Positions 1-60,217 of a DNA stretch of 60,217 bases are shown here, piece by piece; the stretch's first letter is position 1; each line of letters starts with the position of its first letter. Source of the stretch: Solirubrobacterales bacterium (GTDB lineage Bacteria > Actinomycetota > Thermoleophilia > Solirubrobacterales > Solirubrobacteraceae); contig JAFAXX010000146.1 in NCBI GenBank assembly GCA_019240655.1, positions 1 to 60,217 on the forward strand, read 5' to 3'. Position numbers and translations under genes: made by a program. Under the pieces are notes generated by a model. The model saw nothing but the letters and a program-made list of their open reading frames with translations. It did no database searches and was not told the DNA's origin.

Positions 1-365
1 TGACACCCACAGCGTGGCGGTCCTGACAGAGACCGAGCGGCCGGACCATCCCCGCGGGATGACCGATCAACCATCACGTCGCGACCGCCACACCGGCGAT
101 CGACGGCCCAGATAAGCCCGGGCGCCCACGGAGCCAAACCCCAACCACCCACCCGCGCCACCGGAGGCCTTGACACCCCAACACCGTTCAGATAAGCAGA
201 GCGCGTGAGGGCGGTCGAACACTGCTCCGCGTTCTCACGCACGAGGGTCGCGGCCCGGGGTGTCGCAGGCTTCGCGTGTAGCCGAACGCAGAACCGGATG
301 TCCGGCCAGAAAGACGGTGGTGGCGAGCGAGCTCTTGGCCACCGCGTCCCATCGCCTCTTGGTTC
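1..365. other. Non-coding stretch at window edge
   Basis: I see no convincing gene here. The octamer TGACACCC occurs at position 1 and again near 171, and two GATAAGC-containing segments lie near 111 and 191. This could be the scar of a mobile element or the tail of something outside the window, but no transposase reading frame or paired inverted ends can be shown. Confidence 0.3.
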
Positions 366-1154
366 ATGATTGTGGCGATGGTCGATTGGGGCGCAGGTAA
401 CTACGAGAGGGTCGCGGCGGAGCTTGAGCCGGTCGCGCTGGCAGTCGCGGACAGAGCGGCGCTGCGGCGGGGCGACGAGGTGATCGACCTCGCGTGTGGG
501 ACGGGGAATGCTGCGCTCATTGCCGCGTCCCGTGGTGCGCGGGTTGTCGGGGTAGACGCTGCTCCACGGCTTCTTGATGTAGCGCGCGAGCGAGCGCGGG
601 CAAGCCGGGCGGAGGTCGACTTCCGCGAGGGGGACCTGCTCGACCTACCGGTGGCTGACGGCGCTGCTGACGTCGTTCTATCTGTCTTCGGGGTGATCTT
701 CGCCACGGACCCGGCCGGTGCCTTGCGTGAGGTTCGGCGCGTCGTGCGGTCCGGCGGGCGCGTGTTTCTCAGTGCCTGGGTGCCGTCGGGACCGATCGAC
801 GCGATGCTGGCAGCGTTGGGTCGCATCGTCCGACGCGTGGCCCAGACACAGCCACCTGAGCGGTTTCCGTGGTCCGACGAGGCCGCAGTCGATCGGCTGG
901 CCAGCGAAGCGGGGCTTACTCTTGAGTCGACGGTCCCCGCCGAGCTCGCAATCCGCGACAGCTCCCCAGAGGCCTACGTCGCTGCCGGCCAGGAGCATCC
1001 CGTGGCGCTCGCTGTCCGCCCTGCGCTCCAGGCGGCCGGCGCCGAGATCGAAGTGCAAGAGGCCATGACCGCCGTCCTACGCGAGGCCAACGAGGACCCC
1101 GACGGCTTTCTGGTGCATAGTCCTTACGTGATCCACGAGCTCCACGCTCCCTGA
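366..1154 (+). CDS. Class I SAM-dependent methyltransferase
   Basis: A 262-residue protein of the UbiE/Methyltransf_11 type, which transfers a methyl group from S-adenosylmethionine to an unidentified small molecule. Motif I (DLACGTGNAA, residues 41-50), the acidic end of strand 2 (VGVDAAP, 61-67) and the GDLLDLPVADGAADVV segment (about 88-103) are all present. The C-terminal part resembles the substrate cap of this family. Start uncertain: ATG at 366 and ATG at 378 are both possible and neither has a clear ribosome binding site. The gene stands alone and nothing nearby suggests the substrate. Confidence 0.8.
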   Translation: MIVAMVDWGAGNYERVAAELEPVALAVADRAALRRGDEVIDLACGTGNAALIAASRGARVVGVDAAPRLLDVARERARASRAEVDFREGDLLDLPVADGAADVVLSVFGVIFATDPAGALREVRRVVRSGGRVFLSAWVPSGPIDAMLAALGRIVRRVAQTQPPERFPWSDEAAVDRLASEAGLTLESTVPAELAIRDSSPEAYVAAGQEHPVALAVRPALQAAGAEIEVQEAMTAVLREANEDPDGFLVHSPYVIHELHAP

Positions 1155-1331
1155 ACGCCCCACTGCGACGATTCGCACGCCGGCTCGTCACGCGAAGGTG
1201 TTCGTGGCCTAGGCAAAGCAGCGGGACGCTGAGTCCAGGCGCGAGATGCGACAGCCCGCGCGGGCGCCCGAAGACAACGAACGGAGGCGGCAGCGACGCT
1301 GCGCTGCCGCAAAAACGAGAAGCACTGGTGA

Positions 1332-1577
1332 ATGCCGCGTGCTGCAGCAGAGGCGTCGTTCGCACCACCGACGGCGTTAGGCTTGCCGCTCGTGAGCACG
1401 TCGTCGCCCATCTGCCCGACCTGCGGCCAGCCCGCCACTCTCGCGCTCGCCGCGCCCCCTGAGCGATGGGAGTGCCGTAACGAGGCCTGTCCGGAGTTTG
1501 GACAAGTGCTCGACCCGCGCGTCGACCGTCCGGACATCGAGCAGCACGGTCGATTCTCCGACGTCGGTCGCGATTGA
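1332..1577 (+). CDS. Small zinc-ribbon protein (hypothetical)
   Basis: An 81-residue reading frame with a plausible zinc ribbon: CPTC at residues 28-31 and a second pair, Cys48 and Cys53 (CRNEAC), about 17 residues later. Four well-spaced cysteines in a short high-GC frame are unlikely by chance, which is the main argument for a real gene. No ribosome binding site stands out, and a later start near the Leu/Val codons at residues 20-21 is possible. The function is unknown; such isolated ribbons often bind nucleic acid or a protein partner. Confidence 0.42.
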   Translation: MPRAAAEASFAPPTALGLPLVSTSSPICPTCGQPATLALAAPPERWECRNEACPEFGQVLDPRVDRPDIEQHGRFSDVGRD

Positions 1578-1778
1578 CCGTAAGACGCTCGAGCATCCAG
1601 TGCTGGCGAGATCCTGCTGCCGCTTCGGATCCGCTCGCTCCTGAAGCAGAAATATCGCGGCCCTGGGTGCTGGGCCACAAGGCGGCACTCTCCGTTGCGA
1701 TCCGGTGTCAGCCTCGTTCCGCGCGACGGAGGTCTGAGGGGGATCTGCGCCGAGAACGCGCGGCTTGGTCAAGATTGT

Positions 1779-2420
1779 TCAGCTGGCTTGGTACTTGATG
1801 TGTGTGACGCCGTGAGCGTCGACGGCCCTGATCTGATTTAGCGTGGGCGTCCCGGGGTCGAGCCCCTCGAATAGGCGGGCGCCCGCGCCGAGGATCAACG
1901 GTGCGACCGAGACGTCGATCTCGTCAACCAGCCGTGCGGCCAGGTACTGGTTGACCACCGAGGCGCCGCCGGCTAGCCAGACGTCGAGTCCCCGTGCGGC
2001 GACCTTGGCCTGGGCGAGCGCCGATTCGATCCCGTCGATGACGAAGTGGAACGTTGTGCCGCCCTCCATCTCAAGCGGCTCGCGCGGATGGTGGGTGAGC
2101 ACGAATACCGGGTGGTGGTAGGGAGGATCCTCGCCCCACCAGCCCCGCCAGGACTCATCCGGCCACGGACCACGAATCGGCCCAAACATGTTGCGGCCCA
2201 TGATCGTGGCCCCGATGTTTGCCCGGCGCTCCTCGACGACAGCAGAGCTGGCGTTGGTCTCGCCTCCCTCCTGGCCGTGCATCTCGCGGAACGCCTTGAG
2301 CGGGAAAACCCACTCGTGCAACTCCATCCCGCCGACGCCGAGTGGGTTCTCCTCGTTCTGGTCTGGGCCGGCGACGTAGCCGTCCAGCGACATCGTGATG
2401 CTGAGACTCAGCTTGCTCAT
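1779..2420 (-). CDS. RibD C-terminal/DHFR-fold reductase, paralogue 1
   Basis: A 213-residue protein of the dihydrofolate reductase-like RibD_C family, probably an NADPH-dependent cytosolic reductase with unknown substrate. The N-terminus MSKLSLSITMSLDGYVAG is the usual first strand. A central TIMGRNMFGP segment and the C-terminal LAGGASVVNQYL and VAPLILGAGARLFEGL segments complete the fold. The start at 2420 is chosen over the upstream one at 2477 because family homology begins there and a GGAG lies 6-9 bases upstream. It diverges from the next reductase (2681), leaving about 260 bases that could hold promoters for both. Confidence 0.85.
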   Translation of the reverse strand: MSKLSLSITMSLDGYVAGPDQNEENPLGVGGMELHEWVFPLKAFREMHGQEGGETNASSAVVEERRANIGATIMGRNMFGPIRGPWPDESWRGWWGEDPPYHHPVFVLTHHPREPLEMEGGTTFHFVIDGIESALAQAKVAARGLDVWLAGGASVVNQYLAARLVDEIDVSVAPLILGAGARLFEGLDPGTPTLNQIRAVDAHGVTHIKYQAS

Positions 2421-2680
2421 CTCCGCTCCGTTCTGTCTCGCAATCCTGCTGTAGGAGACTGCCGGAGGAGGCCACACTCATCGGACCAGGGTTCTCAGCG
2501 ACAGGAAGCAGACGTCAGCCCCGAACGCCGCGGTATCCGCGCGGCCCACGCGCGGGAATGCCGTGGTCGAAGGCTGTCGCTCGATGGGATCTCCGAGCTC
2601 GTCGGGTCGGAACCGGGTGATCGATGAGTTCGGGATGCGGCGCCGGTCATTGGGTTGCAAATGTGGAAAGGAGGCGTGCG

Positions 2681-3250
2681 ATGGGGAAGCTGGTGGTGAC
2701 GGAGTTTGTCTCGGTCGACGGGGTGTTCGAGGACCCCGGTGGAGCCGAGGACTACGAGCACGGCGGCTGGACCTTCGAGTACGACCGCGGCGAGGAGGGC
2801 AACAAGTTCAAGCTCGACGAGCTGATGGAAGCCGAGGTACAGCTGTTCGGTCGGGTTACCTACGACGGGTTTGCGGCCGCGTGGCCCTCGCGTGAGGGCG
2901 ACTTCGCCGAGAAGATCAATCGCGCCCCGAAGTACGTCGTCTCAAACACGCTCAAGGATCCTAAGTGGCAGAACACCACTGTGATCGCAGGCGATGTTCT
3001 CGGAGCGATCGCAGAGCTAAAGGAGCAGACCCACGGTGCCATCCTGGTCGCCGGCAGCGGCACCCTGGTGGGCACGCTGCTGGGGACCGACTTGGTCGAC
3101 GAGCTTCGGCTGATGGTCTTCCCAACCGTGCTCGGGCGCGGCAAGCGCCTCTTCCCCGATGGGATCGACCGGCTGAAGCTGAGGCTCACCGAATCTAGAC
3201 AGGTCGGCTCCGACGGAGTCCAGGTCCAGGTCTACCAGCGAGCCGACTAG
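2681..3250 (+). CDS. RibD C-terminal/DHFR-fold reductase, paralogue 2
   Basis: A 189-residue protein of the same fold as its divergent neighbour but of another subgroup (EFVSVDGVFEDPGG start, EHGGWTF, LFGRVTYDGF). The C-terminal GSGTLVGTLL and VFPTVLGRGKRLFPDG segments are typical. The ATG at 2681 follows a strong GGAAAGGAGG (2665-2674), which settles the start. The next gene begins 14 bases after the stop with its own AGGAGG, so the two are probably one operon. Substrate unknown; calling it a true folate reductase would be unsupported. Confidence 0.88.
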   Translation: MGKLVVTEFVSVDGVFEDPGGAEDYEHGGWTFEYDRGEEGNKFKLDELMEAEVQLFGRVTYDGFAAAWPSREGDFAEKINRAPKYVVSNTLKDPKWQNTTVIAGDVLGAIAELKEQTHGAILVAGSGTLVGTLLGTDLVDELRLMVFPTVLGRGKRLFPDGIDRLKLRLTESRQVGSDGVQVQVYQRAD

Positions 3251-3264
3251 AGGAGGTGAGAGGG

Positions 3265-3711
3265 ATGGATCAGCCCACCGCGGAGAAGGCGCTGAAGGAG
3301 ATGGAGCCGTTGGTTGGACAGTGGGCCCTGGAGGCGATCCCGCCGGGAGGCGAGCCCTGGCCCGGGCAGGCGCGGGCCACGATCGAGTGGCATGACTCCG
3401 GTGCCCACCTGGTCGAGCGCGCGACGATAGAACTGCCCGAGGCGCCTGACGTAATCAAGATCATGGGATGTGACGCCGCGAACGGGACCTACTACCAGCT
3501 CTACTCGGACGATCGAGGGGTCTGCCGCGTCTACGAGATGAGCATCGGTAACGGCGAGTGGCGGCTATGGCGCACGGGCGAGCCTTTCCCGCAGCGCTTC
3601 ACCGGCAGATTTGAGGATGACGGCAACACGATCGTCGGTCGTTGGGAGAAGGCCAAGGTCGGCGAGAACTACGAAACCGACTTCGACCTGATCTATCGAA
3701 AGGTCAAGTAA
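3265..3711 (+). CDS. DUF1579-like lipocalin/nitrobindin-type protein
   Basis: A 148-residue protein with the beta-rich pattern of small ligand-binding barrels: a LVGQW segment near the N-terminus and alternating polar and aromatic strands ending in FTGRFEDDGNTIVGRWEKA. That ending matches DUF1579-type proteins. There is no signal peptide, so it is probably cytosolic. The ATG at 3265 is preferred to the GTG at 3256 because AGGAGG (3251-3256) sits at the right distance from it. Likely co-transcribed with the reductase just upstream. Ligand or reaction unknown. Confidence 0.7.
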   Translation: MDQPTAEKALKEMEPLVGQWALEAIPPGGEPWPGQARATIEWHDSGAHLVERATIELPEAPDVIKIMGCDAANGTYYQLYSDDRGVCRVYEMSIGNGEWRLWRTGEPFPQRFTGRFEDDGNTIVGRWEKAKVGENYETDFDLIYRKVK

Positions 3712-3998
3712 GGCACGACAGGGCCACTTGCGCTAAGCCCGCTGGACGGCGCCGCGCCGCTCAAAGCGTTCCGGCGCGCCGGAGTCCGCCCCGGCGTCCG
3801 CCGAGTTCGGTATCCGGCCGAGTCAGCGGAGATCGAGCTGCCCGCTGCCCCGGGGCGAGGACTTTGGCCCCGTGTCCGTCGAGCTGACCGTCTCGCTCGG
3901 TGACCACGTTCGCGAACTCCCGGACCAGGCCCGGACCCCGGGACCTGGAGCCGAGCCGCCGTGGCGCGGGTCGCCGCGTCTCGACGAGTCGTGGGACA

Positions 3999-4616
3999 CT
4001 AGGTGGTCGCTGGCGCTCCGCGATGCGGGGTGGCCGAGGTGCCTCCCCGTCGGCTGAGGTCATCGTCGGGAACCTCGGTCTCGACGTTCCACGCCTGGAT
4101 GAAGCCGACCATGGCGAAAAAGATCAGCAGCGCCTGCACGGGGACGAGCAACACGGTGAGAAATCCGAGGAGGCTGGGATTCAGCCCCCGACCACCGAAG
4201 ATGGTCTCCGGCGCGCCGAAGCCGAAGTGGTTTCGGTCGAACCAGCTCGTCCCGGTCACGCCGAGCCCCGCCACGACCGCGACGACGAAGAGCAGCATGG
4301 CCAGCGCGGATGCGATCGGCAGAAGGCCGCGGGACCATCGCGCGAAGATGTAGAACGCCATCACGACATAGGCCAAGGACCAGACCAGGCTCACGCCCTT
4401 GAAGCCCTGCAGCTTCGACCACCCGCCGACGGTCACGAGCAGCAGCACTGCGGCGGACGCCAGGAGGGTCACCGCCACCGCGAGCCTCGTCAGCCTGCTG
4501 GCCGGTTTCTCGCGGTTGGGGTAGACCACCTTGTAGCCGGGCGTCACCGTCTTGGCCACGTTGCGGAACCTTACTGACTGCGCGCCCCCGCTGACGCGAT
4601 TGAGCCGCGCGCCCAA
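3999..4616 (-). CDS. Four-helix membrane protein, hypothetical
   Basis: A 205-residue protein with about four hydrophobic segments: residues about 44-63, 75-92, 98-119 and 146-170. A basic N-terminus suggests the N-in orientation. The short loop between helices 3 and 4 contains SWFDRNHFGFGAP. I do not recognise the family. Its start region sits about 20 bases from the tRNA-Leu on the other strand, so the promoter must lie very close to or within the tRNA flank, unless a later ATG is used. Confidence 0.6.
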   Translation of the reverse strand: MGARLNRVSGGAQSVRFRNVAKTVTPGYKVVYPNREKPASRLTRLAVAVTLLASAAVLLLVTVGGWSKLQGFKGVSLVWSLAYVVMAFYIFARWSRGLLPIASALAMLLFVVAVVAGLGVTGTSWFDRNHFGFGAPETIFGGRGLNPSLLGFLTVLLVPVQALLIFFAMVGFIQAWNVETEVPDDDLSRRGGTSATPHRGAPATT

Positions 4617-4635
4617 TCCCTAGAATCGCATCCGC

Positions 4636-4718
4636 GCGGGCGTGGCGGAATCGGTAGACGCGCCGGCTTTAGGTGCCGGTGGGCATCGCCCGTGGGGGTT
4701 CGAGTCCCTCCGCCCGCA
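4636..4718 (+). tRNA. tRNA-Leu (anticodon UAG)
   Basis: A complete type II tRNA. The 7-bp acceptor GCGGGCG pairs with CGCCCGC (4711-4717). The anticodon loop is TTTAGGT, there is a long variable arm with its own stem, and the T-loop reads TTCGAGT. No CCA is encoded. It reads codon CUA and possibly other CUN codons. Confidence 0.97.
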
Positions 4719-4780
4719 CTGGCGATGGCGCGCTCAGCGCGCCGGCTCCCGGTTGGCCGATACCATCGCCAGAGACCCCC

Positions 4781-4852
4781 AGGGGAGTGAGTTAATGGTT
4801 ATGCGCGCGGTCTCCAAAACCGTGAATCCGGGTTCGAATCCCGGCTCCCCTG
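4781..4852 (+). tRNA. tRNA-Trp (anticodon CCA), D-arm atypical
   Basis: The acceptor AGGGGAG pairs with CTCCCCT, the anticodon stem GCGGT pairs with ACCGT around loop CTCCAAA, and the T-arm CCGGG/CCCGG with loop TTCGAAT is perfect. The D-arm is poor: in the standard alignment only two of four stem pairs (G11-C24 and U12-G23) form, and the variable region has four bases. It may be functional with a weak D-stem, or a decaying extra copy. A degenerate copy of its 3' half follows directly. Confidence 0.72.
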
Positions 4853-4860
4853 CTGCACCG

Positions 4861-4902
4861 TCTCAAAGCCGTGAATCCGGTTCCAACCCGGCTGCCCTGC
4901 TG
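4861..4902 (+). repeat. Degenerate copy of the tRNA-Trp 3' half
   Basis: This segment aligns with 4811-4855, the anticodon-to-3'-end part of the preceding tRNA plus the CTG after it. It retains GCCGTGAATCCGG, ACCCGGCT and CCCTGCTG, but carries single-base deletions and substitutions that destroy the anticodon loop and T-loop. It ends directly at the ATG of the YjbQ gene. It looks like a tandem duplication that has decayed. Confidence 0.75.
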
Positions 4903-5364
4903 ATGCGCTCCCACACCGTCTACCGCACGTTTCAGACCGAGCGCCGCCGGGAGTTCGTCCGCATCACCGAGGACGTGGAGGAAGCTGTCCGCGCCGCGGC
5001 GATCTCCGAAGGCATGGCGCTCGTCTCGGCGATGCACATCACCGCCGGGGTGTGGGTCAACGACGATGAGCCGGGCATCCACGCCGACGCGCTGGAATGG
5101 CTCGATAAGCTGGCGCCCCCGACCTGGCAGCCGCCGGACGGTGACGTGGCGCGCGAGCTGCTCCCCGGCCCGGGGGACTACCGCCACCATCGCGGCGGAG
5201 AGGACAACGGCGACGCCCACCTCAAGAACCTCCTCGTCCACCACCAGGTCATCGTCCCGGTGACCGACGGTCGCCTCGACCTCGGCCCCTGGCAGCAGAT
5301 CTTCTACTGCGAGTTCGACGGCCGGCGCGCGAAGCGACTCGTCATCAAGGTCATGGGGGAGTAG
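4903..5364 (+). CDS. YjbQ/UPF0047 family protein
   Basis: A 153-residue protein of the YjbQ family, in which some members have weak thiamine-phosphate synthase activity; the main role is uncertain. Typical features are [17 protein letters not shown] near residues 46-62, the [15 protein letters not shown] segment, and the C-terminal [18 protein letters not shown]. The histidines in MHITAG and in LVHHQ are the conserved family positions. The ATG at 4903 is where family similarity begins; the frame is open further upstream only because it runs through the two tRNA genes. Confidence 0.88.
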
Positions 5365-5516
5365 GCCCGGCGGATGGGCCTCGCGGGCTTCGACGACAGG
5401 CGCTCCCGGGCCACGCCGCGCTCGTGAACCGCTGGTCGGCCGCCCGCCGGCCACCGGCAGCTCGCGCGATGCGAGCTCGGCACTCGAGGACCGGGACGGA
5501 GCTCCGGCTATAGAAG

Positions 5517-5587
5517 AGCGGCGGACGGGAATCGAACCCGCATAATCGGCTTGGAAGGCCGAGGCTCTACCATTGAGCTACCACCGC
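5517..5587 (-). tRNA. tRNA-Gly (anticodon UCC)
   Basis: Complete cloverleaf on the minus strand. The acceptor GCGGTGG pairs with CCGCCGC with one G-U pair, the D-arm reads GCTC...GAGC, the anticodon loop CTTCCAA gives UCC, and the T-arm has loop TTCGATT. CCA is not encoded. It reads GGA and GGG. Confidence 0.97.
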
Positions 5588-5728
5588 AGGGTACGTCGCC
5601 AGCTGAGCACGGCCCGGCGACGATGACAGTTTGCCCCACCGTCGCCGCGTCTCGCAAGCTTCTCGGAACAGTCTGGCATGCCCGCGTCGACCACGGCCCG
5701 GCGGTTGGGCCTAGAATCCTCGGTACCA

Positions 5729-5802
5729 CGGGGAGTGGCGCAGTCTGGTAGCGCACCCGGCTGGGGGCCGGGCGGTCGCAGGTTCAAATCCTGTCTCCCC
5801 GA
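5729..5802 (+). tRNA. tRNA-Pro (anticodon GGG)
   Basis: Complete cloverleaf. The acceptor CGGGGAG pairs with CTCCCCG (5795-5801), the D-arm is GCGC...GCGC, the anticodon stem CCCGG/CCGGG encloses CTGGGGG, and the T-loop is TTCAAAT. CCA is not encoded. Confidence 0.97.
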
Positions 5803-6031
5803 TATAGCGAACAGCCGCCGGGTTCTCAGGGAGCTTCCACCCGCGGCGCCGCGCTTGGCCTCCGTTGTCCGGACGGTGGGATCCTCCGCAACGGACGAGC
5901 GCGTCCGGTCCATGGCGTGTCGACCTCGGCCGCTGGGATTCCTGCCGGGAGTGAAGGGCCGAATCGCCTGGATCTCGGAATCCCAGGGCGGCGGATCCAG
6001 GATCGCGCCGCTGAGACGGAAAGGAGAGGAG

Positions 6032-6613
6032 ATGGGAAAGGTCATCGTGATGAACTGGGTGTCGCTCGACGGCGTGATGCAGGGACCGGGCCGACCTGAC
6101 GAGGACACGCGGGATGGGTTTGAGCACGGCGGCTGGGGCGTCGCGTACGGCGACGAGGCGACCGTCGCCAAGATGGGTGAGCGGATGGGAGGGGATCGGG
6201 CGTTTCTGTTCGGGCGGCACACCTACGAGCAGCTGCTGGCGTCCTGGAACGCTCGGGGCGGCCCGTTCAAGGACGCCCTCAACCAGGCCCGCAAGTACGT
6301 CGCCTCGAGCAACCCCGCGACGAGGCTCGAGTGGCCGCACTCAACTCTTCTGCACGGCGATGTTCCGGCCGCCGTCGCGGATCTCAAGGAGACCGCGGAC
6401 ACGAATCTGGTGATCATGGGTAGCGGAGTGCTGATCGGCTCCCTGATGGCCGCCGACGTGATCGACGAGTATCTGCTGATGATCGCCCCTGTCGTGCTGG
6501 GCACCGGCCGGCGGCTGCTCGCCGGTGGCACGCGGGCATCCCTCCGCCTGCTCGACAGCAGCACCACGAGCAAGGGGGTGCTGATCGCCACGTATGGACG
6601 TGCTTGTGGGTAG
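6032..6613 (+). CDS. RibD C-terminal/DHFR-fold reductase, paralogue 3
   Basis: A 193-residue protein, the third DHFR-fold reductase within 5 kb. It resembles paralogue 2 in its start (NWVSLDGVMQGPGRPDED), EHGGWGV, LFGRHTYEQL, GSGVLIGSLMAADVIDEY and PVVLGTGRRLLAGG, so the two probably arose by duplication. The ATG at 6032 follows AAAGGAGAGGA. A longer upstream frame exists but runs through tRNA-Pro and is ignored. Substrate unknown. Confidence 0.88.
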   Translation: MGKVIVMNWVSLDGVMQGPGRPDEDTRDGFEHGGWGVAYGDEATVAKMGERMGGDRAFLFGRHTYEQLLASWNARGGPFKDALNQARKYVASSNPATRLEWPHSTLLHGDVPAAVADLKETADTNLVIMGSGVLIGSLMAADVIDEYLLMIAPVVLGTGRRLLAGGTRASLRLLDSSTTSKGVLIATYGRACG

Positions 6614-6934
6614 GGAGACGAGGCCCGAGGCGGCGATGGCGCAACGCCGTGCGCGCAAAGGCCGAACACCGAATGCCGCGCTGCGCCGATGACCCCCCAG
6701 GTGGGGGGCGCTCGGGCGGTTCGCTTGACGCTCGGTCCGCCGCGATTTTCACTAGCAGCACTCGCAAAAAGAGAACCCGGCCACGCTAAGTGGCGTCTCT
6801 GGTGCCGGGGAACGGGGGCCGATTGCGTTTCGCAATGTCAACGGCAATGCCCGGGCCGCCGGTACTGACTGAATAGTTGCGTGGCGAGGCTGCCGCGGGT
6901 CGGCTCGTCACGCGCAACGATTGGAGGGCATACC
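6614..6934 (+). other. Intergenic region with short hairpin
   Basis: No gene is seen. A perfect hairpin of six C, an AGGT loop and six G lies at 6693-6708 and could stop transcription from the reductase upstream, but it has no T-run. The Shine-Dalgarno sequence of the next gene is at 6923-6927. Confidence 0.35.
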
Positions 6935-7291
6935 GTGCCAACGAAGAGTGAGACACGCATTCGCCAGGACCAGGATCGCTTCGCCGAGCTGCAGGATCGC
7001 TATCAGGAGCAGGCACAGGAGCAGGCCGACGAAGTCAAGCGGCAGCTTCAGCAGGCCAACGAGACCAGCCGCGAGGCGGTCGGGCAGTACATCCGCGCGG
7101 TGAGCCGTGGCTATCAGGCGTTCATTCCTCAGGCGGTGATCGATCCGCGTCAGGCGATCGACTTGGCCTCGGACGTCGCGGTGCAGAGCTTTGAGCTGCA
7201 GCGCAGCGTGCTGCACGAGCTGGTCAGCGCCGGACAGGTCAACGCGCGGGCGGCGAGTCGGGCGGCCGAGGACCTCACCAACAACCACTAG
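6935..7291 (+). CDS. Coiled-coil, phasin-like small protein (hypothetical)
   Basis: A 118-residue, charged and Gln-rich helical protein. Residues about 8-50 (RIRQDQDRFAELQDRYQEQ and on) read as a continuous coiled coil, followed by an amphipathic segment and a second helix after a Pro-containing turn (FIPQAVIDPRQAIDLASD). The pattern resembles phasins and other granule or membrane-surface proteins, but no polyhydroxyalkanoate gene is nearby, so this is only a likeness. The GTG start at 6935 is chosen because TTGGAGGG precedes it; the upstream ATG at 6881 lacks such a site. Confidence 0.6.
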   Translation: MPTKSETRIRQDQDRFAELQDRYQEQAQEQADEVKRQLQQANETSREAVGQYIRAVSRGYQAFIPQAVIDPRQAIDLASDVAVQSFELQRSVLHELVSAGQVNARAASRAAEDLTNNH

Positions 7292-7660
7292 GCGGCGACA
7301 GCGGAGCGAGCGGCGGCAGACTCTCCTGCCGCCGCTCACCGCCAAGTCGCTTACGAGAAAAGTCCGCCCGCCAGACGGTGAGATGGATTTGGACGGCCGA
7401 CCGCGTCGATGCCGTTCGTCGCCGCCCTTCGCGGCGTGCCATCTTCGCCGGACGCGGCGGTGTTCTCCAGCGCGTCTCGATCGTGACGGGTTCGGATGGC
7501 TGAGCGCGTTGTGGCTTCGTGCGCTACTCCGCGTCTCTTCGGGGCGTGAAGCCTTCGCCGGCCGCTCGCCGTGGCTCGCAGGGAGAGGCCCGTACAATCA
7601 ACGCCAGCGACGCGGCCCAGCGCACCGCGCAGAGCGCAATACAACGGGAGTGCGGCTGAA
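7292..7660 (+). other. Intergenic region after the coiled-coil gene
   Basis: Apart from the terminator hairpin at 7308-7337 I see no gene or RNA here. The frames that cross it are shadows with Arg/Pro/Ser-rich composition. Confidence 0.4.
7308..7337 (+). terminator. 12-bp hairpin terminator
   Basis: A perfect 12-bp inverted repeat, GAGCGGCGGCAG and CTGCCGCCGCTC, with a 6-base loop ACTCTC. It starts 16 bases after the stop of the coiled-coil gene. There is no T-run, which is common for high-GC actinobacterial terminators. Confidence 0.65.
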
Positions 7661-8854
7661 ATGACGCGGGTGGCGATCATCGGCGGCGGCATAGGCGGTC
7701 TGGCCGCGGCGCGCGCGCTGCACCGGCGCGGTGTGGAGCTCGCCGTGTATGAGGCGGCGCCGGAGCTGCGGGAGATCGGCGCCGGGGTGGCGCTCGGGCC
7801 CAACGCGATGAAGGTGCTGCGGGCGCTCGAGCTCGAGAAGGCGGTGCGGGGGGTCGCCGGCCGCTGCGAGTGGCTGGTCTCGCACAACTGGCGCACCGGC
7901 CGGGTGATCTCGCGCACGAGCCAGCGTGAGCAGGCCGCGCTGTACGGCTGCGCGAGTGCGACCGTGCACCGGGCCGACCTGCTCGACGTCCTCGCCGGTT
8001 CGCTACCGGCTCGAGTGGTGACGCTGGGGGCACGCTGCACCGGCGTCGAGTCCGACGACGATGTCGCCAGCGCCCGGTTCCAGGACGGCAGCGCGATCGA
8101 GGCCGATGTCATCGTCGGCGCCGACGGAATTCACTCGGCGGTGCGGGCATCGCTGTTCGGCGCCGACGCGCCGCGGTTCACCGGCAAGATCTGCTATCGC
8201 AGCGTCGTCCCCGTGGCGGCGGTCCCGGGGCCTCCGCCGGCCAGCGACAACGCGCAATGGTTCGGTCCGCACGGCACGGTGGTGCTTTACCCCGTGCGGC
8301 GCGACGAGCTCGTCAACGTCGTCTGCCACTACGATGACGAGGGCTATCGGCACGAGTCGTGGGTGACCGAGTGCGACCGCGACGAGGTGCTCGAGCGCTA
8401 CGCCGGCTGGCACGAGTCGCTGCTGCGAATCTTCTCGGCGGGCGACGTCTGGTACAAGTGGGCGCTGTATGACCGGGACCCGATCCCGCACTGGACGCGG
8501 GGCCGTGTCACCGTCCTGGGCGACGCCGCGCATCCGATGCTGCCCTACCTGGGGCAGGGCGCCTGCCAAGCGATCGAGGACGGATCTGTGCTGGCGTTGG
8601 CGCTCGCCGCCGAGACCGACGATCCGGTGCGGGCGCTGGCACGGTACGAGCGCTCGCGGCGCCCGCGGGCCAGCCAGGTCGTCCTGACCTCGCGGGCGCG
8701 CGGCACGAGCAATCACCTCGCCTCGCCGCTCTCCGCCTGGCGGCGGGACATCGCGATCGCCCTGCGACGGCGCCTGCGGGGCGACCTGGAAGGTCGCGGC
8801 GCGGCCTGGATCCCGGCATACGACGCCAGCTCGCCGGAGGCCCTCGCCGCCTGA
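7661..8854 (+). CDS. FAD-dependent monooxygenase (PHBH-like)
   Basis: A 397-residue flavoprotein of the UbiH/salicylate hydroxylase group, expected to hydroxylate an aromatic or polycyclic substrate with NAD(P)H and O2. The Rossmann motif IGGGIGGLAAARALHRRG lies at residues about 6-23. A DG motif (VIVGADGIHSAVR) follows near residues 150-162, and the GD motif VTVLGDAAHPMLPYLGQG near 282-299. It begins at ATG 7661 after CGGGAG; the longer frame from 7571 has no homology upstream. No pathway genes adjoin it. Confidence 0.9.
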   Translation: MTRVAIIGGGIGGLAAARALHRRGVELAVYEAAPELREIGAGVALGPNAMKVLRALELEKAVRGVAGRCEWLVSHNWRTGRVISRTSQREQAALYGCASATVHRADLLDVLAGSLPARVVTLGARCTGVESDDDVASARFQDGSAIEADVIVGADGIHSAVRASLFGADAPRFTGKICYRSVVPVAAVPGPPPASDNAQWFGPHGTVVLYPVRRDELVNVVCHYDDEGYRHESWVTECDRDEVLERYAGWHESLLRIFSAGDVWYKWALYDRDPIPHWTRGRVTVLGDAAHPMLPYLGQGACQAIEDGSVLALALAAETDDPVRALARYERSRRPRASQVVLTSRARGTSNHLASPLSAWRRDIAIALRRRLRGDLEGRGAAWIPAYDASSPEALAA

Positions 8855-9029
8855 GCGCCTCGTCCGCCGGCCGGCGTCCGGGGCTCCGTGGCCGAGACCC
8901 GCCAGCGCCGTGGCCGCCCGCGCGAGCTCCGCTATGGCGGGCGCCCCCTCAGCGCCTGCGAGCCGTCGGTGCCTTGGCGGTCCGTGCGCGCTGATTTACG
9001 ACCCCGGCCGCGGGTAAGATCCGCCGCGC

Positions 9030-12000
9030 ATGAGCCGGCCTGGCTCCCGCCCGTCTTCATTTGAGCGCCTTCGCCGGCTGCCTCTGTTAGGCCGCGCGGC
9101 GGACTGGGGACTCGGACCAAGCGCCGCGTCGAAGCCCACGCGCGAAGCGGGAGCGCGGGTGGCCGGGCTCCGGGTGACCGAGTCCGTGTGTCCATACTGC
9201 GCCGTCGGCTGTGGGCAGCTCGTGTACACCCGCGGCGGGGAGCTCGTCGACATCGAAGGCAACCCACGCTCGCCGATAAACCAGGGCACGCTCTGCCCCA
9301 AGGGCTCGGCCTCGCGCCAGCTGGTCCAGCAGCCCGACCGCGTGACCACGGTCAAGTACCGGGCGCCGGGCGGCGCCGAATGGCAGGAGCTCGAGCTCGA
9401 CCGCGCGATGGACATGATCGCCGAGCGAGTCATCGCGGCCCGAGAGCGGGGATGGCAGGACGTCGACCATCGGGGACGGCGCGTGAACCGGACGCTGGGT
9501 TTCGCTCACCTCGGCGGCGCCACGCTCGACAACGAGGAGAACTATCTGATCAAGAAGTTCTTCACGGCGATGGGAGCGGTCCAGATCGAGAACCAGGCCC
9601 GGATATGACACTCGTCCACGGTGCCCGGTCTGGGCGCTTCGTTCGGCCGCGGAGGCGCGACCGATTTCCTCCAGGCGGCTCAGTTCGCCGATTGCATTCT
9701 GCTCGAGGGCTCGTCGATGGCGGAGTCGCACCCGGTCGGCTTCCGCTGGGTGATGAAGGCCAAGGAGCGCGGGGCGCGGATCATTCACGTCGACCCCCGC
9801 TTCTCCCGCACCAGTCGGTTCGCCGACCGCCACGTGCCGATCCGAGCCGGAACCGACATAGCGTTCCTCGGGGGCCTGATCCGGCACGTGCTGGAGTCCG
9901 GCGCCTACTTCCACGAGTACGTGCTCAACTACACGAACGCCGCGACGATCGTCGACGAGCGCTTTGAGGACACCGAGGACCTCGGCGGACACTTCTCGGG
10001 GTTCGACCCGGAGACCGGCGTCTACGACCTCGCCACGTGGGGCTACAAGGGCGGTCAGGTGCCGGCGGCGGCGGGGGTCCGCGAGCACTCGACGATGGCC
10101 TTCGAGGACCACACGGGGGCGGGCATGTTGGTCGGGGAGGCCGAGCGCGACGAGACGCTGCAGGACCCACGGTGCGTCTTTCAGATCCTGCGCCGGCACT
10201 TCAGCCGCTACACGCCCGAGATGGTGCAGCGCATCTGCGGCATCTCACCGGAGGACTTCCGCTACGTAGCCGACGCGATCGTGGAGAACTCCGGGCGGGA
10301 GCGGACGACGCTTCTCTGTTACGCGGTCGGATGGACCCAGCACACCGCCGGCGTGCAGATGATCCGCGCCGCGTCGATCCTTCAGCTACTGCTCGGCAAC
10401 GTCGGCCGCGCCGGGGGCGGGATCATGGCGCTGCGCGGCCACGCGTCGATCCAGGGCTCGACCGACATCCCGACTCTGTATGACCTCCTGCCGGGGTATC
10501 TGCCGATGCCACACGCCGACGAAGAGGAGGTGACGCTGGAGCGCTACATCGAGCGGGGCGGGTCTGACCGCGGCTGGTGGTCGTTCTACGACGTCTACAT
10601 CGTCTCGCTGCTGAAGGCTTGGTTTGGTCCGGCGGCCAGCGCCGAGAACGAGTTCGGATTTCGGTCCCTGCCCCAGATCTCGGCCAACCACAGTCACTTC
10701 GCCACGATGATGCGCGCGCTCGACGGCGGCGTCGAGGGACTGTTCGTGATGGGCCAGAATCCGGCGGTCGGCTCGCAGCACGCGGGCCTCCAGCGTCGCG
10801 CGCTGGCGAGTCTCGAGTGGCTCGTCGTCAGGGACCTCGCCGAGATCGAAACGGCCACGTTCTGGCGGGACTCCCCCGAGGTCCGCGGCGGAGAGCTGCG
10901 CACGGAGGAGATCAAGACCGAAGTGTTCCTGATGCCGGCTGCTACGCACATCGAGAAGGAAGGTTCCTTCACCAACACCCACCGGCTCGTGCAGTGGAGG
11001 GACAAGGCGCTCGAGCCGCCGGGCGACGCCCGCTCCGAGCTCTGGTTCATGCATCATCTCGCCAAGCGGGTGCTCGCGCGCTACGCGGACTCAACGCGCG
11101 AGCGGGACTGGTCGATCCGGAACCTGAGCTGGGAGTACCCCGAGCACGGGGAGATCGGCGAGCCCGACGTCGAAGCGGTGCTGAAGGAGATCAACGGCTT
11201 CGACGTGAGAACCGGCGAGCCGCTCCCTCTGTTCACCTCGCTGAAGTCGGACGGTTCGACGGCCTGCGGGTGCTGGATCTACTCCGGCATCTACGCCGAC
11301 GGCGTCAACCAGGCCCGGCGGCGCATCCCGGGCGACATCGCCGACCCGCGCGGCGGGTGGGTTTCGCCTGAGTGGGCGTGGGCATGGCCGGCCAACCGGC
11401 GTGTGCTCTACAACCGGGCGTCCGCCGACCCGGAGGGGAGGCCGTGGTCGGAGCGCAAGCGCTACATCTGGTGGGACGCGGAGCAGGGAAGGTGGACCGG
11501 CTACGACGTTCCCGACTTCCCGGTCGACAAGCCGCCGCACTATCGGGCGCCCAAGGACGCAAAGGGCATGGATGCGATCTCCGGCAACGATCCATTCATC
11601 ATGATGGCCGACGGCCGCGGCTGGCTGTTCGCCCCGAGCGGCCTCCACGACGGGCCGATGCCGACCCATTACGAGCCGATCGAGTCGCCGCTGCACAACC
11701 TCCTCTATCCCGACCTCGAGTCGAACCCGGTCGCGCTTCGGTGGAGGCGTCCCGAGAACCCGTACAACCCCGTCGCCGATCCGCGCTATCCACTCGTGGC
11801 CACGACGTTCAGGCTGACCGAGCACCACACCGCCGGGGGAATGAGCCGTAAGGTGCCTTGGCTGGCCGAGCTCCAGCCGGAGATGTTCGCCGAGATCGAC
11901 CCGGTGCTGGCCGCCTCGCGCGGGATTGAGGATGGCGGCTGGATGACCGTCTTCACCGAGCGAGCGGAGATCGAGGCCCGCGCGATCGTCACCGATCGGA

Positions 12001-12284
12001 TCCGGCCGCTGCGCATCGACGGCCAGCTCGTTCATCAGGTCGCGCTGCCGTGGCACTGGGGCTACAGCGACCCGTATCCCGGCGACTCGACGAACGATCT
12101 CGGCGTGCTCTCCGGCGATCCCAACGCCCTGATCCAGGAGTCGAAGGCGTTCTCCTGCGACATCCGTGCCGGACGGCGGATCCGGTCCAGCACCGAACAG
12201 CTCGCCGGTCGCCGCGCCGATCACCGCGTCCAGCCAAACGACGACGACGTCCTGGCCGAGTACCCGATGCAGACGCCGCCATGA
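9030..12284 (+). CDS. fdnG: Formate dehydrogenase catalytic subunit, selenocysteine-containing
   Basis: One gene of 1084 residues read through an in-frame UGA at 9606-9608, which should insert selenocysteine at residue 193. The context before and after it (NQARI-U-HSSTVPGLG) is the active-site signature of FdhF/FdnG, with Sec binding the molybdenum and the adjacent His. Upstream, CPYCAVGCG and LCPKG bind a [4Fe-4S] cluster. Downstream come bis-MGD-binding and a C-terminal molydopterin-binding domain. It oxidises formate to CO2. The N-terminus has no clear Tat signal, unlike E. coli FdnG, so the protein may stay on the cytoplasmic side. The stop overlaps the start of the iron-sulfur subunit gene (ATGA). 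A SECIS hairpin follows the UGA. Confidence 0.95.
9621..9637 (+). promoter_or_regulatory. Bacterial SECIS element for UGA at 9606
   Basis: A perfect 6-bp stem, GTGCCC (9621-9626) and GGGCGC (9632-9637, one G-U pair), closes a 5-base loop GGTCT (9627-9631). The stem starts 12 bases after the UGA. The GGUCU loop and this distance match the SelB-binding hairpin known from E. coli fdhF. It lies within the coding sequence, as bacterial SECIS elements do. Confidence 0.9.
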
Positions 12285-13324
12285 CCGAGTCGACCCGCGC
12301 CAGTCAGAGCGAAATCGCGATCCATCGCGCGGGCGCGCAGCGCATGGGTTTCTTCACCGACACCACGGTGTGCATCGGCTGCAAGGCATGTGAGGTCGCG
12401 TGCAAGCAGTGGAACGACCTCCCGGCCGACGGCTCCCGGTTCGTGGCCGGCGGCTCCTACGACCATACCGGCGAGCTGTCGGCCTCGACCTGGCGCCACG
12501 TGCGCTTCATCGAGATGCTCGAGCCCTCGCCCGAGCTGCGCGCCGAGGCCGAGCTGGCCGTGCGCGCGAACGGCGGCGGCTCCATTCCGGACATCCCCGC
12601 GGCCGGCGGCGGGAACGCCGGCCCCGGCCAGCCGCTCGACGTCGTGCAAGTGGGCGAGCCAGCGGCCGCGAGCGGCAACGGTGCGCCCACGTTGCCGGGG
12701 GTGGGCGAGTGGATCTTCATGTCCGATGTGTGCAAGCACTGCACCAACGCTGGTTGCCTGGATGCCTGCCCGACCGGGGCGCTGATCCGCACCGAGTTCG
12801 AGACCGTCGTGCTGCAGCCCGACGTCTGCAACGGGTGCGGCTACTGCGTGCCGTCGTGTCCGTTCGGCGTCGTCGATCGTGACCACATCGACGGGCGCGC
12901 CGGCAAATGCACGCTGTGCTACGACCGGCTCGAGGATGGACTCGAGCCGGCGTGCGCGAAGGCGTGTCCAACCGACTCGATCATCTTCGGGCCCCATGAG
13001 GAGCTGGTCGAGCTCGCCGCCCGGCGGGTCGCCGAACTACACCACCGCGGGCTCACCGGTGCGTACCTGTACGGGGCCGGGGACGATCCCGGCGACGAGC
13101 TGGCCGGTGGCCTGGGGGCGTTCTTCCTGCTCACCGAGCCGCCGGAGCGCTACGGGCTTCCTGCCCACGCCGACTCCCCGATCCAGGAGAACACGGTTCC
13201 GGCGACGGCGGCGGCGCTGAGTGCCGGACTGCTGGCCGCGGCCGGCGCCGCGCTGGCGTTCGTGACCGCCCAGCGGAGCTCCCGGCGGGGCGCGCGCACC
13301 GCGATCGCCAGGCGGCGCTCGTGA
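12281..13324 (+). CDS. fdnH: Formate dehydrogenase iron-sulfur subunit
   Basis: A 347-residue ferredoxin-like electron-transfer subunit. Four cysteine clusters are visible in order: CIGCKACEVACKQW, CKHCTNAGCLDACP, CNGCGYCVPSCPFG and CTLCYDRLEDGLEPACAKACP, enough for four [4Fe-4S] clusters carrying electrons from the catalytic subunit to the membrane. A Gly/Pro/Ala-rich insert follows the first cluster. The C-terminus has one hydrophobic segment (about 309-330) that could anchor it. ATG 12281 overlaps the stop of the catalytic gene, and its own stop overlaps the GTG of the membrane subunit. Confidence 0.95.
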   Translation: MTESTRASQSEIAIHRAGAQRMGFFTDTTVCIGCKACEVACKQWNDLPADGSRFVAGGSYDHTGELSASTWRHVRFIEMLEPSPELRAEAELAVRANGGGSIPDIPAAGGGNAGPGQPLDVVQVGEPAAASGNGAPTLPGVGEWIFMSDVCKHCTNAGCLDACPTGALIRTEFETVVLQPDVCNGCGYCVPSCPFGVVDRDHIDGRAGKCTLCYDRLEDGLEPACAKACPTDSIIFGPHEELVELAARRVAELHHRGLTGAYLYGAGDDPGDELAGGLGAFFLLTEPPERYGLPAHADSPIQENTVPATAAALSAGLLAAAGAALAFVTAQRSSRRGARTAIARRRS

Positions 13325-14715
13325 GCGACGAGCGAGGACCCGTGCCGGTGCCCGAGGGACCGCTGACCTCTATGCCTACACCTCCGAGCGCGGCGCCGTC
13401 CGAGGAGCCGCCGGCCGAAAGCGCGGAGCGCGAGCGGGTGTGGGCGGCGGGTCGCGGCGGTGGGGCGCGGGACATGCGCCCCGCCGTCGGCACGCGCGGA
13501 GCACCCGGCTCCTGGCGGCGCGCCGGCGCTGGCGTGGCGCTTGCCCGACCCGGGTGGGCAGACGCCGTGTGGAGCTTCCTCTACAAGCACGATACGCGCT
13601 ACGGCGCCGAGGAGGTCGACTCCGAGCTGGTCGCCGAGGCGAACCGCAAGATGCGCGATGCACCGTGCCCGCGGCCGCATGGGCCGTTCATAAAGCCGCC
13701 GGTGTGGACGTGGGAGGTGCCGCTGTACTTCTGGTTCGGCGGCGCGGCGTCAGGCGCGGCCTTCGCGGCCCTCGCCTGCGATCTGGTTGGCGATCGCCGC
13801 TCCGCTCGGATCGCGCGCGCCGTCTCGCTCGGCCTCGTCGCCCCGGCTCCGCTGCTGTTGGTCGCGGACCTCGGACGCCCCGGGCGCTTCTTGAACATGC
13901 TGCGCGTGTTCAAGCCGCGGTCGCCGATGAACCTTGGGGCGTGGTGCCTGATGGCGTTCAGCGCCAGCGATGCCGGCGCGGTAGGGGCCGATCTTCTCGA
14001 TTGCGGGCGCGCAGCTCGCGCGCTTGGTGCCGGCAGCGCGCTCCTGGGCTCGTACCTCGGTTCCTACACCGGGGTACTGCTCGCCTCCACCGCGGTTCCG
14101 GTGTGGTCACGCAGCCGGCTATTCCTCGGTCCGATCTTCGTCGCCACCGCGACAGGAACCGGTGCCGCGGCGACCCGTCTCACCCTCGTGGCCAGCGGCT
14201 TGCCGGACGGCCACCCGACGCGCGAGGCGCTGAGCACGATCGAGACCGCGGCGATGCTCGTCGAGCTGGCGTTGTCGCGCATGAACGAGCACCGTCTCGG
14301 CCGGACGGGTGACGCGCTGCGCGGAGGCCGGCCCCGGCGGCTGTTCGCCGCCGCCCAGTGGTCCGTGCGTGCCGGGCTGGCGTCTCGACTCGCCGGCCGC
14401 CGCCTGGGCCCCCCGGCGCAGTACCTGGCGAGCGTTCTCTACCTGGCCGCTGGGCTCGCATTCCGGTTCGCGTGGGTCGAGGCGGGCAAGGCCTCGGCGC
14501 GCGATCACGAGGCGGTCGCGCGCGCTGGACGCCGCGGGGCAACCGGCGAGGCCGGCGTGTACCCGCCTCAGCCGGCGCGCCGTCTGCGCTCCACGGCGCG
14601 TCCCGCCGGCGGCCCGGCGCAGGCGCGGCTCCTCTCGGCGTGGACCGAAACCGTTCGCCGCGTGAGCCTAATCGTCGAGGGTGGGCTCCATCGGCTGACC
14701 CGCGTCGACGGTTGA
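13321..14715 (+). CDS. nrfD: NrfD-family membrane subunit of formate dehydrogenase
   Basis: A 464-residue polytopic membrane protein of the NrfD/PsrC family, the quinone-facing subunit in many molybdoenzyme complexes. The hallmark PVWTWEVPLYFWFGGAASG and DLGRPGRFLNMLRVFKPRS segments are present, followed by SPMNLGAWCL and several hydrophobic helices. A roughly 85-residue Pro/Ala/Arg-rich N-terminal extension precedes the family core, so the true start could lie downstream. It replaces the cytochrome b subunit (FdnI) of E. coli FDH-N, so the complex probably transfers electrons to quinone without heme. Starts at GTG 13321 inside the fdnH stop. Confidence 0.88.
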   Translation: MSDERGPVPVPEGPLTSMPTPPSAAPSEEPPAESAERERVWAAGRGGGARDMRPAVGTRGAPGSWRRAGAGVALARPGWADAVWSFLYKHDTRYGAEEVDSELVAEANRKMRDAPCPRPHGPFIKPPVWTWEVPLYFWFGGAASGAAFAALACDLVGDRRSARIARAVSLGLVAPAPLLLVADLGRPGRFLNMLRVFKPRSPMNLGAWCLMAFSASDAGAVGADLLDCGRAARALGAGSALLGSYLGSYTGVLLASTAVPVWSRSRLFLGPIFVATATGTGAAATRLTLVASGLPDGHPTREALSTIETAAMLVELALSRMNEHRLGRTGDALRGGRPRRLFAAAQWSVRAGLASRLAGRRLGPPAQYLASVLYLAAGLAFRFAWVEAGKASARDHEAVARAGRRGATGEAGVYPPQPARRLRSTARPAGGPAQARLLSAWTETVRRVSLIVEGGLHRLTRVDG

Positions 14716-14830
14716 CCTGCGGGCGACCCCCGGCCGCGGTGGCGAACCAATCGCGACCGTCGCGGGGTCGCAACTCGCCCGCCGGCGGGGCGGACCAGAC
14801 TCGCGCCGGCCCGCACCCGCCGCTCGGCGA

Positions 14831-15727
14831 TCAGCCGACCTGATAGACGAGACGATCGTTATTGAGGAAAGCCATCGCGTCCACGATCTGCTCGCCGCAG
14901 GCGAGGGTGAACGTGGCGGTGACTCTATGAGTGCCCCAGGTGGTGTTCTCGTAAGCCCGATTCAGCCCCCAGACACGGGCGTTGTTCAGTGCGATGATTG
15001 CCGTCTCCGAGCGACCGGAGACCGTGCGCGTGAACACGTGACGGGTCTTGTATCCGAAGATCCGGATCGTCATCGAGGTGACCGATTTAGGTCCGCGCGC
15101 CGACAGGGTCGTCGAGCCGGTGGCATGGCCCTGGTTCGTCATGGTCAGGTGAAACTGCCCGCGGGTCACCACTGGACAGCTCGGACCGGTGGAGCGCTTG
15201 ACCGTTACGGTCGTTTTCCCCGGAGGCCCCTGCGGGCCGGCTGGCCCGGACGGTCCCTGGACCCCGGCAGGGCCTTGGCCGCCGCCGGGGCCTTGGCCGC
15301 CGGTAGGACCCTGGGAACCGGCGGGACCCTGTGGACCGGCGGGACCCCGTGCGCCCGCCGGGCCCTGGGGGCCCGCTGGGCTTGAGCAGTAGACGATCGC
15401 GGAATCGGTGAACGATCCGCCGCCGTCGTAGCTCCACGTCCCGGTGACGCCGAGCGTGTCGCCCTGATCGGCGGATACATCCGGCGGGGAGACGGTGATC
15501 GTGTTACTGGCTCCGTTGGTGTAGACCGTCTGAGTCCGGATCGTGGTTCCGTCGAGCGTCCAGGTCAGCTCGATCGGCTCACGAGCGCCCGCGTCGAAGC
15601 CGGTATAGCCGATGTCGAGCTGATTGCAGCTCAGCGACGAACTGGTGATCGAGTGCGCCGCCGCCACCGACGGGAGCGCGAGCACAGAGAATACGGCCGC
15701 GATGCCGCAGCCTAACAACCTACGCAT
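14831..15727 (-). CDS. Secreted protein with collagen-like repeat
   Basis: A 298-residue exported protein. The signal peptide is residues 1-24 (MRRLLGCG, hydrophobic core, cleavage after VAAA). A beta-rich domain follows up to about residue 115, then about 18 uninterrupted Gly-X-Y triplets (GPQ, GPA, GAR and so on), then a C-terminal beta-type domain with two cysteines. The Gly-X-Y run should form a triple helix, making the protein trimeric. It probably acts at the cell surface or in the matrix. AGGGGG seven bases before the ATG supports the start. It converges with the formate dehydrogenase operon. Confidence 0.8.
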
Positions 15728-15876
15728 GAAAGAGCCCCCTATGGAGATGGATGTGGTCCCTGCCTTGAGACCGTGTACTCCTTTAACGCTCAGCGCGGGT
15801 GAAACTTGTTGTCAGAAGGAGGCGCGGCCGGGTAGGTCGGCCCCCGAGGATCACTAAGCGGAAATCGGGCCGGGCT

Positions 15877-17646
15877 CTAGCCAGCGCTTTCGCGGCAGAC
15901 CGCCTGCACGCCGGCCGGAACGGAGACGTTCCACGGCACCGAGCTGCGGTCGCGTGGAATCACCAGCCTGTAGACGCGCCGGGGCGGGAGCACGCCGACG
16001 TTCGCGGTCGGCACCGAGCCGAAGCGTCCCACGGTCACGGCGCCGCCCGCGGCCGAGCGCAGCACCGCCCCGGGGGGTCGCACGGTGAACCGGTGCAGGC
16101 CTCGCGCGCCGGGTGCGATCACGACGCACCGCGCGGTGGGGTTGAATCTCGGCGCCGGCTGCAGATGAATCCGCAGTGCCCCGGCGAGCGTCGAGTCGGC
16201 CAGCTCGCGGTTGCCTTCCGACTGCCGGCGGAGCTCCGCGACGGAGAAGGCAAACGACCCGTTGCGCTTGACCGCCTCGAGATAGGGGTCGACACCGCCT
16301 GCCCACGTGAACAGCAGGGCGGGATATGGGGCGGAGGGGAGGAAGCTCGGCGCGACGCGGCCACGCGCCAGCTCGACCGCGGTCAGGACGCTGCGCACCT
16401 GTGCCGATGAGGCGCGCCGGATCGAACCGTCGACGCGCAGCTGGGCTGCGTTGCCGGTCACCGCAACCGCGCTCGCGCACAGCAGGCCCGCCAGCGCGCC
16501 GCCGCTGAGACGCAGTCGGCGTAGCGCCTCCGCGGTGAGGAGCAGGGCGGCGACCGCCGCTCCGTAGATGTAGCGGTCCGAGTTGGGATAGCGGTTTGGC
16601 TCGATCGTCATCACGATCGAGAGCCAGAAGACCAGGGGGATGGCCAGGTAGCTCCAGAACCACGGGTTGAGACCGCCTCGGCGCACGCGCCAGACCAGCG
16701 CGACGGCGGCCGCGGCAGCCAGGGGGATCCCCCAGGTGTAGTAGGTCACCACCTGCGCCGGGCCGGTCTGCCAGAAGTCATAGCTCAGCCCGGTCACCGC
16801 GGCGGCCAGGGCCGCGGCCGCGTTGGCGATGAAGCTCGGGATGAGCAGCAGGTTGGTCAGCTGCACCGACGTCGTGCCGAGATAGCCGGGGCCGCTGTAC
16901 TTCGGTGCTGCGATCAACCAGAGCACGTAGAGCGCGAGCGGGACAAGGAAGATCCAGGCCCGGCGCCGGCGGTCCTCGCGCAGCAGCACGCTGACTCCCG
17001 CTCCGGCGATGAAGGCGAAGGCGATCGAGAACGTCGCCACGCCGATCGTCAGCAGCGCGCAGGCGAGCACATCGCCGCGGCGGGAGTCGGCCTCGAGCGC
17101 GATCAGAGCGCCGAGGCAGGCGATCAGACAGAGGAGGTGCTGCACCCCGATGGTGTTGATGGCGACGTCGGCGGACGAGCCGAGGAACAGCAACGGCAGC
17201 GTCAGCGCGAGGGCCGCCACGGGCCCGACGCGCCGGCGCACCAGCACGTAGAAGAGCCCGGCCGTGGCGGCGATCTCGAGCGCGAGAAGGATGCGGAAGA
17301 AGGCATAGTCGGGCCCGGCGACCTTGAACACCGCGGCGTAGAGCAGTCGGATGACGGCGCTGAGATTGCCGTTGTGGGGGCTGAGCACGGTCTTGACATC
17401 GAAGCCACGATTGACGACGAAGTAGAGGAACTCGTCGGTGCTGAAAGTGGCCCCGTTGGTCTCGTTGAGTACGACGGCGATCGACACCACCATCGCGACC
17501 GCGAGCACGACCAGGCAGGTGCGCCCGCGGTCGGCCGACTCGAGCCATTGCCGCCAGGATCCGGCGCGCGCGCGGGGCCCGCCGACGGGGGAATGCGAGT
17601 GAGGTGGCCTCTGAGCCGCAGATCTATGGGGCGGCGCTAGCGACAT
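15877..17646 (-). CDS. Polytopic membrane protein, GT39/ArnT-like
   Basis: A 589-residue membrane protein with about ten hydrophobic helices between residues 40 and 420 and an extracytoplasmic C-terminal domain of about 150 residues. Early in the first external loop the acidic pair in TFSTDEFLYFV resembles the catalytic Asp region of GT-C glycosyltransferases that use polyprenyl-linked sugars. Helix-rich organisation agrees with this, but the identification is by likeness only. A transfer role in cell-surface glycan synthesis is an inference. The start at 17646 is weakly supported. Confidence 0.6.
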   Translation of the reverse strand: MSLAPPHRSAAQRPPHSHSPVGGPRARAGSWRQWLESADRGRTCLVVLAVAMVVSIAVVLNETNGATFSTDEFLYFVVNRGFDVKTVLSPHNGNLSAVIRLLYAAVFKVAGPDYAFFRILLALEIAATAGLFYVLVRRRVGPVAALALTLPLLFLGSSADVAINTIGVQHLLCLIACLGALIALEADSRRGDVLACALLTIGVATFSIAFAFIAGAGVSVLLREDRRRRAWIFLVPLALYVLWLIAAPKYSGPGYLGTTSVQLTNLLLIPSFIANAAAALAAAVTGLSYDFWQTGPAQVVTYYTWGIPLAAAAAVALVWRVRRGGLNPWFWSYLAIPLVFWLSIVMTIEPNRYPNSDRYIYGAAVAALLLTAEALRRLRLSGGALAGLLCASAVAVTGNAAQLRVDGSIRRASSAQVRSVLTAVELARGRVAPSFLPSAPYPALLFTWAGGVDPYLEAVKRNGSFAFSVAELRRQSEGNRELADSTLAGALRIHLQPAPRFNPTARCVVIAPGARGLHRFTVRPPGAVLRSAAGGAVTVGRFGSVPTANVGVLPPRRVYRLVIPRDRSSVPWNVSVPAGVQAVCRESAG

Positions 17647-17719
17647 CTCGGTTCGGCTTCACGCCCGCGGGCGGGGACGACCGGGGCGGCGGTGATTCGG
17701 TGCACCGGTGCGCGGGCGC

Positions 17720-19306
17720 TCATGGGGTGCGGGAAACGGCCGCCGGCCCCGGGGACAGTTCCCCGCGCTGAGAGGGATCGGCCGCCACGGCCTCCTGCGT
17801 GGCTCGTCCGGCAGGCAGGCGGGTCACCGCGATCAGGAACGCGATAGCCATCGCGACCGCCATTCCGTAGACCACTGTGCGGGTCGCCAGGGCGAAGTCG
17901 AGCTGCACGGCCTGCGTTACACGGTGCGGCGCCCGGGCCGCGGCCGCGCTGCCCCCGGCGCCGCCGCTCGCGCCCGAGATGGTATGGGCGATGCCGGTGG
18001 CGGCGGCCCGCGGAACCCCGAACCCGGTCAACGTCGTGACGACCCGAGACGTGGTCTCGGTGATGAGGACCGAGCCGAGCACGGCGAGACCGAGGCTGCC
18101 GCCGAAGTTACGGACGGTCTGGGTCACCCCGGTCACCGCACCGTAGGCGGTCCGGGAGGAGCGGTTCAGTGCGTCGGCACTGACCGGCCCGAGCACCAAG
18201 CCCATGCCGGCGCCGGCGACGGCGAGATAGAACCACTGCTTGCTGAACGACAGCGTATCGAGCTTCGAGCCCCACAGATAGAAGCCCACGGCGGCCACGG
18301 CGCAACCGAGCACCACGGTCGGCCTGGCGCCGCGAGCATCGAGGATCCGGCCTCCCCACTGCGCCGCGATCGTGAACCCGAGAAAGAACACCAAGAGGAA
18401 GACCCCGGCGTTCGACGCCGTCTTCCCCAGCGCGATCTGGGCATAGAGGCTGGCGAAGAAGAACAGCGGGACGAAGCAGATCGAAATCATGAACAGCACG
18501 GCGTTGTCGACGGCGAAGCCCCGGTCGGCGAACAGCCGGACGGGGACGAGCGGATCCGAGACCCTCAGCTCGAGTCGCACGAACGCCGCGATCAGCGCCA
18601 GGCCCGCCGCGAGGCAGGCCCACGTAGCGACGCTCGTCCACCCCCAGGCGCTCGCCTGTTGAAGACCGAGCACCGCGAGCCCCATACCGGCGCTGATAAG
18701 CACCGCGCCCTTCACGTCGAGGGGAGTGTGCTGGGGTCGCTGCGCGGGCTTCGAGGCGTAGATCAGGACGAGCGCAACGATCGCCACGGGCACGTTGATC
18801 CAGAAAATCGACCGCCACGTCCATTGCGTCAAGTAACCACCCGCGATCGGTCCGATGGCGGTCAGGCCGCCGGTAATCGAGAAGAACAGGGCCAGGGCCC
18901 GGCCGCGTTCGGCCACCGCGAACGTGTCGACCACGATGGCCAGGGCAGCCGGGAAGAGGAACGCCGCCGATGCGCCCTGAACGACCCTGAACAGGATGAG
19001 CCACGCCGCTGCGACCGAGCCCTTGGGCGTCGCGCCGCACAGCGCCGAGGACACAGCAAACGCGACCACCCCGATCACCACCATCCGTCGGTGGCCGAGC
19101 AAGTCGGCAACGCGCCCTCCGAGGGCGAAGAAGGCGGACAGGGCGAGCAGGTAGCCGTTGATGATCCACTGTGATTCCGTGGGCGACACGTGCACGTCAT
19201 GCTGCAGCCGGGGAACTGCCAGCGCGACGATCGTCTGGTCGATGAACAGCATGGCGACGGCGAAGACCATCGCCGCCAGGACCAGTTTTTTGTTCGGTGC
19301 CTGCAT
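17720..19306 (-). CDS. DHA2-family MFS drug exporter
   Basis: A 528-residue, 14-helix proton-coupled exporter of the EmrB/QacA group. Helix 1 carries LFIDQTIVALAVPRLQHD (motif D1), the helix 2-3 loop carries GGRVADLLGHRRM (motif A) and helix 5 contains GPIAGGYLTQWTWRSIFWIN (motif C and onward). The C-terminus past residue 490 is disordered. A GGAGGAGG lies just before the ATG at 19306, fixing the start. No TetR-type regulator adjoins it. Substrate cannot be read from the sequence. Confidence 0.9.
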   Translation of the reverse strand: MQAPNKKLVLAAMVFAVAMLFIDQTIVALAVPRLQHDVHVSPTESQWIINGYLLALSAFFALGGRVADLLGHRRMVVIGVVAFAVSSALCGATPKGSVAAAWLILFRVVQGASAAFLFPAALAIVVDTFAVAERGRALALFFSITGGLTAIGPIAGGYLTQWTWRSIFWINVPVAIVALVLIYASKPAQRPQHTPLDVKGAVLISAGMGLAVLGLQQASAWGWTSVATWACLAAGLALIAAFVRLELRVSDPLVPVRLFADRGFAVDNAVLFMISICFVPLFFFASLYAQIALGKTASNAGVFLLVFFLGFTIAAQWGGRILDARGARPTVVLGCAVAAVGFYLWGSKLDTLSFSKQWFYLAVAGAGMGLVLGPVSADALNRSSRTAYGAVTGVTQTVRNFGGSLGLAVLGSVLITETTSRVVTTLTGFGVPRAAATGIAHTISGASGGAGGSAAAARAPHRVTQAVQLDFALATRTVVYGMAVAMAIAFLIAVTRLPAGRATQEAVAADPSQRGELSPGPAAVSRTP

Positions 19307-19449
19307 CGCCTCCTCCTAACCGGCCGCCTTCGCGCGCACCGCCGCAGGATGTCGGAAACCAACCTCTGCGCCCTCACGCCGGCCGCCGCGCCGCCCAGTA
19401 GAGCAGCACCGGGCGTCCGCGGTCTCCCGCACAGGGTACCCGGCGCCGA

Positions 19450-20355
19450 TTACGTTCGGCTCGGGCACCCCCCGAGCTGCCGGAGTCGGCGGCGATAGAC
19501 CTGCATATCGGCGCGAACCCAGTCTCCGTGAGTCTGGTAGCGCAGCGAGGGCACGAGCTCGTGGTGATAAGGGCTGGTGAGACTCTCGTTGTGGCCGATG
19601 ACGTTGGCGATCGTTATGTGAACGCGACAGCGCAGCCAGTGCACCAGCCGCAGGCTCGCGGCCAGCTCGCGCGGGTCGGCGAGAACCTGCTGATCGCTGT
19701 AGCCGACGTGTTCGATCCCGATCGCCGTCCAGTTGAGGCCGACGGTGTGGCGACACATGATCCCGAGCGGGACGAGCTGGTGGATCACGCCGGCGGTGTC
19801 GACCACAAAGTGCGCGCACGTTCCCGGGAGCTCGTGCAGCTCGCTGTCCGGTACGTCGGCGGCGAAGATGTCAAAGGCGGATAGGAAGCTGGGCCCGTCG
19901 GTGTAGTGGATGACGATCACGTGCGGGTTGATCAGCCGGTAGGTGTCCAGGCCGTAATGTCGCTCGGCGTAGGCGACCGTCTCCGCCTTGCGCTGGGCGC
20001 CGAAGGGGATCGGGTCCCACGCAATCGGAGGCTCGATCACCGGACGAGGCACGATCACCGGACGAGGCTTGATGGCCGGGCGAGGCTTGATGGCCGGGCG
20101 AGGCTTGATGACCGGGCGAGGCTTGACCGCCGGACGGGCGGAAGCTCGCACTACGGCCGGTGCGATGGCCGGCGTCGGGGTCGTCGACAAGCGGGCGGTC
20201 GCGTTCGCCGGCGGGGCAGGTGGCGCCTGTGCGGTGGCCTTCGGCTTCGTCATGCCACAGCCTGCGGGCAAGCAGAGCAGCGCCACGAACAGCGCCGCCG
20301 GAGCTGAGGGCAGACCGCGTCGGCGCCGTCGGCGCGAGTCCTGACCTAGCGCCAT
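19450..20355 (-). CDS. Lipoprotein N-acetylmuramoyl-L-alanine amidase (Amidase_2)
   Basis: A 301-residue predicted lipoprotein. A basic N-terminus and hydrophobic stretch end in the lipobox LPAGC near residue 33. A Pro/Ala-rich linker with repeats of KPRPxI (about residues 76-105) should span the wall. The catalytic domain has the PGRP/Amidase_2 zinc-site pattern: HVIVIHYTDG, a central GTCAHFVVDTAGVIHQLVP and GHNESLTSPYHH. It would cleave the stem peptide from muramic acid. No ribosome binding site is obvious. It diverges from the M14 peptidase gene. Confidence 0.82.
   Translation of the reverse strand: MALGQDSRRRRRRGLPSAPAALFVALLCLPAGCGMTKPKATAQAPPAPPANATARLSTTPTPAIAPAVVRASARPAVKPRPVIKPRPAIKPRPAIKPRPVIVPRPVIEPPIAWDPIPFGAQRKAETVAYAERHYGLDTYRLINPHVIVIHYTDGPSFLSAFDIFAADVPDSELHELPGTCAHFVVDTAGVIHQLVPLGIMCRHTVGLNWTAIGIEHVGYSDQQVLADPRELAASLRLVHWLRCRVHITIANVIGHNESLTSPYHHELVPSLRYQTHGDWVRADMQVYRRRLRQLGGCPSRT
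20033..20137 (-). repeat. 18-bp tandem repeats encoding KPRPxI
   Basis: About six imperfect copies of an 18-bp unit (core GATGGCCGGGCGAGGCTT on the plus strand) inside the amidase gene. Each copy encodes one Lys-Pro-Arg-Pro-x-Ile hexapeptide. Two adjacent units are identical, a sign of recent expansion or slippage. Confidence 0.85.
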
Positions 20356-20462
20356 CGGCCGATCTTACGCTTGCCACTCCCGTGGGCACGGGCGGCCGGA
20401 AGCGGTCGCGGCGACGACCGGGTGATGAGCGGCCTCGACCGCGCGCCGCTAGCCTTGCGCCC

Positions 20463-21221
20463 GTGCCCGCCCGGAGTGGTGCCGTGGCGGCGGCTGTGCT
20501 GCCCGTGGTGCTCGCCTACGTGATGCTCGCGGGGTCGGCGGCTGCCCGGCGAATCGTGATCGGCCGCTCGGTGCAGGGGCGGCCAATCGTCGCGTGGTCG
20601 GTCGGTCCCGACACGGCGAACCGGAAGGTCCTGGTGGTGGGCTGCATCCACGGCAACGAGTGCGCCGGGGTCGCGATCACGTCGGCGCTCAGGCGGACGC
20701 GCCCACCCGACGGTGTGCAGCTGTGGCTGGTCCCGGAGATGAATCCCGACGGGGCTGCGGCTGACCGCCGCCAGAACGCGCACGGGGTGGACCTCAACCG
20801 CAACTTCCCGTACCGCTGGCGGCCGATCAGCGATCCGACCTACCGCTCCGGGCCATACGCCGCCTCTGAGCCGGAAACGCAGGCGGCGATGCGGCTCGTG
20901 CGGTGGATCAGACCCGCGGTGACGATCTGGTACCACCAGCACATGGACCTCGTCGACCTGTCCGGCGGGGATCGGGGCGTGCCGCGGCGCTACGCCCAGC
21001 TGTCGGGACTGAGGGCGACGTGCCTGACCTTCCTGAGCGGCGAGGAGACAGCATGGTCCAATCACGGCTTCCCGGGCACGACGGCGTTCGTCGTCGAGCT
21101 TCCGGCCAGACCGGTGGGGGACGACGCGCTGGCACGGCACCTACGCGCGGTCCGAGCGATCGAACTCGGTCAGCGCTCGGGGTCGCCCACCCGGTGTGAC
21201 TCGATCACGCCCGCGTCCTAG
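20463..21221 (+). CDS. M14-family zinc carboxypeptidase, exported
   Basis: About 252 residues. The zinc-binding HGNE lies near residue 60 (GCIHGNECAG), followed by the substrate-binding VDLNRNFPY and the zinc His in WYHQHMD. FVVELP near the end holds the probable catalytic Glu. These are the hallmarks of the M14 family. The N-terminus has a hydrophobic stretch (VAAAVLPVVLAYVMLAGSAAA) that fits a signal peptide or anchor, so it likely acts on peptidoglycan peptides outside the membrane. Start uncertain: GTG 20463, GTG 20484 or the ATG within the hydrophobic stretch. The divergent amidase gene has a compatible envelope role. Confidence 0.8.
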   Translation: MPARSGAVAAAVLPVVLAYVMLAGSAAARRIVIGRSVQGRPIVAWSVGPDTANRKVLVVGCIHGNECAGVAITSALRRTRPPDGVQLWLVPEMNPDGAAADRRQNAHGVDLNRNFPYRWRPISDPTYRSGPYAASEPETQAAMRLVRWIRPAVTIWYHQHMDLVDLSGGDRGVPRRYAQLSGLRATCLTFLSGEETAWSNHGFPGTTAFVVELPARPVGDDALARHLRAVRAIELGQRSGSPTRCDSITPAS

Positions 21222-21313
21222 CCTTTCGCACCCGTCACCGTCGACCGCGCTCGCGACCCGCAAGCGCCCGATCAGTCGATCGGACCGAGATGTTTCGGCC
21301 GACGCCCGCTCGC

Positions 21314-21979
21314 CTAGTTGAGGCGAGCCTCGAGAGCTCGAAGCTCGGCCTCGATGGCGATCTTCCGCGAGGTTTCGGCCGGAAGGCGAAGCCGCATCCG
21401 CGCGGCGTGGATCGCGGCGGTCAGGTTGGCGCGCCGATGGTACGCGGCGATGAGGTTGTTGAGCATCCGCATCGCGATCTCGTGCGAACGCCAGGGCCGC
21501 AGTGGCTCGGCGGCGACGTCTGCGCTGAGGAGCTGACCGCCGTTGAAGGGATCAAGCAGTAACGGTCGGCCGGCCTCGCAGTGCGCCACCACGAAATGCC
21601 CCGGCAAGCCGATCCCGCCGAGCGGGACCCCGGCGCGCCGGCCCACCTCGATGTAGACCACGGAAAGCAGGATCGGCAGGCCCCGACGCCTCGAAAGCAC
21701 CAAATCGAGCATCGAGTTGTCCGGATCGTCGTAGTTCTCGGACCGGCCGCGGAAACCGTGGCGCACGCCCAGCAGCTGGCCGCAGCAACGCGCCACGGCG
21801 TCGGGCTCGCCGGTGGTCTGGGCCGCGGCGTGGGCCAACTCCGCGCCCAGATCGTCCAGCGTCTCCAGCGCCGAGTCCCCGTCGACGTCGCGAAATTCCT
21901 GGGCGATCGCCAGCGCCAGGAGGTCAAGCCGGGCGTCCGGAGCGACCGCTAGCTCGCCAAACGATCGCAGCTCCGACAT
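21314..21979 (-). CDS. SirB1/transglutaminase-like protein
   Basis: A 221-residue protein of the SirB1 (Transglut_core2) family. Recognised by NSMLDLVLSRRRGLPILLSVVYIEVGRRAGVP in the middle and GIGLPGHFVVAHC with the conserved His after it, then LLDPFNGGQLLS. The C-terminal part is a short TPR-like helical region (MLNNLIAAYHRRANLTAAIHAARMRLRL). Some bacterial relatives are linked to translation release factor or capsule genes, but no such neighbour is present here. The start at 21979 is chosen since homology begins there, although the frame is open to 22060. Confidence 0.82.
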   Translation of the reverse strand: MSELRSFGELAVAPDARLDLLALAIAQEFRDVDGDSALETLDDLGAELAHAAAQTTGEPDAVARCCGQLLGVRHGFRGRSENYDDPDNSMLDLVLSRRRGLPILLSVVYIEVGRRAGVPLGGIGLPGHFVVAHCEAGRPLLLDPFNGGQLLSADVAAEPLRPWRSHEIAMRMLNNLIAAYHRRANLTAAIHAARMRLRLPAETSRKIAIEAELRALEARLN

Positions 21980-22116
21980 GCGTGAATTGTCGCGGACGGG
22001 GGCGGCGGTCGACTGCTGCGAACGTGGTCGCCAGCACGTGCGACCGCCGGGGCCGGCCATTTGACGTGCGAGCCGCCGGCCGTTTGCGGAGCCTTGCCCC
22101 GGGTACCTCGCCGGCC

Positions 22117-22299
22117 ATGGACGTCAACCCCATAGAGGTACAGAAGCATCTGAAGGGCATCAGCTACCCCGCCTCCCGCGAGGAGCTCGTCGAGACGGCG
22201 GAACGCAACGACGCGCCCGAGGAGATCGTCGAGGAGTTGCGCTCGCTCGGCGCCGAGCGGTTCGACGGCCCGGACAACGTACAGGCCGCGCTCTCCTGA
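22117..22299 (+). CDS. DUF2795 small protein
   Basis: A 60-residue protein with the DUF2795 pattern: VNPIEVQKHLKGISYPASRE near the start, then ELVETAERNDAPEEIVEEL. It is probably a helical bundle of unknown role, common in Actinomycetota and often stress-linked in annotation. It starts at ATG 22117; no strong ribosome binding site. Its stop lies 13 bases from the end of the converging glycosyltransferase gene. Confidence 0.85.
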   Translation: MDVNPIEVQKHLKGISYPASREELVETAERNDAPEEIVEELRSLGAERFDGPDNVQAALS

Positions 22300-22312
22300 G
22301 TGCTGCTCGGCG

Positions 22313-23179
22313 CTATCCGGCGCCCTCTTCGAGCAGCGAGATCCACTGCTCGACGATCGCGGGGCACCGCCGGCGCCGGCTGATGACCCATCCGGCGCCG
22401 CCCGCGGCCTCGGCGATTCCGCGCAGGGTGACTGTGTCGAGCGGGCTGCCGCGGAGCTCCCGGACCGTCGCCCGCACGGCCCCGGCGGGCGAGCGCCGCA
22501 GCCAGTTGGTCCACAGCTCGTTGCGGAGCGTCTGGGCGCGCCGGCGCGGGCGGCCATCGTGCCCGGGCGGGCAATGGCGAGCAACGAGCTCGGGTACATA
22601 TGAAAGCTGCCAGCCCGCGGCGGCGAGATCCCAACCCAGGAGCTTCTCCTCCGCGCCGGTCTGAAAGCGCTCGCAAAAGCCGCCCACCTGCAGAGCGGCG
22701 TCGCGCCGGACGACCACCGCGCAGGCGATGAAGCTGAGCAGCGGATGGCCCGGCTGCTGCGGCGCCGCGGGCAACGGGCTGCGCGCCATCTCCTCGCACA
22801 CCGGGTCGACTTGGCGGTCGGAGCCGACCAGGATGCGGGGATTGACCACGGCGAGCCGCGGCTGCCCGTCGAGCAGCGCCGCCGCGCGCCCGAGCGAACC
22901 GGGCTCAAACCACGCGTCGTCGTCGCAGAAGGCGACGTAGGGCTCTGCGACGGAGCGCAGGCCGACGTTGCGGGCCACGGCGCCGCGCGGCACGGGAAGG
23001 GTGATCACTTCGACCGCCGGAAAGCGCCGCCGCACCGCTTCGGGGGTGCCATCGGTCGAAGCGTCGTCGACCAGCACGACGCGCGGCTGCGCCGGGTCGT
23101 CGAGATGCCGGGGAAGCGTCTGGCACAGTTGCGCCAACCGGTTGCGGCTGACGACGACGACCGCGATCGAGCCGCTCAT
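22313..23179 (-). CDS. Family 2 glycosyltransferase (second of pair)
   Basis: A 288-residue GT-A fold protein. The nucleotide-sugar binding core is SIAVVVVSRNRLAQL at the start, VVLVDDASTDGTPEAVRRRF (about 34-53), then the DXD-type VAFCDDDAWFEPGS (about 87-100). Further on, GAEEKLLGWDLAAAGW resembles the acceptor-side ED region. The ATG overlaps the stop of the preceding glycosyltransferase by four bases, so the two are translated together. They probably decorate a surface polymer or lipid; no polymer-export genes adjoin them. Confidence 0.88.
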   Translation of the reverse strand: MSGSIAVVVVSRNRLAQLCQTLPRHLDDPAQPRVVLVDDASTDGTPEAVRRRFPAVEVITLPVPRGAVARNVGLRSVAEPYVAFCDDDAWFEPGSLGRAAALLDGQPRLAVVNPRILVGSDRQVDPVCEEMARSPLPAAPQQPGHPLLSFIACAVVVRRDAALQVGGFCERFQTGAEEKLLGWDLAAAGWQLSYVPELVARHCPPGHDGRPRRRAQTLRNELWTNWLRRSPAGAVRATVRELRGSPLDTVTLRGIAEAAGGAGWVISRRRRCPAIVEQWISLLEEGAG

Positions 23180-24165
23180 GCCGGCCGGGCGCGAGCCTTC
23201 GAGTAGCGGCGGGCCCGCGACCGTCGCTTGGACTCGTCGAGCCGCGCCATGTCAAGCTCGACTTCCCCGGGCAGCGGCCGCCGGCGACGCAGCACCCGTG
23301 GCGCTCCGCACACGGCCATCGCCAGCCCCGCGATCGTGTCCACGCGTAGCCCGGACTGGCGCAGCACGTGAACGCTCCAGCGCACGGCGGGCCGCGGCGG
23401 CCGCCGGCCCCACGCAAACCAGAGCGTGTTGCGAACCCCCACGCGGCGCACCCAGCCCGGCGGCTCGGCGTGGTCCGGGTGGTGGTGAGCCACCACCTCG
23501 GGCGTGTAGCGCAGCTTCCAGCCCGCGCTCAACAGGTCCGCCGCGAGGTGCTCCTCGACGCCGCCGGCGAACAGGCGGGGGTCGAAGCCGCCGACCGCCA
23601 GGTACGCCTCCCGGCGCAGGATCGACGTGCCCTCGAGGAATGAGAGGATCGGGTACCCCGGCAGCCCCGGCGCGTCGGTCACCGCGGTTCCCACCATGTC
23701 TTCGTGCAGCGGGTCGGGGCGCTCCTCCGGCCCGACGAGAACATGCGCCTGGACGAGGGCGACATCTGGATGCGCGTCGAGCAGGTCCGCGGCCCGGGCC
23801 AGCGATCCCGGCGCGTACCAGCTGTCGTCCTCCGCGAATGCGACGTATGGCGTATCGACTGCCCGCACGCCGAGCGTGCGTCCGGCGGCGGCGAGGTTTG
23901 CGCCGGCCGCCACCACCGTCACCTCCGGGAAGCGGCGGCGGACGGTATCCGCGGTCCCGTCGGTCGAGCCGTTGTCCACGACCACGATCGGCGGCCGCTC
24001 GGGGAGAGCCGTCAGGTGCCGCAGCGCCGCGGCGAGACGCTGCCCGCCGTTACGGGTGATGAGGACGACGGCGACACGGCGGTCCCCGGCTTGTCGGGTC
24101 AACTCATGACATCTTCCCGAGCGGTCATCGCCGGCGGCCCTACCCGAAACCGGGAGGCGACTCAC
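23176..24165 (-). CDS. Family 2 glycosyltransferase (first of pair)
   Basis: A homologue of the next gene, with up to 329 residues: RVAVVLITRNGGQRLAAAL, then IVVVDNGSTDGTADTVRRRF, then the metal-binding VAFAEDDSWYAPGS and GGVEEHLAADLLSAGWKL. The two are clearly paralogues. The start is doubtful: the GTG at 24165 adds about 30 residues without homology. A TTG near 24104, preceded by GGAAG, would begin just before the family core. Forms an operon with its paralogue. Confidence 0.85.
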   Translation of the reverse strand: MSRLPVSGRAAGDDRSGRCHELTRQAGDRRVAVVLITRNGGQRLAAALRHLTALPERPPIVVVDNGSTDGTADTVRRRFPEVTVVAAGANLAAAGRTLGVRAVDTPYVAFAEDDSWYAPGSLARAADLLDAHPDVALVQAHVLVGPEERPDPLHEDMVGTAVTDAPGLPGYPILSFLEGTSILRREAYLAVGGFDPRLFAGGVEEHLAADLLSAGWKLRYTPEVVAHHHPDHAEPPGWVRRVGVRNTLWFAWGRRPPRPAVRWSVHVLRQSGLRVDTIAGLAMAVCGAPRVLRRRRPLPGEVELDMARLDESKRRSRARRYSKARARPA

Positions 24166-24212
24166 ACCGGAATCTCCGTGCCGCTCGCGTGCCGGAGGCC
24201 GCTCGCGCCGGC

Positions 24213-25118
24213 TCAGGAACCCGAGTCGCCCTCGGCGAAGCGCCGCGCTAGCTCGCGGATCTCGTCGACGCCGATGAACTCGAGGAACTCATCGAACGCC
24301 GGCAGTGAGGAGAGCAGGTTGACCGGCGTGCCGTCGGCCTTGATCCGGGTCAGCGCCGACCGGATCGCCGCCGTCGCGGCGAGCAGCATGCTGAGCGGGA
24401 AGATGACCAGCCTGAACCCAAGGCTCCGCAGGAACTCGTAGGTCACGGGCGGCGTCTTGCCGCCCTCGGCGTAGTTGAACAGGAGCGGAACGTCGGGGAA
24501 GCGACGGGCGATCGCCTCGATCTCACCGGTCGACTGGGGCGCCTCCACGAACAGCGCATCGGCGCCCACCTCGCGGTACAGCGCCGCTCGCTCGAGCGCC
24601 GGCTCGAGCCCCTCGACCGCCCGCGCGTCGGTGCGGGCGATGACGAGGAAGTCCGGCGAGCGGCGGGCGGCTACGGCAGCCGCGACCTTAGAGGCCATCT
24701 CGCCGGCGGCTACGACCTGCTTGCCGTCGAAGTGACTGCACTTCTTCGGCATGATCTGATCCTCGAGGTGGATCGCTGCCACTCCCGCATCTTCGTATTC
24801 GCGCACGGTCCGCATCACATTGATCGCATTGCCGTAGCCGGTGTCGGCGTCCGCGAGCACCGGGATCTCGACTGCGTGGGCGATTCGGCGCGCGTTGTCC
24901 ACCATCTCGGAGAGCGTCATCAGGCCGACGTCCGGGCTTGCGAGCCGAGCGGCGGAGCTTCCGAACCCGGTCATGTACGCCGCCGGGAAGCCCGCCTCCT
25001 CCACGAGCCGCGCGCCGAGGGCGTCGTAGCAGCCCGGAGCCAGGATCATCTCACCGGCGTCGAACAGCGCTCGGAAGGTCGCGCGGCCGCCGGCGTTCTT
25101 TCGCAGCAGTTCGCTCAT
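24213..25118 (-). CDS. Isocitrate lyase/PEP mutase-family protein
   Basis: A 301-residue TIM-barrel enzyme. The metal-binding DADTGYGN (about 91-98) and the catalytic-loop MPKKCSHFDGK (about 124-134) are present, with a Ser where most lyases have Gly after the Cys (KKCGH). Likely reactions are cleavage of a 2-methylcitrate/malate-type acid or oxaloacetate decarboxylation; the sequence alone does not decide. HLEDQ precedes the loop as in the family. The gene stands alone, so context is no help. A true glyoxylate-shunt isocitrate lyase would be longer. Confidence 0.82.
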   Translation of the reverse strand: MSELLRKNAGGRATFRALFDAGEMILAPGCYDALGARLVEEAGFPAAYMTGFGSSAARLASPDVGLMTLSEMVDNARRIAHAVEIPVLADADTGYGNAINVMRTVREYEDAGVAAIHLEDQIMPKKCSHFDGKQVVAAGEMASKVAAAVAARRSPDFLVIARTDARAVEGLEPALERAALYREVGADALFVEAPQSTGEIEAIARRFPDVPLLFNYAEGGKTPPVTYEFLRSLGFRLVIFPLSMLLAATAAIRSALTRIKADGTPVNLLSSLPAFDEFLEFIGVDEIRELARRFAEGDSGS

Positions 25119-25176
25119 CGGTCGAGCCTCGAGGCCTCGGCGGTCTGTATCACCACCGAGGTCACCTTACGCCAGC

Positions 25177-25241
25177 GGCGCGCGTGGGGCGGCGCGCAAC
25201 GCGCGTGGGGCGGCGCGCGGCGCGCGTGAGGCGAGGCGCGG
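25177..25241. repeat. Short GC-rich tandem repeat
   Basis: Three adjacent imperfect copies of about 20-22 bases with core GCGCGTGGGGCGGCGCGC. They lie upstream of the lyase gene (minus strand) and of a small membrane protein gene (plus strand). No function can be assigned. Confidence 0.7.
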
Positions 25242-25352
25242 CTGGCTACTGCGCGCAATCGCGGTCCGGTGGTGTCCGCGCGCCGACGTCGGCCCGCGTA
25301 CCCGACGGGGAGGAGAACTCCCCCAGCGCGTCGCTCGCGTTACCGTAGTGCC

Positions 25353-25532
25353 ATGAAGAAAATCATCGAGCTGCTGCTCTGCATCCTCCATCCGGTGGCC
25401 GTCGTCCTGATCTGGATCAACCTGCTGTTCCGGACCGACATCGGCCTCCTGGCCAAGCTGACCTGGGCGGTCGCCTCGATCGTCCCGTTCGTGCCGTTCG
25501 TCTACGTCCTGACCGGCAACGACTTCATCTGA
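25353..25532 (+). CDS. Small two-helix membrane protein
   Basis: A 59-residue protein with two hydrophobic segments (residues about 4-25 and 33-54) separated by a short FRTDIGLLAK loop. Codon use and a clean amphipathic design argue for a real gene, and similar short proteins are common in this group of bacteria. The function is unknown. It converges with the hydrolase gene, 24 bases away. Confidence 0.68.
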   Translation: MKKIIELLLCILHPVAVVLIWINLLFRTDIGLLAKLTWAVASIVPFVPFVYVLTGNDFI

Positions 25533-25556
25533 CCAGTCGCGCCTCGTCCCTGTCGG

Positions 25557-26477
25557 CTACGGCGTCGGCGCTGCGGCGCTGACGCCCAGCGCCTCCTCGA
25601 TCGTCGCGGCGACGGCGCCCGCTCCGGCGCGGCCGAGCGCGATCGTGAAGTGGTTGACGTCCGGCACCGGCAGCATCCGCCGCTGGTTGGGCGCCTCTGC
25701 CGCCCATGCCTGGACCAACTCGACGGGCTGCATCGGGTTGGGGTCGTCGAGCAGGCCCCGGGGTGCGCACACCAGCGTCGCCGGGACGGCGAGCCGGTGC
25801 GCCGGCTCGCCCATCGTGAACAGCTCCGCGGCATCGCCCCGAACCGCCTCCTCGGACACCGATGAGCGCAGCGCCGGAGGTTTGCCGACGACGTCGTGAT
25901 CGGCGTAGGCCACGATGTCGGCGTCGTCGATGTCTCCCGCCGCAAACGCGGGATGCCGGCGCCACCAGGTGCGGTAGTCCTCCCGGCTGCCGAAGGTCAT
26001 TTGCAGGCGGGCCAAGCTCGGCCCCAGAAACGACTCGATGAACCGCTGCGGGTCGGCGCCCCGGCTGCTCGGGATCGGCAGGCCCCCGTCGACGAGGACC
26101 ACCGCAGCGACGCGGTCGGGATGCTCGGCGGCCGCCCGAGCGATGATGTACGCACCCAGGGAATGGCCGACGAGCACCGCGCGCTCGAGCCCCAGGTGGT
26201 CGAGCACTGCGAGCATGTCGCGCGCGTGAGCGGCCATGCCGTATGGGCCCGGCAGCCCGTTGCTGCGCCCGCGCCCGCGGAGATCGGGCGCAACGACCGA
26301 GACGCGGCCGGAGAGCGCCCGCGTTACCGCTCGCCAGCCCTGGCTGCTCGCGGTCATCCCGTGCACGGCGAGCACCGTGGGCAGCCCCCGCCTCGGGCCT
26401 TCGAATCGGAACGTGGCCAGCGAGCCGCCCGCCACCGGCACGTCAATCCTCGTGGTCTCGGGCGAATCGAAGCTCAT
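25557..26477 (-). CDS. Alpha/beta-fold hydrolase
   Basis: A 306-residue serine hydrolase. The oxyanion region HGMTASSQGW lies near residues 41-50. The nucleophile elbow is GHSLGAY (about 106-112), an acidic candidate follows in VVLVDGG, and the catalytic His is in VNHFTIAL near the end. It resembles C-C bond hydrolases and lactonases; the actual substrate is unknown. The start at 26477 begins the family homology; the frame extends upstream without it. Confidence 0.88.
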   Translation of the reverse strand: MSFDSPETTRIDVPVAGGSLATFRFEGPRRGLPTVLAVHGMTASSQGWRAVTRALSGRVSVVAPDLRGRGRSNGLPGPYGMAAHARDMLAVLDHLGLERAVLVGHSLGAYIIARAAAEHPDRVAAVVLVDGGLPIPSSRGADPQRFIESFLGPSLARLQMTFGSREDYRTWWRRHPAFAAGDIDDADIVAYADHDVVGKPPALRSSVSEEAVRGDAAELFTMGEPAHRLAVPATLVCAPRGLLDDPNPMQPVELVQAWAAEAPNQRRMLPVPDVNHFTIALGRAGAGAVAATIEEALGVSAAAPTP

Positions 26478-26544
26478 CGCTGCGGGCGAGCGTAGCCGAG
26501 CCGGGGCGCTCGCGCAGCCCACTACCGAGGCCGAACGCGGGCCC

Positions 26545-27264
26545 TCAGCTGCTCGCAAGCTCGAGGAGTTCCCACGGCGGATCTCCGACGAGCAGCCAGG
26601 TGTCGTCCACGAGGCGCACCAGACCTCGCCGTGAGAGATCCGAGAGCGCGCTGGTCACTGTCGGACGGCGGGCGGCGACGAGATCGGCGAGCACGGTGTG
26701 CGTGAGGCGCAGCGGCAGCGCGGTGCCGTCGCTGCGCACCCGGCCCCAGCGCGCGGCCAGGTGCCACAGCAGCATGTGGAGCCGCACATCGACGCGCGCC
26801 TGATGGACGATGGCGATGTTCACCACCAGGTTTCGAGCGCGCTGGAGCGCGCGCCCCACCAGGCATCCGGCCACCTCCGGGTAGCGGCCGAGAAACGCAA
26901 CGAAGTCGTCGTCGAGCAGAGCGATCCGGGCCCGATCGACGATCGACCAGCCGGTGGTGACCTTCAGCGGTGTCAGCGACTCGGGCTCCCGCTGCCACGG
27001 GCGCAGGACATCACCCTGCCCGAGCAGCTCGGCGCCGTGGCGACCCTCGATTCCGACTCGGCGGATGATCAACCCGCCGAGTACGAGCAAGCCGACCCCC
27101 TCGGTTGCCGCCGGCGGCTGCCAGCCGCCGGTCGGCAGGGAACGCACGGGAGCAAGGCATTCCTCGATCGCCCGCTGGCGGCGCTCGGCCGGGATCGCGT
27201 CGGCCAGCTCGGGATCCTCCCGCAGGACGTGGCAGAGCGCGTGCGAGCCTGGATCAACGCTCAC
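26545..27264 (-). CDS. Crp/Fnr-like transcriptional regulator
   Basis: A 239-residue protein with a degenerate cyclic-nucleotide-type beta domain (about 40-130), a long dimer helix (LVGRALQRARNLVVNIAI) and a C-terminal winged helix: LPLRLTHTVLADLVAARRPTVTSALSDLSRRGLVR. The phosphate-binding cassette of true Crp is not evident, so the ligand may differ or be absent. It starts at GTG 27264, with the phosphofructokinase gene divergent 241 bases away. Control of that gene is a plausible inference. Confidence 0.82.
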   Translation of the reverse strand: MSVDPGSHALCHVLREDPELADAIPAERRQRAIEECLAPVRSLPTGGWQPPAATEGVGLLVLGGLIIRRVGIEGRHGAELLGQGDVLRPWQREPESLTPLKVTTGWSIVDRARIALLDDDFVAFLGRYPEVAGCLVGRALQRARNLVVNIAIVHQARVDVRLHMLLWHLAARWGRVRSDGTALPLRLTHTVLADLVAARRPTVTSALSDLSRRGLVRLVDDTWLLVGDPPWELLELASS

Positions 27265-27328
27265 GCTGTCACTTTGTCAAAGCCGCGGCGCGGCCTCGGC
27301 GCCGGCGGCCACGGGTTGCCGGGGCGCT

Positions 27329-27403
27329 GCCCGTTCGCCGGCGCGCGGGAGCACGGCCACGGTCATCACCGGGCGCCGGAGGGCGGCCCGTTCGCCGGCG
27401 CGC
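27329..27403. repeat. Repeated 18-mer upstream of pfk
   Basis: The 18-mer GCCCGTTCGCCGGCGCGC occurs at 27329-27346 and 27386-27403, in the gap between the divergent Crp-like regulator and pfk. It could be a duplicated operator or simply a GC-rich repeat. It is not clearly palindromic. Confidence 0.45.
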
Positions 27404-27505
27404 CGGAGCGCAGCCACCGGTCGCCGGGGCGCCGGAGGCTTCACCAGCTCGAGGTTCGCGAAGTGGAAGAAGTCCGCGGGCGCCGAGTCAGCATAGGATT
27501 TGTCG

Positions 27506-28534
27506 ATGCGATTCGGCGTGCTCACCGGTGGCGGGGACTGCCCCGGCCTCAACGCGGTCATCCGCGCCGTGGTGCGCAACGCGATCGACGGGCACGGAGA
27601 CCACGTGATCGGCTTCCGGGACGGCTGGCGTGGGGTCCTCGAGGACCTCGCCGACGAGCTCACGATGGAGTCCACGCGCGGGATCCTGCCGCGCGGCGGC
27701 ACGATCCTCGGTAGCTCCCGCACGAACGTCTACAAGCGCGAGGACGGAGTCCAGCGGGTGCGCGAGACGTTCGCTCGCCACCGGCTCGACGGGCTCATCG
27801 CGATCGGCGGCGAGGACACGTTGGGAGCCGCCCACCGCCTGCACCAGGACGGGCTCAACGTGATCGGCGTGCCGAAGACGATCGACAACGACCTCGGCGC
27901 CACCGACGTGACGTTCGGCTTCGACACGGCGTTGCAGGTCGCCACCGAGGCGATCGACCGGCTCCACACGACGGCAGAGAGCCACAACAGGATCCTCGTA
28001 GTCGAGGTGATGGGACGCCACGCCGGGTGGATCGCGCTGCACAGCGGGCTCGCCGGCGGCGCCGACGTGATCCTGATTCCGGAGCTCCCATTCGACATCG
28101 AAGAGGTCTGCCGGCTGATCGACCACCGTCACGCCCGCGGCCGGTACTTCTCGATCGTGGTGGTGGCCGAGGGGGCGGCCCCGAAGGAGGGGACGATGAC
28201 GGTCGCGGCCGGGCAGCTGGATGAGTTCGGCCACCCACGGCTCGGCGGCATTGGGCACCAGCTCGAGCGCGAGATCGAACAGCGAACGGGCTTCGAGACC
28301 CGGGCCACCGTGCTCGGCCACGTGCAGCGCGGCGGAAGCCCCACCGCCTACGACCGGGTGCTGGCCACGCGGTTGGGCCTGGCGGCGGTCGAATCCGCCC
28401 ATCAACACGCATGGGGCATGATGACCGCGCTGCGAGGCACCCAGATCGAGCTCGTGCCCCTGGGCGATGCCGTCACGCGGCTGCGCACGGTCCCGGTGGA
28501 CGAATATCGGCGCTACGGAGTCCTGTTCGGATGA
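27506..28534 (+). CDS. pfkA: 6-phosphofructokinase, probably PPi-dependent type
   Basis: A 342-residue PfkA-fold enzyme that phosphorylates fructose 6-phosphate at carbon 1. GGGDCPGLNAVIRAVV opens the protein. The phosphoryl-donor site reads GGEDTLGAAH, with Asp where ATP enzymes keep Gly, and GVPKTIDNDL carries the Lys seen in PPi-linked members. MGRHAGWIAL and the C-terminal GHVQRGGSPTAYDR complete the active site. By family rules this points to pyrophosphate rather than ATP as donor, as described for the Amycolatopsis methanolica enzyme. ATG 27506 is preferred; a TTG six bases upstream is possible. Confidence 0.9.
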   Translation: MRFGVLTGGGDCPGLNAVIRAVVRNAIDGHGDHVIGFRDGWRGVLEDLADELTMESTRGILPRGGTILGSSRTNVYKREDGVQRVRETFARHRLDGLIAIGGEDTLGAAHRLHQDGLNVIGVPKTIDNDLGATDVTFGFDTALQVATEAIDRLHTTAESHNRILVVEVMGRHAGWIALHSGLAGGADVILIPELPFDIEEVCRLIDHRHARGRYFSIVVVAEGAAPKEGTMTVAAGQLDEFGHPRLGGIGHQLEREIEQRTGFETRATVLGHVQRGGSPTAYDRVLATRLGLAAVESAHQHAWGMMTALRGTQIELVPLGDAVTRLRTVPVDEYRRYGVLFG

Positions 28535-28651
28535 GTCCGGTGACGCGGGGGCGATGGTTTATCGCCGGGGTTTGGGCGTATTCTGACCGGACGAGCTGCA
28601 GACAGTGGCCCCGAGCGGTCAAGCGCGGGCAACAGAAAGAGAGATGACACG

Positions 28652-28714
28652 ATGCAGATCGGTTTCATCGGGTTCCGCCGGGGCGGCTACGCGGTGAGGG
28701 CGGTGCCGAGATGA
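28652..28714 (+). pseudogene. 20-codon ORF resembling the start of gnd
   Basis: This short ORF begins MQIGFIGFRRGG, very close to the MQIGxIGLGRMG that opens GntZ-type 6-phosphogluconate dehydrogenases, and then leaves homology. Its TGA overlaps the ATG of zwf (ATGA at 28711-28714). The most economical reading is an in-place deletion that removed almost all of gnd and left its first codons as a coupled leader for zwf. The GlyxGly nucleotide-binding pattern is already damaged (GFRRGG in place of GLGRMG). An independent leader peptide is the alternative. Confidence 0.6.
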
Positions 28715-30255
28715 GCGCGGTCGTCTCCCAGCTGCGCGAGGGCGAGAATCCGCTCGTCGAAGGCCTCGAGCGGCTTCCGGTTCGTCCCACTTCGCTCGTC
28801 ATCTTCGGCGCGACGGGCGACCTCGCTCACCGCAAACTCCTGCCGGCGCTGTACAACCTGGCCCACGAGGGCGCGCTGCCGGAGCGCTTCGAGCTGATCG
28901 GAGTCTCGCGCTCGGACCAGCCTCACGAGGACTTCCGCGAGATGGCGCGCGAATCGATCGAGCGCTTCTCCCGGCGCAAGCCGAACGACGAGGTGCTGAG
29001 CGGTCTGCTCTCGGACATGCGTTACGTGCCCGGGGTGTTCGACGACGACAGCGTCTACAGCGAGCTCGAACGCACCCTGCACGAGTTCGACGACCAGGCC
29101 GGCCGAGTGCTGAACCGCGTGTTCTACCTCTCCACCGCGCCGTCGTTCTTCCCGGTGATCGCCGGGAAGCTCGCGGGGGCTGGGCTCCAGCGGTGCGAGA
29201 AAGCAGAGACCAGGCTGGTGATCGAGAAGCCGTTTGGCTACGACCTCGAGTCGGCGCGGAACCTGAACGCCGAACTGCTCGACGTGCTCGACGAGTCGCA
29301 GATATTCCGGATCGACCACTACCTCGGCAAGGAAACGGTCCAGAACCTCATGGCGCTGCGCTTCGCCAACGCGCTGTTCGAGCCGGTGTGGAATCGCAAC
29401 TACGTGGACAACGTGCAGATCACCGCGGCCGAGGATCTTGGGATCGGCGGCCGCGCCGGCTACTACGAGCGGGCCGGTGCCCTGCGCGACCTCGTCCAGA
29501 ACCACATGATGCAGCTGCTGGCGCTGCTCACCATGGAGCCGCCGACCTCGTTCGAGGCCAACCGAGTCCGCGACGAGAAGGTCAAGGTGCTCGAGGCGAT
29601 CGTGCCGCCTTCGGTCGACCAGGTTCGCACGATGGCCCTGCGGGCGCAGTACACGGCCGGCACGGTCGGTGGAGTCGACGTGCCCGGCTACCGGGAGGAG
29701 GAGGGCGTGGCGCCGGACTCCCGTACCGAGACCTATGCCGCGCTGCGCGTGCAGGTCTCCAACTGGCGCTGGGCCGGGGTGCCGTTCTACCTCCGCACCG
29801 GCAAGCGGCTGGGGCGTAAGCTGACCGAGATCGCGGTCACGCTGAAGCCCGTCCCGCATCTGGCCTTCCAGAGCACCGGCTCCGTGGGAGTCCAGGCCAA
29901 TCAAATCATCCTCACTGTGCAGCCCGACGAAGGCGTGTCGGTCTCGCTGGGGGCCAAGATCCCGGGCACGCGAATGCGCATCCGGCCGGTCAACATGGAG
30001 TTCCACTACGGCACCTCGTTCCTCTCGGAGTCGCCCGAGGCCTACGAGCGGCTGATCCTCGATGCGATGCGCGGCGACGCGACGCTGTTCACCCGCAACG
30101 ACGAAATCGAAGCACTGTGGGGCATCATCGATCCGGTCCTCACCGCCTGGCGTGAGGACACCGAATCGCCGATCCTCGAGTATCCGGCCGGCTCGCCCGG
30201 CCCACGGGAGGCCGACGAGCTCTTGCACAACGAGAACCGCTGGAGGCGGCTGTGA
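28711..30255 (+). CDS. zwf: Glucose-6-phosphate 1-dehydrogenase
   Basis: A 514-residue enzyme that oxidises glucose 6-phosphate to 6-phosphogluconolactone with NADP, opening the oxidative pentose phosphate pathway. The nucleotide-binding motif GATGDLAHRKLLPALY is at residues 32-47. The substrate and catalytic site RIDHYLGKETVQNLMALRF lies near 204-222, with the catalytic His about 50 residues later. Length is standard. Its stop overlaps the GTG of opcA by four bases, and it begins inside the stop of the gnd-like mini-ORF, so translation is probably coupled along the operon. Confidence 0.97.
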   Translation: MSAVVSQLREGENPLVEGLERLPVRPTSLVIFGATGDLAHRKLLPALYNLAHEGALPERFELIGVSRSDQPHEDFREMARESIERFSRRKPNDEVLSGLLSDMRYVPGVFDDDSVYSELERTLHEFDDQAGRVLNRVFYLSTAPSFFPVIAGKLAGAGLQRCEKAETRLVIEKPFGYDLESARNLNAELLDVLDESQIFRIDHYLGKETVQNLMALRFANALFEPVWNRNYVDNVQITAAEDLGIGGRAGYYERAGALRDLVQNHMMQLLALLTMEPPTSFEANRVRDEKVKVLEAIVPPSVDQVRTMALRAQYTAGTVGGVDVPGYREEEGVAPDSRTETYAALRVQVSNWRWAGVPFYLRTGKRLGRKLTEIAVTLKPVPHLAFQSTGSVGVQANQIILTVQPDEGVSVSLGAKIPGTRMRIRPVNMEFHYGTSFLSESPEAYERLILDAMRGDATLFTRNDEIEALWGIIDPVLTAWREDTESPILEYPAGSPGPREADELLHNENRWRRL

Positions 30256-31331
30256 GCGACGAGACCGGGTGCGCGACTGCGACGGATGACCTGATCTGGA
30301 GCGCGCGCAACACCGATCCCGACCACATCGAAGCGGCGCTCCGTGAGCTCCTACGTGAGCGCCATGCCAGTTGCGAGGACCTCGCGCCGGCGCGCGTACT
30401 CAACCTCGTGGTGGTGGTTGATCGCGCGTGGAAGGGCGAGATCGCCAACCGGCTTGCCCAGGTCGGCCGCTACCACGCCTCCCGCACCGTCCTGTGCGCG
30501 GTCGAGCAGGGCCGGCGAGAGCTCGACGCGCTGGCGGTGATGTCGTTCGACCAGCGCACCGCTGGCGGCATCGGGGTCATGTACGAGCGGATCGAGATCG
30601 AAATGGGGCCCTCCCATCTCGCCCACCTCGATACGGTCATCGACCCGGTGGTGGTGTCCGAGATGCCGACGGTGCTGTGGTGCCCGCACGGCCACCGCGA
30701 AGCTCTCGACGCTCTGCTCGGCATGATCGACGTCATGTTGCTCGACTCCGACGACCTGCTCGAGCCCGCTGAGGCGCTCGTCCGGATCGAGGATCTGCTC
30801 CAGTCGGCGTATGTGGTCGATCTCGCCTGGCTCCGGAGCACTCCATGGCGTGAGCGTCTGGCGGCCAGCTTCGATCCGCCCGATCGCGCGGAGCGGCTGG
30901 ACACACTCGAGAAATTCACCGTCCGCCACAAGCCCAGCTCGGCCGTAAGCGCCCTGCTGATCGCCGGCTGGCTCGTCTCCCGCCTCGGGTGGGAGGCCAC
31001 GCCGCTGGCGTCGGAGGACGGCGCCGGGCTGCGCGGCTCGGCGGCCCGAGCCGGGCGCGAGATCGCGATCGCCCTGGAACCGTCCGAGCAGGACGTGCCC
31101 GGGCTCGTCGGAGTGACCGTCTCCTCGGCGAACGGCTACTCGCTTTCGCTCGACCGCGGCCGGGGCGGACTTGCCGCTCGCGAGTGCTCGGACGGGCGCG
31201 AGCGTGCCTGGCAGATCCTCGGCGCCTCGCGCGGCGAGGGCGGCATCCTCGGCGAAGGGGTGAGGCAGGCGCTCCTGCGCGATCGCACCTATGGGGCCGC
31301 CCTGCACGCCGCCCGGAACTTCCTCCCGTGA
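30252..31331 (+). CDS. opcA: Glucose-6-phosphate dehydrogenase assembly protein OpcA
   Basis: A 359-residue protein of the OpcA family. In cyanobacteria and actinobacteria OpcA binds Zwf and raises its activity. Recognised by position and by segments such as RVLNLVVVVDRAWKGEI, SRTVLCAVEQGRRELDA and SEMPTVLWCPHG. Together with zwf, this pairing is characteristic of actinobacteria. GTG start within the zwf stop; its own TGA overlaps the GTG of pgl. Confidence 0.93.
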   Translation: MSDETGCATATDDLIWSARNTDPDHIEAALRELLRERHASCEDLAPARVLNLVVVVDRAWKGEIANRLAQVGRYHASRTVLCAVEQGRRELDALAVMSFDQRTAGGIGVMYERIEIEMGPSHLAHLDTVIDPVVVSEMPTVLWCPHGHREALDALLGMIDVMLLDSDDLLEPAEALVRIEDLLQSAYVVDLAWLRSTPWRERLAASFDPPDRAERLDTLEKFTVRHKPSSAVSALLIAGWLVSRLGWEATPLASEDGAGLRGSAARAGREIAIALEPSEQDVPGLVGVTVSSANGYSLSLDRGRGGLAARECSDGRERAWQILGASRGEGGILGEGVRQALLRDRTYGAALHAARNFLP

Positions 31332-32050
31332 GCGTCGAGATCCAGGTGGTCGAGGATCCCGCGAGCGTCTGCTGCGCCATGCTCGTCGATACGGCAGCGC
31401 GCGGAGGGCACATCGTGCTGTCGGGAGGTTCGACCCCGCAAGCCGCCTACGAGCAGTTTGCCGACGCCATCCGTTCCGCGGATCTCGACGTGTCGAAGAC
31501 CACGTTCTGGTTCGGTGATGAGCGCTGCGTGCCACCGGACGACGAGCGGTCCAACTACGCGATGGTCAAGCGGTCGCTGCTCGATCCGCTGTCGGACCGT
31601 CCGCTTCCCGCGGTGCATCGAATGAAGGGCGAGCTCGGGCCGGACGAGGCCGCCGCGGCGTACGAGCGCGAGCTGGACGCCGCCGGCCCGCCGGACTTCG
31701 ATCTTGTGCTGCTCGGGGTCGGCCCGGACGGGCACACCGAGTCGCTGTTTCCCGACCAGCCCTCGCTGCAGGAGCGTTCACGGCTGGTCCTCGGCGTCCA
31801 ACAGGCCGGCTTCGAGCCGTTCGTCTCCCGGGTCACGCTCACCCTCCCCGCGCTGGCGCGCGGGCGGCGGCTCGTCTTCCTGGCCGCGGGCGAATCAAAG
31901 GCCCGTCCGGTCGCCGCCGCCTTCGCAGCCGGCGCGAAGCCTGACCCGCACGTTCCCTCCTCGCTGGTGCCGCCGCTGGGACGCGAGGTTCTCGTCCTGC
32001 TCGATTCATCGGCGGCCCACGAGCTCCCGCTCGGCGAGGAGGCCGGGTGA
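31328..32050 (+). CDS. pgl: 6-phosphogluconolactonase
   Basis: A 240-residue enzyme that hydrolyses 6-phosphogluconolactone. The family motifs are LSGGSTPQAAYEQF (about 31-44), FWFGDERCVPPDDERSNYAM (about 60-79) and LLGVGPDGHTESLFP (about 128-142). These bind the phosphate and provide the catalytic residues. The start is GTG 31328 in a four-base overlap with opcA; the longer upstream frame is a shadow of opcA. The ROK kinase gene begins in its stop codon. Confidence 0.95.
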   Translation: MSVEIQVVEDPASVCCAMLVDTAARGGHIVLSGGSTPQAAYEQFADAIRSADLDVSKTTFWFGDERCVPPDDERSNYAMVKRSLLDPLSDRPLPAVHRMKGELGPDEAAAAYERELDAAGPPDFDLVLLGVGPDGHTESLFPDQPSLQERSRLVLGVQQAGFEPFVSRVTLTLPALARGRRLVFLAAGESKARPVAAAFAAGAKPDPHVPSSLVPPLGREVLVLLDSSAAHELPLGEEAG

Positions 32051-33036
32051 GCTCGGTCATCGGCGTCGACCTCGGTGGCACCAAGGTGGCTGCCGCTTCT
32101 CTACGGGGATCGGAGCTCGGCGAGTCGGCGCTGCAGCCCACCGAACGCTCGAGCGGGAACGCGCTGATCGACCAGCTGGTCGAGCTCGTGCAGAGCGTCA
32201 GGCGCGAGGAGCTCGACGCCGTCGGCATCGGCGTCCCCTCGGTGGTCGAGTTCGAGACCGGAAGAGTGGTCTCCTCGGTCAACGTACCGCTGGCCGACGT
32301 GCCCCTCCGGCAGGTGCTGGGCGAGCGGCTCGGGGTGCCCGTGTTCGTCGACAACGACGCGACCGTCGCTGCGCTCGCGGAGGCTCACGACGAAAGCCTG
32401 CGCCTGGTGGCGCCCAACCTCGTGATGATCACCGTCGGCACCGGCGTCGGCGGCGGCATCGTGCTCGGCGGTCGGATCTATCGCGGCGCGACCGGCGGGG
32501 CGGGGGAGCTCGGGCACATGCTGGTCGGCGCCGATCTGCGCGGGTCCGTGCCGCCGCCGGAGGGCTTCCCTCAGCGCGGCTCGCTCGAGTACCTCGCCGC
32601 GGGCCACGCACTGGACCGTGAGGCCGAGGCGTACGCCGAGGCGCACCCCGACTCCGTCCTCGGCCGTCTGCGCGGCCAGGGCGCTCCGGTCCGCGGCGCC
32701 GAAGCCGTGAAGGCGGCCGAGGACGGCGACCCCTCAGCCACGCGGATCGTCGAGCTGTGGGGCGAGCGGCTTGGGATCGGCATCGCCAACGTGATCAACA
32801 TCTTCGATCCCGAGGAGGTGGTGATCGGAGGCGGCGGCGCGCGCGCCGGCGATCTCCTGCTCGAGCCGGCGCGGCGCATCTCCCGCAGGTACGTCGTGCC
32901 CGGGCTTGGGAGCACGACCAGGATCCGTCTCGCCTGGCACGGCGTACGCGCCGGAGTGCTCGGGGCGGCGCTGCTGGCGGCGCACGAGCTCGAGGCGCCG
33001 TGGTTCGCGGCGCCAGCCGTCGAGGTCGCGCAATGA
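32047..33036 (+). CDS. ROK-family sugar kinase lacking the zinc cysteines
   Basis: A 329-residue ROK-type kinase, probably a glucokinase supplying glucose 6-phosphate to the operon. The ATP site IGVDLGGTKVAAA is at residues 5-17, the catalytic FVDNDATVAAL at about 99-109, and ITVGTGVGGGIV at about 129-140. ELGHM keeps the first zinc ligand, His. The usual CxCGxxGC that follows is replaced by a cysteine-free stretch (GSVPPPEGFPQRGSLEYL). So it either lacks the structural zinc or uses another. Starts at GTG 32047; ends in an ATGA overlap with rpiB. Confidence 0.88.
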   Translation: MSSVIGVDLGGTKVAAASLRGSELGESALQPTERSSGNALIDQLVELVQSVRREELDAVGIGVPSVVEFETGRVVSSVNVPLADVPLRQVLGERLGVPVFVDNDATVAALAEAHDESLRLVAPNLVMITVGTGVGGGIVLGGRIYRGATGGAGELGHMLVGADLRGSVPPPEGFPQRGSLEYLAAGHALDREAEAYAEAHPDSVLGRLRGQGAPVRGAEAVKAAEDGDPSATRIVELWGERLGIGIANVINIFDPEEVVIGGGGARAGDLLLEPARRISRRYVVPGLGSTTRIRLAWHGVRAGVLGAALLAAHELEAPWFAAPAVEVAQ

Positions 33037-33485
33037 GGGTGGCGTGCGGCTTCGATCACGCCGGCTTCCCCCTCCGGGCCCGGCTGCTCGCGGTGATCGC
33101 CGAGGCCGGGCACGAGATCCTCGATCTCGGGACCGACCGGCCGGAGCCGGTCGACTATCCCGAGAAGGCGCTCGAGGTCGGACGCGCGGTCCTCGCCGGC
33201 GAGGCCGAGCGGGGAATCATCGTATGCGGGTCGGGCGCCGGCGTGTCGGTGGCGGCATGCAAGATCCGCGGCATCCGGGCGGCGACGATCCACGACACCT
33301 ACACCGCCCATCAGGCGGTCGAGCACGACGGCCTCAACGTCCTGTGCCTCGGAGGGCGGGTCGTCGGCGCGGAGCTCGCGGCCGAGATCACCCGAGCGTT
33401 CCTGGGTGCCGAGATCAGCGACGAGGAGCGCCACGTCCGCCGCCGGGCCGAGGTGGGCGAAATCGAACGGACCGGCGGCGCCTGA
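33033..33485 (+). CDS. rpiB: Ribose-5-phosphate isomerase B (RpiB/LacAB family)
   Basis: A 150-residue isomerase interconverting ribose 5-phosphate and ribulose 5-phosphate. Landmarks are MRVACGFDHAGFPLR, the VDYPEKALEVGRAV segment and IIVCGSGAGVSVAACKIRGI, which holds the Cys used as catalytic base in the E. coli type. NVLCLGGRVVG closes the site. It belongs functionally with zwf-opcA-pgl. ATG 33033 overlaps the ROK gene stop, and the next gene starts directly after its TGA. Confidence 0.94.
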   Translation: MRVACGFDHAGFPLRARLLAVIAEAGHEILDLGTDRPEPVDYPEKALEVGRAVLAGEAERGIIVCGSGAGVSVAACKIRGIRAATIHDTYTAHQAVEHDGLNVLCLGGRVVGAELAAEITRAFLGAEISDEERHVRRRAEVGEIERTGGA

Positions 33486-34082
33486 GTGCGCCGGAGAGGA
33501 CCGGAGTCCGGGACGCCTCCGCGGCAGCAGATCGTCGTCGTGCGCCACGGCCAGACCGAGTGGAGCAAGTCCGGCCAGCACACCAGCCGGACCGACCTCC
33601 CCTTGATCGACGAGGGACGCGACCGCGCGCAGGCGCTCGCCCCCAAGCTTGCCGGCTGGTCGTTTTCGCTCGTGCTCTCGAGCCCCCTCGAGCGCGCTCG
33701 CGAGACAGCCGAGCTGGCCGGGTTCGGCGGCCGGCTGGAGCTCGAGGAGAACCTGCGCGAATGGGACTACGGTGACTATGAAGGCCTGACCACGCCGGAG
33801 ATACGAAGTGAGAACGGCGGCTGGGACCTGTGGCGCGACGGGTGCCCCGGCGGGGAGCTGCCTGGCGAGGTGGCGGCCCGCGCCGATCGGGCGCTCGCGC
33901 GCCTTCGCGCCGCCGGCGGCGACGCGCTGGTGTTCGCCCATGGCCACATTCTCCGTGTGCTCACGGCGCGATGGCTGGCGATGGGACCCGAGGCCGGCGC
34001 GCGCTTCCAGCTCGAGGCGGGCGCGCTTTGCGTGCTCGGCTACGAGCGGGAGACCGAGGTCGTGCAGCGCTGGAACGCCTGA
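33486..34082 (+). CDS. Histidine phosphatase-family protein (phosphoglycerate mutase-like)
   Basis: A 198-residue phosphatase-fold protein. The phospho-accepting His is in VVVRHGQTEWS near residues 17-27, the supporting Arg in SSPLERARET, the Glu in NLREWDYGDYEGLT and the second His in VFAHGHILRV. It is more likely a sugar or nucleotide phosphatase than a glycolytic mutase, since it is shorter than GpmA. GTG 33486 abuts the rpiB stop, making it the last gene of the pentose phosphate operon. Confidence 0.88.
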   Translation: MRRRGPESGTPPRQQIVVVRHGQTEWSKSGQHTSRTDLPLIDEGRDRAQALAPKLAGWSFSLVLSSPLERARETAELAGFGGRLELEENLREWDYGDYEGLTTPEIRSENGGWDLWRDGCPGGELPGEVAARADRALARLRAAGGDALVFAHGHILRVLTARWLAMGPEAGARFQLEAGALCVLGYERETEVVQRWNA

Positions 34083-34128
34083 CGGGGACGACCGCGCAGC
34101 GGGCCAGCCGTAGCCAAGCGAGAACCAC

Positions 34129-34500
34129 GTGAACGGCCCACGCACGAGCCAGGCTCCGGCCGGAGCGATCTCGGCGGGGCAGCTCGAGGAGCTCGCCAGC
34201 GTACTGCCGCGGCGGGTGTCTGGCCTGGCGAGGATGCTCTACGGGTCCACCGGCAGCACGATTCCGCGCGGCATGCGGAGCGTCCTCTTCGCGCTTTCGG
34301 CCGAGCCTCTACAGATCACGCAGATCGCGAGGGAGGAAGGGATCGGCCAGCCCGCTGCCACGCGAATGGTCGCGCGGCTGGAGGCGCTCGGGCTCGTTTA
34401 TCGCCGGCGCAGCGACGCCGACCGTCGTGTCGTGATGGTCAGTGTCACGGATCGCGGGCGGACTGAGCTCGAATACATGCGCGGGAGTCGCGCCGGGTGA
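34129..34500 (+). CDS. MarR-family regulator, short at C-terminus
   Basis: A 123-residue winged-helix protein. The DNA-binding part is intact: LQITQIAREEGIGQPAATRMVARLEALGLVYRRRS and DRRVVMVSVTDRGRTELEY. Family members usually continue for 25-30 more residues to complete the dimer helix, whereas this one ends at MRGSRAG. A frameshift near 34490 or a recent stop is possible, but I found no clear continuation in other frames. GTG start at 34129, with a weak ribosome binding site. The target genes are unknown. Confidence 0.72.
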   Translation: MNGPRTSQAPAGAISAGQLEELASVLPRRVSGLARMLYGSTGSTIPRGMRSVLFALSAEPLQITQIAREEGIGQPAATRMVARLEALGLVYRRRSDADRRVVMVSVTDRGRTELEYMRGSRAG

Positions 34501-34677
34501 TGCGAGACGTAGGTGGAGAAACCGCACCGTTGGGTGCTGCATCCAAACGTCAACGATCACGTTCCCTGGCTTGGCAGCGGCCAGCGGCTCCTGCAACGGC
34601 ACGCCGACGAGCAGTTGCATGCGACTGAATGCCGTCGTTCGAGCGCCCCGGCGACTGCTCGCGCCCTCAAGTCCCCT

Positions 34678-34866
34678 TCAGAAGCTCTGGTTGGAGCTTC
34701 GAGCGAGAAGCAATACCGTCGCCAGGCTCAGCACGATCGCGACGATCGGGACCGGGCACCACCAATGCTCCCAGAACGCGCTCAAACCGTGAGTGCTCTC
34801 GCGTCCGGCCCAGAAAATGCCGGCGACCGCAACGAGCGCGGCGAGCGAGTACGCAACGGGGCGCAT
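34678..34866 (-). CDS. Small membrane protein, hypothetical
   Basis: A 62-residue frame with two hydrophobic helices (about residues 4-20 and 40-56) joined by a loop with several Trp and His residues (ESTHGLSAFWEHWWCPVP). The composition looks like a real small membrane protein rather than a high-GC shadow. No good ribosome binding site precedes the ATG at 34866. Function unknown. Confidence 0.48.
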   Translation of the reverse strand: MRPVAYSLAALVAVAGIFWAGRESTHGLSAFWEHWWCPVPIVAIVLSLATVLLLARSSNQSF

Positions 34867-35018
34867 ACAACGATTCTAGGAGTGGGCGGAGGCCAGTCAA
34901 GGGTGGCGGAACTACGCTCGTGCTGCTCTGCTTTCTCAACCCTGACGCCCGGCTGGCGCCGGTCACGGAGGTCAACCTGAGCCTCGGCGGTGATCCTCCG
35001 GTTCAATGAGACGGCACG

Positions 35019-35708
35019 ATGTCGCACGTATTTGACGTTGTCGTTCGAGAGGTACCCGGGATCCGCGGGACCGAGCTCGCTCCGGAGATCGTCGAGCGCC
35101 TTCCGGTGAGCGCGCCGCCCGCGCCGTGGCGGCTGCGCGCCAGCGGTTGTCTGTGGGTTGCACCGGCACCTCGATGCGCGGGGGCGGCGCTCCAGAAGGG
35201 GATCGCGGGCAGGCCGCTGGCGGTCGGGGGGATGTTCGTCGCTTACGAGGAGACGCCGGTCGGCCCCTACAACGAGATCATCGGGTTCGTGGCGCTGCGG
35301 CGGAGGTGGAGCGTGGCCGGGCACATCCCGTTTATCGCCGTCGACTCGGCCGCCTCCGTGGTGGGCGGACGCGTGAACTGGTTGCTGCCGAAGACGGTGG
35401 CCACGTTCTCTGGGCACGCCGTGCGCGAGCGGGCGGTGCGCGCGCGCCACGACGAGTGGGAGGTGAGCGCGCAGGCGCGGGCGCTGGGCCCGCTGCTGGT
35501 CGCGCGCTCTAGCTTGACCCTCGTGCAGGCCGGAGCGGACGGCCGCGAGGGGCGCGCTCGCGGTCGAGTGCGGGTGCGCCTGCGTCCGGCGCTCGTGCGA
35601 GTGCGTACGGGCGGCGTGCCGGAGCTGACCGGGTGGCTTCGGTCCGGCCGCTACCCCGGTTTGGTCATCGAGCGCTTCGAGGGCGAGCTGGGGCCACGAA
35701 TCGGCTGA
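35019..35708 (+). CDS. Acetoacetate decarboxylase-like protein
   Basis: A 229-residue protein resembling the acetoacetate decarboxylase superfamily. VGPYNEIIGFVAL near residue 85, then GGRVNWLLPKTVATFSG near 121-137, parallel the family segments around the Schiff-base lysine. If that alignment holds, the Lys in LLPK is the catalytic one. It could be a decarboxylase or a related aldolase-dehydratase, and the match is by pattern only. It stands next to a degraded region, so it may be a survivor of a larger catabolic cluster. Confidence 0.55.
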   Translation: MSHVFDVVVREVPGIRGTELAPEIVERLPVSAPPAPWRLRASGCLWVAPAPRCAGAALQKGIAGRPLAVGGMFVAYEETPVGPYNEIIGFVALRRRWSVAGHIPFIAVDSAASVVGGRVNWLLPKTVATFSGHAVRERAVRARHDEWEVSAQARALGPLLVARSSLTLVQAGADGREGRARGRVRVRLRPALVRVRTGGVPELTGWLRSGRYPGLVIERFEGELGPRIG

Positions 35709-35977
35709 CCGTTGCTTCACCGCGGCCGCGGGTCATCGAGGTCGCCGCCGGCAACCAGAACTCCCGGCGGCTCCTCGCAGCCGATGACCACCTATCGCGA
35801 GGCTCCGCTCCGTTGGAGCAACGCCGCGCGGTCGGAGTGAAAAGTCCGTCGGGTTCGGGCCGGCGTTGCGATGCGGTGGGATTAACCGACCATGAGCACC
35901 AGGCTTGCGCGTCGGCTCGGTGAGCCGGGCTCGTTTCACTGGTGGCGGCACTCCCCGGGTAGGCGTTCGGTGGTCGA
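35709..35977. other. Region without recognisable gene
   Basis: No intact gene is seen. Frames are short and lack family likeness. It separates the acetoacetate decarboxylase-like gene from the amidohydrolase remnant. Confidence 0.35.
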
Positions 35978-36305
35978 TCAGACGGTAGGAGGACTCGTGG
36001 GCGCGATCCTGCGAGGAGCGCCGCTAATCGAGGGTCGGTCGAGCTCGATCGCGTCCTTCGTGTACAGGCACGTGTCGCACCACAGAGTCCGCAGCCGCTC
36101 GTAGTAGCTGGGACCGGAGGGTGCGCGCCGCACCGGCGAGGAACCGGCCCACCTGGTAGGGAATGGCACCGCCGCCGTGGGAAATCACGCGCTTGAGGCC
36201 GGGGAAGTCGCGGAAGACGTCCGACGCCAGCAGGCTCGGGATAGCGATCGTCTCCTCGACGATCAAGTGGAGGCTGTAGGTCTCACTCGCGGGCGGCCGG
36301 CAGCG
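35978..36305 (-). pseudogene. Amidohydrolase_2 (LigJ-like) remnant
   Basis: Two overlapping minus-strand frames join into one amidohydrolase piece. The first reads ETIAIPSLLASDVFRDFPGL, then SHGGGAIPYQVGRFLAGAAR. The second continues YYERLRTLWCDTCLYTKDAI. This order (metal-site HGGG, then DTCLY) is that of 4-oxalomesaconate hydratase and related decarboxylases. The N-terminal third and the C-terminal LFGTE part are missing and a frameshift lies between the two halves. A dead gene, unless the assembly is wrong here. Confidence 0.72.
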
Positions 36306-36618
36306 GGAGAGGTGGCCGTTTAGGCGCGCGCAGGCACGCGACGGGGGCGCCCCTGACGACTCTCATCAGCCGGCGGCCGCGAAGCTCGCCCGCGCATGGG
36401 CGACGAAGCTGTCACCGATGGATCGTCCGAGTTGCGGTGCCGCCGGTGATCGCGTCACATGAGCGTTACTGCCCGCAACACACGAGCTAGCCGAGGCACA
36501 ACCCGATCCCGTACTACCGCACGTGCTGGACCGAAGCTATAGGCAAGAAGGGGGTGCTTGTGCCTCCCGTTCCGGGGCGCTGGGGCCGGGAACGGGAGGC
36601 TGGGGTTACGCCAGGCTC
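36306..36618. other. Degraded spacer with terminator hairpin
   Basis: No intact gene. It holds the terminator described at 36562-36600. A short minus-strand segment near 36365-36440 (RSIGDSFVAHARASFAAAG) may be the end of another lost gene, but that is not secure. Confidence 0.3.
36562..36600 (-). terminator. 12-bp hairpin terminator
   Basis: A perfect 12-bp inverted repeat, GCCTCCCGTTCC and GGAACGGGAGGC, with a 15-base loop. It lies just past the stop (36619) of the frameshifted minus-strand gene and so probably terminated it. Confidence 0.6.
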
Positions 36619-37060
36619 CTAGGGGACTTCGGCCCCGAGGTTGATGTCCTCGAGGCTTGAGTCGCCGCGGTGCTGATCGGGGTCGACGCTGGTTTCGGGT
36701 GTCGGGTCGGGCAGGAAGGCGTCGCGGTTGAGCTCGACCAGGGTGGGGGGGAGGATCGGGCGGATGAACTCCCACACGGCAGCACGGAGCGGGTTCTCGC
36801 CGCCGGGCAGGGCGTCTTGGAGTTTGCGGGCCATGCGCTCGCCGCCCAGCGCTTTGGTGCGGGTCACGCCCTTCGGGCGGCTCGAGCACGAACGCGGCCG
36901 CCCAGTGGCCCACGAAGCTGGGCGATCCCTCTCAGCGCGTCGGGATCGTCGAGCGCTCGCTGCAGCTCGGCGTCGAGGATCGCCTCGGTGTGGCGGGGCT
37001 CGTAGCGGTCGGTATCGCCGACCGGCTGCTGGCGCGCTCCCCGGTCGGTCCAACAGGCGC
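36619..37060 (-). pseudogene. Frameshifted gene of unknown function
   Basis: Three minus-strand frames splice into one plausible protein: DRYEPRHTEAILDAELQRAL and GIAQL, then FVGHWAAAFVLEPPEG, then VTRTKALGGERMARKLQDAL and NPLRAAVWEFIRPILPPTL up to a stop at 36619. Shifts lie near 36915 and 36865. The hybrid reads far better than any single frame. The family is unknown to me. A hairpin terminator follows, so it was once a proper transcription unit. Confidence 0.6.
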
Positions 37061-37139
37061 ATTCGGGCCGGCCAGCGGACTCGCCGTGATCGTCCCGGCC
37101 GGCGCCGCCGCAACCGGGCCGTGGGCGTGTTCGCGGCCA

Positions 37140-37325
37140 TGAGGGACTCGGCAGCGGGCTCGGGCTGCCGCTCGGCGGGGTTGCTCGTCCAGCCCGTCTC
37201 CTGGCGTTGGTGTTCTTCGTCAACGTCCCCGTCGCCGCGCTCGTCGCTGCACTCCTTCCCGGCTACATCCCTCGTCGGCCCGTATCGCCCGTCGGTTCGA
37301 CCTGGTGGGCGGCCCCTTCCCCGCT
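37140..37325 (+). pseudogene. MFS exporter fragment (DHA2-like)
   Basis: Two plus-strand frames together give GLPLGGLLVQPVSWRW and then VFFVNVPVAALVAALLPGYI, the helix 5-6 segment of 14-helix exporters. Only about 60 residues survive and a frameshift lies after SWRW. It has no start, no other helices and no continuation. Confidence 0.65.
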
Positions 37326-37511
37326 CGCGCCGACGGACATGCTCTCAGGCGAGTCCGTACAGTCGCCCGTAGACGCATACGTGTAGTTGGTAAAGACTGC
37401 AGCAAACGCCCTACCGCACCTGCCGGTGCGACGACCGGCCGAGCCCCGCAGCGAGCGAGCAGTGCGTTTAGGCGCCCGATCCTTCTAAAGGGAATCCGGA
37501 GCCTTGCCGGA

Positions 37512-37928
37512 ATGCCTGTCCGCAGCGTCGACCCGAATCATCCCCCGAGCGCCCCGTGTGCGCTTCGCGCCGCCAACCTCGCCGGTCTGACGCGCCAGTG
37601 GGAGGTCGCCGTCACCGCCCTTCCGCACTTCCGTTCAAGTGTCGCTGACCACGCACTGTTCACGTGCGCCCACAGCTGGTACGTGTTGGCGCCAAACGCT
37701 CCAGCCGTCTCCGCCGCGATCCTGCAAAACGCGCGGAAGCCTGAGCAAGCCGCGTCCCCACTTCCCGATCTCCACCCCACCGCGACTGCAGGCGTGTTCA
37801 CTGAAGACGGCGGCTCGTCCGGAGACATCACCGCCCGACGCATGGGGCGAGCATGGCTCGTCGTACAAGGGCGGAACTCCGCGTACGCGAGCCAAGCTGC
37901 TCCAGAACCTCACATGGACAGCGGTTGA
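37512..37928 (+). CDS. Hypothetical protein of 138 residues
   Basis: A frame with less extreme GC than its surroundings, reading MPVRSVDPNHPPSAPCALRA, then LTRQWEVAVTALPHFRSSV and FTCAHSWYVLAPNAP. Mixed hydrophobic and aromatic content and codon use look protein-like. The frame is open upstream to 37305 without such quality. I do not recognise a family. It lies among pseudogenes and could be foreign or a remnant. Confidence 0.42.
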   Translation: MPVRSVDPNHPPSAPCALRAANLAGLTRQWEVAVTALPHFRSSVADHALFTCAHSWYVLAPNAPAVSAAILQNARKPEQAASPLPDLHPTATAGVFTEDGGSSGDITARRMGRAWLVVQGRNSAYASQAAPEPHMDSG

Positions 37929-38241
37929 GATCCGGTGACCACACGCTTACCCAACCGCGGCCGAGCGCGCACTGTCTTCTTGAATCGATAAGGGAGGGAC
38001 ACCGCTGACCCGTCCGCTGAGCAGGACGCCCTCGTTCGCGCCTAACGGAGTTCCTCGAGTCTCCGTTCGGGCAAAGACGCGGACGACACGGACGACACGC
38101 TACAGATAACGTGCCGGATGGAGGCACCGGACCTTGCCAACGACGTCGACGACAGCGGTAAGCGACCCGAGATAGGTATATGGGCATGCAATCGCGGGAC
38201 TGGCCCGTGGCCAAGCCGACGAGCGGCAGCGGAGGTGTGCT
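37929..38241 (+). other. Intergenic region before the dioxygenase gene
   Basis: No gene is seen. It must hold the promoter of the dioxygenase cluster; an AT-richer TAGGTATATG stretch near 38175 is a possible promoter part but no matching second box is convincing. CGGAGG just before 38242 is the ribosome binding site. Confidence 0.35.
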
Positions 38242-39249
38242 GTGGGAGAGCTGACGATCGGAATCGGGATGTCACATGGGCCGATGGTGGTGTGCGAGGC
38301 GCCGACCTGGCTTCGGATCGGAGAGCTCGATCACTCCTCGAAGCTGCTGGTCGACACGTCGGGCCGCCCGGTGACGTTCGAGGAGCTGGCGAGGGCCAAC
38401 GGCGAGCGCTATGCCGAGCACGCCACGCTGGAGCAGCTCGAACGCCAGTGCCGGCAGGTCAAGCACTCGTTGGCGCGGCTCAAGGACGAGTTCGCAGCGG
38501 CAGCCCCCGACGTGGTTGTGGTGATCGGCGACGATCAGTTCGAGCTGTTCGACCACGAGAACATGCCGGCCGTCGCGATTTACTACGGCGAGGAGCTCGT
38601 CAGCTGCACGCAGACCCGGCGCGGGCGCTACGGAGCCAGGGTGGGTGGACTCGACGACGTCCACCGCGGCTATGGCATGGACGAGCACCGGCGCTGGCCC
38701 GGCCATGAGCAGCTAGGGCTGCATCTGATCTCCTCACTCATCGATCGGCACTTCGACGTCAGCGCGGTGAAGGGGGTCGCTGATCCCGCTCGCGGGGGGA
38801 TCGGCCACGCCTTCGGGGTAGTCGAGATGCAGCTCATGGACGAGCCGAAGATCCCACTCGTGCCGGTGTTCGTGAACACGTACTGGTCACCCAATCAGCT
38901 ACCCCCCGCGCGCTGCTATCAGCTTGGTTCGGCCCTCCGAGAGGCGATCGTGGCGTACCCCGATGACGTGCGGGTGGCGCTCGTCGCATCCGGTGGTCTC
39001 AGCCACTTCGTCACCGACGAGGAGCTCGATCGGCAGACGCTCGCGGCACTCCGTGCGGGCGATGCGCACGCGCTTTGTGACTTGCCGGCGCATCTGCTGA
39101 ACTCCGGCAACTCGGAGGTCCGCAACTGGATCGTGGTGGCGGCGGCCTGCCAGGCCATGCAACTGGCATGGGATGACTACATCCCGGTCTACCGGACGGC
39201 CGCGGGCACGGGTTGCGGCCTGACGTTCGCCCGCTGGGCAGCGGCATGA
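38242..39249 (+). CDS. Class III extradiol ring-cleavage dioxygenase (LigB family)
   Basis: A 335-residue LigB-type non-heme iron dioxygenase. The iron ligand region is MSHGP near residues 10-14, VVVIGDDQFELFDHENMP near 90-107 carries the characteristic acidic and His residues, and SGGLSHFV near 250-257 the His of the active site. It would open a catechol-type ring next to one hydroxyl, like protocatechuate 4,5- or gallate dioxygenase, with alpha and beta parts fused. It starts at GTG 38242 after GGAGG. The MetE-like and RraA genes follow on the same strand. Confidence 0.87.
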   Translation: MGELTIGIGMSHGPMVVCEAPTWLRIGELDHSSKLLVDTSGRPVTFEELARANGERYAEHATLEQLERQCRQVKHSLARLKDEFAAAAPDVVVVIGDDQFELFDHENMPAVAIYYGEELVSCTQTRRGRYGARVGGLDDVHRGYGMDEHRRWPGHEQLGLHLISSLIDRHFDVSAVKGVADPARGGIGHAFGVVEMQLMDEPKIPLVPVFVNTYWSPNQLPPARCYQLGSALREAIVAYPDDVRVALVASGGLSHFVTDEELDRQTLAALRAGDAHALCDLPAHLLNSGNSEVRNWIVVAAACQAMQLAWDDYIPVYRTAAGTGCGLTFARWAAA

Positions 39250-39265
39250 GCAAGGGCGGTTAGCG

Positions 39266-40351
39266 ATGAGCACCAACGGACCGCGAGCTGAGGTGGTCGG
39301 CAGCCTGCTGCGGCCGGACTATCTGAAGGACGCGGTCGCGCGCCACCACGCGGGCGACTTGAACGAGGCCGGCCTGCGCGCCGTCGAGGACCGCGCGGTT
39401 CGGGAGCGGATCGCGCTCCAGGAAGAATGCGGGATCGAGGTGGTGACCGACGGCGAGATGCGGCGCACGGCATGGACCGATCCACTCACCGCCGGACTCG
39501 GGGGTTTCGGTCGCAGCGAGCAGATCGGACTGTTCTCGCAGAGCGGTCCCCGTCGCTCGATGCTGCCCGCTCTGACCGGGACCGTGACGCTCGAGCGGAA
39601 CCTGCCGCTCCAGGAGGCGATCTTCGCCCGGGAGTGCACCAGCCGGCCGGTCAAGCCGACGATGCCGAGCCCCTCGTACGCAAGCCACCTGTATGTGCCC
39701 GGCGTCTCCGAGGAGGCGTATGCGTCCCGGGAGGACTGCCTGGCCGCGCTCATTCCGTTGTTGGCGGAGCTGGTCCGAGGCGTGGTCGATGCCGGCTTCG
39801 ACTACATCCAGCTCGACTGCCCGCGCTACAGCGCGCTGGTCATGACCGAGACGCGCGAGCGCATGCGAGAGCTGGGAATGAGTCCCGACAGCTGGCTCGG
39901 AACGATGATCTCGTTCGACAATCAGCTGATCGACGAGTTCCCCGAGGTCACCTGGGGAATGCACGTGTGCCGTGGCAATCATCAGAGCACCTGGTATGCC
40001 GAGGGTGGCTATGACTTGATCGCCGAGCAGCTCTTCAGCGAGCTCCACGTCGACCGCCTGTTTCTCGAATACGACACGCCGCGGTCCGGAACGTTCGAAC
40101 CGCTTCGATTCGTGGCCAGCGACAAGACCGTGGTGCTCGGCCTGCTGAGCACCAAATTCCCCGAGCTCGAGCCTGACGACGTGGTGATAGCGAGGATCGA
40201 AGAGGCGTCTGAGCATGTCCCGCTCGAGCGCCTCGCGCTGAGCCCGCAGTGCGGGTTCGCGTCGACCTTCCCGGGAAACCTGGTCGACGAGGAGGCGCAG
40301 CGGCGTAAGCTCCAGACCGTGGCACGTGTGGCACGGACGGTGTGGGGCTGA
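39266..40351 (+). CDS. MetE C-terminal-like (cobalamin-independent methionine synthase II) protein
   Basis: A 361-residue barrel protein of the methionine synthase II/UROD-like family. VVGSLLRPDYL opens it, EVVTDGEMRRTAW follows near 59-71, and the zinc-site segments MHVCRGNHQ, LEYDTPRSG and ALSPQCGFAS come later. Stand-alone members act as corrinoid- or folate-linked methyltransferases or have unknown roles. Its place in an aromatic cluster suggests use of methyl groups from methoxylated aromatics, but that is inference. The gap to the dioxygenase is 16 bases, so the two are co-transcribed. Confidence 0.82.
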   Translation: MSTNGPRAEVVGSLLRPDYLKDAVARHHAGDLNEAGLRAVEDRAVRERIALQEECGIEVVTDGEMRRTAWTDPLTAGLGGFGRSEQIGLFSQSGPRRSMLPALTGTVTLERNLPLQEAIFARECTSRPVKPTMPSPSYASHLYVPGVSEEAYASREDCLAALIPLLAELVRGVVDAGFDYIQLDCPRYSALVMTETRERMRELGMSPDSWLGTMISFDNQLIDEFPEVTWGMHVCRGNHQSTWYAEGGYDLIAEQLFSELHVDRLFLEYDTPRSGTFEPLRFVASDKTVVLGLLSTKFPELEPDDVVIARIEEASEHVPLERLALSPQCGFASTFPGNLVDEEAQRRKLQTVARVARTVWG

Positions 40352-40362
40352 GGCGCCCCGGC

Positions 40363-40788
40363 ATGCCCGACGCCCTGCGATCGGCTTGCCGCGCTCGACA
40401 CATGCGTCGTCTCGGATGCCCTCGACCGGCTCGGGCTGCGGGGGAGCGCGCAGGGGATCGCACGGTGGGGCGGCCTGCTCTCGCGCGCCTCGCGCCGCCG
40501 CGGCATTCGCGGCGTGGTCGTCGACGGCGCCTGTCCCGCCGTCGACGAGGCTCAGGAGCTGGGGTCGCGCTGTACGCCCGCGCCGCCGTGCCGACCACCG
40601 CGCGTGGGAGAGCGGTCGAGCTCGCCACCAACGTCCCCGTCTAGATCGAAGGCCTGATCGTTGCACCCGAGGATCTCGCGCTCGCCGACGGCAGCGGCGT
40701 GGTGTTCGGAGCAACTCGCAGCGCGCGAGGCCAAGCTCGCAGAACGCAGTCCCGGGGGATCCGAGGCCGCAGCACCGCGGTCCCCGCC
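40363..40788 (+). pseudogene. Broken RraA/HMG-aldolase-family gene
   Basis: Pieces in several frames match the RraA-like 4-hydroxy-4-methyl-2-oxoglutarate aldolase family: DRLAALDTCVVSDALDRLGL, GIRGVVVDGACPAVDEAQEL, YARAAVPTTARGRAVELATN, IEGLIVAPEDLALADGSGVV and EQLAAREAKLAER. There is an extra base after the fifth codon, an internal deletion of about 50 residues before RWGGLLSR, a frameshift after DEAQEL, a stop TAG near 40641 and another frameshift near 40700. No functional protein can be made. Confidence 0.8.
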
Positions 40789-41696
40789 ATGGCCGATCTT
40801 GACGTCCGCTTCCGGCAGCCGAGGAACTCGGCGCCGACTACCACCAGATCATCAGCATCCCGGCGCCCCCAGCCGAGGACTTGGGATTTCCCGAGGTCTC
40901 ACGCGAGTTCGCGCGCGTCGGCAACGAGGCACTGGCGGAGCTGGTCGCCGGCCATCCCGACCACTTCGCCGGCTTCGTCGGCTGCATGCCGATGAACGAC
41001 GCCGACGCGGTCCTCGCCGAGATCGATCATGCCTGCGGCGAGTTGGGGGCGCTCGGCATCCAGATCTATACGCACGTCAACGGCTATGCCCTGACGGCGA
41101 GCGCTTCGAGCCGATCTGGGCGAAGATGGCCGAGCTCGACCGCGCGATCTGGGTGCATCCTTCCCGCAGCTCCGCGTGGGCGGACTACCCGACTGCGCAG
41201 CGCTCGAAGTACGAGCGGTGGTGGGTGTTCGGCTGGGAGTACGACACGGCCATCTTCATGGGGCGGATGGTCCTTTCGGGCGTGCTCGAGCGACACCCGC
41301 AGATCAAGTTCCTGATCCACCACGGCGGCAGCATGGTGCCGCACTTCGCCGGGCTCATTGGCCCGGGCCTCGACCAGCTCGGGGCGCGCACGCCGGAGGA
41401 CCAGAAGGAGGACGTCACCACCTATCCCCTATCCAAGCGGCCGTTCGACTACTTCAAGCAGTTTCGACACCGCGCTGTTCGGGGCGGCGCATGCGATGCG
41501 TTGTTCGCTCGACTTCTTCGGCGCGAACCATCTCCTGTTCGCGTCGGACTCGCCGTTCGACCCGGAGAAGGGTCCGGGATACATCCGTGCCACGATCGCG
41601 AACCTGGAGTCGCTCGAGCTGAGCGAGGCGGATCGACAGGCGATTTACGCTGGCAATGCCCGCCGCGTGTTGGGGGTGCGGATGTCGGGCCAGTAG
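40789..41696 (+). pseudogene. Broken amidohydrolase_2 gene
   Basis: Frames switch at about 40820, 41095 and 41460. Joined, they give ELGADYHQIISIPAPPAEDL, GALGIQIYTHVNG, then WVHPSRSSAWADYPTAQRSK, FLIHHGGSMVPHFAGLIGPG and finally DTALFGAAHAMRCSLDFFGA, HLLFASDSPFDPEKGPG. This is an ACMSD/LigJ-type amidohydrolase with the HHGGS and SDSPF metal-site segments. The N-terminal HxH segment is missing. It belongs to the aromatic ring-cleavage cluster by position and orientation. Confidence 0.85.
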
Positions 41697-41934
41697 GGTC
41701 AAGCGCTCCGCTGGCACGTGGTGGCGCCAGGAGTCGACACCACCCGGCGTCTCTGGAAGAACGCGTGGGGGACGCCGTTCAGCTCCACGGTCCGAGGATC
41801 CCACGCCACAAGCCTCCTCACTGTCATATCGGAGTAACCGTCCCCTCGCTGCATAGCCAGGGTTTCGACGATGCGTCACCAAGCCGGAAGCGGTCGAAGC
41901 GAGATCGTGCAAGCCTGAAGCTAAGCTGGCGCGG

Positions 41935-42591
41935 GTGCCCGATCTGATCGCCAGCGCCGCGGCCGCCTACGCCGAGGAGCGCACCACCCCGTTCGCCGGT
42001 TCCCTCGCCCATGCCGCCGCATGGACCGAGACCCACACGGGCGCCGCCGACATGGCCAGCGGCCTGGTCGAGGCACGGCTGCTCGAGGCGCTGATCGTCG
42101 CGGGCGGCGCGCGACGGGTAGTCGAGATCGGGACCTTCACCGGCGTCGGCGTGCTGGCCATGGCCGCCGCCCTGCCTCCCGACGGCCGCGTGATAACGCT
42201 CGAGAACGACCCAGCGAGCGCCGCCGTGGCCCGTCGCCACATCGACGGGAGCCCGTACGGCGACCGCGTCGAGTTGATCATCGGAGATGCGCGTCAGACG
42301 CTCGCCCGCCTGGACGGGCCCTTCGATCTCGTCTACATCGACGCTTGGAAGGCCGACTATCCGGCCTACTACGACGCCGTGCTGCCAAAGCTCTCGGGGC
42401 GCGGGGTGATCGTGGCCGACAACCTGTTTCGCCACGGCCTCGCGTTGAACCGGCGGTCCGACGACCCCGGGACGCGCGGGATCCACGAGTTTGGCCGGCG
42501 GGTTCAGGACGACGAGCGCGTGCACAACGCTCTCCTGACCGTCGGTGACGGCGTCATGCTGGTCTGGCGCCGCCCGCCGGACGCCGGTTAG
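41935..42591 (+). CDS. O-methyltransferase (CCoAOMT-like)
   Basis: A 218-residue SAM-dependent methyltransferase of the catechol/caffeoyl-CoA O-methyltransferase group. RVVEIGTFTGVGVLAMAAAL (about 62-81) binds SAM, ITLENDP follows at the strand 2 end, and DLVYIDAWKADYPAYY near 133-148 holds the metal ligand Asp. VIVADNLFRHG is the second metal-site segment. It probably needs Mg and acts on a small catechol. GTG 41935 start; no clear ribosome binding site. Confidence 0.9.
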   Translation: MPDLIASAAAAYAEERTTPFAGSLAHAAAWTETHTGAADMASGLVEARLLEALIVAGGARRVVEIGTFTGVGVLAMAAALPPDGRVITLENDPASAAVARRHIDGSPYGDRVELIIGDARQTLARLDGPFDLVYIDAWKADYPAYYDAVLPKLSGRGVIVADNLFRHGLALNRRSDDPGTRGIHEFGRRVQDDERVHNALLTVGDGVMLVWRRPPDAG

Positions 42592-42650
42592 CCTCACCGG
42601 TCGATGGCCGGAGGGTTCACCTCGGGGGCGGACGGGGATAGCGGTACGCG

Positions 42651-44246
42651 ATGCCCACCATCGAGCTGATCGTCGCGCTGGTGCTGGCCGCGGCTACGCT
42701 GGCCGGCCTCGCGCGCCTGGTCAACCTCCACTACGCGATCCTGCTCGTCCTCGGCGGCCTCGTCCTCGGGTTCGTGCCGGGAGTGAAGGCTCCGGCGATC
42801 CGACCGGACATCATCCTCTTCGTGTTTCTGCCGCCGCTGATCTATGCGGCGGCCTACCGCTCCTCGACCCGGGATCTCCGCGCCAACGCGGGACCGGTGG
42901 CGCGGCTCGCCATCGGGCTCGTCCTGTTCACGATGGGAGCGGTGGCGGTGGTGGCGCACGCCGTGGCGCCGATCGGCTGGGGGCCGGCGGTGGTGCTCGG
43001 GGCGATCCTCGGACCGACCGATCCGGTGGCCGCCACCGCGCTGCTGCGGCGCGTCGGCGCCCCCGACCGCATCGCGACGATCCTCGAGGGCGAGTCGCTG
43101 GTCAACGACGGCACCGGGCTGACGGTGTACAAGCTCGCAGTGGCGGCCGTCGTGTCGGGAGCGTTCTCGATCGCATCGGGTTTCGTCGGCCTGCTGGTCG
43201 CGCTCTGCGGCATCGGCATCGGCTTGCTCGCCGGCGTGGTGTCGGCCGAGGTGCGCCGGCGGATCGACGAGCCGCCGATCGAGGTAAGCATCTCGCTGCT
43301 CACCGCCTATCTCGCCTACATCCCGGCCGACCGGATCGGCAGCTCCGGGATCCTGGCCGCCGTAGCCGCCGGCCTGTACACCGGCCGGCGATCCGCCACG
43401 ATCCTGACCGCGCAGTCGCGGTTGCAGATGCTCGCGTTCTGGAACGTGATGACGTTCCTGCTCGAGTCCGTGCTCTTCCTCCTCGTCGGCTTGCAGCTGA
43501 GGACGATCGTCGATGGCCTGCACGGCGGGATCATCGTGCCGCTGCTCGAGTCGGCCGCGGTCGTGCTCACCGTAATCGTCGCCCGGCTGGGCTGGATGTT
43601 CGTGGTGCCGGTCGTGCTCAGGCTGATCCGCGTGAACGTCCGCCGACCCGCCGCCTCGCGGCGCCGCCCCGAGCACGCCGACGCCCGCAGCGGCGAGCTG
43701 CTCGTGCTCGGCTGGAGCGGGATGCGGGGAGCGGTTTCACTGGCCGCCGCGCTGGCCATCCCGCTGACCGCGGACGGCCATCCGTTTCCCGGCCGCGACG
43801 TGATCATCTTCATCACATATATGACGATCGTCGGCACGCTGGTGATCGGCGGGCTGACCCTGCCGATCCTGGTCAGTGCGCTCGGGGTAGCCGAGGGCGA
43901 GGAGCTGGCGCGGGCCGAAGCCAAAGCCCGGATGCAGCTCGCCTACGCCGCGCTGCAGCGGATCGACGAAGCGGCCGAACGCGGCGAGTTGCCCGACGCG
44001 GCGCTCGATCAGCTGCGCTCGGTGTACGAGTCGCGCCTGCATCGCCTCGCCCCGCGGGTCGACGGTGCCCGAGAGATCGGCGGCGAGAGCGAGGTGGCCT
44101 GGCAGGTCAGGGAGCTTCAGCGGGAGCTGGTCAGCACCGAGCGCGCGCGCCTGCGAGAGATACGCCGTGAGGGCCAGATCACGCTCCACGCGGCGCGGCG
44201 AATCCAACGCGACCTGGACCTGGAGGAGTCGCGGATCGCGGCCTGA
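42651..44246 (+). CDS. CPA1-family Na+/H+ antiporter
   Basis: A 531-residue cation/proton exchanger with about twelve helices and a cytoplasmic helical tail past residue 410. The ion-site segments are LGPTDPVAATALL near residues 121-133 and LEGESLVNDGTG near 146-157; the acidic residues there carry ions. FLPPLIYAAAY and GMRGAVSLAAALAIP are also family landmarks. It exports Na+ or K+ and helps control cytoplasmic pH. It begins at ATG 42651, 59 bases after the methyltransferase gene. Confidence 0.92.
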   Translation: MPTIELIVALVLAAATLAGLARLVNLHYAILLVLGGLVLGFVPGVKAPAIRPDIILFVFLPPLIYAAAYRSSTRDLRANAGPVARLAIGLVLFTMGAVAVVAHAVAPIGWGPAVVLGAILGPTDPVAATALLRRVGAPDRIATILEGESLVNDGTGLTVYKLAVAAVVSGAFSIASGFVGLLVALCGIGIGLLAGVVSAEVRRRIDEPPIEVSISLLTAYLAYIPADRIGSSGILAAVAAGLYTGRRSATILTAQSRLQMLAFWNVMTFLLESVLFLLVGLQLRTIVDGLHGGIIVPLLESAAVVLTVIVARLGWMFVVPVVLRLIRVNVRRPAASRRRPEHADARSGELLVLGWSGMRGAVSLAAALAIPLTADGHPFPGRDVIIFITYMTIVGTLVIGGLTLPILVSALGVAEGEELARAEAKARMQLAYAALQRIDEAAERGELPDAALDQLRSVYESRLHRLAPRVDGAREIGGESEVAWQVRELQRELVSTERARLREIRREGQITLHAARRIQRDLDLEESRIAA

Positions 44247-44408
44247 GCGGCGGAGAGGGCGCGGGTCCGAACTGGTCTAGCCGCTCGTCCCCGCGCCCAC
44301 TGCGTCCAGCGCTGGCAAACTCGGGTACCGCAGAGAGCCGGCCCCTACTCATATCCGCTCGCGGCGCCCGCAAACCCGATTGCCGTCCGGGATCGAGCAG
44401 CGAGAAGG

Positions 44409-44492
44409 TGCGGCTGAGAGGACTTGAACCTCCACGCCCCGAAGGGCACAGGCACCTGAAGCCTGCGCGTCTACCGATTCCGCCACAGCCGC
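44409..44492 (-). tRNA. tRNA-Leu (anticodon CAG)
   Basis: Minus-strand type II tRNA. The acceptor GCGGCTG pairs with CAGCCGC, the anticodon loop TTCAGGT gives CAG, a long variable arm (CCC..GGG) follows, and the T-loop is TTCAAGT. CCA is not encoded. It reads CUG, the main Leu codon in this genome. Confidence 0.97.
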
Positions 44493-44596
44493 GGCCGCGA
44501 TCAACTTAGCAGGACGGAGGGCCGCCGGCGGCCCCTCGGGCGCTCCGTGTACCGGTGTCGGGCGCCGCCGCCGGCGGCCGCTCGGGCGCTCGCGTC

Positions 44597-44640
44597 GCCG
44601 GGGCCGGGCACGGCCGGGGCCGGGCACGGCCGGGGCCGGT
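44597..44640. repeat. 16-bp tandem repeat between tRNAs
   Basis: The unit GGCCGGGGCCGGGCAC occurs about 2.7 times in a row between tRNA-Leu and tRNA-Glu, after a stretch with GCCGCCGGCGGC inverted pieces. Its function, if any, is unknown; it could help end transcription of the tRNAs. Confidence 0.65.
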
Positions 44641-44669
44641 CGACTCCGCTACCCTCACCACCGGACCCC

Positions 44670-44742
44670 GCCGCTATCGTCTAGGGGACTAGGACGCCGC
44701 CCTCTCACGGCGGAAACCCGGGTTCGAATCCCGGTAGCGGTA
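44670..44742 (+). tRNA. tRNA-Glu (anticodon CUC)
   Basis: The acceptor GCCGCTA pairs with TAGCGGT with a terminal G-U, the anticodon stem CCGCC/GGCGG holds loop CTCTCAC, and the T-arm CCGGG/CCCGG has loop TTCGAAT. CCA is not encoded. It reads GAG. Confidence 0.96.
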
Positions 44743-44881
44743 CTTCGGGAACCGTGGACACCCGGGCATCCGAGGTTCTCTCCTCGTCAGCCTTCCTCGC
44801 CGAACGGCGACTCCTCGGGATCGACGACGCAGTCGGCCAGCGCCGAGCCGTCGTGGCCCAGCAGCTAGCGCAAGGGTGGGC

Positions 44882-45553
44882 TCAGTCGGCGAACGAGCGC
44901 GCGGCGTGCGATCGAAGGGCACGCCCGTGTCCGAACAGGGCGGCGGTGAAGCCGGCGTCGCGCAGGCGCCGGAAGCTGGCCAGCGCCTCCGTGGGGTTCT
45001 CGGCGGCGGGATGCGGGCCAACGCGGGTGATGTTCGCCGCGGCGTCCCCGGTGAAGAGAACCCCGCGCTCCTCCCACAACAGCGCCACGTGCCCGATCTG
45101 GTGGCCGGGCGTGTCGATGACCCGAAACGGCCCCACGGCAGCCCCGTCGGCGAGCGTCGGCCGGGCGTCAACCGGCGCCACCCGCCACGGCAGCGCCAGC
45201 GTGACGTAGGGCACCATGGCTCGGCCCAGCGGCGTCGCAGCGCGCGGAAGCGCCTGCTTGTGGCCATCGCGTACGTAAGGCGCCGCGGCGGGCGAGACAT
45301 GGACCTCGGCGCCCGTGCGCTGTGCGAGCTCGGCGGCGTTGCCGGCGTGATCGGCGTGCGGGTGGGTGACGAGGATGCGCCGGATGTCATCGACGCCGAG
45401 CCCGGCGGCGTTGGCGGCGGCTTCGATCCTCGCCACATCACCCGGCGTACCGGTGTCAACGAGCGTCGGGACGTCGGCGCGCACGACAAACGCGTGCACG
45501 AGCGCCTTCGGGAACAGCGCCTCGAAGACGTCGGGGAGGACTTCGCGGGCCAT
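44882..45553 (-). CDS. Metallo-beta-lactamase-fold hydrolase
   Basis: A 223-residue MBL-fold protein. The zinc signature THPHADHAG lies near residues 62-70, followed by DTPGHQIGHVALL and LFTGDAAANI, which supply further ligands; FGHGRAL near the end adds the last His. The family includes thioesterases, lactonases and glyoxalase II-like enzymes. The start at 45553 is fixed by AGGAGG in front; the longer frame to 45781 is not coding. Divergent from the alcohol dehydrogenase gene. Confidence 0.88.
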   Translation of the reverse strand: MAREVLPDVFEALFPKALVHAFVVRADVPTLVDTGTPGDVARIEAAANAAGLGVDDIRRILVTHPHADHAGNAAELAQRTGAEVHVSPAAAPYVRDGHKQALPRAATPLGRAMVPYVTLALPWRVAPVDARPTLADGAAVGPFRVIDTPGHQIGHVALLWEERGVLFTGDAAANITRVGPHPAAENPTEALASFRRLRDAGFTAALFGHGRALRSHAARSFAD

Positions 45554-45717
45554 CGCCGTCCTCCTACCTCCGACCGTCGTGGGTAAACCACCGCTTCCGG
45601 CCGACCGCCATGCGTAGCCCACCGCTCCGGCGAACGCGGCCCGGCGCCGGACACGATCGACGTGTCGCCGCGCCAGATCAAGGATGATGTCTGACTTCGA
45701 CTGCCAACCCAGCCGCG

Positions 45718-45748
45718 GGGAAGGGGCGTGCCCGAGCACGCCCTTCCC
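45718..45748 (+). promoter_or_regulatory. Strong hairpin in the leader of the alcohol dehydrogenase gene
   Basis: Arms GGGAAGGGGCGTGC (45718-45731) and GCACGCCCTTCCC (45736-45748) pair over 13 bp with a single bulged G and a 4-base loop CCGA. It lies about 30 bases before the ATG, and the gene on the other side is divergent, so it is not an ordinary terminator of an upstream gene. It may regulate by attenuation or stabilise the mRNA. The ribosome binding site GGAGGAGAG follows it. Confidence 0.6.
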
Positions 45749-45779
45749 ACGCGGCCCGAGCTCACCGGAGGAGAGAAAC

Positions 45780-46892
45780 ATGCAGACGCAGGCAGCAGTG
45801 CTGTGGGATTACGGCCGCGACTGGGAGATCGAAGAGCTCACGCTGGACAACCCGCGAGAGGGCGAGGTGCTGGTCCGCCTCACCGCCTCCGGCCTGTGTC
45901 ATTCCGACGAGCACGTGAGGGTCGGCGACTTGCCGATGGACGCGCTGCCCGCGATCGGCGGGCACGAGGGAGCCGGGATCGTCGAGCGGGTCGGACCCGA
46001 GGTGCGGTCGGTGGCCGAGGGCGACCACGTGGTGCTGAGCTTCGTCCCGGCCTGCGGGCGCTGCCACTGGTGCGCGATCGGCCGCGAGAACCTCTGCGAC
46101 CAGGGTGCGGGCCTGCAGATCGGGCTCCAGCAGGACGGCACGAGCCGCCATCACGTTCGCGGCCAGGACGCGCGCCTGATGTGCATGCTCGGCACCTTCT
46201 CGACCCACACGGTGGTCAACGAGGACTCGGTCGTCAAGATCGACGAGGACATCCCGCTCGACAAGGCCGCGCTCGTCGGCTGCGGCGTCACCACCGGATT
46301 CGGCACCGCTGTCTACGGTGCCGAGGTCGGCGCCGGAGACACCGTCGTCGTGCTCGGGATCGGAGGCGTCGGCGCCAACGCGGTGCAGGGAGCGCGCCTG
46401 GCCGGCGCGACGCGAATCATCGCGATCGACCCGGCCGAGTTCAACCGCGAGCAGGCCCGAAAGTTCGGGGCCACCGAAACGTTCGCCTCAGCGGAGGAGG
46501 CGCTCGAGCCGCTGACGGAGATGACCCGCGGCGCGCTGGCCAACGCGGCGCTCGTGACCGTCGACGTCACGACGGCGAATGTCGTGGCCCAGGCGATCTC
46601 GCTGGTCGGCAAGGGGGGCAAGGTCGTGCTCACCGCGCTGGCGCCGGTGACGGCCAACCAGGCCGAGGTGCCGTTGTTCGAGGTCATCGCCTGGGAGAAG
46701 CGGATCATCGGCTGCCTCTTCGGCCATGCCAGCCCTCGCTCGGACATCCCGAAGCTCCTGGGGCTCTACCGGGACGGCGCGCTGCTGCTGGACGAACTCG
46801 TCACCCGCAGCTACACCCTCGAGCAGGTCAACGACGGCTACGAGGACATGCGCAGCCACCGCAACATACGTGGTCTGATCCGCTATGAGTGA
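45780..46892 (+). CDS. NDMA-dependent (mycofactocin-linked) zinc alcohol dehydrogenase
   Basis: A 370-residue medium-chain dehydrogenase close to the Rxyl_3153 (TIGR03989) family, whose members occur in genomes that make the peptide cofactor mycofactocin and carry tightly bound NAD. The catalytic zinc site includes GLCHSDEH (about 39-46) and GGHEGAG (about 60-66). The structural zinc loop is CGRCHWCAIGRENLC (about 93-107). The nucleotide-binding segment VVVLGIGGVGANAVQGA lies near 191-207. It oxidises alcohols with an external acceptor. It starts at ATG 45780 after GGAGGAGAG. No mycofactocin genes lie in the window. Confidence 0.9.
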   Translation: MQTQAAVLWDYGRDWEIEELTLDNPREGEVLVRLTASGLCHSDEHVRVGDLPMDALPAIGGHEGAGIVERVGPEVRSVAEGDHVVLSFVPACGRCHWCAIGRENLCDQGAGLQIGLQQDGTSRHHVRGQDARLMCMLGTFSTHTVVNEDSVVKIDEDIPLDKAALVGCGVTTGFGTAVYGAEVGAGDTVVVLGIGGVGANAVQGARLAGATRIIAIDPAEFNREQARKFGATETFASAEEALEPLTEMTRGALANAALVTVDVTTANVVAQAISLVGKGGKVVLTALAPVTANQAEVPLFEVIAWEKRIIGCLFGHASPRSDIPKLLGLYRDGALLLDELVTRSYTLEQVNDGYEDMRSHRNIRGLIRYE

Positions 46893-46910
46893 CCGACGCC
46901 GGCCGGTCAG

Positions 46911-46948
46911 CGGGGCCGCTGACCGACGCCGGCCGGTCAGCGGCCCCG
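46911..46948. terminator. 14-bp bidirectional terminator
   Basis: A perfect 14-bp inverted repeat, CGGGGCCGCTGACC and GGTCAGCGGCCCCG, with a 10-base loop. It lies between the converging alcohol dehydrogenase and SDR genes. The loop and right arm belong to a 24-base segment (TGACCGACGCCGGCCGGTCAGCGG) that is also present once just before, at 46890-46913, so the hairpin sits in a direct duplication. Confidence 0.75.
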
Positions 46949-47003
46949 CGCCGTAGCCGTAGCCGTAGCCGCCAAGCGAGCGCCGAGGCGACGGTCGGGA
47001 CGC

Positions 47004-47756
47004 TCACACGCCGTGCAGCGCACCTCCGTCGACCGCCAGCGCCGTCCCGGTGATGTACGCCGCTCGTTCCGAGCAGAGGAACGCCGCGGCCCATGCCATC
47101 TCCTCGGGACGGCCGATACGGCCGGCGGGCACGGTGGTGGCGGCCTGCGCTTCGGCGGCGGCCATGGATCCGGCCAGCGACGCGGCGCGCTCGGTGGCGA
47201 TCGACCCGGTCAGCAGCGTGTTGATCGTGACGCCGTCGCGCGCCACCTCGCGGGCCAAGGTCTTGTAGGCCGCCAGGCCGGCCGACCGCTCGGCGTTTGA
47301 GAGGATCAGCGGCTGGATCGGCTCACGGACCGTGGTCGAGGCGATCCCGACCACGCGGCCCCAGCGCCGCCGGCGCATCCCCGGTAGTACCGCGGAAAGC
47401 AGCGCGATCGGCGCGAGGACCAGCGTACGGTGGGCCTGCTCCCACTCCTCGGTGGACAGGGCGAGCGGATCGGGGTTGGCGGGCGGGCCGCCGGTGTTGG
47501 TGATGAGGATGTCCACCGGGCCGACCTCCGCGGCGATCCGCGCGAGCAGTCCGGGCACTGCGTCGAGATCACGGCTGTCCCACGCCAGTCCGGCCGCCGC
47601 GCCGATCTCGGCGGCCGCCTGGGCGGTCCGGTCGGCGTCGCGGGCGGTGATCACCACCCGCGCGCCCTCAGCCACCAGCGCCTCGGCCACCGCCCGGCCG
47701 ATGCCGCGACTGGCGCCACCGACGAGCGCCACCCGTCCCGTGATTCCGAGATCCAC
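47004..47756 (-). CDS. Short-chain dehydrogenase/reductase with altered active site
   Basis: A 250-residue SDR. The cofactor motif VGGASRGIGRAVAEAL (about 12-27) and the ITNTGGPPANPDPL segment are present, and VDGG near the end. The catalytic Ser is in GIASTTV. At the place of the usual YxxxK, the chain reads LSNAERSAGLAAYKTLA, with Asn where Tyr should be. Such members occur in the family and may have changed or lost reductase activity. It starts at GTG 47756 and converges with the alcohol dehydrogenase. Confidence 0.88.
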   Translation of the reverse strand: MDLGITGRVALVGGASRGIGRAVAEALVAEGARVVITARDADRTAQAAAEIGAAAGLAWDSRDLDAVPGLLARIAAEVGPVDILITNTGGPPANPDPLALSTEEWEQAHRTLVLAPIALLSAVLPGMRRRRWGRVVGIASTTVREPIQPLILSNAERSAGLAAYKTLAREVARDGVTINTLLTGSIATERAASLAGSMAAAEAQAATTVPAGRIGRPEEMAWAAAFLCSERAAYITGTALAVDGGALHGV

Positions 47757-47967
47757 GGTTTCAGTCGGTCACGAGCCGGCGCTCCGGCGAGACCGGCGCG
47801 ATATGGACGTCGGTGGGCGAGATGTCTGCCTCCACGGGGCGGTTAGCGGATCTGCGCACCCTACCGGTGCCGACTCGGCGAGTCCAAGGGCTCAGCTGGA
47901 GCGCGGCGGCCAGGGCATGATTTGCTTCGGTCGCGATAAGCGCGTCACCCAGAGAGAGGAGCCTCGG

Positions 47968-49116
47968 ATGATCGAGCCGTACCAGGCGGTGGGCCTGATC
48001 CAGTCGATGCGCGGCATCCGCCGTCGGGAGGAGATCGAGTGGAACCTCGAGCACATCTCCCACATGGTCAAGGCCGCGTCGTGGCTCTCGAGCATGGACC
48101 TTCCGGTAAGGCTGATCTGCATACCGGAGGGCGGCCTGCAGGGCTTCACCGACGAGGTGTTCGACCTCGATCACGAAGCGTACGCACGCGAGTGCGCGAT
48201 CGACGTCCCCGGCCCCGAGACCGAGTATCTCGGAAGGCTGGCGCAGCAGTGGAACGCGTACGTGATCGCCCAGGCCAAGGCACGCCATCCGGAGTTCCCG
48301 GGACGCTTCTTCAACGTCGGGTTCGTGATCGAGCCTGAGGACGGGTCGGTCATCCTCAAGCATCACAAGCTCGTGCCACTGCTCCCGGTCGAGCACTCGC
48401 TGACGCCGCACAACGTCTGGGATCGCTGGACCGAGCTCTACGGCCGGCGCCTCGACGCCTTCTACCCCGTGGCCGATACGGAGATCGGGCGGATCGGGAT
48501 CATGATGGCCAACGAGGCGTCGTACCCCGAGAACGCCCGCGGGCTCGCGATGAACGGATGCGAGATCGCGTATCGCGGTCCGTATCCGGCTCCCGGCGTG
48601 ATGAGCGGGATGTTCTCGGTCCAGAACCGGGCTCGCGCCCTGGACAACAACATGTACGTGATCGGCATGAACCTCGGCACCTACTTCCTGGACAAGGACG
48701 CGACGATCCCGATCGACACGTTCTCAGGCGGCTCGCAGATCGTCGATTACCGGGGTCAGATCGTGACCGAGGTGCCCTACGGCGCCGGCTCGACCTGGAT
48801 TGCCGGCACGATCGACATCGAGGCCCTGCGGCACTTCCGCGAGACGGCGCAGTGGGACAACTGGATGAAGGACCTGACCACCGAGCAGTACCAGCTCGTC
48901 TACGAACAGCCGATCTATCCGAAGAACCTCTACCTCGAGCGCCCGCCATACCGGCACGCCGAATACCGTGCGCACGTGGCTCAGAGGCAGGTGAGGCTGC
49001 TGCAGGACCGCGGTGTCTGGGCCCGCCCGGCCGGGACGGTGCGGACGCCGGAAGTCGAAACCGCCGACCGCCGGGGACAGCGCGACGACGCGCCCGCCGA
49101 GCCGCGGCTATCGTAA
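47968..49116 (+). CDS. Nitrilase-superfamily protein lacking the catalytic Cys
   Basis: A 382-residue carbon-nitrogen hydrolase-fold protein closest in layout to aliphatic amidase. Glu54 (IPEGG) and Lys134 (KHHKLVP) match two members of the catalytic triad. The Cys position reads IGIMMANEASYPENARG, with Ala181 where amidase has Cys in ICDDGNYPE. It therefore cannot use the standard covalent mechanism. A long C-terminal extension follows (after about residue 290), as in AmiE. It starts at ATG 47968 after AGAGAGGAG. A monooxygenase-type gene follows 28 bases later. Confidence 0.86.
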   Translation: MIEPYQAVGLIQSMRGIRRREEIEWNLEHISHMVKAASWLSSMDLPVRLICIPEGGLQGFTDEVFDLDHEAYARECAIDVPGPETEYLGRLAQQWNAYVIAQAKARHPEFPGRFFNVGFVIEPEDGSVILKHHKLVPLLPVEHSLTPHNVWDRWTELYGRRLDAFYPVADTEIGRIGIMMANEASYPENARGLAMNGCEIAYRGPYPAPGVMSGMFSVQNRARALDNNMYVIGMNLGTYFLDKDATIPIDTFSGGSQIVDYRGQIVTEVPYGAGSTWIAGTIDIEALRHFRETAQWDNWMKDLTTEQYQLVYEQPIYPKNLYLERPPYRHAEYRAHVAQRQVRLLQDRGVWARPAGTVRTPEVETADRRGQRDDAPAEPRLS

Positions 49117-49144
49117 GCCCGCCGCGAGCAGAGAGGAGATTCGC

Positions 49145-49489
49145 ATGTCGGAGATCGTGGTGGTCGGCTCGTTCACCGCCCGGCCGGGAAAGGAAGCCGA
49201 GGCGGCCGAGGCGTTTCGCGCCTTGATGGAGCCGACCCACGCCGAGGAGGGTTGCATCCTGTACGCGCTCCATCAGGGCGCCGACGACCCGCGACGGCTG
49301 GCGTTCGTCGAGCGGTGGGCTTCACGGCAGTCGCTCGACGCCCATCTGGCCAGCGCGCACGTCCAGCAGGTGCTTGCCCGAGCCGACGAGCTGTTCTCGG
49401 ATAGCGGCGACATCGTCGTCTATGACGCGCTCCCGGGCGGCGAGCGTCGCAAGGGCTCGCTCGCGGCACACGCCGGCGAGTCGGCGTAG
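49145..49489 (+). CDS. Antibiotic biosynthesis monooxygenase (ABM) domain protein
   Basis: A 114-residue ferredoxin-like-fold protein with an ABM domain in residues 1-95: IVVVGSFTARPGKEAEAAEAF, EEGCILYALHQGADDPRRLA and FVERWASRQSLDAHLAS. Relatives are small-molecule oxygenases or heme or quinone-handling proteins that need no cofactor. It lies right behind the nitrilase-like gene with GAGAGGAG before the ATG, so the two are probably co-transcribed. Confidence 0.88.
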   Translation: MSEIVVVGSFTARPGKEAEAAEAFRALMEPTHAEEGCILYALHQGADDPRRLAFVERWASRQSLDAHLASAHVQQVLARADELFSDSGDIVVYDALPGGERRKGSLAAHAGESA

Positions 49490-49541
49490 CTCGTCCGAGC
49501 CTGGAGCGCTCAGGGCGCGCGCCGCGGCCGGCGGCGAGCCG

Positions 49542-51326
49542 TCACTCGGGTTGGGTGATGATCGTCGAGCTCAGCTTCTGGCGGGCGCGCTGGATGGTTT
49601 GGTCGGCGGCCTCGCCGGGTTGGGTGGTGGCGAGGGCGATGGTGACGGGCGGCCCGAGGGCGTATTCGATGTGCAGTTCGTGCGCGAGGTCGGGGGTGTG
49701 GTGGTCGCCCTGGGGGGTTTGGAGGATCGCGATGCGGCGGCCGCTGTCGCGGTAGGTTTGGGCGCCGGTGCGCTGGGCGGCACGTTGAGCGTTGCGAGCG
49801 GCGCGAAGGATGATTTGGTCGCCGCCGTTGTAGCCGTGGCGGGTGTTCTCCTCGTGCAGGCCTTCGATCTGGATGAGGGCGACCGTGATCGGTTGGTGTT
49901 GGCTGACTTGGTGGGCGGCTTCGCGAAAGGCGCGATGGCCGGGGAGCAGGGTGAGGGGGTCGGTGGTGGTGAGCTGATGGCGGGGCGGCGGTTGGTGCGC
50001 TGGCGGCGGGATGCTCGGGGTGCCGGCCCGCAGCTCTTCGAGGAACAGTTGCGTAAGTTCGGGGTCGAGGTGGCTGCCGGCGGCGGCCGTGAGCTCGGCG
50101 AGGGCGTCTTCGGGTGAGTGGGCGGCTCGGTAGGGCCGCTCGTGCGTCAAGGCGGTGTAGGCGTCGGCGATCGCGAGGATGCGGGCGGCCAGCGGGATGT
50201 TGGTGCCGGCGAGTTGGGTGGGGTAGCCGGTGCCGTCGTAGCGTTCGTGGTGGTAGAGAACGGCTTGGGCGATGTCGTCGAGCGCGCTGGTGTGGGCGAT
50301 CACGCGGGCGCCGGTGCGGGGATGTAGCTCGATGATCGAGCGCTCCTCGGGCGTGAGCGGCCCCGGTTTGAGGAGGATTCGCTCGGGGGTGGTGATTTGC
50401 GCCACGTCGCGTAGCCGCGCGGCGGCGGCGATGGTCTCTTGTTCGGCGGTGGGGACGTTCATGCGGCGGGCGAGCATGCGGGTGAGCACGGCGGCCTCCT
50501 CGCCCTCGCGGTGGGCGAGCGGGTCGTAGGCTTCGATCAACGCGGCGAGGGTCTCGAGCGTGGAGCGGTGGGCGTGCGTGAGCTGGTTCTCCAGCCGCTG
50601 GGTGTGCAGCGCGGCGCCGGCGTGATCTCCGAGCGCGAGCAGCACGTCGTCCTCGAGCTCCTTGAAGCCGCCGGGGCGGTTGGCGCACACGATCACCCCG
50701 CTGAAGCGCTCGCGCAGGTACAGCGGGATCGCGACCAGGTTGTCAATCTCGCCGTCCGCGTCGCGTTGGCTGCGAGCGGGGGAGTCCTCGCGCACGATCC
50801 GGTCGCGCTCGATCACCTCGCGCGCGAACCGTTGTGCGAGCTCGCTGTGGCCCGCCGCGGCCGAGAAGCCGAGCGCGCAGACGAGATCGAGCTCCCCGTC
50901 GCCGTTCTCATCCGAACGGGAGAGCAACAGACCCTTTTCGGCCTCGACCAGCTCGATCGCGGCGCGCAGCACCAGCTCCCGGACATCGGCGTCCTCGCCG
51001 AGCGCCCCGCGGGTCACCTGCGTGCGCTCGAGCTGGGCGCGCAGCTCGCGGTTCCACTCCCGTTCGGCCTGCCGCGAGCGCTGCAAACGCTCGATCAACC
51101 GGCCGCGCTCGACCAGCGCGCCCTCCCGGCGGGCCATCACCGCCCGCAGGCGATCCCGCTCGACCACCGCCCGCGCCTGCCCCTCCCGAGCGCGGGCAAG
51201 GCCGACCCGCGCCGAGCCCACCCGCGCCCGCGCGCCGCCGACCAACATGATCCCCCAGGCCAGGCAGAGCCCATCCACCACCGCCCGCGACCCCCTGAAA
51301 GCACGCACCCGCCAAGGTTTGCACAT
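49542..51326 (-). CDS. Membrane GAF / HD-GYP / degenerate GGDEF protein
   Basis: About 594 residues: an N-terminal hydrophobic helix (VVDGLCLAWGIMLVGG), a coiled coil, a GAF domain, an HD-GYP-type domain and a C-terminal GGDEF-like domain. In the HD-GYP part the GYP loop HHERYDGTGYP is present, but the HD motif reads LRDVAQ instead of LHDIGK, losing the metal-binding His. In the last domain GGDEF is replaced (YRDSGRRIAIL). So both cyclic-di-GMP activities are doubtful, and it may be a receptor. The start is uncertain: ATG 51326 is preferred because the helix follows it, but the frame is open to 51479. Confidence 0.82.
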   Translation of the reverse strand: MCKPWRVRAFRGSRAVVDGLCLAWGIMLVGGARARVGSARVGLARAREGQARAVVERDRLRAVMARREGALVERGRLIERLQRSRQAEREWNRELRAQLERTQVTRGALGEDADVRELVLRAAIELVEAEKGLLLSRSDENGDGELDLVCALGFSAAAGHSELAQRFAREVIERDRIVREDSPARSQRDADGEIDNLVAIPLYLRERFSGVIVCANRPGGFKELEDDVLLALGDHAGAALHTQRLENQLTHAHRSTLETLAALIEAYDPLAHREGEEAAVLTRMLARRMNVPTAEQETIAAAARLRDVAQITTPERILLKPGPLTPEERSIIELHPRTGARVIAHTSALDDIAQAVLYHHERYDGTGYPTQLAGTNIPLAARILAIADAYTALTHERPYRAAHSPEDALAELTAAAGSHLDPELTQLFLEELRAGTPSIPPPAHQPPPRHQLTTTDPLTLLPGHRAFREAAHQVSQHQPITVALIQIEGLHEENTRHGYNGGDQIILRAARNAQRAAQRTGAQTYRDSGRRIAILQTPQGDHHTPDLAHELHIEYALGPPVTIALATTQPGEAADQTIQRARQKLSSTIITQPE

Positions 51327-51490
51327 ATTCGAGCGCCGTGCAGCGGCCAAACCTCTTCGCGCTCGTCGCCCGCGAGCCGCGATCGGGACGGCGCAAACCG
51401 ATGACTCCCGTAAATCGAGGACCGAACCGGACCGCAATCGCCGGTAGCGTCCGTCGCGTAGACCGATCTCATCCGACAAGGAGTGTGAGC

Positions 51491-51880
51491 ATGGAATGGA
51501 AACTCGAGTTGGTGGCGCTTCCGGTCTCCGACGTGGACCGGGCCAAGGCGTTCTACACCGATCGCGTGGGATTCGACCTCGATCACGACCATACGGTCAG
51601 CGACGACATCCGCTTCGTGCAGCTGACGCCGCCCGGCTCGGCTTGCTCGATCGCGATCGGCAAGGGGATCGTCGACGCGGAGCCGGGCAGCGCGGCCGGG
51701 CTGCAGCTGGTCGTGTCGAGTGCCGAGGCGGCTCGCCGGGAGCTGCTCGACCGAGGCGTCGAAGTCGGCGAGGTCCAGCGGTTCCCGTGGGGCTCGTTCG
51801 TCTTCTTCCGCGACCCCGACGGCAACCGCTGGTCGGTGCAGGAGCTGCCGCCGCGTGAGCAAGCGCCCGCGCGGGCTTGA
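51491..51880 (+). CDS. Glyoxalase/VOC-family protein
   Basis: A 129-residue VOC-fold protein: LVALPVSDVDRAKAFYTDRV at the start, FVQLTPPGSACSIAIGKG in the middle and SFVFFRDPDGNRWSVQEL at the end, with His/Glu-type metal positions only partly conserved. Members include glyoxalase, resistance proteins and dioxygenases, so the reaction is open. It starts at ATG 51491 and is divergent from the HD-GYP-like gene. Confidence 0.88.
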   Translation: MEWKLELVALPVSDVDRAKAFYTDRVGFDLDHDHTVSDDIRFVQLTPPGSACSIAIGKGIVDAEPGSAAGLQLVVSSAEAARRELLDRGVEVGEVQRFPWGSFVFFRDPDGNRWSVQELPPREQAPARA

Positions 51881-51895
51881 CCGCCGCCCGCCAAG

Positions 51896-51958
51896 GCGAC
51901 CGTGGACAGCGGCGGCTCACAGCCGGCGCCGGCCGGCCGAGGCGACCGTGGACAGCCG
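51896..51958. repeat. Direct repeat AGGCGACCGTGGACAGC
   Basis: The 17-mer AGGCGACCGTGGACAGC occurs twice, near 51895 and 51939, in the gap after the glyoxalase-fold gene. Function unknown. Confidence 0.5.
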
Positions 51959-52074
51959 CGCTCGCGACCGTGCCGCAGCCGTCATGGCTCCCTGGCCGGC
52001 ATCCGGCCGGGCCTGCCCGAAAATCGTTTTTGCGCCTCGGGCCCCGGGTAATACGATGATGGGTAGGTGCGCCG

Positions 52075-52356
52075 TTGACATCCAGTCGCTCCGATACGCA
52101 GCAGCAACGAGTTCTCGAGCGGCTGCGGCGGGCGGATGGCCGGCCGGTGAGCTTCGATGAGCTGGGGAAGGGAGGGATCGACTTCCCGGCCGCGGTCGTC
52201 AGCGAGCTCGAGCTGGCCGGTTTTGCCATCGATCGGGTCTACGAGCACGGCCGGCACGTCGGGGTGCGGCTGCTGGAGCCTGAGCGCCTCGACCTCGCGG
52301 CGACCCACCAGCGACGGCGATGGCCGTGGCCGCGCCGGCACCAGCCGCCGGCCTAG
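52075..52356 (+). CDS. Small winged-helix (HTH_11-like) protein
   Basis: A 93-residue protein with a BirA N-terminal-type winged helix: VLERLRRADGRPVSFDELGK, then FPAAVVSELELAGFAIDRVY and HGRHVGVRLL. The C-terminus is Arg/Pro-rich and may be unstructured. It has no enzymatic domain, unlike BirA. Start probably TTG 52075 after GGGTAGGTG. It could be a DNA-binding regulator, with nadE converging on it. Confidence 0.66.
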   Translation: MTSSRSDTQQQRVLERLRRADGRPVSFDELGKGGIDFPAAVVSELELAGFAIDRVYEHGRHVGVRLLEPERLDLAATHQRRRWPWPRRHQPPA

Positions 52357-52364
52357 CCGAGGCT

Positions 52365-52420
52365 CCGCCGCCTCAGTCGGGTACTGAACGCCGACCTCAG
52401 TCGGGCACCGAGCGCCGGCC

Positions 52421-52443
<23 letters not shown>
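52365..52443. repeat. 24-26-bp tandem repeats at the end of nadE
   Basis: About three copies of a unit like GCCTCAGTCSGGCACCGAGC lie side by side. The last one and a half copies overlap the final codons and the stop of nadE at 52421. So the present C-terminus of that protein was shaped by repeat expansion. Confidence 0.8.
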
Positions 52444-54493
<2,050 letters not shown>

Positions 54494-54532
54494 GCGTGTG
54501 CGGATACTGTCCAGCTCGGGTATGAGGAAATC

Positions 54533-55615
54533 ATGGCGGGTGACGCGACCCCCTCATCGACCCCTGATCCGGTGCGCGAGCTGCTCGACGAGCTGACCGC
54601 GCGGATCGAGACGGGCCCCGACGCCTGCCTGTCCCTGTCGGAGCTGAGCGAGGTGGTCCAGCAGGCCGATCTCGACGACGACGAGGCTCAGGCGCTGCAC
54701 GATCTCCTCGAGGCCCGCGGGGTGGAGTTCCGCGACGACTGCGGCCGCAGCGACATCGAGCAGACGACCTACCGCAACGGCGATCTGGCCCAGCGGACGA
54801 CCGACGCGATGTCCCTGTTCCTGCAGGAGGTCCGGCGGTTTCCGCTGTTGACGCGCGAGGAGGAGGTCGCGCTGGCTCAGCGGCTCGAGCGTGGCGACCT
54901 GGCCGCCAAGGAGCGGCTGGTCAACTCGAACCTGCGGCTCGTCATCTCCAACGCGCGCAAGTACCAGGGCCACGAGCTGCCGCTGCTCGACCTCATCCAG
55001 GAGGGCATCCTCGGACTGATCCGCGCCGCGGAGAAGTTCGACTGGCGCAAGGGCTACAAGTTCTCCACCTACGCCACCTTCTGGATCCGCCAGGCGATCC
55101 AGCGCGCGCTCGACAACCGGGCGAGGACGATCCGGATCCCCGTGCATCTCGGCCAGCGCGAGCGCAAGATCGCCCGCGCCCAGGCCGAGCTGGTCGCCCG
55201 GCTCGGGCGAGACCCGAGCGACGACGAGATCGCCCAAGCGGCCGAGCTCAGGGTCGACGAGGTGCAGGAGGCGCGGGAGGCGGCCCGGGTCGTGACGAGC
55301 CTCGACCGGCCCGTGGGCGAGGCAGAGGAAACCTCGTTCGGGTCGCTGCTGCCCAGCGGCGAGCGCGGGCCCGACGAAGAGGTCGACATCGCGCTGCGCG
55401 AAGATGCGATCCGGCGCGCGCTCGAGCGGCTCCCGGATCGTGAGCGGGAGGTCGTAATGCTCCGCTACGGGATGGGCGGGGACGCTCCCACCGCCCTCAG
55501 CGAGACCGGTCGCCGGCTCGGTCTCTCGAGCGACGCCGTACGCAAGCTGGAGCGAAAGGCGCTCACCGAGCTTGCCGCGAGCCGCGAGCTCGAGGGCCTG
55601 CGCCCCGCGGCGTAG
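54533..55615 (+). CDS. Sigma-70 family RNA polymerase sigma factor
   Basis: A 360-residue sigma factor of the primary/primary-like group. An acidic N-terminal segment (residues 1-90) resembles region 1.1. Region 1.2 is [20 protein letters not shown]. Region 2 has [33 protein letters not shown] and [19 protein letters not shown], the -10 recognition helix. Regions 3 and 4 end with VMLRYGMGG and [15 protein letters not shown] for the -35 box. It is likely an alternative group 2 factor. The start is ATG 54533, with GAGGA before it; the long upstream frame is antisense to nadE. Confidence 0.94.
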
Positions 55616-55656
55616 CGGTCGACCGCGACGGCGCCCTCATCCGCGAAAACCGCATC

Positions 55657-55815
55657 TCAGCCGACGTCAGCGACGGCCACCCGGCCGCTCTCGGGCAGCG
55701 GCTCCATCGTAAAGACGATGGCGGCCACGTTCGCGGTGGTGTCGATGTCGGAGAGATAGGCGCTCACCTTCCGTCCGAGCACCTCCTCCACCGTCGCTAC
55801 GGCCTCCTCTCGCAT
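55657..55815 (-). CDS. DUF2294/MpsC-like short protein or fragment
   Basis: A 52-residue frame reading MREEAVATVEEVLGRKVSAY and SDIDTTANVAAIVFTMEPLP. This is the C-terminal half of the DUF2294 pattern (VEExxGRKVxAxxSDxD). The usual first half is missing because a stop lies 12 codons upstream of the ATG in the same frame. It follows the DHA2 exporter gene on the same strand after 42 bases. It may be a degraded gene or a real short form. Confidence 0.5.
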   Translation of the reverse strand: MREEAVATVEEVLGRKVSAYLSDIDTTANVAAIVFTMEPLPESGRVAVADVG

Positions 55816-55857
55816 CGCGCCAGAAATCGACCCACGCCCAACCGGCGCTCGGTGGCG

Positions 55858-57330
55858 CTATGCAGCGAGTGGTGTGCGTTCGGCGGGCACGGCGCGTCGC
55901 GGCTCGGAGAGCCGCTCGGCGGTTCGCTCGGCGGTGGCTCGCGCCCACGCGGTCGTCGTGATCACCGCGAGGCCGAGGATGGCGGCGCCGAGGACCGCGA
56001 TCAGCCACCAGGCCGGGTGGGTGGCCTCGGCGAACCCCTTTCCGATGCCGCCGTCGACGCTCGCGCCCGCGATCGCCCCGATCACCGCGACGCCGAGCGT
56101 CATCCCCACCTGGCGGCTCGTCGAGGCCAGAGCGGCCGCGACTCCGGCCTGCGAGGGCGGCATCCCCGACACCGCGGTGTTGGTGATCGGCGGGTTCACC
56201 ATGCCGGTGCCGAGCCCGAACACGAAGTAGGCGGCGAGCAGGTATGTCGAGTCGGTGGCCTGGCCGAGTCCGGTCAGCATCACCGCTCCTGCGGTCATGC
56301 CGAGCCCGGCGATCACCAGGGGCGCCCGTGCGCCGCGCTGGGCCACGATCCGGCCGGACAGCGGCGCGCACACGAGCGTCATCGCCGCCATCGGAAGCAT
56401 GTAGAGGCCGGCGTGAAACGGCGAGAACCCGCGTTCGCCCTGCAGATAGAGCGTGTTCAGGAAGAGGAAGCCGCCCTGCGCGGCGAACGCGAGGACGGCG
56501 ATCGCGCTCGCGCCGGAGAACGGCGCGCTGCGGAAGAAGCGCATCTCGAGCAACGGCTCGCGACGCCGCAGCTCGTAGGGAACCAGCCCGGCGAGGCACA
56601 CGAGCGAGACGGCGAACAGGCCGAGGATCTCGGCCGAGCCCCAACCGCTCCTCGGCCCCTCGATGATCGCGTAGGTCAGCGACGCGAGGCCGACGATCAC
56701 GAGCCCCTGCCCGACCGGGTCGATGCGCCGCGTCCGCTCGGCCCGCGACTCGGGCACGAACATGGCGGTGAGCACGACGGCGACGATCCCGACCGGCACG
56801 TTGACGAGAAACACCGCGCGCCAGCCGACCGTGTCGACCAGCGCTCCGCCGGCGATCGGCCCGAGGGCCATGCTCACCCCGAACATCGCGCCCCACAGGC
56901 CGATCGCCTGGGCGCGCTGCCGGGGATCGTCGAACACGTTGCGGATGATCGACATCGCCACCGGATTGAGCATCGAGCCGCCGATCGCCTGAACCACGCG
57001 GAATGCCACCAGGAGCTCGAGGCTGGGCGCGAAGGCGCACAGCGCCGAGCCGACCGAGAACACCACCAGACCGGTCTGGAAGGTGCGTCGCCGCCCGACC
57101 CGGTCCGCCGTCGATCCCGCGAGCATCAGCAGGCTGGCCAGCACCAGCGTGTACGCGTCGACCGTCCACTGCAGGCCGGCGACCGACGCGTGCAGGGAGC
57201 TGCGAATCGCCGGCAGTGCGACGTTGACGATCGTGGCATCGAGCCCGACGATCAGCAGGCTCATCGAGCAGATCGCGAGCACCAGCAACCTCCGGCTGCG
57301 CCCGAGCTCCTGCGGCGGACGATCGTCCAT
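55858..57330 (-). CDS. DHA2-family MFS exporter
   Basis: A 490-residue, 14-helix exporter of the EmrB/QacA group. Helix 1 has LIVGLDATIVNVALPAI, the helix 2-3 loop has LAGSTADRVGRRRTFQTGL and helix 5 carries GPIAGGALVDTVGWRAVFLV, then NVPVG. It is a second DHA2 gene in the window besides the one near 18 kb and is clearly diverged from it. Substrate unknown. It lies behind the universal stress protein gene on the same strand. Confidence 0.93.
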   Translation of the reverse strand: MDDRPPQELGRSRRLLVLAICSMSLLIVGLDATIVNVALPAIRSSLHASVAGLQWTVDAYTLVLASLLMLAGSTADRVGRRRTFQTGLVVFSVGSALCAFAPSLELLVAFRVVQAIGGSMLNPVAMSIIRNVFDDPRQRAQAIGLWGAMFGVSMALGPIAGGALVDTVGWRAVFLVNVPVGIVAVVLTAMFVPESRAERTRRIDPVGQGLVIVGLASLTYAIIEGPRSGWGSAEILGLFAVSLVCLAGLVPYELRRREPLLEMRFFRSAPFSGASAIAVLAFAAQGGFLFLNTLYLQGERGFSPFHAGLYMLPMAAMTLVCAPLSGRIVAQRGARAPLVIAGLGMTAGAVMLTGLGQATDSTYLLAAYFVFGLGTGMVNPPITNTAVSGMPPSQAGVAAALASTSRQVGMTLGVAVIGAIAGASVDGGIGKGFAEATHPAWWLIAVLGAAILGLAVITTTAWARATAERTAERLSEPRRAVPAERTPLAA

Positions 57331-57416
57331 CGCGTTCGATCGTAGCTATCGGGCCTCGCTTCGCTCGGCGTCCGTGGGGCCGCGCGGCCCCATCCGGACG
57401 TGCTCGTGCGCTTAGG

Positions 57417-58031
57417 TCATCGCAACGCTGCGGTTTGATGTTCCCGGCCGAAAACGTGCGCGCGCCGCCGCCGCCGCGCCGGCCGCCGGAGCGGCTGCAT
57501 CGCCGGCTCGCGGCTCGGACGCAGGACGACGATCTCACCGCCGGCGTGGTCGAGCAGCCACGCGACGTCGTCGACGTGAACGCCGGGGCCGCCGTCGGCG
57601 GCCGCGGCGACGACGATCCGCTCGAAGCGCTCGTGGGCAATCGCCTGGCGCAGCGCGTGGCGGTAGCTGCGGCCGCGCTCGATCCGCGCCTCGACCGGCA
57701 CGCCGGCCTCGCTCGCGCGCTGCTCGATTGCCTCCTGCAGCGGGAGGCAGACGCCGGACTGGTGCGGCAGCGGAGCCTCGAGCGGCAGGTTCAGCGGCAC
57801 CAGGGCGAGGAACACGGGCACCAGGGTGGCGTCCTCGGCGATGGCCAGGCGCAGCGCCGCGTCGAGCGCGGGGGTCGAAAGCGCGTCGGCCATGAACGGA
57901 AACAGGATCCGCCGCGTGCGGGCGCGCGGCCGGTTGCCGCGCCGCCGGGACCGAGGAGGGTGACGGCGCACCGCGAGCGCCACCGCCGCCAGCGCCAAAC
58001 CGACGAGCAGCACGATCGCCAGCGCCGTCAT
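57417..58031 (-). CDS. Membrane-anchored universal stress-type protein
   Basis: A 204-residue protein. An N-terminal helix ([20 protein letters not shown]) anchors it, followed by a basic linker and a USP-fold domain (about 38-180): RILFPFMADALSTPALDAAL, LVPVFLALVPLNLPLE, ERIVVAAAADGGPGV and IVVLRPS at the end. The ATP-binding Gly-rich loop of typical USPs is weak. The ATG overlaps the stop of kdpD by four bases, so it probably works with it. The C-terminus is Arg-rich. Confidence 0.78.
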   Translation of the reverse strand: MTALAIVLLVGLALAAVALAVRRHPPRSRRRGNRPRARTRRILFPFMADALSTPALDAALRLAIAEDATLVPVFLALVPLNLPLEAPLPHQSGVCLPLQEAIEQRASEAGVPVEARIERGRSYRHALRQAIAHERFERIVVAAAADGGPGVHVDDVAWLLDHAGGEIVVLRPSREPAMQPLRRPARRRRRAHVFGREHQTAALR

Positions 58032-59206
58032 GACCGCCCTTCTCGCATCCGCCTCGTCCGGTCGGCCACGATCCGCAGGTCGACTCCGGGCAGGAGCGCG
58101 AGCAGGCGGAAGGCCAGCGCCGGTTGCGTCAGGCGCCGCCACGCCGTCTTCGGCTGCGGCGTCCCCATCAGGATGTACGTGGTGCCGCGCTCCTGGGCCA
58201 CCCGCTGGGTGACCAGCGCGACGTCGTCGCCCCGCTCGACGATCAGGTGGGCGCCGAGCACGCTGGCCAAACGCCGCAACGCGTCGAGCTGCTCGCGTTC
58301 CTGCTCGGTGGGCTCGTGGTCGGCAACCCACATCATGTCGAGCTCGGCTCCCAGGCGCTGGGCCGAGCGCCACGCCCGGCGAACGATGCGCTGCGACTTC
58401 GCCTGCGGCTTGATTAGCGCCAGCAGTCGCTCGCCGATCGCCTGGGGGACCGCGGTGTCGAGCAGCCGCTCTTCGCGCGAGCGGCCGGTCGGCTCGGCCG
58501 GGATTCGCTTCGCCTCGACCTCCTCGGCCACCTGCCGCAGTGCGACCTCCCGCAGCGCGGAGAGGTTTTCTACCTTGAAGAAGTTGTTCAGCGCACTCTG
58601 CACGCGCTCGCCCGGGTAGACCTTCCCGGCGAGCAAGCGCTCGATCAGCGACTGCGGGGTGATGTCGACCAGCACGATGTCGTCGGCCGCAGCGAGCGCC
58701 GAATCGGGCACGGTCTCGCGAACGCGCACCCCGGTCAGCTCGGCGACCTGGTCGTTGAGGCTTTCCAGGTGCTGGACATTCACCGTGGAGAAGACGTCGA
58801 TCCCGGCCGCGAGCACGTCGTCGATGTCCTCGAAGCGCTTGGCGTGCTCCAGCCCGGGCGTGTTCGTGTGCGCCAGCTCGTCGATCAAGGCCAGCTCGGG
58901 CGCGCGGCGCACGATCGCGGGAAGGTCCATTTCCTCGAGCTCGGTGTCCCGGTAGGGCACTCGGCGCCGGGGGACGAGCTCGAGGCCGCCGGCCTGGGCG
59001 ATCGTCTCGACGCGGCCATGGGGCTCCAGGTAGCCGATCACCACGTCGCGCCCGGCCTCGGCCTCAGCCTGCCCCTCGCGCAGCATCTGGTAGGTCTTGC
59101 CGACGCCCGCGGCCATCCCAAGGAAGACCTTGTAGTGGCCGCGGCGAAGCCGCGTAGCGGCCACGCTCGCGAGCGACTCCGGCGCGAGCAGCTCCGTCGC
59201 GCTCAC
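58028..59206 (-). CDS. kdpD: KdpD N-terminal sensor domain without histidine kinase
   Basis: A 392-residue protein covering only the first two domains of KdpD: the Walker-type KdpD domain ([18 protein letters not shown] near 25-42, then [11 protein letters not shown]) and the USP-like domain ([38 protein letters not shown]). The four membrane helices and the histidine kinase of full KdpD (about 900 residues) are absent. It starts at GTG 59206 in an overlap with the kdpB stop. Short forms exist in some bacteria. It may signal by partner binding rather than phosphotransfer. Confidence 0.9.
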
Positions 59207-60217
59207 CCCCCGAGCAGGTTGTGGACGACGAGGTCGATCAGCTTGATCCCGATGAACGGGGCGATGATCCCGCCGAGCCCGTAGATCAGCAAGTTCCGCC
59301 GCAGCAGCGCGCTGGCTCCGATCGGGCGGTAGCTCACCCCCTTGAGCGCCACCGGGATCAGCAACGGGATCACGATCGCGTTGAACACGATTGCCGAGAT
59401 CACCGCCGAGCGGGGGGTGCCGAGGCTCATCACGTTGAGGACGTGTAGCGGCCCCTGGGCGCCCCGGGACGTCGCGTACGTGTACAGAAAGATGGCCGGG
59501 AGGATCGCGAAGTACTTGGCCACGTCGTTGGCGATCGAGAACGTCGTCAGCGCGCCGCGGGTGATCAGCAGCTGCTTGCCGACCTCGACGATCTCGATGA
59601 GCTTCGTCGGGTTCGAGTCGAGGTCGACCATGTTCCCCGCCTCGCGCGCGGCCTGGGTGCCGGTGTTCATCGCCACGCCGACGTCGGCCTGCGCGAGCGC
59701 CGGCGCATCGTTGGTCCCGTCGCCGGTCATCGCCACCATCCGGCCCTGCTCCTGCTGTTCCTTGATCAGGGCCAGCTTCGCCTCAGGCGTGGCTTCGGCC
59801 AGGAAGTCGTCCACGCCCGACTCCTCGGCGATCTTCGCCGCGGTCAGGCGGTTGTCGCCGGTGATCATGATCGTGCGGATGCCCATTGCCCGCAGGTGGG
59901 CGAAGCGCTCGCGCATGCCCTCCTTGATCGTGTCCTTGAGATAGACCACGCCGAGCACCTGCTCGTCGCGGGCCACCGCCAGCGGCGTGCCGCCCTCGCG
60001 GCCGATGCGGTCGAGCACCGGCTGCAGCTCGGCCGGCGGCTTGCCGCCCTCGGCGATGACGAAGGCGATGATCGCGTCGCCCGCGCCCTTGCGCAATTGA
60101 TTGCCGTTGAGGTTGACCCCGCTCATGCGCGTCTGGGCGGTGAAGGGGACGAACTGGGCGCCGAGCTTGGTCATGTCGTGCTCACGGATCCCGTAGCGCT
60201 TGGCCAGGACGACGATC
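59203..60217 (-). CDS. kdpB: Potassium-transporting ATPase B subunit (partial)
   Basis: C-terminal 337 residues or so of KdpB, the P-type ATPase subunit that drives high-affinity K+ uptake; the 5' part lies beyond the window. Present are [11 protein letters not shown], the [20 protein letters not shown] segment, [20 protein letters not shown] with the Mg-binding Asp pair, and the last membrane helices. The frame continues upstream past 60174 to the edge ([14 protein letters not shown]). Its stop overlaps kdpD with no kdpC between, which departs from the usual A-B-C-D order. Confidence 0.96.

What the first reader, a model, noticed from the sequence alone, without database searches (positions are those of the whole stretch)
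9030..12284. Selenocysteine formate dehydrogenase with an intact SECIS
The reading frame of the catalytic subunit is split by one UGA exactly where FdhF/FdnG carry Sec (NQARI-U-HSSTV). Twelve bases later a 6-bp stem closes a GGUCU loop, the known SelB target. An ordinary annotation would report two broken genes. Sec use is patchy in actinobacteria, so the genome should also encode SelA, SelB, SelD and tRNA-Sec.
Basis: partly seen in the sequence, partly recalled or inferred. Interest (0 to 1): 0.8.

Follow-up and report, generated by a model that had tools for sequence, protein, structure and literature searches.

The report
Selenocysteine formate dehydrogenase, Solirubrobacterales actinobacterium
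The gene split by one UGA codon is a normal selenium-dependent formate dehydrogenase that reads UGA as selenocysteine using a standard RNA hairpin, and the same genome carries the full machinery for it, so it is a well-supported but ordinary member of a known family.

Summary
The observation and its interpretation both hold. Window 9030-12284 (+) is one 1084-residue formate dehydrogenase alpha subunit interrupted only by UGA at codon 193 (9606-9608). A 6-bp hairpin with loop GGUCU starts 12 bases later. Its loop sits at positions 22-26 counted from the U of UGA, the same place as in E. coli fdhF and fdnG. It is the only one of 1199 TGA trinucleotides in the window with this geometry. In 72 distinct UGA-bearing relatives the two synonymous third positions facing each other in the stem co-vary (66 of 72 Watson-Crick; shuffles average 27, maximum 42). 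Relatives with Cys there lose the hairpin. The same genome encodes tRNA-Sec(UCA), SelA, SelB with its mRNA-binding wing domain, and SelD, plus three further UGA-bearing FDH genes. Across the order, UGA-FDH and Sec machinery co-occur. The enzyme sits in a three-gene operon with a 4Fe-4S subunit and an NrfD-type membrane subunit, so it is probably quinone-linked. The family is already named (NF041513). An actinobacterium with the same set of Sec-FDHs has been shown to need selenium to remove formate (PMC7176365). Ordinary; new member of a known kind.

The parts
9030..12284 (+). fdhA: formate dehydrogenase alpha subunit, 1084 residues, Sec at codon 193
   Evidence: NF041513 1685.6 bits (cut-off 1400), TIGR01553 962.3 bits (cut-off 814.2); Molybdop_Fe4S4, Molybdopterin, Molydop_binding domains; 38% identical to E. 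coli FdnG over 1039 positions
9606..9608 (+). UGA codon read as selenocysteine (residue 193)
   Evidence: only internal stop of the frame; TGA in 108 of 109 Sec-site matches among fetched relatives
9621..9637 (+). bacterial SECIS hairpin: stem 9621-9626 with 9632-9637, loop GGUCU 9627-9631
   Evidence: same register as E. coli fdhF and fdnG; covariation of facing synonymous positions; absent from Cys homologues
12281..13324 (+). fdhB: 4Fe-4S electron-transfer subunit (347 aa), start overlaps the fdhA stop (ATGA)
   Evidence: Fer4_11 79.7 bits; best NCBIfam match TIGR01582 FDH-beta, 174 bits, below cut-off 334.7; overlap seen
13321..14715 (+). fdhC: NrfD-family membrane subunit (464 aa), GTG start overlaps the fdhB stop (GTGA)
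   Evidence: PF03916 NrfD 66.6 bits, cut-off 25.8

Best explanation
This is a selenocysteine-containing, molybdopterin formate dehydrogenase of the FDH-N/O type in an uncultured Solirubrobacterales actinobacterium. SelB carrying Sec-tRNA-Sec(UCA) binds the GGUCU hairpin just after the UGA and inserts Sec at residue 193, the residue that ligates Mo/W at the active site. SelA, SelD and tRNA-Sec supply the charged tRNA. Electrons from formate pass through the 4Fe-4S beta subunit to an NrfD-type membrane subunit and probably to the quinone pool. No Tat-like signal precedes the Fe-S domain, so the active site probably faces the cytoplasm. Shown: frame, UGA, hairpin register, covariation, machinery, operon. 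Inferred from established family knowledge: Sec insertion itself, metal, electron route, sidedness.
For: Intact frame apart from one UGA at the conserved site. SECIS in E. coli register and unique in the window. Third-position covariation of columns 18 and 30: 66 of 72 Watson-Crick against a shuffled mean of 27 and maximum of 42; 98.2% of cells paired, falling to 27-59% when the partner strand is slid by 1-3 bases. Cys homologues lack the hairpin. tRNA-Sec, SelB, SelA and SelD in the same genome. Three more UGA-FDH genes in the genome. Of 63 genomes of the order with UGA-FDH, 56 have SelA or tRNA-Sec, against 1 of 11 with Cys-only FDH. In an actinobacterium with a similar set of FDH complexes, formate removal depended on selenite and the FDH and Sel proteins were detected (PMC7176365).
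Against: The genome is a draft in 191 contigs (91.5% complete, 4.44% contamination) and fdhA, selAB, selD and tRNA-Sec lie on four separate contigs, so mixing of organisms is not formally excluded; G+C is similar (0.70-0.73). Seven of 63 UGA-FDH genomes showed neither SelA nor tRNA-Sec at the thresholds used, one of them 97% complete. No expression or protein data for this organism. Substrate, metal and electron acceptor are by homology only.
Confidence: 0.97

Rival explanations
1. The UGA is a real stop or sequencing error in a broken (pseudo) fdhA, or in a gene whose true residue is Cys.
For: Cys homologues of this enzyme family exist in the same order.
Against: 108 of 109 Sec-site matches among relatives have TGA; three further FDH genes of the genome have TGA at the same site; 891 codons stay open after it; the hairpin is under selection at synonymous positions.
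Confidence: 0.01
2. UGA is read through as another amino acid (e.g. Trp by near-cognate suppression or a code change) rather than Sec.
For: None found.
Against: A tRNA-Sec with anticodon UCA is present together with SelA/B/D; UGA serves as the normal stop elsewhere in the window, e.g. at the end of fdhA itself; the hairpin has the SelB-binding register.
Confidence: 0.01
3. Sec-FDH as described, but the sel genes come from a contaminating genome in the bin and the host cannot decode Sec.
For: Genes lie on four contigs; contamination 4.44%.
Against: Many genomes of the same genus carry SelA and/or tRNA-Sec, and in relatives fdhA, selA and tRNA-Sec lie within about 12 kb of each other, e.g. G080:C304 and G122:C68; G+C matches.
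Confidence: 0.02

Closest known systems
NF041513 formate_DH_Act (curated NCBI family of actinobacterial formate dehydrogenase)
   Same: Full-length match well over the curated cut-off (1685.6 vs 1400 bits); the three long FDH genes of this genome all pass.
   Different: Nothing found that sets this protein apart.
FDH1/FDH2/FDH3 of Actinomycetospora chiangmaiensis (PMC7176365)
   Same: Sec-containing alpha subunits of 1078 and 1089 aa in membrane-type complexes, plus a cytoplasmic FDH with subunits of 640, 614 and 316 aa. Here a 1084-residue alpha subunit, plus a 648-residue UGA gene followed by NuoF-like and NuoG-like frames.
   Different: Here three long alpha genes instead of two, and selA-selB are not beside this fdh operon; different order of Actinobacteria.
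E. coli FdnGHI (FDH-N) and FdhF SECIS
   Same: Sec at the homologous residue; U17 and loop at positions 22-26 in identical register; alpha-beta-gamma operon order.
   Different: Gamma subunit is NrfD-type rather than FdnI; no Tat-like signal; the stem is predicted more stable and continuous (U17 pairs rather than bulges).
Desulfovibrio Sec-FDH structures (1h0h, 6sdr, 8cm4)
   Same: Best sequence matches among solved structures, E about 1e-213 to 1e-224; that they are from Desulfovibrio is from memory.
   Different: Partner subunits not compared; structure not modelled here.

Membership tests
Selenocysteine formate dehydrogenase alpha subunit (NF041513 / TIGR01553) | Score above curated cut-off | tested here: met
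   NF041513 1685.6 (cut-off 1400); TIGR01553 962.3 (cut-off 814.2)
Selenocysteine formate dehydrogenase alpha subunit (NF041513 / TIGR01553) | Fe4S4, molybdopterin and dinucleotide-binding domains | tested here: met
   PF04879, PF00384, PF01568 all above cut-off
Selenocysteine formate dehydrogenase alpha subunit (NF041513 / TIGR01553) | In-frame UGA at the metal-ligand position | tested here: met
   codon 193, in the same sequence context as U196 of FdnG and U140 of FdhF
Selenocysteine formate dehydrogenase alpha subunit (NF041513 / TIGR01553) | Formate oxidation activity | not testable with these tools
   homology only
Bacterial SECIS element | Hairpin just downstream of UGA with SelB-binding apical loop in the E. 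coli register | tested here: met
   GGUCU at positions 22-26, as fdhF
Bacterial SECIS element | Stem maintained by compensatory change among relatives | tested here: met
Bacterial SECIS element | Binding by the genome's own SelB | not testable with these tools
   SelB with SelB-wing_3 domain is present
Sec-decoding trait | tRNA-Sec(UCA), SelA, SelB, SelD in the genome | tested here: met
FDH-N (FdnGHI) complex | FdnI-type gamma subunit and Tat-exported alpha subunit | tested here: not met
   gamma is PF03916 NrfD; no twin-arginine motif in the N-terminus; so the complex is FDH-N-like, not FDH-N proper

The most novel reading that the evidence does not exclude
The order may contain selenoproteins not yet recognised. 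Several highly complete relatives (e.g. G072 98%, G208 96%, G185 95%, G211 95%) have tRNA-Sec and SelA, but no UGA-bearing FDH of either type was found in them, nor a UGA gene with a GGUC-type SECIS beside their selA.
Probability: 0.25. Interest if true: 0.4.

Novelty: new member of a known kind. Interest (0 to 1): 0.15.

Why it matters
It settles, as far as sequence can, that this uncultured actinobacterium decodes UGA as selenocysteine, and that Sec-FDH with its machinery is common, though patchy, in Solirubrobacterales. The practical point is annotation: four catalytic FDH genes of this genome would be cut or lost by callers that treat UGA only as a stop. It does not change the understanding of Sec insertion.

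Tried and rejected
Folding energy of the hairpin region was uninformative (z 0.90). The covariance model R1 finds the three long FDH SECIS in the genome at E 1e-9 to 1e-10, but those sequences were used to build it, and it missed the shorter FDH's SECIS. An apparent in-frame TAG in a G072 FDH-like gene, a possible UAG-Sec case, proved to be that gene's ordinary terminal stop, and the G072 tRNA-Sec has anticodon UCA. A scan of 12-20 kb around selA in nine sel-positive relatives found no new SECIS-bearing UGA gene beyond the FDH already known in G131. Paper searches for Solirubrobacterales plus selenocysteine and for PGAP plus selenoprotein gave nothing on point.

Full report
OBSERVATION. Reading window 9030-12284 (+) with TGA as Sec gives a single protein with one internal TGA at codon 193, in LIKKFFTAMGAVQIENQARI-U-HSSTVPGLGASFGRGG, and the terminal TGA. 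Without recoding, the frame is reported as ORFs of 192 and 887 aa. The hairpin is at 9621-9637: GUGCCC / GGUCU / GGGCGC, with one U-G pair. Counting the U of UGA as 1, the loop occupies 22-26 and position 17 is U. Direct comparison with E. coli K-12 MG1655 fdhF (GGUCU at 22-26, U17) and fdnG (AGUCU at 22-26, U17) shows the same register.

CHANCE. The thermodynamic fold is no better than shuffles in this G+C-rich DNA. Geometry is decisive instead: of 634 + 565 TGA trinucleotides on the two strands of the window, one has GGTCT at +21 with six pairs, and it is the in-frame one. In other stretches of the genome, 3 of 1390 do, one in each stretch that holds another FDH gene (sites).

RELATIVES. Of 109 Sec-site matches in the loci then fetched, 108 have TGA and 1 has TGC. 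After adding Cys forms and removing duplicates there were 72 UGA and 16 non-UGA sequences. In the UGA set, stem pairs 19-29, 20-28 and 21-27 are invariant. Columns 18 and 30 are third codon positions of Val (GTN) and Gly (GGN), free at the protein level, yet 66 of 72 are Watson-Crick (C-G 29, G-C 28, T-A 9) against a shuffled mean of 27.1 and maximum of 42 in 10,000. On a 37-sequence alignment 98.2% of cells pair and every slid register falls to 59% or less. In the Cys homologues the Pro codon CCC of the stem is mostly replaced by Val, Ala or Ile codons and the loop sequence drifts. These sequences are related, so the counts are not independent events, but three pair types spread over several phyla are not explained by one inherited change.

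MACHINERY. The window's own genome (G000, 4.06 Mb, 191 contigs, 91.5% complete) holds tRNA-Sec with anticodon UCA at C71:1655-1747. By inspection of the sequence printed it has an 8-bp acceptor stem, 5-bp T stem and G73. SelA (464 bits) and SelB (292 bits) are adjacent at C39, beside a MoaD-MoaE-like frame (the last by reading the translation). SelB has the SelB-wing_3 domain. SelD (367 bits) is at C144 and carries Cys (GAGCGCK), not Sec.

OTHER SELENOPROTEINS IN THE SAME GENOME. Two paralogues pass NF041513, each with one TGA (C141, C64), with the same hairpin. A fourth gene at C156 encodes a shorter FDH, CNRT-U-HAPSVVGLATVF, whose hairpin GUCGUC / GGUCU / GGCGAC has identical register. It is followed by frames that read as NuoF-like and NuoG-N-terminal-like (by reading; no family search was run on them). 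This set resembles Actinomycetospora chiangmaiensis FDH1, FDH2 and FDH3 (alpha subunits 1078, 1089 and 640 aa; FDH3 partners 614 and 316 aa), where removal of formate depended on selenite and the FDH and Sel proteins were detected by proteomics (PMC7176365).

CO-OCCURRENCE. In 232 genomes of the order, 63 have a UGA-FDH found by this query; 56 of these have SelA or tRNA-Sec. Of 11 genomes with only Cys FDH at a visible site, 1 does (Fisher p = 2.7e-7; species are related, so the p-value is indicative only). In relatives the three parts are often neighbours, e.g. G080:C304 (fdhA 4716-7937, tRNA-Sec 11351, selA 11583) and G122:C68.

MECHANISM. The alpha gene overlaps fdhB by ATGA and fdhB overlaps the NrfD-type gene by GTGA, so translation of the partners may be coupled to read-through of the UGA (inference). 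The beta subunit has 4Fe-4S domains and the third is NrfD. No twin-arginine motif precedes the CPYC Fe-S motif, unlike the exported E. coli FDH-N (known from the literature, not tested here), so a cytoplasm-facing, quinone-linked enzyme is the likeliest reading.

VERDICT. FdhA is the most widespread bacterial selenoprotein (PMC1794560, PMC13188914), Sec use in Actinobacteria has been recorded since at least 2006 (PMC1794560), and the family is already modelled (NF041513). It is ordinary and well supported.

Noticed in passing
G000:C156:23324-25267 (-), L170:3325-5268: Fourth UGA-bearing gene of the genome: a 648-residue FDH without the N-terminal Fe-S domain, with a SECIS of identical register, followed by NuoF-like and NuoG-like frames. 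Only G131 among 15 checked relatives has the UGA form.
   Followed up: yes
G072, G208, G185, G211, G207, G118, G113 (other genomes of the order): Highly complete genomes with SelA and in most cases tRNA-Sec but no UGA-FDH found; what selenoprotein keeps the machinery is unknown.
   Followed up: partly
codons 195-202 of fdhA homologues: The Pro codon CCC in the SECIS stem is constant in UGA forms and mostly Val, Ala or Ile in Cys forms, suggesting that the RNA hairpin dictates an amino acid in the enzyme.
   Followed up: partly
G175 (97% complete) and six other genomes: UGA-FDH present but neither SelA nor tRNA-Sec found at the thresholds used.
   Followed up: no
L034, L035, L037, L042, L043, L045, L091: SECIS loop is AGUUU or AGUCU instead of GGUCU; AGUCU is also the E. 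coli fdnG loop.
   Followed up: partly
L015 (G000:C39) 10225-11061 (-): selA-selB lie next to a MoaD-MoaE-like fusion, linking Sec synthesis with molybdopterin synthesis.
   Followed up: no
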